From a virus, in the IMG/VR virus record IMGVR_UViG_3300025093_000077, positions 1-30,827 of that record: 30,827 bases of DNA. One strand, written 5' to 3'. Position numbers and translations under genes: made by a program. Below the pieces are notes generated by a model, which made no database searches, had not been told where the DNA came from, and was given only the letters and a program-made list of their open reading frames with translations. Each line of letters begins with the position of its first letter. Positions within the stretch are counted from its first letter, which is position 1. Of the stretch, positions 1 through 30,827 are shown piece after piece.

Positions 1-2
1 CA

Positions 3-521
3 TATGAAGAAATTTGTAATAATTTTAAATTAATATTTTTATTATTATATCAAAATGCTCCATTAAGGCAAGATAGGTTGATAGTACAACCTCCTGTTTT
101 ATATGATGTAAAAATACCAGGGGGGAGAAGAGAGCCGTATTGTTATATATCAGCTTTATCTATTAACTATTTGGGAGCTACTAGAATGATGGATATAGAT
201 ATGTCTGGAGTTACATCTTCTTCAGACAGATATAAAGCAGCCCAATCTGTTAAGACAATTGTACCAGATGCTTATCAAGTAACAATTAGTTTACAACCAA
301 TGTTAGCTCAAAGTAAGAACTTAATGTATACTACTATTAGTGAAAGTGTTGTTGAAACTCAAATTGCTGTAGATAGCTTTTTTAATGACCCTAACGGTTT
401 AAATGGATATAACCCAGAAACAGACGGAGCATTTATACAAAACCCTAATAGTGCAACTGAAAGAATTAAAAACCCTAATTCAATATTCCCAGACGGAATT
501 AGTGTAAACCGAAATGATTAA
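3..521 (+). CDS. Baseplate tail-tube protein, gp48/gp54-like (5' partial)
   Basis: The reading frame is open from the left edge of the window, so this is the C-terminal part of a longer gene. A TTG codon at 78 could be taken for a start, but the frame continues upstream without a stop and no promoter box precedes it. The visible part has a segment (IPGGRREPY, then ISALSINYLGATR) and a late VPDAYQVTISLQPML motif of the kind found near the C termini of T4-type tube-cap or tube-initiator proteins. The role is inferred mainly from this motif and from the gp53-like and hub-like genes that follow. It overlaps the next gene by 8 nt. Gp48 and gp54 homologues cannot be told apart here, and another baseplate protein is possible. 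Confidence 0.5.
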   Translation, partial: YEEICNNFKLIFLLLYQNAPLRQDRLIVQPPVLYDVKIPGGRREPYCYISALSINYLGATRMMDIDMSGVTSSSDRYKAAQSVKTIVPDAYQVTISLQPMLAQSKNLMYTTISESVVETQIAVDSFFNDPNGLNGYNPETDGAFIQNPNSATERIKNPNSIFPDGISVNRND

Positions 522-888
522 TATGGAAGGAAAATTTCAAACACAGATACCAAACTTACCTATTTTAGGAAATAATAGGTATGAAAATATTTTCAAGTTG
601 TATGTAAATGAAAACGATCAATTTTTTTACAACTTAAAATCATCAGTGACATTTCCTAATGATATAGATGAAGAGTTTATAGGTTTTTTTAATTTAGATA
701 CTAATGCACCTTGGACTACAATAAGTTATGGTATATACGGCACTATTTTTCTATGGTGGATGATCACTGAGTTAAATAACATCACTAACCCTATAGATAT
801 TCCCAAACCGGGTACTATTATAAAATATATTAAACCTGAATATGTAAAGCAAATTGTAGGTCAAATTAATAATCAATCTAATGGCTAG
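514..888 (+). CDS. Baseplate wedge protein, gp53-like
   Basis: A 124-residue protein with the pattern expected of T4 gp53-type wedge proteins: FFYNLKSSVTFP near residue 37, then W67-TTISYGIYGT, LWWMITELN near residue 80, and N-x-I-x-NP before a short basic C-terminal helix. Gp53 joins wedges into the hexagonal baseplate in T4, and the same role is inferred. Two ATGs are possible (514 and 523). The first overlaps the upstream gene by 8 nt and neither has a clear Shine-Dalgarno. The gene overlaps the following hub-like gene by 8 nt, so translation of the three is probably coupled. Confidence 0.6.
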   Translation: MINMEGKFQTQIPNLPILGNNRYENIFKLYVNENDQFFYNLKSSVTFPNDIDEEFIGFFNLDTNAPWTTISYGIYGTIFLWWMITELNNITNPIDIPKPGTIIKYIKPEYVKQIVGQINNQSNG

Positions 889-2521
889 TTTTAAGTATAC
901 ACCCCAACAAATTGATCCTATAATTAGTAGTTCTTTAAATGAACTATCTAATAATTTTAGGATTGACGATGTTGACTATAAGTACTACGTTTACCTAGTA
1001 AACGGTAATGGGAAGTATATGGGATTAACTACCGATGCAATTGAATTATTAAACATAAAGGATAACCTTTTGGATGTTGCAGCATCCGGTAGTTGTGTAA
1101 TAAGAAATGATAACGACGTTATAGAAAGAAGTAACTTAAACATACAAGTAGATCAAACTGATAACTATTTTGCAAGACAACCTAAAGGTAAATCCGATAC
1201 ATATATAGATGAATTCTTCTTTAGAAACGATTGTAGAGATTTTTTATATGTTTATATAGAACCTGAGCTTCAAGATATTTTTAACAACGAAGACATAGAT
1301 ACATTAAAACCTAACTCTACTTTATTTTATGTTTTTTCAATCATTAATAATAAAGATATTAGCACCGGTGGTGAAAAATTTAAAGAACTTGAACTAATTG
1401 ATGCTGATTTAGAAATTCTTAGAGAGAAAAATTTAGGTTTCAGTACATCATACTTAGTAAAAAATGAAGCAGAAGATCTTACTCATAAAGATGATACCGA
1501 ACGTGGGTTATTTACGGGAGAAGTAATAAAGAATTTAATTATTACAGGGTTAGATGCTGGTGGTGCATTAGAAAAAACTGAACAAAACGGTTCTGTTATA
1601 AATGACTCTTTATTTGATTTAGGAACATCTACTTTATTTTATTCTTCACCTGCTGATTATAATGTATTAGATGATATAACTTATGTAGATGGAAGACATA
1701 CTTCATCAGCTTACCCCCACGATCCTTGCATTTTAAGAAAAGATAGATATAATCATCAGTATACATATATTAGTTATAAAGACTATTTTAAAAATGCTAT
1801 CTTTCAAACCGAAGATGGTTTAGCTTCCGGTGGTTTTGCTCACATAGAAACCATTTATGTTGGTGAAGATGCTGACACTCAAGTTAACAATAGAAAAAGA
1901 AGAACCCCATACGTACCTTACAATAACGTTACTATAGGAGATTTTTCTATGGTTAACGATTACAATTTTAGTAATATGTCTGGTTTAGATACACAATCAG
2001 AATTAATTACAACTGCAGTTCACTCTTATCAAACTAACGATAAACAATTTCAAATAGATTTAACTAACAACAACGTTACTAGATCGATGAATGATTATTA
2101 TGACTTTTTTGTTAGAGGTGAAAAAGAAAAACCATTATTTGTAGGAGAAAATTTAAATACAAATACTTTTTTGAATCAGTTAAGAAAAAATAACATTAAC
2201 ATAAAAAATGATTTTTCTATAAATGATAAAGAACCCGATCAAAGATTAGGTTTAGGAAGAAATAGTTTTCTTAAAAATGCAATCTTTTTGAATAATGCTT
2301 TATCATTAGAACTTAAGGGACTTACTTTTAGGTCGTCGGGTAAGTTTTTTAGTTTTGAGCGTAAAGCAGGTGTGTATGATAGTAAGTATGATGATAAAGT
2401 TTTCGGTACTTATTTTATTGTTGAAGTAGAACATACATTTAAGAAAAATAATTACACTAATAGTCTTATAGGTGTTAAGACTTATTTGTTTGAAAATCCA
2501 GACATTACAGAAGTGGTATGA
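881..2521 (+). CDS. Putative baseplate hub protein
   Basis: A 546-residue protein. The C-terminal part (about residues 508-535) reads GTYFIVEVEHTF, then YTNSLIGVKTYLF. This is the 'V-x-H-x-F...Y-x-N...V+xY' ending seen in tail hub proteins of the gp27/gpD type, where it closes the last beta domain. Position directly after the gp53-like gene supports a hub or tube-baseplate role. It is longer than T4 gp27 (391 residues), so extra domains are present in the middle. The next gene starts inside its stop codon (ATGA at 2518). The exact T4 equivalent is uncertain. Confidence 0.5.
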   Translation: MASFKYTPQQIDPIISSSLNELSNNFRIDDVDYKYYVYLVNGNGKYMGLTTDAIELLNIKDNLLDVAASGSCVIRNDNDVIERSNLNIQVDQTDNYFARQPKGKSDTYIDEFFFRNDCRDFLYVYIEPELQDIFNNEDIDTLKPNSTLFYVFSIINNKDISTGGEKFKELELIDADLEILREKNLGFSTSYLVKNEAEDLTHKDDTERGLFTGEVIKNLIITGLDAGGALEKTEQNGSVINDSLFDLGTSTLFYSSPADYNVLDDITYVDGRHTSSAYPHDPCILRKDRYNHQYTYISYKDYFKNAIFQTEDGLASGGFAHIETIYVGEDADTQVNNRKRRTPYVPYNNVTIGDFSMVNDYNFSNMSGLDTQSELITTAVHSYQTNDKQFQIDLTNNNVTRSMNDYYDFFVRGEKEKPLFVGENLNTNTFLNQLRKNNINIKNDFSINDKEPDQRLGLGRNSFLKNAIFLNNALSLELKGLTFRSSGKFFSFERKAGVYDSKYDDKVFGTYFIVEVEHTFKKNNYTNSLIGVKTYLFENPDITEVV

Positions 2522-3411
2522 GTTATAAATTTTTTAAAACAATTGATCCTTTACTATATGATCTTAACGTTTATTACGAAAAAGATCTATATGAAAAAGC
2601 GACTAACTTTAGTGAACTTCTTAAGGAAGGTACCGATATATTAGATGATTTTATTGCGTATAAAAAATCTTTAGTTGAGTTTGACCCCATACAATCACAA
2701 ACTGACTTATTTGTAAATTTAGATCAATCAGGTTTAGAAAAATATAAACAATTACAATATAAAGTTTATTGGTATGAAAAATATCTAACTGCTATAGAAC
2801 CGGTAAAGAAAAAATTCTATAAAAAGCTAAAATCAAACATTAAAATTTTTAAAGAGATAAGTGATAGTATTGGAACTCTTCGTAATGTAGATTTCTTACC
2901 TGACGATTCTTTATTAGCTGTATACGATATAGACTTCGATTTAGTTTCAACATCTCCAGCTGATCAATTAGTTCCTGTAAACTATAATACAAATGTACAA
3001 AATAAATTATCAGAAAATACGCAACTTATAACTGGAATGTTATCTAGATATTGTACTAGTACTTTTAGACATAACATGGTAGGAATTACACCTCCTTTTT
3101 CTAACAGTAAGGATGCACATGGTAGCAATTTGGTTGTAGATTATTTTCATTTTGATAGAATTTTTAAAGTAGCAAGACAAGACTTAGAAACAATTCTTAT
3201 ACAATTTTACGGTGATCTGTATGATATAATTGCTTTTTACGAAAACTACGAACCAGCTAGTATTCAAGATAACTTGCAAGTTAAACAGAAGGGTGCTATA
3301 GGGTTTACTATGGAAGGTCTTACTAAAACTACAGATTATCTTAAACAAGAAGTAGGGTTTTATAAAAACGTTTTAGTTAATCTTCAGAGTCTAAGTACTC
3401 AGTCGGTGTAA
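2518..3411 (+). CDS. Unknown protein of the baseplate operon
   Basis: A 297-residue protein that I do not recognise. The first half is helical and rich in Lys, Tyr and Glu (KYKQLQYKVYWYEKYL, then KKKFYKKLKSNIKIFKEI), suggesting coiled coils. The second half is mixed. No signal peptide or membrane segment is visible. Its start overlaps the hub-like gene by 4 nt (ATGA), so it is translated with the baseplate genes and is likely a virion or assembly protein. Its 3' end overlaps by 35 nt the 3' end of the minus-strand terminase-like gene. Confidence 0.7.
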   Translation: MSYKFFKTIDPLLYDLNVYYEKDLYEKATNFSELLKEGTDILDDFIAYKKSLVEFDPIQSQTDLFVNLDQSGLEKYKQLQYKVYWYEKYLTAIEPVKKKFYKKLKSNIKIFKEISDSIGTLRNVDFLPDDSLLAVYDIDFDLVSTSPADQLVPVNYNTNVQNKLSENTQLITGMLSRYCTSTFRHNMVGITPPFSNSKDAHGSNLVVDYFHFDRIFKVARQDLETILIQFYGDLYDIIAFYENYEPASIQDNLQVKQKGAIGFTMEGLTKTTDYLKQEVGFYKNVLVNLQSLSTQSV

Positions 3412-3859
3412 CATTTTTTTCTTCTTTGTCTACTTTCTTAAACAATTCATTCATTACATCGTCTCTTGATAACATCATTTTTGCATTAAACTCACCTTGC
3501 ATAAGTTGTTTTTTACCATCGATGTCCATCTGTTTGACTTCTTTCTGAGTTTTATCTCTTTTATTTTGTACTAATATTTTAGATAACGTTTCTATTGCAG
3601 AAGAAGATGCATTTATTAACTCAGATAAACTTGATACATCTCTACTTTCCGGAGCTGTTTCTACATACTGTTTAACTTCATCGACCATATCAATAGACTT
3701 TTTTACTAGTTTACCAGCATTGTTTAAAATAAATTTTTCCAACTCTTCTGGATTTAAATCAAACTGTTCTTCAGCTTTTTCCGGTTTCTTAAGAAACTGT
3801 TCAGCATTTTTTAGCTGATCTACTAAATCGCCTATTTCGTGCCCAGGTAAATCGTCCAT
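3377..3859 (-). CDS. Putative small terminase subunit, gp16-like
   Basis: A 160-residue, acidic-then-helical protein. The central region (ILNNAGKLVKKSIDMVDEV, ETAPESRDVSSLSELINA, AIETLSKILVQNKRDKT) resembles the central helical domain of T4 gp16-type DNA-packaging proteins: two long helices around a polar turn, followed by a Lys-rich helix and KQMDI. Length is close to T4 gp16 (164). The start is taken as the ATG at 3859, not the TTG at 3865, because a TAAATA late box lies 7 nt upstream of that ATG. The gene reads against its neighbours and no large terminase lies in the window. The assignment is by general resemblance only. Confidence 0.45.
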   Translation of the reverse strand: MDDLPGHEIGDLVDQLKNAEQFLKKPEKAEEQFDLNPEELEKFILNNAGKLVKKSIDMVDEVKQYVETAPESRDVSSLSELINASSSAIETLSKILVQNKRDKTQKEVKQMDIDGKKQLMQGEFNAKMMLSRDDVMNELFKKVDKEEKNVTPTEYLDSED

Positions 3860-3872
3860 TGCCAAATATTTA
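3860..3872 (-). promoter_or_regulatory. Late-type promoter box (TAAATA), 7 nt before ATG
   Basis: On the minus strand TAAATA occupies 3872-3867, followed by 7 nt and the ATG at 3859. It fits the late-like class found at ten other starts in this window, and it lies back to back with the plus-strand promoter of the gene at 3911. Confidence 0.5.
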
Positions 3873-3898
3873 ATAGTTTATTTTTATAGTACAACATT

Positions 3899-3910
3899 TA
3901 GAATAGACGA
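3899..3910 (+). promoter_or_regulatory. Sigma70-like -10 box (TAGAAT), leaderless
   Basis: TAGAAT at 3899-3904 ends exactly 6 nt before the ATG at 3911. The -35 region is weak (TTTATT at a 16-nt spacing). Spacing to the ATG matches the stronger promoters at 4163, 5624, 26215 and 27206. Confidence 0.5.
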
Positions 3911-4123
3911 ATGAATATTCCAAAACATAGATTACTTGAGTTTACTAACTTAGTTAATGAAGCTTGTATTGTACTTGGTTCAGAAAATGTGTCAGAATGG
4001 ATAAACTTACCTAATAAAAATTTTGAAATGGAAACACCTATGGATGTGTTTAATAATGGTAATACAGATAAAATTTACGATCTTCTTAGATTTATAGAAA
4101 TCGATGAAGCTGATATTTGTTAA
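3911..4123 (+). CDS. Small DUF2384-like (Xre/MbcA/ParS toxin-binding) protein
   Basis: A 70-residue protein. Residues 27-63 follow the DUF2384 pattern of MbcA/ParS/Xre-type antitoxin C-terminal domains: W30, then LPN (33-35), F38, TPMDVF (42-47), then a final helix (KIYDLLRFIEI). In that family the domain binds the partner RES-type toxin. Here it stands alone, without a separate DNA-binding domain and without a recognisable RES toxin nearby. It has its own leaderless-type promoter. It might be an orphan antitoxin that neutralises a host toxin, but this is inference from a short match. Confidence 0.5.
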   Translation: MNIPKHRLLEFTNLVNEACIVLGSENVSEWINLPNKNFEMETPMDVFNNGNTDKIYDLLRFIEIDEADIC

Positions 4124-4128
4124 ATGTA

Positions 4129-4162
4129 TTGATATTTTTAGTTTATTTTTTATTATCATTGT
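4129..4162 (+). promoter_or_regulatory. Sigma70-like leaderless promoter of dUTPase
   Basis: TTGATA at 4129-4134, 16 nt, TATTAT at 4151-4156, then 6 nt (CATTGT) and the ATG at 4163. The expected transcription start coincides with the start codon, so the mRNA should have no 5' leader. Confidence 0.75.
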
Positions 4163-4666
4163 ATGAGTGATATGTGTGATGTATACGAAACAAATACAAA
4201 TTGGGTTTATGCTGATAAACAAGTATTGACTGTTAAGTTTAAGAAGACGCATGATGATGCAAAACTACCTGCAGTTAACAATGAAGAATGTATGACTGGT
4301 GATTCTGGTTATGATTTGTTTGCTGTAGAAGATACAACTATTCCTGCTCGTGGTAGTGCAGTAGTGTGCGTTGGTCTTACTCTTGCTGATATTACACCTG
4401 GTTATTGGTTTCGAATTGAACCTCGTTCAGGTCTAGGGTTCAAGCATAGTCTACAACCTCATCTAGGTGTTATTGATAATCAATATAGAGGAGATCTTGG
4501 CGTTAAGTTGTATAACTTTTCTGATACAGATGCAGTAATTGAAAAAGGTAAAGGTTGTGCTCAGCTAGTTGTTTACAAACTACGTCAACCTATTATTCAA
4601 TGGGCTGATGAAGTGTCTGATACTAACAGAGGAGCTGATGGATTTGGCTCGTCTGATAGTAAATAA
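4163..4666 (+). CDS. dut: dUTPase (deoxyuridine 5'-triphosphate nucleotidohydrolase)
   Basis: A 167-residue trimeric-type dUTPase that hydrolyses dUTP to dUMP and pyrophosphate. This keeps uracil out of phage DNA and supplies dUMP for dTMP synthesis. All five family motifs are visible: I GDSGYDLFA (46-54), II EPRSGLGF (86-93), III GVIDNQYRG (102-110) with the catalytic Asp, IV KGKGCAQLVVYKL (128-140) and V RGADGFGSS (156-164). The N-terminal 22 residues are an extension before the usual first strand, but the promoter exactly 6 nt before this ATG supports the start. The clamp loader gene begins 4 nt after its stop, so the two are probably cotranscribed. Confidence 0.95.
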   Translation: MSDMCDVYETNTNWVYADKQVLTVKFKKTHDDAKLPAVNNEECMTGDSGYDLFAVEDTTIPARGSAVVCVGLTLADITPGYWFRIEPRSGLGFKHSLQPHLGVIDNQYRGDLGVKLYNFSDTDAVIEKGKGCAQLVVYKLRQPIIQWADEVSDTNRGADGFGSSDSK

Positions 4667-4670
4667 CTAT

Positions 4671-5603
4671 ATGTTCGATAGCCTTTTTGTTGAAAAGTAT
4701 AGACCTCAAACACTCGATGATATTATCTTAACTGATGATAATTATCGAGTGTTTAATCAATTTAAAGAAAAGGAAGAGATTCCTAATCTTTTATTTGCTG
4801 GTCCTCCTGGTATCGGTAAAACTTCTTTAGCTAAAATTATAGTAAAAGATCTTATTAAGTGTGATTATATTTACATTAACGCTTCTGATGAAAACGATAT
4901 TGAATCAATTCGCAAAAAAGCTATTACATATGCAAAGCAAAGACCATCTAAAGGAAAAATAAATGTTATTATTCTAGATGAGTGTGATGGTTTAATGCAA
5001 GAGTCTCAAAAAGCTCTTCGTAACGCTATCGAAGAATATAGTAGAACTACTAGATGGATTCTTACATGTAATTATATTCATAAAATTATACCTGCATTGC
5101 AGAGTAGATGTCAAAACTTTGATTTAACTCCTCCTATCTTAGAAGTTGTAAAAAGATGTAGTTCTATTTTAAATTATGAAAAAATTACCCTTACTGAAGA
5201 AAACAGGGATTACTTCATTAAGTTGATTAAAAAGGATTACCCTGATATTAGAAAATGTGTTAACAACATACAAAAGTATACAGTCAATGGAAGACTCGTT
5301 ATTGATAAGGAGGAAACAGACCAGGTGTTTGTTGACGACTTGTATGATAGAATTGAATCTGGCGTTTCTGAAAACATTAGACAATTTCTTACAGATAATG
5401 ATGAAAAGTTTAACGGTGAGTATCACTCTCTTCTTAAGCTTCTTTTTAATTACACGCACGAAAAAGACCTTCCGGAAAAATTCAAAAGAGAACTATTGAT
5501 TACAATATCTAACTATCTCTATCAAAACACTCATGTATTGGATAAAGAAATTAACGCATTCTGTTGCTGTCTTGAGTTAGTAAAACTATTTGAAAAGCGA
5601 TAG
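4671..5603 (+). CDS. Clamp loader small subunit, T4 gp44-like (paralogue 1)
   Basis: A 310-residue AAA+ ATPase of the RFC-small/T4 gp44 type, which opens and loads the sliding clamp for the phage polymerase. Visible features are EKYRP (8-12), Walker A GPPGIGKT (44-51), Walker B with DECD (103-106), sensor-1 TCNY (132-135) and the arginine-finger SRC (145-147), followed by YPDIRKCVNNIQKY, equivalent to the FPDFRKTI region of gp44. The frame extends upstream to 4569 inside dUTPase, but homology starts at MFDSLFVEKYRP, matching the start of the downstream paralogue. It lies 4 nt after dUTPase. No gp62-like partner or clamp is in the window. Confidence 0.92.
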   Translation: MFDSLFVEKYRPQTLDDIILTDDNYRVFNQFKEKEEIPNLLFAGPPGIGKTSLAKIIVKDLIKCDYIYINASDENDIESIRKKAITYAKQRPSKGKINVIILDECDGLMQESQKALRNAIEEYSRTTRWILTCNYIHKIIPALQSRCQNFDLTPPILEVVKRCSSILNYEKITLTEENRDYFIKLIKKDYPDIRKCVNNIQKYTVNGRLVIDKEETDQVFVDDLYDRIESGVSENIRQFLTDNDEKFNGEYHSLLKLLFNYTHEKDLPEKFKRELLITISNYLYQNTHVLDKEINAFCCCLELVKLFEKR

Positions 5604-5623
5604 ATAGTTCATATCATAGTGAT
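5590..5623 (+). promoter_or_regulatory. Sigma70-like leaderless promoter of second clamp loader gene
   Basis: TTGAAA at 5590-5595 lies inside the end of the first clamp loader gene. Then come 16 nt, TATCAT at 5612-5617, 6 nt and the ATG at 5624. This gives the second paralogue its own transcription start. Confidence 0.7.
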
Positions 5624-6538
5624 ATGTTCGATAATTTATTAGTAGAAAAATATCGCCCGAAACGTATTATAGACTTTTGTCTTAAATCAGGAAACCCTCT
5701 TGAAGAACTAATTAATAAGTCTGCTGGTACAGGTAGTATACCTAACGTGTTATTAGTAGGTAGCCCGGGGATTGGTAAGACTACTCTTGCAAAGATTTTT
5801 GTAAATGAGCTCATGGATTGTGATCATTTATATATCAATGCATCAGATGAAAATGGTATTGATACAATTAGAAGTAAAGTTACAAACTATGCTAAAACTA
5901 AGAGTTTATTTCCAATTAAGGTAATTATTCTTGATGAGTGTGACGGATTAACGCAAGATGGTCAAAGAGCATTGCGTAATGTAATGGAAGAGTATAGTGC
6001 TATTACTCGATTTATTCTTACTGCTAATTATAAACATCGAATCATTCCAGCATTACAGAGCAGGTGCCAAGTATTTAACATAACTCATGATGTAGAGGAT
6101 GTAACCAGGCGCATGGCTCATATATTGAATGAGGAGGGTATCGTATGTAGTGAAGAGAGCTTGAAACAAATTGTTAGGGATAACTTTCCAGATCTTCGAA
6201 AGACCATCAATACGATTCAAAAGCTTACAAATGATGGAAAGGTTGAAATTGATGATAGTTCTAACGTATCCAAACTTGTTGCTGATTTGTATAAACTTAT
6301 CGAACACGGGCATGTTCTTAAGTGCAGAAAGCTTGCGATAAAGAATGAGTATGTGTTTAATAATGATTACCCTGTTTTGATTAAAGATATGTTTAACTAT
6401 ATTGATAATCTAGATATCGACGATGAAAAGAAAAAGTCGCAACTTACAACGTGTCACGACTTTATCTATAAATCAAGCTTTGTAATGGATCAAGAAATCA
6501 ATGCGTATTCTTGTTTTATTACTTTAAGTAAATGCTAG
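5624..6538 (+). CDS. Clamp loader small subunit, T4 gp44-like (paralogue 2)
   Basis: A 304-residue AAA+ protein closely related to the preceding gene: MFDNLLVEKYRP start, Walker A GSPGIGKT (46-53), DECD (104-107), sensor-1 TANY (133-136), SRC (146-148) and NFPDLRKTINTIQ, very like gp44 NFPDFRKTI. All ATPase residues are intact in both copies, so neither is an obvious inactive partner. T4 makes its loader from four gp44 and one gp62, so two gp44-like genes suggest a heteromeric loader or specialised subunits (inference). It has its own leaderless promoter. The 3' end overlaps the minus-strand gene by 20 nt. Confidence 0.92.
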   Translation: MFDNLLVEKYRPKRIIDFCLKSGNPLEELINKSAGTGSIPNVLLVGSPGIGKTTLAKIFVNELMDCDHLYINASDENGIDTIRSKVTNYAKTKSLFPIKVIILDECDGLTQDGQRALRNVMEEYSAITRFILTANYKHRIIPALQSRCQVFNITHDVEDVTRRMAHILNEEGIVCSEESLKQIVRDNFPDLRKTINTIQKLTNDGKVEIDDSSNVSKLVADLYKLIEHGHVLKCRKLAIKNEYVFNNDYPVLIKDMFNYIDNLDIDDEKKKSQLTTCHDFIYKSSFVMDQEINAYSCFITLSKC

Positions 6539-7148
6539 TGTCAGGTACGTTACCTCCTCCGATTGCTTGAGCATCAAATGTAGGTGCACCAAATTGATCA
6601 GTTTTTACATTAGTGTTATGTAATTCTTTAGCATCACCCATCTTTGGTTTCTTTTCAGCATCAGGTAAGTACCCTGCATCAACCTGCGATACAAGAGGAT
6701 TTTGTCCAATGTAATCTACATCAAACTCTAAAGTATCTGGATTGATTTCTGTCTTGTTAGGACGTACCATACTATCTGGTACTGGCATTCTGTTAGGGTA
6801 TACATCTACTGGTGTAAATATATCATCTGGAAATTGATAAAACCCGTCGTATCTACCAGGAGCTGTTTCTTGAGATACAGTTACTGCAAATTCACCGCTA
6901 GAGTTATCAGTATTTCCAGGTTGTTTCGAAGGGTATTTGTTCTCGATGCCTGATACTCTTAAGTTAAGATCACTTGCAATTAAGTCATCTAACTTAGCTT
7001 TGTATTCAGGACTCATCTTTTTATATCCTTCGCTAGATTTATAGTCATCTCTAACCTTTACTAGGTCACCAGTCAAGAAACCACCTCTAGTATATCTTGA
7101 AACGTAGGACTCATAGATCTTATTAAATTTTAGGTTATTTTTGTCCAC
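6519..7148 (-). CDS. Unknown protein, probably virion-associated
   Basis: A 209-residue protein with a GTG start. I do not recognise it. The N-terminal 70 residues are charged and helical (FNKIYESYVSRYTRGGFLTG, then YKSSEGYKKMSPEYKAKLDD). The rest is rich in Pro, Asp, Asn and Gly with little predicted secondary structure, and ends in a Gly-rich tail. No membrane segment or signal peptide. A late-type TAAATA box lies 5 nt before the GTG, which supports that start and places the gene with late, mostly structural, genes. It is convergent with the clamp loader gene and divergent from the gp25-like gene. Confidence 0.7.
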   Translation of the reverse strand: MDKNNLKFNKIYESYVSRYTRGGFLTGDLVKVRDDYKSSEGYKKMSPEYKAKLDDLIASDLNLRVSGIENKYPSKQPGNTDNSSGEFAVTVSQETAPGRYDGFYQFPDDIFTPVDVYPNRMPVPDSMVRPNKTEINPDTLEFDVDYIGQNPLVSQVDAGYLPDAEKKPKMGDAKELHNTNVKTDQFGAPTFDAQAIGGGNVPDTSIYLK

Positions 7149-7159
7149 AATATTATTTA
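7149..7159 (-). promoter_or_regulatory. Late-type promoter box (CATAAATA), leaderless
   Basis: On the minus strand TAAATA covers 7159-7154, then 5 nt (ATATT) and the GTG at 7148. The core CATAAATAATA is repeated before the minus-strand gene at 29621, so it is close to the T4 late TATAAATA element. Confidence 0.7.
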
Positions 7160-7188
7160 TGCTGCAGAGTTAAAATAAAACTACATAC

Positions 7189-7200
7189 TTAAATATAAGT
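7189..7200 (+). promoter_or_regulatory. Late-type promoter box (TTAAATA), leaderless
   Basis: TTAAATA at 7189-7195 is followed by 5 nt (TAAGT) and the ATG of the gp25-like gene at 7201. It probably starts the long late operon of tail genes. Confidence 0.65.
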
Positions 7201-7689
7201 ATGGCCAAGATCAAATTAGATAATTTATCTAAACCTAAAAATTTAAAGTATACACCCACATTTACATATGCTGATGTTGAGGTGGATTTTAAATTTGAAA
7301 ATATACAGTCAAATGAACTTAATTCATCGTTATTTAAAAGCGACCTAGTAGGTAATTATGATTTAGGAGCTATTAAAAACAGTATCGTAAACATATTTAC
7401 CACATTTCCTGGAGATAAATTATTGAATCCAGAGTTTGGTTTAAATTTAAATCAATTTTTATTCTTTCCTTGCAACACAGATACAGCTCAGCTCATTGGA
7501 GAAGAAATTAATAAACAAATTGTTAAACAAGAACCGAGAGTAAATGTTAGAAAAGTGACAGTTACAGCAGAAGTTAACAATGACCAATATCGTATATTGT
7601 TGGAGCTTGAAGTACCATTCATAAATAATAATAACAGTATTAATTTTAACGCTTTGTTAAATTCAACAGGTATAACATTTTATAACTAA
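7201..7689 (+). CDS. Baseplate wedge protein, gp25-like (GPW/gp25 family)
   Basis: A 162-residue protein with the gp25 signature: DLGAIKNSIVNIFTTFPGDK, NPEFGLNLNQFLFFP (76-90) and EINKQIVKQEPRVNVRKVTV (from about 102). Proteins of this family form the wedge core that links to the sheath and nucleates contraction in T4, P2 and related systems. The N-terminal 50 residues are an addition to the usual core. The gp6-like gene follows after 2 nt, the arrangement usual for contractile tails. Confidence 0.9.
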   Translation: MAKIKLDNLSKPKNLKYTPTFTYADVEVDFKFENIQSNELNSSLFKSDLVGNYDLGAIKNSIVNIFTTFPGDKLLNPEFGLNLNQFLFFPCNTDTAQLIGEEINKQIVKQEPRVNVRKVTVTAEVNNDQYRILLELEVPFINNNNSINFNALLNSTGITFYN

Positions 7690-7691
7690 AG

Positions 7692-9521
7692 ATGGCAGCT
7701 AAATCAGATTTTAATTTACAGACAGATGGTTATGTAGCATTTGATGCTATTAGTCTAAAAGACTTGATCATCGAAAGAATGAATGAACAACAGATCTTTA
7801 CAGATCAAAACTACGAAGGTAGTAATTTATCTGCTTTAATCGATGTCATTGCTTATTCCTATCACGTCTTAATTTATTATCTTAACAAAAACTCATCAGA
7901 GAGTAGTTTTACTCAAGCTGAAATTTACGAAAACATAAATCAAATTGTTAAGAGTATAGATTATAATCCATCAGGCCCACAAACTTCTAACTTATCTTTC
8001 GAAGCAGTTGCTACTGCAATGTTAGAGCAAAATTTATATACTATACCAAGATACAGTTATTTTTCATTTAATGGTACATCTTTTAGTTTTACCGATGATG
8101 TTTCATTTCAAAAAAATACATCTAATGCTGAAGTATTAACAGCTCTTCAAAATAACACTCTATTATATAATGGACAATTTGTAGAGTTTCCGGTGTTTCA
8201 AGCATTAGGAGAGGAATTTGAAGTTGCAACATTAGCAGCTACCAATACAGATACAAATTTTTATATAGATAATAATAATATTCACGTATATGTAAAAGAA
8301 CCTAAAAGAGACGCTAAATGGGAAAAATGGACAAGAACAACTTCATTGTACTTAGAAAATGGTTCTGCTAAAAAATATAGTGTAAGGTTTAATCAAACTG
8401 AGCAATATGAAATAAAATTTGGCAATAACGTAACTGGTAAAAAATTAGTACAAGGAAGTCAAATAGCAATTTATTATTTGAAGTCTGATGCAACTTTAGG
8501 TCAAGTAAGCAAAAACACATTAGACAATCAGGCATTGTACTTTTTCAACACTACGCAGTTTAATAGAATATTAGCTGATACAACGCCACGAGGTTCTAAC
8601 ATTATTACACCTACTGAATCGTCTAACATTAGATTTTCAAATGAAAATTCATCTACTAATTTCAAATTAAAAGAAAGTGTAGAAGAGATAAAACAAAACG
8701 CTCCTAAGCTTTTTAACTCTCAATATAGATTAGTTACTACTGGTGATTATCAAAATTATGTTCAAAAGAATTTTGGTAGTTGGGTGAGATCAGTAAGTGT
8801 TGTAAACAATTTTGATTACTTAAATCAGTATCAAAATTATTTCTTTGATATAGGGTTAGATAGACCTAATGAAGATTCGAGGGTTTTATTTAACCAAGTT
8901 AATTTTGCTGATTCTTGCGACTTTAACAATGTTTATATTTTTGCAGTACCAAATAAAAATGTAGAAACTAGTTTAGATATAAGAACTAATTATTTGTCTG
9001 TAGCTCAGAAAAATGCAATTACTATTTTATTAAACGACGTTAAAAGTGCAACAACTGAATTGATAGTAAACGATCCTGTTTATATGGAAATTAATTTAGG
9101 GGCATCTAATCTTAAAGAAGATGTTATCTTTCCTGAAGAAGCTGGTGATAACAGTTACCTTTATATAGAAATGGATAGAAATTCTAGAAGGGATTTAGAA
9201 ACTGTTAAAAATGAAGTAGCTTCAATTTTTAAAACTTACTTTAATGTTAATAATTTAAAATTAGGACAAATTATTAGCGTTAAAGATTTGTCTCAACAAA
9301 TTTTAAACTTAGATGGGGTAAATAATTTTACAACAAGAAGGAATTTTAAAGATAAAGTTATTATAGAAAACGAACTTGAATTAGCAATTTATAACCCAGT
9401 TTACGCAACACAAGATTATAATTTTACTCAACAAGATATTAATTTACAGTTTTTTCAATTCCCTTATTTTAGAAATCTTTCTAATATATCAGACAGAATT
9501 GAAGTTGTAAGACAAGGATAA
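7692..9521 (+). CDS. Baseplate wedge protein, gp6-like
   Basis: A 609-residue protein beginning with the gp6/gpJ-type N-terminal region: FDAISLKDLIIERMNE, then YEGSNLSALIDVIAYSYHVL and LNKNSSESSFTQAEIYENI, where the 'T-A-x-x-x-x-N' part is usual. Two copies of this protein hold each wedge together and connect neighbouring wedges. The middle carries REVT-like beta segments and a late strand-rich domain (residues 430-590) with EMDRNSRRDLETVKNEV. Length is close to T4 gp6 (660). It lies directly downstream of the gp25-like gene and 1 nt before the next. Confidence 0.85.
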   Translation: MAAKSDFNLQTDGYVAFDAISLKDLIIERMNEQQIFTDQNYEGSNLSALIDVIAYSYHVLIYYLNKNSSESSFTQAEIYENINQIVKSIDYNPSGPQTSNLSFEAVATAMLEQNLYTIPRYSYFSFNGTSFSFTDDVSFQKNTSNAEVLTALQNNTLLYNGQFVEFPVFQALGEEFEVATLAATNTDTNFYIDNNNIHVYVKEPKRDAKWEKWTRTTSLYLENGSAKKYSVRFNQTEQYEIKFGNNVTGKKLVQGSQIAIYYLKSDATLGQVSKNTLDNQALYFFNTTQFNRILADTTPRGSNIITPTESSNIRFSNENSSTNFKLKESVEEIKQNAPKLFNSQYRLVTTGDYQNYVQKNFGSWVRSVSVVNNFDYLNQYQNYFFDIGLDRPNEDSRVLFNQVNFADSCDFNNVYIFAVPNKNVETSLDIRTNYLSVAQKNAITILLNDVKSATTELIVNDPVYMEINLGASNLKEDVIFPEEAGDNSYLYIEMDRNSRRDLETVKNEVASIFKTYFNVNNLKLGQIISVKDLSQQILNLDGVNNFTTRRNFKDKVIIENELELAIYNPVYATQDYNFTQQDINLQFFQFPYFRNLSNISDRIEVVRQG

Positions 9522-9522
9522 A

Positions 9523-11814
9523 ATGACGGTATTAGATACAGGGTATTGGAAATTCGATGTCTTTAATGTTTATGATGATACGTCTTTATCATCATACGCA
9601 TTAGAACAAACCCCTTTAAAGTTTATTCCTACTACTTTAAAAGGTCAAGATTATAGCAATCAAAATATTATTTGGGATTTTGGTGATGAATCCCCAAATG
9701 TTAGTTCTTTATCAGCTACCCATTCTTATTTTTACCCAGGTGAGTATAGAGTGACCATGACAGTAATGTTATCTGATGGTAACACTCAACTTGATTCATT
9801 TTTTCGTACAGTTAAAATATTCGATTTTGTACCTAATACATTTGCATTTAAAACTTTATCATCAAGCGATGTTTTAAATTTATCAGCAGGAATATTTTCT
9901 GATAAACTTACATTAGAACGATTTAATAGTCTTCAATCATTCAGCACCACACCTTACACTTTCTTTTTAAATTGTAGTGGAAGTGATAGTTTATATTATG
10001 ATAAAACGAAATTAAGTGTTGAACCTTATGCATTTTTATTACCAACACATAGGTTTGTAAAAAGAGAAGAATTAGGAGTAGTATATAGTGACACTGTTAT
10101 TAATAAATTAGATACTACTTCTACTAATCTTTATGGTAAGTTAGATAAAACTAGTTTAGTTGTTCCTGCTTCTTCTACAGACGTAAATGCATTTTTTGTA
10201 GGTACAAGCGGGTATGGTGAATTTTATTTTGTAGATGATTTTGTAAGAACTAACCCTTATTATATTTTAGCTACTTTAGATACTTCTAAATTTCCTGATA
10301 ATTACACAAAGTATTATCAATTACCTTTATCTGATTTGCCTATTAAAAATACATCTACTACTTACTATACTATTAGCAGTAATGTATTCAAACATGCTGA
10401 TTATTTTTCTATAACAAGTAATGGTTTAGACGGGGAAGGATTTTATTTAGATACGTTTGATATAGGTAAATCAAAATTTTATAATCAAGTAATAAGTTTT
10501 GTTGCTAAACTTAAAACTAATAGTCTTTATAATTGTAAAAATCAATTTAATAAATTGAATCCAGGTGTAGTAGATTTTGCTACTAATGCAGTAAAAATTT
10601 ATTTAGTGGATTCTATTACAGGTAAAAATCTTGGTGATATTTTACCTTACACCACATTTGACACTTCCACCTTTAAAGATTATTCATACGGTTGGGTTAA
10701 AGGTAATATAATTATACCAGAAGATAATAATCTAGATACTAATTTTACTTCTAACAATTTCTTATCAGTTAGATTAAGCGCTACTTCATTAATTCAAGAT
10801 AATGAAGGCGGTACTTACTTTGTATCAGGTAGTAGTTCTGATTTTAATCTTTACCCTTCTACTGGTATTAATAGAGTAGCTAAGATTAACGAAAATTTTG
10901 ATATGTCAGGTTATATGAAGAGCACAGCTTTACAGCCCTCAATATATAATAAACCAGTCATATTTGATACGTTTTTTAGTACTATTTTTGGTAATATTAG
11001 TTCTGGTGTAGATGCTATAGGTAAACGCATTTATGAGAAAACAGCTAATTTTGTAAGTAACAATGTTAATATAGATACTTGTAATATTGATTCATTAATT
11101 AGTTACGCTGATGAATATAATATAGATTTAGAACAATTCGCTTCTACCGATTTATTAATAAATTACCCCGCTGAAATTTCTAGATTAGTTAATTTATTTT
11201 CTATTAAAAAATCATTATTATTTGGTAAAAGAAACCAATCTAATTTTAATTTTATTAATAATTATTCTAACAATCTTATTGGTTCACTAGATGAAAGTAT
11301 AGGTTACGTTGAAGATAATAAAAAATATGGATATAATAAAGGCGAAAAATTAGATATATTATCTTATGTAATTAACAAGAGTGAAAATTATATAGTTGCT
11401 GAAGAGTTATATTCTTCAAACTATTCATTGTTAAGAGTAAATTTACTAAGTTCAATTGTATCTGCAGATATATACCCATTAAGTTCGTTTTCTAAAAACT
11501 GGGGCTGGGGGTTAGTTTTACCTGATGATTTTTATACTGATTCTTTATCAACATATAAACTATCATCATATTATAATTTTTATAATTATTACCCTACCGT
11601 CGACGGTACTTATAATAACAACATAATAAATTGGGAAGATACGTACAATACCACCGTTAATATTCCTTTCGATAGTCTATCTTCCACTTACTTGCCTTCT
11701 TACTTATCTAGTTATAATAACACACCATTAGTTGAATGGGATACAGAAGATGGTATTATTGAACAAAATCTTGCTTATCAATTAAGTTTAGGTTCTGAAA
11801 TCTTGTCTTCTTAA
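9523..11814 (+). CDS. PKD-domain tail/baseplate protein
   Basis: A 763-residue protein. Residues about 35-95 form a PKD domain: IIWDFGDESP (49-58), then THSYFYPGEYRVTMTV (66-81). PKD domains are Ig-like beta modules that mediate protein or glycan contacts. The remaining 660 residues are rich in Ser, Tyr, Asn and Leu and show no motif I know. Place in the operon, straight after gp6, matches that of gp7 or another peripheral wedge protein in T4-like phages. It is probably a peripheral baseplate or tail-decorating protein. A weak AAGGA lies upstream of the ATG, which starts 1 nt after the gp6-like stop. Confidence 0.7.
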   Translation: MTVLDTGYWKFDVFNVYDDTSLSSYALEQTPLKFIPTTLKGQDYSNQNIIWDFGDESPNVSSLSATHSYFYPGEYRVTMTVMLSDGNTQLDSFFRTVKIFDFVPNTFAFKTLSSSDVLNLSAGIFSDKLTLERFNSLQSFSTTPYTFFLNCSGSDSLYYDKTKLSVEPYAFLLPTHRFVKREELGVVYSDTVINKLDTTSTNLYGKLDKTSLVVPASSTDVNAFFVGTSGYGEFYFVDDFVRTNPYYILATLDTSKFPDNYTKYYQLPLSDLPIKNTSTTYYTISSNVFKHADYFSITSNGLDGEGFYLDTFDIGKSKFYNQVISFVAKLKTNSLYNCKNQFNKLNPGVVDFATNAVKIYLVDSITGKNLGDILPYTTFDTSTFKDYSYGWVKGNIIIPEDNNLDTNFTSNNFLSVRLSATSLIQDNEGGTYFVSGSSSDFNLYPSTGINRVAKINENFDMSGYMKSTALQPSIYNKPVIFDTFFSTIFGNISSGVDAIGKRIYEKTANFVSNNVNIDTCNIDSLISYADEYNIDLEQFASTDLLINYPAEISRLVNLFSIKKSLLFGKRNQSNFNFINNYSNNLIGSLDESIGYVEDNKKYGYNKGEKLDILSYVINKSENYIVAEELYSSNYSLLRVNLLSSIVSADIYPLSSFSKNWGWGLVLPDDFYTDSLSTYKLSSYYNFYNYYPTVDGTYNNNIINWEDTYNTTVNIPFDSLSSTYLPSYLSSYNNTPLVEWDTEDGIIEQNLAYQLSLGSEILSS

Positions 11815-11825
11815 TGATACTATAC

Positions 11826-11837
11826 TAAATATTATTA
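11826..11837 (+). promoter_or_regulatory. Late-type promoter box (CTAAATA), leaderless
   Basis: TAAATA at 11826-11831, then 6 nt (TTATTA) and the ATG at 11838. It gives the 1037-residue protein its own late transcript inside the structural block. Confidence 0.65.
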
Positions 11838-14800
11838 ATGCCAATTAATACAGTAGAAAGATTTAACAAATATCAGATTGATCAATCTATTACAACATTA
11901 GGTAATGTTTCTATAGCTATTGATTATGATGAACCTTTAGATTTTAAAAATTGGCTATCAAATTTTACCGATACTAATATTTCCACTCAGACTTTTAAGC
12001 TTTCTTATAAAGATTATCTTAATTCATGGAATAAAGTAAAAAATACATTTTTAGAAAATCAAAATAATGATGTAAAAGATCAATATATTGCACTTTTAAA
12101 AGACATCTCTTTAGATGTATTTACCGAACAAGAGAGAAATTACCTCAAAGCTTTAAATTACAACGATAAGAATCAATTAGATTCAATTATACCTCTTGTA
12201 TCTAAAAAATTAAAATTACTTACTAGTTATTATAAAAACTTTAGAGAAATTGTAAAAACACAACCTAAGAAAAATAATATATTTTCTTCTAATATTGGTT
12301 TAAAAGATTTTTTATATCAAACTTTTTATACGTCATTAAATTTTGACTCTTCTACAAAGTCCTTACTTAACATTTTTAATAAAAATGTTGATTATATTTT
12401 AGCTAATGTTAATTTCACTTTAGATGAACTATATGACGAATATCAAGATTATTATGATCTTGTAGCAACTAAACCTGCTTCTGCGTATCAGTATGGAGGT
12501 GAAGTAAGAAAAGATCAATGGACAAGTAATACAAATACTTGGGATTACGATTTATGGTTAGATTATAATAAATCGTCAATTAGATTATTATCATCTTACA
12601 ACTATGTAATTGAAAATTGGATACCTAATTTATCTTTACCCATTTCATTAAACACTAATGATACATCCTATTATAAAAATAAAGATTTTATTAATCAAAT
12701 CAACACTGGTGATTTAAATGATTTAAATTTACAGAATAAAAAAGCTTTATTTGAAAAATTTATAGGTACAGATTATTATTATCTTTCTACTGGAAACACT
12801 GCATCTAGTTTTATATCTGGTAATTTTTTATCAGCATCTAATGTTAGTAGTAATTATCTTAATCGTAATAATGTTAGTACTGCTACTACACCCAATACAG
12901 CATTTTTAGTTAGAGAAAAAGATATAGGAGGATTTTACAAACCCTTTTATTCAGGTATTTTAACTTACAATACTTTTAATTATTCTTATTATGTAGATGT
13001 AGAAAAATTATCAGCTAATCAAACCTATTTCTTTCCTGACCCTAACAAATATATAGGCACTTACGGTAATTCAATTTATTATAAACCACCGGGTTTAGAT
13101 ATATTTAAAGTTAATGAAAATGCAAGAATCGTAAGCTATGATATTTCTAATTCTGCTGCATTTGGTTATATTAATGATAGGTCTTACTACCCTAACTTTA
13201 ATGGTTACGAAAATGAAGAAGAAATAAACAAAATTTATAACTCTGGTGTTGTAAGAGATTTTGATAAAGTCGATTTTTTCAAAGGTAAATTAGATGAGGT
13301 ATGGAGTAACAACGATATCTTTGAAATAAACAATAAAGCGTTATACCCTATAGATGATAGACAACAAAAATTATTGGTTAGTATAGATGATATAACATAC
13401 AACACATCAGATGTTTATGGTAACAATTATGGGGTTTTTAAACAATCTTCTCCTACAGTATTTAAAAATATATCTGCAACTAGCGAAGAAGTAGAAAAGA
13501 GATGTTTGTTTTTATCAAATGGGTTATTTTATCAAGATGGTGTGCCTTTTGATTATGATATAGACACTGGAAGTATATCAGGTATATTACCTTCACAGAA
13601 TTTTAGTTATACTGGCGTTCAGTTATCCGCTGTTACGTTTGATGAGGAAGTTTTAAATTATTTAGATTATAGTAGATTTAATACCCATTGGTGTTTTGGT
13701 ACGGGTAATTATTATAAACAAGGAACAACTTTTGAAGGGGGGTATTTTACAACTATAGACAATGTTGCAATGCCTAGTGATCCTCCTACAGAAAGCGGTC
13801 AATGGAATACTAATTTACAAAGTTTATACTATAGTGTTTTATTAGAAGCAGGAGCAGACAAAAACGGTAACAGACCTACTTTTCAAAACACTGCTTCTTT
13901 TGATTACGAATATACAGATACAACAGATTGTGGTTTATTTGATTATGCTCCGTTTAATAATCCTTTTGAAATAAATTACATTAATACTTCAAGATTTAGT
14001 GTACCTTATTATGATAGTGTTAATCCTAATCTATCTACAACTTATGTTGAAGTAGATAATTATAGTAAGAAAACAATTTACACTAAAAAGTTTGAATTAT
14101 CAGGTACTTCATATATAAGAAATGCAAACAATTATGTTTATCCTTTATCTGCTGCATTGAGTGCTGTATTTGCAAAATATGATAATAATTCATTAAGTGC
14201 AATTTATGATGAACTAAACAATAACATTATAAAATACGATATTGTTTATGATATAATGATTATTGAAACTGAGAATTATCAAGTTGTAGAAAAAATAAGA
14301 TACGATTTTGATACTTTACAATTTTTACCTAACAGACAGAATCCAATTTATATTAATAGACTTTCTCAAGGTAATAAAAGATTGGAAAAATTTGGAAACT
14401 TTTATTTTCACGAATCGAGTAATTCTATATTGTTAAATAAAACAACATTGTTGCCTTCAGTTTCGGGTTCATCATATAGAACATTATACCCATCTATTTA
14501 CAGATTAGAGATAGATAGTTTAAACTTTAATAAAATATTTCCTTTACCTTCCAAAAATTTAAATAGAAAATTAAAAAAATATAGTTATAGTACAGTAGTT
14601 AAACCCGACTATTCAAACGTATCATTCGATACAAATGATTATATTTACAATACATATGAAATAGATAGACCAAATTTATCATATAACCCAGAGAAGAATA
14701 ATTATTCGTTTACTATAAAAGGTAAGGATATGTCAGATGCTTTATCTATATATTATTCTACTTATAAGTTTGAAAATGGTAATTTTATTAACGAAGTAAA

Positions 14801-14951
14801 TGAAGTTTATTTCCAACAATCACTAATAAGAGATGAAAATTATTTCAATTCTTTAACCGCTTCTTTTATATCTTATAATAACTTACCTGGTACTAATGGT
14901 GTTGTATGGAATAATAAAGAAGGTGTTTTGAAACTAGGGGAAGTAGAGTAA
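11838..14951 (+). CDS. Large structural protein of the baseplate/tail region
   Basis: A 1037-residue protein, one of the two longest in the structural block with the adhesins. No known motif recognised. The first 200 residues are helical (KKLKLLTSYYKNFREIV, NKNVDYILANVNFTLDELYD). The remainder is strand-rich and unusually full of Tyr, Asn and Ser, with only scattered Cys. Length is almost that of T4 gp7 (1032) and the gene lies two genes after gp6, so a peripheral wedge role is possible, but I see no sequence support for that. Fibre-anchoring is an alternative because the adhesin genes come next. It has its own late-type box. Confidence 0.7.
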   Translation: MPINTVERFNKYQIDQSITTLGNVSIAIDYDEPLDFKNWLSNFTDTNISTQTFKLSYKDYLNSWNKVKNTFLENQNNDVKDQYIALLKDISLDVFTEQERNYLKALNYNDKNQLDSIIPLVSKKLKLLTSYYKNFREIVKTQPKKNNIFSSNIGLKDFLYQTFYTSLNFDSSTKSLLNIFNKNVDYILANVNFTLDELYDEYQDYYDLVATKPASAYQYGGEVRKDQWTSNTNTWDYDLWLDYNKSSIRLLSSYNYVIENWIPNLSLPISLNTNDTSYYKNKDFINQINTGDLNDLNLQNKKALFEKFIGTDYYYLSTGNTASSFISGNFLSASNVSSNYLNRNNVSTATTPNTAFLVREKDIGGFYKPFYSGILTYNTFNYSYYVDVEKLSANQTYFFPDPNKYIGTYGNSIYYKPPGLDIFKVNENARIVSYDISNSAAFGYINDRSYYPNFNGYENEEEINKIYNSGVVRDFDKVDFFKGKLDEVWSNNDIFEINNKALYPIDDRQQKLLVSIDDITYNTSDVYGNNYGVFKQSSPTVFKNISATSEEVEKRCLFLSNGLFYQDGVPFDYDIDTGSISGILPSQNFSYTGVQLSAVTFDEEVLNYLDYSRFNTHWCFGTGNYYKQGTTFEGGYFTTIDNVAMPSDPPTESGQWNTNLQSLYYSVLLEAGADKNGNRPTFQNTASFDYEYTDTTDCGLFDYAPFNNPFEINYINTSRFSVPYYDSVNPNLSTTYVEVDNYSKKTIYTKKFELSGTSYIRNANNYVYPLSAALSAVFAKYDNNSLSAIYDELNNNIIKYDIVYDIMIIETENYQVVEKIRYDFDTLQFLPNRQNPIYINRLSQGNKRLEKFGNFYFHESSNSILLNKTTLLPSVSGSSYRTLYPSIYRLEIDSLNFNKIFPLPSKNLNRKLKKYSYSTVVKPDYSNVSFDTNDYIYNTYEIDRPNLSYNPEKNNYSFTIKGKDMSDALSIYYSTYKFENGNFINEVNEVYFQQSLIRDENYFNSLTASFISYNNLPGTNGVVWNNKEGVLKLGEVE

Positions 14952-14960
14952 ATATATTAG
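14949..14960 (+). promoter_or_regulatory. Late-type promoter box (GTAAATA), leaderless
   Basis: TAAATA at 14949-14954 overlaps the stop codon of the previous gene, then 6 nt (TATTAG) and the ATG at 14961. Confidence 0.6.
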
Positions 14961-17084
14961 ATGGCAACAATATTACCAGCAAATACAAAAACAAATAATA
15001 TATTTGTAGACAGTTTTTACAATATATATAACGATATTGTAGTATCTGCTGAATTTTCCTTGTTCGGGACCCCTAGTTCTGGAGGTGAAGGTTTTTGTGT
15101 TTACTTTGTAAATGCTGATGCATCTAATATTGGTAATGTAGGTAGCCCTGGTCAAGGGTTAGGTTATTCTAAATCGGCTAGTGTAGTAGAATTTAATGGT
15201 ACTGACATATTTGAAGGCGTCAATGGAGCTCTTCTAGGTGTTGGTTTTGATGCAGCTGGAGGTTTTAGTTTACCAATGGGAGGACCTACCGGTACAGTAA
15301 GTCATCCTAATGCAATTACTTTAAGAGATGGAGCTGATAGTTATGATTACATTTCATCTTCATTACCATTGAGCACATATGGTATTAATTTATATGAACA
15401 GTATGGGTTAGTACCTGGTGCCACACCTACAAGGTCTACTACTTACACTCAAGGTATTAATACAACACCAACAGCTACAAGAACTAATACCCAAACTAAT
15501 ACTAGAACAGTTTCACAAACAAGAACAAATACCTTTACTCAAACCAACACCATTACTCAATCAACTACCGTAACTAATGGCTTTTCTCCTACACCTACTA
15601 AAACAAGAACAAATACACCAACAATAACAAATTCTAGAACTCATACCCCAACTAGAACACCTACTCAAACGGGGTTATATCCTATTAAAAAAGCTTTTAA
15701 AGTAAGACTTACAAATTACGGAAGAAAAGTAATAGTTTATTTACGAAAAGATAATAATTCTAATTTTGTAAAAGTTTTTGAACAAGACAATTTAAGTTTA
15801 AATTTACCTTATAACGGTAGAGTTAAAGTTGGTATTTCATATTCTACAGGTACTCAATTATCTAATTTATATCTTTATAATATTAGTGTGAATGGTACAG
15901 GATATGAAAATGTAAACACACCTACCCCTACTGCTACTAGAAACGTAACTCATACGTCTACACAAACTAGAACGTCTTCTAGTACCCCAACCCAAACCCC
16001 TACTAATCAAGCGTCAGTTACACCCACTTTAACAAATACATATACCCAAACTAGCTCTTATACCCAGACCCCGACACAGACAAGAACTAGAACACAAACC
16101 CCAACACAGACCAGAACACCAACTCAAACACACACTCAATCACCTACTGAAACACCCTGGACTACACGTACTCCTACACCTACACAAACTCAGACATCTA
16201 CACAGACAAGAACAAATACCAGAACACAAACTCCTACTAGAACTAAAACCAACACACGAACAAGATCACAGACACCTACTACAACAAACGCACCTTATAT
16301 AGTAGCTGATGAGACATCTTATAAATTTGTATTTGAAAGTGATTGGTTACAAGCAGATAGTGCGCAAGCTGCAGTTAATGTTTTAATTAATAATGCAAGA
16401 CAAGGATTTAACTCTAATAGAACACCTGACAATGTAATTAATGTTAATGATGAAGGCGTGGCTCTTAATTTTAAAAGCGGTAATTTTAGATCATTTTTCT
16501 TTAATGGAACTGCTGAAACAGCTCAATCAGGATTTGAAGACCCTAATGGTGAATCAGGTTGGTCGCCTATAAGATTTGCGGAAAGTAAAAGCGAAGTAAC
16601 ACCTAACATACCGTCATCATTGCTAGGTGGGGTTAAATCTGATGTATATAATGCTTTAAAAATATTAATGCAAACAGGTAACACCTTAGATACCACTTTA
16701 GTTAATATAGATAAAAAAGATAATACCGAACCTACTCCATTTAATATATGGAAAACTACAGATTTATCAGATGACTATAAAGCAGTTACTAAAAATTATA
16801 ACATTCATGAAGCTATATATGCTAATAATTTTAGAAATAATGCTAAAATTTTATACAATATAGATTACGCTGCTCAAGCCGATATTGAACCTAATGAATT
16901 TTTTAATACACCCGATTCATTTAGACTTGTACCTAACGTAAGGTATTTAAATGTAACTGTTAATGAAATAAATGTCACTTTTAGCTATTGTACTGAATTG
17001 ATTAGTTACTATCCTACTGATTTACAAACAAGTTACTGGGGTGCAAGATTAACATTATTCACCACCGCTACTACAACAACATGA
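14961..17084 (+). CDS. Tail adhesin with lectin-like N terminus and Thr/Pro/Gln/Arg repeats
   Basis: A 707-residue protein with at least five parts. Residues 15-145 look like an L-type lectin/concanavalin fold: GGEGFCVYFVNAD (41-53), SPGQGLGYS (62-70), GALLGVGFDAAGGFSLP (89-105). Residues about 153-237 are a low-complexity linker of alternating Thr with Pro, Gln, Arg and Asn. Residues 238-317 are a second beta domain resembling the last strands of a lectin domain. Residues 318-445 are a second, longer Thr linker. The C-terminal 260 residues are a globular domain of unknown type. A lectin fold split by a repeat linker would be unusual. It probably binds host surface glycan. It shares a 52-bp identical segment with the next gene. 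Confidence 0.75.
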   Translation: MATILPANTKTNNIFVDSFYNIYNDIVVSAEFSLFGTPSSGGEGFCVYFVNADASNIGNVGSPGQGLGYSKSASVVEFNGTDIFEGVNGALLGVGFDAAGGFSLPMGGPTGTVSHPNAITLRDGADSYDYISSSLPLSTYGINLYEQYGLVPGATPTRSTTYTQGINTTPTATRTNTQTNTRTVSQTRTNTFTQTNTITQSTTVTNGFSPTPTKTRTNTPTITNSRTHTPTRTPTQTGLYPIKKAFKVRLTNYGRKVIVYLRKDNNSNFVKVFEQDNLSLNLPYNGRVKVGISYSTGTQLSNLYLYNISVNGTGYENVNTPTPTATRNVTHTSTQTRTSSSTPTQTPTNQASVTPTLTNTYTQTSSYTQTPTQTRTRTQTPTQTRTPTQTHTQSPTETPWTTRTPTPTQTQTSTQTRTNTRTQTPTRTKTNTRTRSQTPTTTNAPYIVADETSYKFVFESDWLQADSAQAAVNVLINNARQGFNSNRTPDNVINVNDEGVALNFKSGNFRSFFFNGTAETAQSGFEDPNGESGWSPIRFAESKSEVTPNIPSSLLGGVKSDVYNALKILMQTGNTLDTTLVNIDKKDNTEPTPFNIWKTTDLSDDYKAVTKNYNIHEAIYANNFRNNAKILYNIDYAAQADIEPNEFFNTPDSFRLVPNVRYLNVTVNEINVTFSYCTELISYYPTDLQTSYWGARLTLFTTATTTT
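15430..15673 (+). repeat. Degenerate Thr-rich coding repeat (linker 1)
   Basis: Tandem degenerate units of about 6 nt (ACN plus CAA, CCN or AGA) encode alternating Thr with Pro, Gln, Arg and Asn. This is a flexible or extended linker inside the adhesin, not an intergenic repeat. Confidence 0.85.
15915..16293 (+). repeat. Degenerate Thr-rich coding repeat (linker 2)
   Basis: Same unit type as linker 1, about 125 codons, with recurring TPTQT and TRTQT words. Its end holds the first copy of a 52-bp exact direct repeat. Confidence 0.85.
16230..16281 (+). repeat. 52-bp exact direct repeat, copy 1
   Basis: Identical base for base with 17924-17975. Encodes the same Thr/Arg/Lys-rich run in the same frame (TRTKTNTRTRSQTPT). 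The match stops abruptly on both sides. Confidence 0.95.
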
Positions 17085-19489
17085 GTACTATTTATATAAC
17101 AGGAACAGATACGTCAGTATTAAGTGCTGCTGTAGCATCTGGATACTACTTTTTAAACCCAGTTGATAATTCATCTAACTATTACTCTTTAACAGCTAAC
17201 GGGAGTGAATTACAAAAAGGTTTAGCTTACTCTCAATATCTTACTGGTAGTACTTTTGATATGGATGAGTTGGTTTATAAGCGTATTACTACTTATAATC
17301 AATCAAGTTCTGCTGTTAGTATAGATAGATATTATAGTGAGTTTAATTCTATTTCATTTAACTTATCTGGTATAGATGATAGTGATAATGCAATAGTGAA
17401 AATATTATTCGATCCTAAGGATGGGTCACAGTTAGTTGTAGATAGTTTTAACAATGCATTAACATATGATGGAGAGTATGTGTATAAATCTGCGTCAGGT
17501 GTTAATACTGATAACCCTAAGTATAATATTTTTACTCATAAGTATAATTTATCTATTGATGATCAATTTTCTAAAACGTTCTATCCTTCGTTCTCTGCTT
17601 ATAGATTAGATGGACTGGTAGATATATATGATATTGATTTATCTATAGCTAGAGATAGTATCTATAATGCATCTGATGATATAAAGTTATTAGATACTAC
17701 TATTTTACCTTTAAGTGCTAATGACCCGTTAATTAAAGTAGAGTTACAAAACCCTGATAGTGTAGATAATTGGGTTTTAAGAAGGAGTGTTACACCAACA
17801 CCTACAAGAACCTTAACACCTACCCCTACAAGAAATGCTACCCCTACAAGGTCCCGTACTCCTACCCAAACTAAAACACCTACAAGAACTTCTACTATAA
17901 CTAGAACAAGATCTCAAACCCCTACTCCTACTAGAACTAAAACCAACACACGAACAAGATCACAGACACCTACTAGATTTGCTACACCAACTCAAACGAG
18001 AACAAGAACAAAAACAGATTATAGAAAGACAGTAATACCTTTAACCCCTCCGCCTTCTAAATCTAAAGTTATTCTTCCTCCTTGTGTAAATAGAAAGTAT
18101 AGAGTTACTTTTTCAGGTGAAGCTGATATGGTAGACATTAAAACTGTTACACTTGGTGTACAATATAAATTTAGAAATATTACAAGATTCTTTTTAGATA
18201 CTTCTAATTTACCTCCAACAACTTATGGTAATAACTTAACTTTTGATGTTGTTGTACCTAGTAGTGTTTCTCAATCGATGTTATCTCCTTTTGTTAGATT
18301 TACTGAAGAAGACCCACAAATTACTTTTCATTCAATAGAATTAATTGACCCTTGCCCGGTTAATGTTCCAGATCCTAGAATACCTGAGCCTTGCCCTGAG
18401 GGTGAAACTTTAATAGATGGTAAATGTCAAAAAGTTTGCCCGGACGGACAATTAATGGATGAAAATGGAAATTGTTACATTTGTGGTAACCCAGAATGCC
18501 CTGATTGTTCTGACGATTGTGGAAAAAATTGTGAACAACCTTTTATTGAAGATGCTAATGGTAATTGTATTTGCCCTCCAGGTACTACTTTAGTTAATGG
18601 ATCGTGTCAATTATTGTGCCCTCCAGGAACCACTTATAATGCTGATACCGGTTTATGTGAAGAGCCTGTATGCGAAGAAGGATATATTAAGAACGAAGCA
18701 GGTGAATGTGAAAAGATAATTACTCAACAAGATTACACTCATTGGTTTAGTTTTGGTACTACATTTATTAGAGGGAGAGGAACGTGTCCTGTTGACCCTA
18801 ATGATGCTGCAGCATTAAAAGATAACTATGTAGTAGTAAACGGTCAACAATTTGCAGCTGTTGCAGCTGATTTTTGTCAAGCTACCGTTAATGTAAGTTA
18901 TCAAGTAATTAAAACACAATTATCTCAGTCTGAAGTAGAGAGTAATTATATAAATGATAAAACGACTGGTGCTCCTATTCCGTTTTGCCCCACTGGTCCT
19001 CAATCCGGTATAAGTGAATTAGCTAATGGACAAGTATCTGGAATATACTATAATCAAGATATATGGGATCAAGAAACAAATATTATACACAACCCTACAT
19101 TACCTGTTCCTAAAAATGGTCATAACATATACGTAAACATTACTGATGATAGAGATACAGTTAACAACTTTAATTACTTCGTTTGGTTTAAAGTTAGAAT
19201 TTCTTATGGATGTGAAGAACCATACCTTACTGAATGGCAAGCATTAGGTAACAATAATTGTAATAAATTAAAAGAAGTATTATTTTGTAAATCTTTAGAA
19301 GCTGACAATCCAGAAGCATTTGCAAATGATAGAATATGTCAAGATTTAGTAGAGTATGATGAAATGAAATTTGACCACATACCTAATTGCCCCTTATGTA
19401 GAGATGAATACAATTTAGTAAGACCTCTAGAAGATTTAAGTACAATTTTTGAAAAACCGTTCGCATATATTATAACAAGAGTAAGTTAA
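17081..19489 (+). CDS. Tail adhesin/fibre protein with Thr-rich linker and Cys-rich modules
   Basis: An 802-residue protein starting in the stop codon of the previous adhesin (ATGA), so the two are translationally coupled and probably form one fibre complex. Residues 1-235 are strand-rich. Residues 236-316 are a Thr/Pro/Arg linker like those of the previous gene. A beta domain follows (CVNRKYRVTFSGEADMVDI). Residues about 425-545 hold some 17 Cys in short modules of the type C-P-x-G-x(5-9)-G-x-C. The C-terminal 250 residues are globular with a CPLC motif near residue 770. No signal peptide. It is likely a receptor-binding or fibre-tip protein. The Cys modules recall EGF-like or TIL-like repeats but do not match a family I can name. 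Confidence 0.7.
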   Translation: MSTIYITGTDTSVLSAAVASGYYFLNPVDNSSNYYSLTANGSELQKGLAYSQYLTGSTFDMDELVYKRITTYNQSSSAVSIDRYYSEFNSISFNLSGIDDSDNAIVKILFDPKDGSQLVVDSFNNALTYDGEYVYKSASGVNTDNPKYNIFTHKYNLSIDDQFSKTFYPSFSAYRLDGLVDIYDIDLSIARDSIYNASDDIKLLDTTILPLSANDPLIKVELQNPDSVDNWVLRRSVTPTPTRTLTPTPTRNATPTRSRTPTQTKTPTRTSTITRTRSQTPTPTRTKTNTRTRSQTPTRFATPTQTRTRTKTDYRKTVIPLTPPPSKSKVILPPCVNRKYRVTFSGEADMVDIKTVTLGVQYKFRNITRFFLDTSNLPPTTYGNNLTFDVVVPSSVSQSMLSPFVRFTEEDPQITFHSIELIDPCPVNVPDPRIPEPCPEGETLIDGKCQKVCPDGQLMDENGNCYICGNPECPDCSDDCGKNCEQPFIEDANGNCICPPGTTLVNGSCQLLCPPGTTYNADTGLCEEPVCEEGYIKNEAGECEKIITQQDYTHWFSFGTTFIRGRGTCPVDPNDAAALKDNYVVVNGQQFAAVAADFCQATVNVSYQVIKTQLSQSEVESNYINDKTTGAPIPFCPTGPQSGISELANGQVSGIYYNQDIWDQETNIIHNPTLPVPKNGHNIYVNITDDRDTVNNFNYFVWFKVRISYGCEEPYLTEWQALGNNNCNKLKEVLFCKSLEADNPEAFANDRICQDLVEYDEMKFDHIPNCPLCRDEYNLVRPLEDLSTIFEKPFAYIITRVS
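17788..18030 (+). repeat. Degenerate Thr-rich coding repeat (linker 3)
   Basis: About 80 codons alternating Thr with Pro, Arg, Gln and Lys, in the second adhesin. Contains the second copy of the 52-bp repeat. Confidence 0.85.
17924..17975 (+). repeat. 52-bp exact direct repeat, copy 2
   Basis: Identical with 16230-16281, at a distance of 1694 bp. The surrounding linker sequence is similar in type but not identical. Confidence 0.95.
18350..18715 (+). other. Cys-rich module region inside the second adhesin
   Basis: The coding sequence here gives repeated CPEG, CPDG, CPPG motifs each followed 8-12 residues later by a Gly-rich turn and another Cys, with a dense central knot (CGNPECPDCSDDCGKNC). 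It could be disulfide-linked or metal-binding. Confidence 0.8.
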
Positions 19490-19490
19490 A

Positions 19491-19637
19491 ATGAAACACA
19501 TAGACACTTCTAAAATTACAGAAGAAGAAAAGAAAAAACAAATCGAGGAAATGTGGAACTCCCACGAAAAGAATAATAAAAATTACGAAGATGATTACCT
19601 TTATATTCTAGATGAAGATGACGAGTTTTATGATTGA
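19491..19637 (+). CDS. Small acidic protein, unknown (48 aa)
   Basis: A 48-residue ORF starting 1 nt after the adhesin stop: MKHIDTSKITEEEKKKQIEE, then a very acidic, Tyr-rich tail ending DEDDEFYD. It is likely a single helix followed by a disordered acidic tail. Function unknown. Tight spacing to the adhesin gene and a coherent composition support that it is translated. Confidence 0.6.
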   Translation: MKHIDTSKITEEEKKKQIEEMWNSHEKNNKNYEDDYLYILDEDDEFYD

Positions 19638-19653
19638 TTAAAACAGATTCTCA

Positions 19654-19668
19654 TATAATTATTGTTAT
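19654..19668 (+). promoter_or_regulatory. Possible -10 box (TATAAT)
   Basis: TATAAT at 19654-19659 lies 9 nt before the ATG at 19669. TTGATT at 19634-19639 is only 14 nt upstream, so the promoter is weaker than the others. It would give a 2-3 nt leader. Confidence 0.4.
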
Positions 19669-19935
19669 ATGAGAAACATATTTTCAACAGACCTTCTTAA
19701 GCAATTACACCTTAGTAGATACGTTTACCTTAACGAAGACTTTAATGAAGTTTATGCTTGGTTTGGGGGACCTGAAGTTAAAATTCTTAACTACACAGGG
19801 GAAGAAGTGGGAAAAGCAACTGTTGTAAATAGTAATAACGATCAAGAGTATACTATCAATGACGATATTTTAGAACGAGATGTTCAATTATCTATTGATA
19901 GTATTGTTCATGATCTGTTTAAATCTAATGAGTAG
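19669..19935 (+). CDS. Unknown small protein (88 aa)
   Basis: First gene of a run of five overlapping small genes ending in a glycosyltransferase. The 88-residue product has a strand-rich middle (EVYAWFGGPEVKILNYTGEE) and an acidic helical C terminus. No family recognised. It overlaps the next gene by 8 nt. Confidence 0.65.
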   Translation: MRNIFSTDLLKQLHLSRYVYLNEDFNEVYAWFGGPEVKILNYTGEEVGKATVVNSNNDQEYTINDDILERDVQLSIDSIVHDLFKSNE

Positions 19936-20155
19936 TTTTGATAAAAGTGCTATCGATTATGTTAACCAAATAATTGAACAAGACGATATAAGTGAAATAT
20001 CTAGTTTATTTTCTTTGTTCTGTTACAATAATAAAGTCATGCCAGGTTCAACTGAGTTTGATGATATGATAGCATTAACTTTAGATGCATTAGGGCAAAA
20101 GATTTGTAAACAAACAATAATAAAATTTAGAGAACATATAGACGAGTATGAGTGA
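19928..20155 (+). CDS. Unknown small helical protein (75 aa)
   Basis: Start placed at the ATG 19928, which overlaps the previous stop. The frame runs further upstream to 19880, but that would bury it in the preceding gene and add a hydrophobic stretch of antisense-like composition. The 75-residue product is acidic and mostly helical (YVNQIIEQDDISEISSLFSL). Function unknown. It overlaps the next gene by 8 nt. Confidence 0.65.
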   Translation: MSSFDKSAIDYVNQIIEQDDISEISSLFSLFCYNNKVMPGSTEFDDMIALTLDALGQKICKQTIIKFREHIDEYE

Positions 20156-20390
20156 TAAAATAAAACTTTCGTGTAAACAAGTAAATAACATTACAGCAGA
20201 GTGGGGTGATCAATTTTGTTCTATCACTGCATGGCATAACGGCGATGGAGCAGATATCACCTTTTCTAATGTACCTCCAGTGTCATTAGACCATACTCAA
20301 ATTACCACTCTTCTTGCTGTAATTAGCAATTACACTCTACTTAATAAATTAGACCCTTCCGAAAATATCGATTTTAAAAAAAACGAATGA
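20148..20390 (+). CDS. Unknown small protein (80 aa)
   Basis: An 80-residue protein, strand-rich at first (ITAEWGDQFCSITAWHNGDG) with a C-terminal helix. Not recognised. It overlaps the genes on both sides (8 nt and 4 nt), typical of a translationally coupled phage operon. Confidence 0.65.
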   Translation: MSDKIKLSCKQVNNITAEWGDQFCSITAWHNGDGADITFSNVPPVSLDHTQITTLLAVISNYTLLNKLDPSENIDFKKNE

Positions 20391-20611
20391 GTGATAATGA
20401 AGAACTTTATCAAAGCATAAGAGATTTTTCTGACTATCTTGATAAAGAATATGAAGCTTTATATCCAATAGTTCAAGGTAATGACTATACTAGAGGTAGT
20501 TCTCCAGTAGATCATAGAGTGCAAGTTGAACTGGAAAGAAGATTAGACATAGTAGATTTTATTAGAAGTTTATTTGTAGCAACTATCGAATCAAAAATTA
20601 AAGATGAATAG
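20387..20611 (+). CDS. Unknown small helical protein (74 aa)
   Basis: A 74-residue acidic protein with two likely helices (SIRDFSDYLDKEYEALYPIV and VELERRLDIVDFIRSLFVA). Starts at an ATGA overlap and overlaps the glycosyltransferase gene by 8 nt. Function unknown. Confidence 0.65.
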   Translation: MSDNEELYQSIRDFSDYLDKEYEALYPIVQGNDYTRGSSPVDHRVQVELERRLDIVDFIRSLFVATIESKIKDE

Positions 20612-21395
20612 ATTTTTATTTGCAACTGTAGCTGTTGGAGAAAAATATAATAAAAGATTATTAGACACTCTTTTTTTATTTGATAAGTTAGGTTATAATA
20701 AAGACGACAAGTTAATTATTTTTACAGATCGTCCAGAATTATATGATAATGATTTGAATATAACAACTGATATTATTCATTACAACGAATCAGATAAATT
20801 TCAATTCATTGACCATACTAATTTTAGAGACAATACAATGATAAAATTGTATTACATTGCTAAGGTTTATTTTGAAAACAAAGATCATAATGTCATTACC
20901 TGGTACGATGCTGATGCATTTCCAATTATACCTAGAAGTGAGGTTATAAATGAAAAGTTTGAACCCGGTTTTTATTTTAGAGATTGTCATTTGTTTGACT
21001 CTTTAGATAGTGTTAATCCTTCATTAAAAGAAAGATATGATAGATATAAAAATATTGCACAAGATGATCCTATAGCTTTATGTGAAGGTAAATATGCAGC
21101 TCCTGTTGAAACTATCTTAACAATTGTAGATAATTTTAATCAAAATACTAAAAGGGTCTTTAAAATTACTGCATGGTATTATCTTAATTACAATTTACAC
21201 AATTATCTCAACGATTGTTATTCTGAATCTGCTGAGTTGAGTTATGTAATAGGTAAGAGTTTTGGTACTTGTAATCCTATTGGAAGATCTCTTTGCACTG
21301 ATAATCATATTATGCCAGATGATTCAATAGATCGAGATAGAGAAAAATTATTGAACAACGATTTCATAAGGGAGTACTTTACTTCTAATAATTAA
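20604..21395 (+). CDS. Glycosyltransferase, GT-A type
   Basis: A 263-residue protein with features of a nucleotide-sugar-dependent GT-A enzyme: N-terminal FLFATVAVGEKYNKRLLDT, KLIIFTDRPELY (36-47) and a metal-binding DxD in TWYDADAFPI (DAD at 102-104). GT6-like and related phage or LPS glycosyltransferases start the same way. The acceptor is unknown; a modified DNA base, a virion protein or host surface glycan are all possible. Its 3' end overlaps the convergent carbamoyltransferase gene by 48 nt, which suggests but does not prove a shared modification pathway. No signal peptide or membrane segment. Confidence 0.65.
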   Translation: MNRFLFATVAVGEKYNKRLLDTLFLFDKLGYNKDDKLIIFTDRPELYDNDLNITTDIIHYNESDKFQFIDHTNFRDNTMIKLYYIAKVYFENKDHNVITWYDADAFPIIPRSEVINEKFEPGFYFRDCHLFDSLDSVNPSLKERYDRYKNIAQDDPIALCEGKYAAPVETILTIVDNFNQNTKRVFKITAWYYLNYNLHNYLNDCYSESAELSYVIGKSFGTCNPIGRSLCTDNHIMPDDSIDRDREKLLNNDFIREYFTSNN

Positions 21396-23069
21396 ACCAT
21401 TCATTGCTTCCTTATCGTATATTTCAAATGCATCTTTGTAAGTGTTTAAGATAGGTTTTCCTGCAACATTAAATGATGTGTTAAGTAATACTGGAATATT
21501 ACCTTGAGTTTCTAATTCAGATAACAAATCATACATTAACTTATTTTGTTCTTCAGTTACAGTTTGAATTCTAGCAGTGCCATCAGCATGAGTAATACTA
21601 GCCAACTCTGTCTTAAATTCTTCCTTTACTGTAGCTGCAAAGTTCATATGTCTACTCTCTCCTTCCCAGTTAAAATATTTTGATACATCTTGCAGTCTAA
21701 CTATTGGAGCAAATGGTCTAAAAAACTCTCTATGCTTGACTTTGTTATTAAGAATATCTTTCATACCTTCTTTAGGCGAACATATAATTGATCTATTACC
21801 TAAAGCTCTAGGACCGTGTTCAGCTTTACCTTGCACAACTCCGTAAATAAAATTTTCTTTACATATATTTTTAACTACTTCATTTATGTTAAATCTTTGA
21901 ACGTTTCTTCCTATAAGATAAGAATGAATACTATCTTCATCATATATTTCTTCCCCAGCATAAGTCATGTCTATAGGAAATTGAGGTCTAATATGATCGA
22001 GTACTAAACCTGTAGCTAATCCGCAATCAGATGAATTAGGAGCAACAAACATTTCTTTACCAAACGACTTAACATAATCTCTTACTCTAGTGTTATATAA
22101 TATATTCATAGCACACCCTCCAGTAATGCATACGTTAGTTTTATATTTGTCTAAGTAAGGTTTTATTTCATTAAAGTGAAGCTCTTCAAACACATATTGA
22201 CTTGTTGCAATTAAGTTTTTAGCATCGTCTCCTTTTATTCTCTTTGTTCTATCTGGTAAAAATTTACCCACATGATGAAATTCTAATCCTATTTCTTTAC
22301 CTAACTCTTTTACAAAATCGTCTCTATTACTCTCAACCGGAGCCCATCCTTCTCTATTCCATTTGTTGTAATATCTTCTAATAGGTTCTACCCATTCATT
22401 TATAACTTTACCATATGAACAGTAACCCATTAACTTTCCTGAATATGTTAAACAAGCTTCACCGTAGTCTTGAATGAAACTAATATCATCAATAAAGTAC
22501 CCTAGATAAAAATAAGGATTGCCATAATCATTAAATGAAAAATGAATAGTTTCTATCTGCTCACTTTTTTGTTTCTTTTTATTAAAATGATAGCCAATGT
22601 TCCAACCATCATCTCCTCCTCCATCAAATGAAAATACTAATGCTTCTGTAAATGGGCTTTGATAGAAAGTACCTGAAGCGTGAGCTTTATGATGATAAGC
22701 AGCCCATCCGTTACCACTAGACAATCCAGTATCGCATGATACTTCTAACTCTTCTCCTTGTTGATTTAATCTTGTTTGATTATGTTCAATCAAATCAGTA
22801 TTAAAGTGCACCCCAACTTGTCTGTTTTCAAAATCAGAATTAATACATCTAATTAAATCTATTTTATCGATACCGTATTTGTATTTTAAATGATGTTTAA
22901 CCATTTCGGTCATCATCATTGGGTCAAATCTTAAGTTAAATGTACACCATGAGAGATTTTTATGATTGAATAATCTTTCCATTTCAATCACAATAAACTC
23001 CCCTTTATTCCATACAGCAATTGCTGAATTATGACCTCCATTTATACCTACAATTACCTTATCGTGCAC
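21348..23069 (-). CDS. Carbamoyltransferase, NodU/CmcH/TobZ family
   Basis: A 573-residue protein, normal length for the family, which transfers the carbamoyl group of carbamoyl phosphate via an adenylate to a hydroxyl. Visible features are the ASKHA-type start (VIVGINGGHNSAIAVW), the metal-binding HHKAHA (126-131), the FSFDGGGDDGW segment, CITGGCAMN (314-322), and the C-terminal YrdC-like hallmark GPRALGNRSI (419-428) with VKHREFFRPFAP. Starts with GTG; a near-match late box (TAAGTA) lies 5 nt upstream. Members act on Nod factors and antibiotics, and phage members are reported to carbamoylate 5-hydroxymethylcytosine in DNA. No hydroxymethylase is in this window, so the substrate stays open. 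Confidence 0.92.
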   Translation of the reverse strand: MHDKVIVGINGGHNSAIAVWNKGEFIVIEMERLFNHKNLSWCTFNLRFDPMMMTEMVKHHLKYKYGIDKIDLIRCINSDFENRQVGVHFNTDLIEHNQTRLNQQGEELEVSCDTGLSSGNGWAAYHHKAHASGTFYQSPFTEALVFSFDGGGDDGWNIGYHFNKKKQKSEQIETIHFSFNDYGNPYFYLGYFIDDISFIQDYGEACLTYSGKLMGYCSYGKVINEWVEPIRRYYNKWNREGWAPVESNRDDFVKELGKEIGLEFHHVGKFLPDRTKRIKGDDAKNLIATSQYVFEELHFNEIKPYLDKYKTNVCITGGCAMNILYNTRVRDYVKSFGKEMFVAPNSSDCGLATGLVLDHIRPQFPIDMTYAGEEIYDEDSIHSYLIGRNVQRFNINEVVKNICKENFIYGVVQGKAEHGPRALGNRSIICSPKEGMKDILNNKVKHREFFRPFAPIVRLQDVSKYFNWEGESRHMNFAATVKEEFKTELASITHADGTARIQTVTEEQNKLMYDLLSELETQGNIPVLLNTSFNVAGKPILNTYKDAFEIYDKEAMNGLIIRSKVLPYEIVVQ

Positions 23070-23080
23070 ACATATACTTA
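23070..23080 (-). promoter_or_regulatory. Late-type promoter box variant (TAAGTA), leaderless
   Basis: On the minus strand TAAGTA at 23080-23075, then 5 nt and the GTG at 23069. One mismatch to TAAATA. It lies back to back with the plus-strand box at 23091. Confidence 0.45.
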
Positions 23081-23090
23081 TCCAAATTAT

Positions 23091-23102
23091 TAAATAATTA
23101 AA
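23091..23102 (+). promoter_or_regulatory. Late-type promoter box (TTAAATA), leaderless
   Basis: TAAATA at 23091-23096, then 6 nt (ATTAAA) and a GTG start at 23103. It supports the GTG as the real start of the membrane protein. Confidence 0.6.
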
Positions 23103-23363
23103 GTGTGGAACTTTATACGATTCTTTATTGTTTGGGTTAGTGAAAACTTATCTATCCCTTTTTGGACAGTTGGACATGTACACTTATCATTAAGTGATTA
23201 CCATATATCAGAAGCGTTATTAGCTAGCGTTGCAATGCATCTAGTAGTAGGTGTAGGTTTCTTTTTATCATATAAAGATCATTTAGCTGATAAGAAAAAA
23301 GAGTATAAAAGAAATAAAGAAGCATTAAATTTTTACATAGACCCTACAGATGAAGAAGATTAA
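23103..23363 (+). CDS. Small membrane protein, unknown (86 aa)
   Basis: An 86-residue protein. The N terminus is hydrophobic and amphipathic (WNFIRFFIVWVSENLSIPFW), and residues about 39-57 form a clear membrane segment (ALLASVAMHLVVGVGFFLSY). A Lys-rich cytoplasmic segment and an acidic end (DPTDEED) follow. Size and layout would suit a holin-like or membrane-anchoring protein, but there is no specific match and no lysis gene nearby. It overlaps the next gene by 14 nt. Confidence 0.65.
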   Translation: MWNFIRFFIVWVSENLSIPFWTVGHVHLSLSDYHISEALLASVAMHLVVGVGFFLSYKDHLADKKKEYKRNKEALNFYIDPTDEED

Positions 23364-23610
23364 ATCATTTAAAAAATTTTATAAAGATGAAGATGAAACT
23401 GTCTTCTCTGGACCTGGTGAAGAAGAAGCTAGAATAAAAGGTAAGAAAATGAGAAAGAATATCCCTCAACAGCCTAATGTTGATGGTGCACCAGACCTTA
23501 TCAATAACCCTGGACCTAATTATACAAACGGGCCAGGCAGACCTCACAGATTTAAAAGAACGCCTCGCAATAAAAATGTAGTTAATGGTGTTTATAAGAC
23601 TGATGTGTAA
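23350..23610 (+). CDS. Unknown basic, Pro/Gly-rich small protein (86 aa)
   Basis: An 86-residue protein, start ATG inside the end of the previous gene. N-terminal Lys/Phe-rich helix (MKKIKSFKKFYKDEDETVF), then a likely disordered Pro/Asn/Gly-rich segment (GAPDLINNPGPNYTNGPG) and a basic tail (HRFKRTPRNKN). Not recognised. The composition suggests nucleic-acid or virion contact, but this is a guess. Confidence 0.6.
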   Translation: MKKIKSFKKFYKDEDETVFSGPGEEEARIKGKKMRKNIPQQPNVDGAPDLINNPGPNYTNGPGRPHRFKRTPRNKNVVNGVYKTDV

Positions 23611-23612
23611 AT

Positions 23613-23969
23613 ATGCGTATGTACGAATACAGAGCTACTATCAAAAGAGTCGTCGATGGCGATACTTTGAAAGCAATGGTTGATGTAGGTTTTCATATGC
23701 ATCATGACGTCACGCTTCGTTTATATGGTATTGATTGTCCAGAAGTTAGAACTCGTAACTTGGAGGAAAAGGAAAAAGGAATAGAAGCAAAAAATAGAAT
23801 GATTGAGCTTTTAGAAAAATGCAATTACGAAGTTAGAATTAAGTCTCATGGCTTAGACAAATATGGAAGGTGTTTAGCTGAAGTAGTATCTAATACACCA
23901 CACGGTGAATCTCATAACATAAATCGTATTTTATTAGACGAAGGTTTAGCAACTGATTATAAGGGTTGA
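23613..23969 (+). CDS. Thermonuclease-like (SNase) nuclease
   Basis: A 118-residue protein with the whole catalytic set of staphylococcal-nuclease-type enzymes: VVDGDTL (D15), LRLYGIDCPEVR (R36, D41, E44) and DKYGRCLAEV (R86). Enzymes of this fold cut DNA and RNA in a calcium-dependent way to 3'-phosphate ends. There is no signal peptide, so it should act in the host cytoplasm, perhaps in host DNA breakdown or recombination. It is shorter than secreted SNase but matches compact phage versions. A second ATG at 23619 is an alternative start. Confidence 0.88.
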   Translation: MRMYEYRATIKRVVDGDTLKAMVDVGFHMHHDVTLRLYGIDCPEVRTRNLEEKEKGIEAKNRMIELLEKCNYEVRIKSHGLDKYGRCLAEVVSNTPHGESHNINRILLDEGLATDYKG

Positions 23970-24000
23970 TGTATTGAGTCCTGTCTTATAATAAAAGTAT
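23966..24000 (+). promoter_or_regulatory. Sigma70-like promoter (TTGATG / TATAAT)
   Basis: TTGATG at 23966-23971, 15 nt, TATAAT at 23987-23992, then 8 nt to the ATG at 24001. It implies a leader of no more than about two bases, and pairs with the terminator at 24288 to make a one-gene transcription unit. Confidence 0.6.
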
Positions 24001-24273
24001 ATGACAGCAAAAGTAAATACAGTAAATACGAACACCGAAACCGAAACCTACATGACTGGCCGTCCTATTGACTATACCAAGACTGTCGAAGGCAACCCTC
24101 AAAGGTTGTTTGTAGAGTTCGAAATGCATGATGATGGTTCCATTCAAGTTGCAAATGCAACTGGTGAGGTTAAGGTCAATCAATATGCAACTAAGTACAA
24201 GACTATGCGAGCTCGTAGTGTTCATCGTGTGTTGCGTAACGCAGGTATTCAGCGTACATTGACAGTAAACTAA
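24001..24273 (+). CDS. Unknown protein of a single-gene transcription unit (90 aa)
   Basis: A 90-residue protein, starting with a Thr/Asn/Glu repeat (TVNTNTETETYMTG) and then a strand-rich part (RLFVEFEMHDDGSIQVANAT) and a basic C-terminal helix (RARSVHRVLRNAGIQRTL) that could touch nucleic acid. Not recognised. Codon choice is richer in CGT/CGA and GGC than in the structural genes, like the DUF932 gene. It is flanked by its own promoter and a strong terminator, so it may be expressed early and highly. Confidence 0.75.
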   Translation: MTAKVNTVNTNTETETYMTGRPIDYTKTVEGNPQRLFVEFEMHDDGSIQVANATGEVKVNQYATKYKTMRARSVHRVLRNAGIQRTLTVN

Positions 24274-24287
24274 TACCTAATAAATAT

Positions 24288-24317
24288 AGCCGAGATGGAA
24301 ACATCTCGGCTTTTTTT
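24288..24317 (+). terminator. Intrinsic terminator
   Basis: A perfect 10-bp stem (AGCCGAGATG / CATCTCGGCT) with a GAAA tetraloop, followed by a T7 tract (24311-24317). The ATG of the next ORF directly follows the last T. Confidence 0.93.
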
Positions 24318-24896
24318 ATGATTTTATTCCCGACAGATATTATTGTACACAAAGAAAGAGGAGTTAAATTTGATATATATGTAAGTTATTTACTTTTTCA
24401 TTTACCTGGTAGCCACCCTCTTAGAGACCAAAATGTTTCATATACATTTCGTAAAAATGAAAGTAATGAATGGAATGTAATTAATCAAATGAGACCGTGG
24501 TATAAAATAGATAGTAAAAAATGCACTGATGAAGAAATCAAACTGATTAAATCAGTTCAAAAACATTTTGAAGATAAAAATGGAGAGGTTGATTATTGCA
24601 TGAGTCAAATTAAAAGAGGAAAAACCCCATACTTAGATTTAGGTTTACCGGATTTCACTTACTATACTATTAACGATGATGGAATAAAAATAGTTGGAGA
24701 TTCTTCTAGAACATACCCTATTATAATAAAAGAAGAATTTTATTCAGAAAAAGAAGATCATACTGATAAATTTTTAGATCAAAGTCAAAACTTACCTCTA
24801 CATTCGGAAGTTGATTATTCTGAATTATTTTTAGGACCAGTTAATGAACAAGAAATTTGGAAAGAAAAATGCGAAAGTTCTATGGAATTGCTTTAG
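24318..24896 (+). CDS. Unknown protein (192 aa)
   Basis: A 192-residue protein, no family recognised. Strand-rich first half (GVKFDIYVSYLLFHLPGSHP), helical middle (DEEIKLIKSVQKHFEDKNGE), acidic C terminus. No membrane segment. The assigned ATG directly follows the T tract of the terminator and no promoter lies between them, so translation must depend on read-through transcripts, or the real start is further in. It could be a case of attenuation. Codon use (AGA, TTA) is like that of the late genes. Confidence 0.6.
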   Translation: MILFPTDIIVHKERGVKFDIYVSYLLFHLPGSHPLRDQNVSYTFRKNESNEWNVINQMRPWYKIDSKKCTDEEIKLIKSVQKHFEDKNGEVDYCMSQIKRGKTPYLDLGLPDFTYYTINDDGIKIVGDSSRTYPIIIKEEFYSEKEDHTDKFLDQSQNLPLHSEVDYSELFLGPVNEQEIWKEKCESSMELL

Positions 24897-24904
24897 GATA
24901 GTGC

Positions 24905-24916
24905 CATAATATAGAT
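24905..24916 (+). promoter_or_regulatory. Sigma70-like -10 box (CATAAT), leaderless
   Basis: CATAAT at 24905-24910 ends 6 nt before the ATG at 24917. No good -35 hexamer at 16-17 nt. Confidence 0.5.
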
Positions 24917-25165
24917 ATGAAATGCATAAGATGCTCAAATGATGTTGAAACCGCTCGAGTTGAATTTGGAATGAAAACTTGCAAGACTTGTGCTTTTTCT
25001 GGAGCGGATGTAAAACGATATAAAGGTACTATGAATTGGTCTCATAAGACTGCTCCTACTATTCAAGTAATGTCTTCTGATTGTTGGGATGAGCAGAAGA
25101 AGTATTATACCCCTAATGGAGCTAGATCAGCTGTAAAGAACTTTTCTAAGCATGTTTGTGCTTAA
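24917..25165 (+). CDS. Zinc-ribbon protein (82 aa)
   Basis: An 82-residue protein with two N-terminal CxxC knuckles (C3/C6 and C22/C25) 15 residues apart, as in DksA/TraR-type and other zinc ribbons, though without the rest of those families. The remainder is basic (YTPNGARSAVKNFSKHVCA). It could bind nucleic acid or RNA polymerase; function unknown. It has a leaderless-type -10 box. Confidence 0.7.
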   Translation: MKCIRCSNDVETARVEFGMKTCKTCAFSGADVKRYKGTMNWSHKTAPTIQVMSSDCWDEQKKYYTPNGARSAVKNFSKHVCA

Positions 25166-25173
25166 ATTTTATT
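25163..25173 (+). promoter_or_regulatory. Late-type promoter box variant (TAAATT), leaderless
   Basis: TAAATT at 25163-25168, then 5 nt (TTATT) and an ATG at 25174. One mismatch to TAAATA. It supports that ATG over the TTG at 25156. Confidence 0.45.
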
Positions 25174-25485
25174 ATGTGTAATTATCTTACTATAGATAGA
25201 TCAATAACGGTAGGTCATATTGACGGTGGCTATTTGTATAGAATGCCTAATTTTATTCCATTTAGATTTAAAGATTTTGAATTTGGAAGAGGAGAAGATT
25301 ACAAACTTAAAGGTAATAGACTTAAAGCTATATCAGATGAGTCATTATTAGAAGATGTAGATTACACAGGTGAAATAGAAGGTTATTATATAAATGAAAA
25401 TGTTGAAATGGAATTTACTTTTATTTTTGAGAGTGGACTTCTTAGAAGAAGGACACTAAATAAATTTATCGATTTTAACTCATGA
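25174..25485 (+). CDS. Unknown protein (103 aa)
   Basis: Start taken at ATG 25174 because a late-like box lies 5 nt upstream; the frame runs on to a TTG at 25156 inside the previous gene. The 103-residue product is strand-rich, with aromatic and acidic residues (GYLYRMPNFIPFRFKDFEFG). Not recognised. It overlaps the methyltransferase gene by 4 nt (ATGA). Confidence 0.65.
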   Translation: MCNYLTIDRSITVGHIDGGYLYRMPNFIPFRFKDFEFGRGEDYKLKGNRLKAISDESLLEDVDYTGEIEGYYINENVEMEFTFIFESGLLRRRTLNKFIDFNS

Positions 25486-26075
25486 AAATTTCATTTGACG
25501 AAGCTTATCTACAATCAGGAAGTAAAAGCGATAAAGACATTCTTCACAACTACGGTAAAACGTACGAAAAATTATTTGAACCTTTTGCTAATAAACCCAT
25601 TAACTTATGTGAGGTGGGATTTTATGAAGGAGAATCTGCTATATTGTTTTCCTATCTTTTTAAAAATAAAGATTCTTCTTTTGATTTTATTGATAACACA
25701 GATGAATATATCGATTTTAAATCGGTAAAAGATAGATGTTATGACAGCAAAAGAGTAAATTTTCATTTATTTGATATTTTAAAAATCGATAAGGAAAAAG
25801 AATTTAGGGATAAAAAATTTGATATAGTAATTGATGACGGTAATCATTGCGCAAACTATCAATGGAAGACAATTGACTTTTTTAAACAAAGACTAAATCC
25901 AGGAGGAGTAATTGTTATTGAAGATGTTAGATTGAAAAATTCTCCTTTTGACGATCCTCCTAACTACCCAGCATGTATATCAGGAATGAATCCTGATGAT
26001 TTTGAATTGATTGAGATACCAATTAAAGATAAATCTGTTTGGGATAATAATTTGCTCGTTTATAGAAATGTTTAA
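25482..26075 (+). CDS. SAM-dependent methyltransferase (class I)
   Basis: A 197-residue Rossmann-fold methyltransferase. Motif I is LCEVGFYEGESAILFS (E44, G46, G50), the acidic strand motif is FDIVIDDGNH, and the L-x-PGG motif is RLNPGGVIVIEDV. This set with D-G-N/S-H and PGG-x-x-x-x-x-D is typical of sugar or macrolide O-methyltransferases of the TylF/macrocin group (methyltransferase family 24) that use a metal. A sugar or small-molecule target is therefore likelier than DNA. With the glycosyltransferase and carbamoyltransferase upstream it could belong to a glycan or base-modification set; this is inference. Confidence 0.75.
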   Translation: MKISFDEAYLQSGSKSDKDILHNYGKTYEKLFEPFANKPINLCEVGFYEGESAILFSYLFKNKDSSFDFIDNTDEYIDFKSVKDRCYDSKRVNFHLFDILKIDKEKEFRDKKFDIVIDDGNHCANYQWKTIDFFKQRLNPGGVIVIEDVRLKNSPFDDPPNYPACISGMNPDDFELIEIPIKDKSVWDNNLLVYRNV

Positions 26076-26151
26076 CGTATTAATTATTAGCTTGATATGT
26101 ATTATTGGATTCATGTCACTATTCTTCTATCAATTGTTTAGTGATAATTAA
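26068..26151 (+). CDS. Single-pass membrane micropeptide (27 aa)
   Basis: A 27-residue ORF overlapping the methyltransferase stop: MFNVLIISLICIIGFMSLFF then YQLFSDN. Almost the entire length is one membrane helix. Such micropeptides are common in phages and often missed. It is supported only by its clean hydrophobic profile and stop-start overlap. Confidence 0.5.
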   Translation: MFNVLIISLICIIGFMSLFFYQLFSDN

Positions 26152-26180
26152 TAATCATCTAATCATAGTATTTTTTTGTG

Positions 26181-26214
26181 TTGATAAAGTACGGAGTGTC
26201 CCTATAATATTTGT
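26181..26214 (+). promoter_or_regulatory. Strong sigma70-like leaderless promoter
   Basis: TTGATA at 26181-26186, 16 nt, consensus TATAAT at 26203-26208, then 6 nt (ATTTGT) and the ATG at 26215. The best promoter in the window. Confidence 0.85.
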
Positions 26215-27198
26215 ATGTTAATTGAGAATAGCTTAGTCAGCTTAGACAAATTGGTCGGAAATAAGGTCGAAGGCACGTCTGTTGAAGACGTAATGGATGC
26301 TGGAGGGTTTAATTTCGAGGTAGTAGAAGAGAATCTCGGTAATGACGTACCTGGAGCAGATAATTGGAAAGTGCTCCGAAGAGGTCACGGAGGTGATGTT
26401 ATCAATGTTGTAAGAGATTCTTATCAAGTCATTCAGAATCGAGAGATTCTTGAGCCATTCGATGAAGTTCGACGAGAGTTTAAAGCAGAATGGGCTCAAT
26501 GCGGTGTTATTGGTAATGGCAATAACATTTGGGTAAGTGCAAAGTTACCTGATGAACATCAGCTTAAGAGTAATAACGAAGATAAGCTAAACGGATACAT
26601 TATGGCTATTCTTAATCATGATGGTACTCGAGCTGATGCAGTCTTTCCATATGTTGATAGGTTGTTCTGCAACAATCAGTTCAATACTGTAGCTAAATCA
26701 GCAAGAGGTATGACTATTATGCATCGTTCTAATTACGAGCAACGTATCGAAGTATTGATGAACGGTTTTAAGAAAGGAATTCAAAACAACATTGAGTTTA
26801 TTCAAACTGCAGACAATCTAGATTCTCAGAAGATCTCTAAAGAAGAGCTAGAGAAAGTAGTCAATCGTTTGTTTCCAGATAAGAAGGTTCGTAACAAAGG
26901 CGAAGAAGTACTCCTATCAGGAGAGACGTCTAGGAATAGAGTTGTTGAGCTATTCTCTAACGGCGCAGGAAATAAAGGAGAAACTCGTTGGGATGCGTTC
27001 AATGCTGTTACTGAGTATGTTGATCATCATCAAGGAGCGAAACGGATAAACAACGCAATCGAACGTGACGGTCAGAGCGTGCTTACATCAGATAGGATGC
27101 GTAGAGGGTTCGAACGTCGATTCATGAATAACATGGTAGGCGGTCAAAACAACAGCTTGAAACATTCAGCCTTGAAACTACTTAGCGGTAAGCTATAA
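26215..27198 (+). CDS. DUF932 phage/plasmid-like protein
   Basis: A 327-residue protein of the DUF932 (phage/plasmid-like) family. Recognisable are NVVRDSYQVIQNREILEPFD, ILNHDGTRADAVFPYVDRLF and CNNQF followed by the 'MTIMHRSN' stretch, in the same order as family members such as YubP/YfjQ. Biochemical function is not established; genes of this kind are common in early regions of phages and plasmids. The C-terminal 100 residues are basic. Arg codons are mainly CGA and CGT, unlike the AGA-rich structural genes. Led by a consensus leaderless promoter. Confidence 0.88.
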   Translation: MLIENSLVSLDKLVGNKVEGTSVEDVMDAGGFNFEVVEENLGNDVPGADNWKVLRRGHGGDVINVVRDSYQVIQNREILEPFDEVRREFKAEWAQCGVIGNGNNIWVSAKLPDEHQLKSNNEDKLNGYIMAILNHDGTRADAVFPYVDRLFCNNQFNTVAKSARGMTIMHRSNYEQRIEVLMNGFKKGIQNNIEFIQTADNLDSQKISKEELEKVVNRLFPDKKVRNKGEEVLLSGETSRNRVVELFSNGAGNKGETRWDAFNAVTEYVDHHQGAKRINNAIERDGQSVLTSDRMRRGFERRFMNNMVGGQNNSLKHSALKLLSGKL

Positions 27199-27205
27199 TA
27201 GTTGT
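27172..27205 (+). promoter_or_regulatory. Sigma70-like leaderless promoter
   Basis: TTGAAA at 27172-27177, inside the end of the DUF932 gene, 16 nt, TATAAT at 27194-27199, then 6 nt (AGTTGT) and the ATG at 27206. Same geometry as the promoters at 26181, 5590 and 4129. Confidence 0.82.
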
Positions 27206-27679
27206 ATGATCGAAAAACGATACGTTAGTGGGCTGCTCTTTGAGAGAGCAGCTCATTTTTACAAAGATGATCGAAATCATTTAAGAGTGAGTGTGAATGA
27301 AGAGTTTAAAAACATTCGTCATCTAATTTATGCTCACTACTTTAATGAAAATCTTATCTATATCGGAGAGACATCTGTACCTTTTATTAAGCGTATGCAT
27401 TGCTATTGTAATCATAATGGTCTATCCAATGTAAGAGTAAGAGATTATGTAAATAGTATATTTCATGGCAATCATAGAGATCCAGATCTATGCACGTTTG
27501 TTTATCAACCTAAAGAGAAATTAGTAATCAATGAGCATCTATCCGTAAATCCATATGTAGCCATAGAACAAGAACTGATAAATATTCATAAACCAATTCT
27601 TAACAGAAAAAATGTCCATAAAAACAAGAAAAAAAATTATGACAGACGACCTGCTAGATCTCATAGCTTTTATCGATAA
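27206..27679 (+). CDS. GIY-YIG-like nuclease
   Basis: A 157-residue protein. LIYAHYFNENLIYIGETS (40-57) resembles the paired strands of GIY-YIG nucleases (Y42, then YIG at 52-54), with R63 in the following helix and a late AIEQELINIHKPILNRK (119-135) that supplies the expected Glu and Asn. The C terminus is strongly basic (KKNYDRRPARSHSFYR), fitting DNA binding. It might degrade host DNA or be a free-standing homing-type nuclease. The first GIY tripeptide is degenerate (IYA), so activity is not certain. Confidence 0.65.
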   Translation: MIEKRYVSGLLFERAAHFYKDDRNHLRVSVNEEFKNIRHLIYAHYFNENLIYIGETSVPFIKRMHCYCNHNGLSNVRVRDYVNSIFHGNHRDPDLCTFVYQPKEKLVINEHLSVNPYVAIEQELINIHKPILNRKNVHKNKKKNYDRRPARSHSFYR

Positions 27680-27845
27680 AGAAGCACAAGAAGCCAAACC
27701 AATTATGGATGATTATACGGCTGGTGAATATAATATGCTTATTCGATTAAAAGGAAAGGTAGAGAGGATTTATGAAAAGCATACAAAAGCTGAAACCGAG
27801 GGTAATAATACCCTGGAATACCGGAGAGAGAGTATTCAAGCCTAA
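27639..27845 (+). CDS. Small helical protein, unknown (68 aa)
   Basis: Start at ATG 27639 (MTDDLLDLIAFIDKEAQEAK) preferred over 27612, whose extra nine residues are only a Lys-rich run lying in the GIY-YIG gene. Acidic first half, basic second half, mostly helical; not recognised. It overlaps the nuclease gene by 41 nt and the downstream ArfA-like ORF by 74 nt in another frame. Its last 25 codons lie inside that overlap, where composition is dictated by both frames. Confidence 0.55.
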   Translation: MTDDLLDLIAFIDKEAQEAKPIMDDYTAGEYNMLIRLKGKVERIYEKHTKAETEGNNTLEYRRESIQA

Positions 27846-27930
27846 GAAAGGAAAAGGAAGTTATTCGAGGAGGAAAAAACATTCCTCCTCTTTTTTTTCT
27901 GGTGGAGTAGGATTAGGAACTAGCATATAA
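27772..27930 (+). CDS. ArfA-like alternative ribosome-rescue factor with an internal terminator
   Basis: A 52-codon ORF. Residues 20-37 read RVFKPKKGKGSYSRRKKH and match the ribosome-binding core of E. coli ArfA (RVEKNKKGKGSYMRKGKH) at 14 of 18 positions. ArfA puts this basic tail in the empty mRNA entry channel of ribosomes stalled on stop-less mRNA and recruits RF2. The N-terminal 19 residues (MKSIQKLKPRVIIPWNTGE) are unlike the ArfA RF2-contacting part and shorter. A strong intrinsic terminator (27867-27898) lies inside the ORF right after the motif. Most transcripts would end near codon 41, before the stop codon, as in bacterial arfA, where a stop-less mRNA makes synthesis depend on tmRNA failure. 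It overlaps the 68-residue ORF. Confidence 0.7.
   Translation: MKSIQKLKPRVIIPWNTGERVFKPKKGKGSYSRRKKHSSSFFSGGVGLGTSI
27867..27898 (+). terminator. Intrinsic terminator inside the ArfA-like ORF
   Basis: Nine-bp perfect stem (GAGGAGGAA / TTCCTCCTC), 6-nt loop (AAAACA), then a T8 tract at 27891-27898. It lies between codons 32 and 42 of the ArfA-like ORF, and also ends the operon begun at 27206. Confidence 0.92.
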
Positions 27931-27944
27931 TATATGCATACAAT
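27926..27944 (+). promoter_or_regulatory. Possible -10 box of the RadA-like gene
   Basis: TATAAT at 27926-27931 lies 13 nt before the ATG at 27945, giving a leader of about 6 nt. No recognisable -35. It overlaps the ArfA-like stop codon. Confidence 0.5.
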
Positions 27945-28853
27945 ATGTTAGAGTTAAATTTTAATCAGACGGCACTTACAAGTGTAGACAATATCGAGAT
28001 CCCAGAGCGTTTTTATCGCAGAATGATGACAGGGATCAATACAGTAGACGAATTCCTCCACGAAGGATTCCTCCCAGGTTCGACAATGACTTTGACAGCT
28101 GCAGCTGGCTGTGGTAAGACTACATTCATGATACAATTACTAGAAGGTCTTACAAAGAACGGATACAGCGTTGGATATTGCTCAGGCGAAGAGAATATCT
28201 ATCAGCTTGCAATGACTTGCAGACGAATTAATTGCACAAGCTTGCAGATAGCAAACTTGACTGATGTGGATGAGATTGCTAAGCTGACTAAGACAAACGA
28301 CTTTATTGTAATTGATAGCTTCCAAGCTCTTACTACTAAGAAGAAGATGAACAGTATGGAGAAGGAACGATATGCATTGATGAAGCTTGTTAAAGCAGCT
28401 CAAGAGAATGAATGCTGCGTTTGTTTTATTATGCATCTTACTAAGGCTGGTAAGTTGAAAGGCACGACGCTTGTACCTCATACTGTTGATGCTAATCTTA
28501 ACATCATGATTGATGCTGAAGTAGATGATCAAGCAAGACGTATTTGGTATTCGAAGAATCGATTCGGTCCTGCTAATGAATTGACTCTTATGATGACTCA
28601 CAATGGTTATGATATGCACAGCAAAGTCGTAACAAAAGAAAATAAGTTTGTAGGTAAGAAGAATCAAAAAGATAAAATTAAAGATGAGTTGAAAAAGCTT
28701 ACCTCTAATAGTTGTAATGTTAATGACATCACTAAAAAGTATAATGTAAGCGTTGTTTATGCTAATTCAGCTCTTCGTGAATTAGTAAATGAAGGCGAAT
28801 ATGTCAAGTTTGGTAGAGGTAATTCAGCTATATGGAAAAGATCTAATAAATAA
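27945..28853 (+). CDS. RadA/Sms-like RecA-fold ATPase
   Basis: A 302-residue RecA-fold ATPase. Walker A AAGCGKTT (53-60), YCSGEENIYQLAMTCRRI (78-95; RadA has SGEES...Q...RA), Walker B FIVIDSFQAL (120-129), HLTKAGKLKGTTLVPHTVDA (RadA: H-V-T-K-x-G and H-x-V-D) and the RadA hallmark KNRFG (204-208). RadA is a hexameric branch-migration helicase acting with RecA. The N-terminal zinc finger and C-terminal Lon-like domain of bacterial RadA are missing. Instead residues about 245-300 look like a winged-helix DNA-binding domain. It may serve in phage recombination or as a replicative helicase; the choice is open. Confidence 0.85.
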   Translation: MLELNFNQTALTSVDNIEIPERFYRRMMTGINTVDEFLHEGFLPGSTMTLTAAAGCGKTTFMIQLLEGLTKNGYSVGYCSGEENIYQLAMTCRRINCTSLQIANLTDVDEIAKLTKTNDFIVIDSFQALTTKKKMNSMEKERYALMKLVKAAQENECCVCFIMHLTKAGKLKGTTLVPHTVDANLNIMIDAEVDDQARRIWYSKNRFGPANELTLMMTHNGYDMHSKVVTKENKFVGKKNQKDKIKDELKKLTSNSCNVNDITKKYNVSVVYANSALRELVNEGEYVKFGRGNSAIWKRSNK

Positions 28854-28858
28854 TATAT
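28847..28858 (+). promoter_or_regulatory. Late-type promoter box (ATAAATA), leaderless
   Basis: TAAATA at 28847-28852 overlaps the RadA-like stop; 6 nt (ATATAT) then the ATG at 28859. It supports translation starting at 28859. Confidence 0.6.
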
Positions 28859-29340
28859 ATGTCAGAGAGGGTTCCACGAACAGCTCCAGTTAACAACCAA
28901 GGCGATGGTGAGGTTTATACTCAGTATCGCCAATGGCCTTTTAACAGTACTGATATGTGGATGGGGGTAATAGAGTAGAAGGTGGTCAACCTAATGCTTA
29001 TGGTGATGATGAAGACGCTGAAGACGTCGTTAATATTAATATTGGACAAGTAGAAGATTTTAAAAATTCAGGAGCGAAAAGAGGAATATTTCTTCCTGAT
29101 AGTAAAATATTTGTTTGGTCAAATGACGGTGATGCTTCTCATTTTTCAATTTATTCTAATCTTGAAAAGAAGATGAAAAGGGATATAGATAATTTGGAAC
29201 CTGTAAGAATAGATAGACACGTCAATACTTTATTTTATATGCCTGTTGATTATCAAAATCCTGAAAAAAGAATATCTTTTAAACAACAGTATAATTTAGA
29301 TGATGCAGTAGGAAGACATTTTACTTTATCACAAAGTTAG
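28859..29340 (+). CDS. Unknown protein, apparently joined by a -1 frameshift
   Basis: Frame one starts at ATG 28859 behind a late-type box and stops at 28976-28978 after 39 codons (MSERVPRTAPVNNQ ... STDMWMGVIE). The rest reads in the -1 frame (28957-29340), which has only a GTG start without a promoter. The two overlap at a GGGGG run (28963-28967). A slip of one base back on GGG would give ...TDMWMGGNRVEGGQPN... and one protein of about 160 residues ending HFTLSQS. Not recognised as a family; a late structural or assembly protein is likely from the promoter type. A sequencing or mutational indel is the alternative explanation. Confidence 0.55.
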
Positions 29341-29621
29341 TTATTTCTATTCTGCATTCTTACAATATCAATCTGCATTTGTTGTACTGTCTTTTGAATA
29401 TCTTGAATAGCTTTTGTATTTGTATCTACTGATGCCTGTAGAGTTTTAATTTCTATAATTTGTTTTTCAATTTGATACATTGATTGAGTCATTTTATCAA
29501 AGTCTGCTTTGGAAGGAAATAAAGATTGAAAGTATGCTATTACAGCTAACCCTATCATTGGAGCTACTTTTAAAAAGTTATCTAAGTTATTAAACCCTAT
29601 CTTACCATCACTGCTAGGCAT
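29337..29621 (-). CDS. Membrane-anchored coiled-coil protein (94 aa)
   Basis: A 94-residue protein. Residues about 16-34 form one membrane helix (FLKVAPMIGLAVIAYFQSLF), and the rest is a long coiled coil with Gln/Ile heptads (QIEKQIIEIKTLQASVDTNT, then IQDIQKTVQQMQIDIVRMQN). This layout occurs in some phage holins and spanin-like proteins, but no specific family is recognised. A late box 5 nt upstream fits a late lysis or virion role. It is convergent with the frameshifted gene, with a 4-nt overlap. Confidence 0.7.
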   Translation of the reverse strand: MPSSDGKIGFNNLDNFLKVAPMIGLAVIAYFQSLFPSKADFDKMTQSMYQIEKQIIEIKTLQASVDTNTKAIQDIQKTVQQMQIDIVRMQNRNN

Positions 29622-29632
29622 GTTATTATTTA
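29622..29632 (-). promoter_or_regulatory. Late-type promoter box (CATAAATA), leaderless
   Basis: On the minus strand TAAATA at 29632-29627, then 5 nt (ATAAC) and the ATG at 29621. The core CATAAATAATA is identical to the one before the gene at 7148. Confidence 0.7.
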
Positions 29633-29665
29633 TGTTATATTAGTGGTTATTCCTTAGATAGTCAA

Positions 29666-29677
29666 TATAATTTAAGT
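29666..29677 (+). promoter_or_regulatory. Sigma70-like -10 box (TATAAT), leaderless
   Basis: TATAAT at 29666-29671, then 6 nt (TTAAGT) and the ATG at 29678. The -35 region is poor. Confidence 0.6.
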
Positions 29678-30199
29678 ATGGCAAAGATAGAATATGAACC
29701 GGACTTAAAGAGAGGTTTCCTTTTCGTTTGCACCGGTAATGTGTTCAGGAGCAAAACAGCTGCAGCGCTGGCAGTAAACAAAGGTTTATTAGCTGCTTCA
29801 GCTGGATTTGAACCTAAAAGGCTACATGATGAACATAAAGACTTGAGTTATTTTAATCATGGCAATAATAATGATATTGTTATGGATAAAGAAGCTTATG
29901 AGTTTTGTATGAGTAGAAGAGTTAAAGACTGGGAGATAGAACCTGGTCAGCAAGAACTTACTCCCGAACTTATGGAAGAAAGTCAGATTGTTGTTTGTAT
30001 GAATTACAGAGAGCATTACCCTATGATGGAAAAGTTTAAGATTAAACATTGCTTTGAAGCTCATAATGTAATGTATTGGGATGTTCCTGATATCTTCAAA
30101 GAAGAAGGATGGAAAGGGTGGGATGATAATCTTGATTTTGGCAATAAGAAAGATATCATTTTAATGATTAAAGATAGAATTGATTCACTTAAAAGTTAA
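29678..30199 (+). CDS. Low-molecular-weight protein tyrosine phosphatase-like protein
   Basis: A 173-residue protein. The P-loop FVCTGNVFRS (16-25) is the C-x5-R-S signature of the LMW-PTP/arsenate-reductase fold (C18, R24, S25) and lies near the N terminus as it should. The late WDVPDIF (134-140) provides the Asp needed as general acid. A middle segment (KRLHDEHKDLSYFNHGNNND) is longer than in typical members. Targets could be host tyrosine-phosphorylated proteins or a nucleotide or sugar phosphate; nothing in the neighbourhood decides. It has its own -10 box 6 nt before the ATG. Confidence 0.82.
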   Translation: MAKIEYEPDLKRGFLFVCTGNVFRSKTAAALAVNKGLLAASAGFEPKRLHDEHKDLSYFNHGNNNDIVMDKEAYEFCMSRRVKDWEIEPGQQELTPELMEESQIVVCMNYREHYPMMEKFKIKHCFEAHNVMYWDVPDIFKEEGWKGWDDNLDFGNKKDIILMIKDRIDSLKS

Positions 30200-30207
30200 A
30201 TATTATT
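30197..30207 (+). promoter_or_regulatory. Late-type promoter box (TTAAATA), leaderless
   Basis: TAAATA at 30197-30202 overlaps the phosphatase stop codon, then 5 nt (TTATT) and the ATG at 30208. Confidence 0.6.
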
Positions 30208-30603
30208 ATGGGACTACACAATGTAAAAGTTATTTACCCCGGTTATAAATCATTTGAATTTAAACGCTATGGTAATGATGATTGGGATTATTTTTGGCAA
30301 ACTTTCAAAGATGAATGGCGAAGTAATTCCCCTTCAGCTTGTGCAATGTTCAAAGATGCTAACATAAGAAGTTTTAGTGTCAATGACTTTGTTAAAGTAG
30401 ACGATACTTACTACAGGTGTATGTGCCCAGGGGGTATGGTTGAAGTATCTGAAGAGTTTGTAAATGAAATAGAAGATAGAATTCGTAATCATTATCTTGT
30501 TAAAGAGAGAGATGAATATTTTTGGGCAAAGCTTGAAGTATTCGAAGAGTTAGAATCAACAAAGAAAGAGGTGCTATCAAGTTATGAATGCGCAAAAGTT
30601 TAA
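30208..30603 (+). CDS. Unknown protein (131 aa)
   Basis: A 131-residue protein with an aromatic N-terminal half (YPGYKSFEFKRYGNDDWDYF, then FWAKLE later) and an acidic helical C terminus. Two Cys in YRCMCPGG near residue 70 are not enough for a zinc site on their own. No family recognised. It overlaps the next gene by 20 nt. Confidence 0.65.
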   Translation: MGLHNVKVIYPGYKSFEFKRYGNDDWDYFWQTFKDEWRSNSPSACAMFKDANIRSFSVNDFVKVDDTYYRCMCPGGMVEVSEEFVNEIEDRIRNHYLVKERDEYFWAKLEVFEELESTKKEVLSSYECAKV

Positions 30604-30827
30604 AGACATTATGGCTGAAGTCAGAGATGAGATGAATAAAATCTCTGACATACAAGAAGAGATGTTTATGAAAACAATGAAAGCAGCTCTCATACCAGAA
30701 AAAAGTGATTCATATGATATAGCATGGGACTATATATACAATAGTAAAGATGATAAAGAATATGCAGAGAATTGCATGGAACGTTTACTAAAATCATTAG
30801 ATGAAGAAGGACATAAGCTATCTCGCT
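30584..30827 (+). CDS. Unknown helical protein (3' partial)
   Basis: The frame starts at ATG 30584 inside the previous gene and is still open at the right edge (81 codons seen). The product is acidic, Met-rich and helical (MNAQKFKDIMAEVRDEMNKI, then YAENCMERLLKSLDEEGHKL). Not recognised. Confidence 0.55.
   Translation, partial: MNAQKFKDIMAEVRDEMNKISDIQEEMFMKTMKAALIPEKSDSYDIAWDYIYNSKDDKEYAENCMERLLKSLDEEGHKLSR

Follow-up and report, generated by a model that had tools for sequence, protein, structure and literature searches.

Two diverged gp44-type clamp-loader ATPases encoded in tandem in one clade of uncultured phages, one of them with an altered clamp-facing loop

Clamp loaders are a textbook example of a machine that evolves from identical to specialised subunits. 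What should be made, then, of a phage that encodes two diverged clamp-loader ATPases side by side: are they parts of one loader, two loaders, or a loader and something else? We addressed this question with the virus record IMGVR_UViG_3300025093_000077, which is covered in full by the 30.8-kb stretch of DNA that we analysed (hereafter the window) and which is probably a fragment of a larger genome. The two genes, gp44-A and gp44-B (A and B for short), and their immediate neighbours are as follows.

4163-4666, plus strand: dUTPase gene (PHROG 135), which lies upstream and serves as a marker of the ancestral gp44 locus
4671-5603, plus strand: gp44-A, 310 aa, ATG start; predicted AAA+ clamp-loader ATPase subunit without the clamp-gripping hydrophobic residue
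5604-5623, plus strand: spacer of 20 bp between A and B
5624-6538, plus strand: gp44-B, 304 aa; predicted AAA+ clamp-loader ATPase subunit in which the hydrophobic clamp loop is kept
6519-7148, minus strand: conserved gene without a Pfam match, the downstream neighbour of the gp44 locus

Both open reading frames are intact and both proteins match PHROG 168, 'clamp loader of DNA polymerase' (E 1.2e-67 over residues 3-303 of A; E 9.2e-73 over residues 3-301 of B), with Pfam AAA and Gp44_lid above cutoff in each. This bears out the first-pass annotation of the window, which had described two complete gp44-like genes in tandem. The two proteins are 46% identical over 307 columns (BLASTP). The orthologues of A in G002, G005, G006, G017 and G018 are 90-98% identical, and those of B are 85-92% identical (67-68% in L008/L009). 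Purifying selection is strong on both genes, with dN/dS of 0.02-0.08 for A, which is under the stronger constraint, and of 0.07-0.14 for B. The low identity between the paralogues, the intact reading frames and dN/dS values well below 1 rule out a recent duplication or a pseudogene. An assembly artefact is likewise ruled out, since contigs from several metagenomes contain the pair and its divergence is too large for a mis-join.

The residues that bind and hydrolyse ATP, or that act in trans on the neighbouring subunit, can be located in both proteins.

4800-4823, plus strand: Walker A of A, GPPGIGKT (residues 44-51)
4977-4988, plus strand: Walker B of A, DECD (residues 103-106)
5103-5111, plus strand: SRC arginine finger of A (residues 145-147)
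5759-5782, plus strand: Walker A of B, GSPGIGKT (residues 46-53)
5933-5944, plus strand: Walker B of B, DECD (residues 104-107)
6059-6067, plus strand: SRC arginine finger of B (residues 146-148)

Sensor 1 is CN/AN in A and B, and the features that define a gp44 (Walker A, DExD, sensor 1 Asn, sensor 2 Arg, SRC, trans Arg122 and Gln118) are found in both. The equivalents of T4 K56, D107, E108, D110, Q118, trans R122, N139, the R151 finger and PDxR are invariant in 5 A and 10 B sequences, such that the conservation of Walker A, DECD, sensor 1 and SRC pointed out at first pass for the two copies extends across their orthologues. A pairwise alignment to T4, used as a control, also gives intact catalytic and coupling residues in A and B. 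The AF2 models of the two proteins (pLDDT 89.1 for A and 88.7 for B) have an RFC-like three-domain fold with a collar; the best PDB matches of the A model in Foldseek are RFC small subunits, with T4 gp44 (8uh7) at E 1.1e-17, and the B model also matches RFC small subunits and T4 gp44. Judged by these residues and folds, both paralogues look active.

The loop that faces the sliding clamp is a different matter.

4938-4964, plus strand: clamp-facing loop of A, QRPSKGKIN (residues 90-98); residue 93 (4947-4949), in the column of T4 Phe97, is Ser
5897-5920, plus strand: clamp-facing loop of B, TKSLFPIK (residues 92-99); residue 95, in the column of T4 Phe97, is Leu

We took as reference the 149 columns that are conserved in class among 67 single-copy gp44s. 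At these columns A has nine radical changes, present in all complete orthologues, and B has two; such paralogue-specific conserved differences are what a hetero-ATPase loader would be expected to show. Four of the nine columns changed in A are in the clamp-facing loop (T4 94, 96, 97 and 102) and three are in the collar, and none corresponds to a catalytic or ATP-site residue. The loop includes just six conserved columns, which gives a hypergeometric p of 9e-5 for the four changes, an optimistic value given that this region was picked after Phe97 stood out. The Phe97 column itself is F, L, I, V or Y in 86/86 single-copy rows, hydrophobic in 7/7 references and L in 10/10 rows of B, and it is S or K in 5/5 rows of A; in pairwise alignment to T4, too, the residue is S/K in A and L/F in B. 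Phe97 of the T4 protein is a key contact to the clamp, where Cys, Val, Ile, Leu and Tyr are tolerated without large loss of fitness, and it lies outside the set of the most mutation-sensitive residues (PMC8121543). By these alignments, B is a full member of the T4-type gp44 family and A is a homologue with an altered clamp loop. The pattern suggests that A may have lost the patch that grips the clamp and that the two versions could be specialised parts of one loader.

How widespread is the arrangement? The tandem is present in six contigs of one phage clade: it is complete in the window, L002, L005 and L006, and L003 and L004 contain the 3' end of A upstream of B. All contigs of the close clade that extend far enough upstream of B to show A do have it. 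In L008, B is present and there is no A in the 1.6 kb visible upstream, and B might act alone in that lineage. The two genes persist as separate units when other genes are interposed, as in L002, where a GIY-YIG-like ORF (1223-1963; identified by eye, without NCBIfam match) stands between A and B, and in L006, where they are separated by ~1.9 kb with three ORFs (8111-9975), two of them with starts like those of signal peptides. The junction of A and B thus resembles a hot spot for insertions. No second gp44 copy was found at 97 other related phage loci. In 50 records with other relatives of gp44, some of them contigs of 96-199 kb, there is one gp44 per virus record, the exception being one bacterial MAG with two further weak matches. 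A search of 50,697 public phage records with B (E up to 1e-15) gave 2,376 matching places in 2,375 records, and thus at most one record has two copies at this threshold. The pair is confined to one clade of uncultured phages, and nearly all other phages have one gp44. A third unrelated complete loader elsewhere, which the first-pass annotation had named as a finding that would count against its reading, was not encountered: neither the window nor the 69-kb relative G006 yielded a third gp44 or a third loader ATPase.

The genomic context gives information on the history of the pair. A single gp44 is found within 300 bp downstream of the dUTPase gene in 54 of the 85 testable relatives, and a minus-strand homologue of the gene at 6519-7148 follows the single gp44 in 50 relatives, in many of them with gp25- and gp6-like genes after it. 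Since the tandem is bordered by the same two genes, it sits exactly at the ancestral gp44 locus. In the phylogenetic trees, B is joined first by L008/L009 and next by the single-copy L098 (99/98 support). A is on a long stem (0.71-0.78 changes per site), after which it is strictly conserved, and its placement in the best trees differs from that of B's sister. A clean sister relation of A and B was not recovered, although the AU test does not reject a clade of both: forcing A, B and L008/L009 into a single clade lowers the likelihood by 18.2 log units (AU p 0.0975), and with L098 added to that clade the AU p is 0.31. The gap of 1 kb that precedes gp44 in L098 contains another ORF and no remnant of A. 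On the evidence of the trees, the A/B split is old. The locus thus combines an old split with paralogue-specific changes, unlike the very recent duplication with no conserved differences that the first-pass annotation had considered damaging to its proposal.

These trees bear on the origin of A and not on its function, and in-place duplication and capture from a related phage are not distinguishable by them. There is a substantial chance, though we would not bet on it, that A came horizontally into the gp44 locus from another phage of this large group. This would explain why the best trees keep A away from B while B joins L098 with high support, and why the constrained clade is costly in likelihood. 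However, the constraint is not rejected in either form, A is a long branch, and the tandem occupies precisely the conserved dUTPase-gp44 position. A horizontal origin is compatible with any of the functional roles that we consider for A.

The T4 loader combines gp44 with gp62, and the first-pass annotation had recommended a search for the latter. There is no gp62 in the 30.8-kb window. The search in the relatives was fruitful: G006 combines a single gp62 (PHROG 225, phrog_225) with both A and B, and G017 and G018 each combine a single gp62 with A. These findings rule out that gp62 was lost and replaced by the second gp44. The intact gp62 has 133 aa and lies ~30 kb from gp44; the gp62-bearing contigs of the lineage that show no gp44 end before this distance, and are for this reason uninformative on gp44. 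In G017 (L039:12103-13535), the neighbours of gp62 are a DUF366 gene (E 2.2e-19) and a 136-aa ORF that resembles, by eye, a GroES-type co-chaperonin and has no Pfam match. Upstream of gp62 in G017 (L039, 4632-11585) and in L088/L086 there are consecutive ORFs that resemble by eye glycosyltransferases and sugar-metabolism genes, and this run is conserved across the clade, with variation. As for the clamp, several rounds of HMM searches and a scan of the collection revealed no gp45 in the clade contigs examined. One gp45 each is present in relatives such as the single-copy G041 (198.8 kb), which also has one gp44 and one gp62, with the three genes dispersed; synteny with G041 (L207) suggests that the gp45 of the clade may lie just beyond the left end of contig G031. 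With no gp45 among the contigs examined, a second clamp or a compensating clamp surface is conceivable.

Separate expression of the two genes had been proposed at first pass, in the form of a leaderless promoter for B. We found a sigma-70-like site with a 10/12 match (TTGAAA-16-TATCAT) at 5590-5617, but such sites number 16 against 17.2 expected in shuffled sequences. The count of TATAAT-N4-9-ATG in the window (13, against 9.8 expected) is also at chance level, and the region before B lacks conservation in contigs in which other genes separate it from A. Given these counts and this lack of conservation, we consider the promoter unsupported. Several genes of the window (at 26203, 27194 and 29666) have a TATAAT 6 nt before the ATG, a leaderless-like arrangement.

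How could the two proteins work? We think it probable, if only just, that gp62, A and B make one T4-type loader in which A and B are non-equivalent ATPase subunits. Of the two options raised by the first-pass annotation, a hetero-oligomer or two loaders used at different times or with different clamps, we favour the former because the differences between A and B are in the clamp-gripping loop and the collar and not in catalysis; nothing shows separate times or clamps. The pentamer would include one gp62 clasp and four AAA+ subunits drawn from both A and B. B would plug its hydrophobic loop into the sliding clamp, and A, with a full ATP site and finger and a hydrophilic loop, would drive and couple the ATP spiral without gripping the clamp. 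We infer that A and B assemble together at fixed positions. In the T4 loader, all five subunits contact the open clamp: those at positions A, C and E insert into pockets of individual clamp protomers, and those at B, D and A' into the crevices from one protomer to the next, even though the subunits B to E are identical proteins (PMC3331839). By analogy, gp44-A could occupy positions B and D (inter-subunit crevices) and gp44-B positions C and E (canonical pockets). This placement is the weakest step of the scheme, and we regard it as doubtful; in its favour, it would require a P-loop and a finger of each paralogue, and each has both. Their retention in both would argue against confinement of either protein to position E, which needs no hydrolysis, or to position B, which needs no finger, and an alternating order gp62-A-B-A-B would need exactly the residues that are kept. 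Speculatively, gp44-B would plug the clamp pockets and gp44-A would provide pure ATPase spacers at the crevices, in which case subunit identity, beyond the gp62 clasp, would set the register. Equally tentatively, such a loader might be an intermediate between that of T4 (one ATPase) and RFC (four small subunits) that arose independently in phages.

The main competitor of a mixed pentamer is a pair of homotetrameric loaders, A4:gp62 and B4:gp62, dedicated to different times or DNA structures, or with one of them acting as an unloader. A homotetramer would need all cis and trans ATPase residues in one protein, and each paralogue has them; in addition, the genes inserted between A and B in L002 and L006 are consistent with a system where strict co-expression is not needed. 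We nevertheless find it unlikely: a pure A loader, without the hydrophobic residue that contacts the clamp, should hold the clamp poorly, one gp62 was detected per record, and there is no promoter evidence for separate timing. The missing contact could also mean that A no longer loads clamps and became a specialised AAA+ factor, e.g., one that unloads clamps, has a regulatory role or acts against the host. The long stem and the changes in clamp-loop and collar columns, which are found in A only, would suit this, yet A keeps all the gp44 ATPase, sensor, trans Arg and lid signatures, remains beside B at the ancestral locus and has the predicted fold of a loader small subunit, which makes such a conversion rather improbable. 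Finally, both genes look active, as would a redundant duplicate kept for dosage without functional split, but this is hard to reconcile with 46% identity, with paralogue-specific changes that are conserved and cluster in the clamp loop, and with the slow evolution of A after its stem, and we give it very little credence.

A loader made of gp62, A and B would resemble known systems to different degrees. It shares with T4 gp44/gp62 (PHROG 168 and PHROG 225) the gp44 family with its Gp44_lid and ATPase residues and, in the relatives, gp62. It differs from T4, where one gp44 fills all four ATPase positions, in having two diverged versions, one without the Phe97-type contact, and in that gp44 and gp62, adjacent in T4, are ~30 kb apart. 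The single-copy relatives (e.g., G041) have the same locus, with dUTPase, gp44, the minus-strand gene, gp25 and gp6, and the nearest have ~40-53% identity to A and B, but they encode one gp44 per virus record. The first-pass comparison with the diversification of eukaryotic RFC is apt in part. RFC1-5 are position-specialised homologous ATPase subunits of one pentamer (PMC3331839), a co-assembly that we propose for A and B; here there are two types of small subunits instead of four, and no catalytically dead RFC5-like subunit is evident. The nearest precedent is the euryarchaeal RFC (RFCL + RFCS1 + RFCS2, e.g., in Methanosarcina), which has two diverged small-subunit paralogues, with RFCS2 on a long branch (PMC2880001). 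However, RFCS2 lost one RFCS-RFCS binding site (PMC2880001), whereas A and B both keep the cis and trans ATPase residues, the changes in A affect the clamp loop and the collar, and the system is phage-encoded with a gp62-type clasp.

In the limited collection of literature that we searched, we came across no phage loader with two paralogous ATPases. Marine metagenomes are reported to encode divergent subunits of clamp loaders, of which some are viral and others are paralogues within bacteria (PMC12153180); the A+B arrangement is not described in the sections on which we draw. In T4, identical ATPase subunits must bind two kinds of clamp site, and the setting of the register has been raised as a problem from which eukaryotic loaders, with their distinct subunits, are spared (PMC3331839). 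A phage clade with two gp44s, one of them apparently without the clamp plug, would be a natural experiment on this question: close single-copy relatives allow comparison, and the proteins are small enough for a purified system.

Other genes in these contigs deserve mention. In L008, a gene for a prepilin-like protein (597-1559, minus strand; TIGR02532, with a weak match to Verru_Chthon cassette D) adjoins gp44-B, and a second ORF similar to it is found at the contig end; the prepilin-like gene hints at a host of the Verrucomicrobia/Planctomycetes type. The window encodes a carbamoyltransferase (21351-23069, minus strand; Carbam_trans_N and _C) beside a 263-aa glycosyltransferase-like ORF, possibly genes for sugar or nucleotide modification. 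Two large putative structural proteins with long Thr/Pro-rich repeats of the type TPTRTPTQTPT are encoded at 14961-19489. The ORF at 29678-30199 (plus strand), without NCBIfam or Pfam match, has a start (LFVCTGNVFRSKTAAALA) similar to that of low-molecular-weight tyrosine phosphatases.
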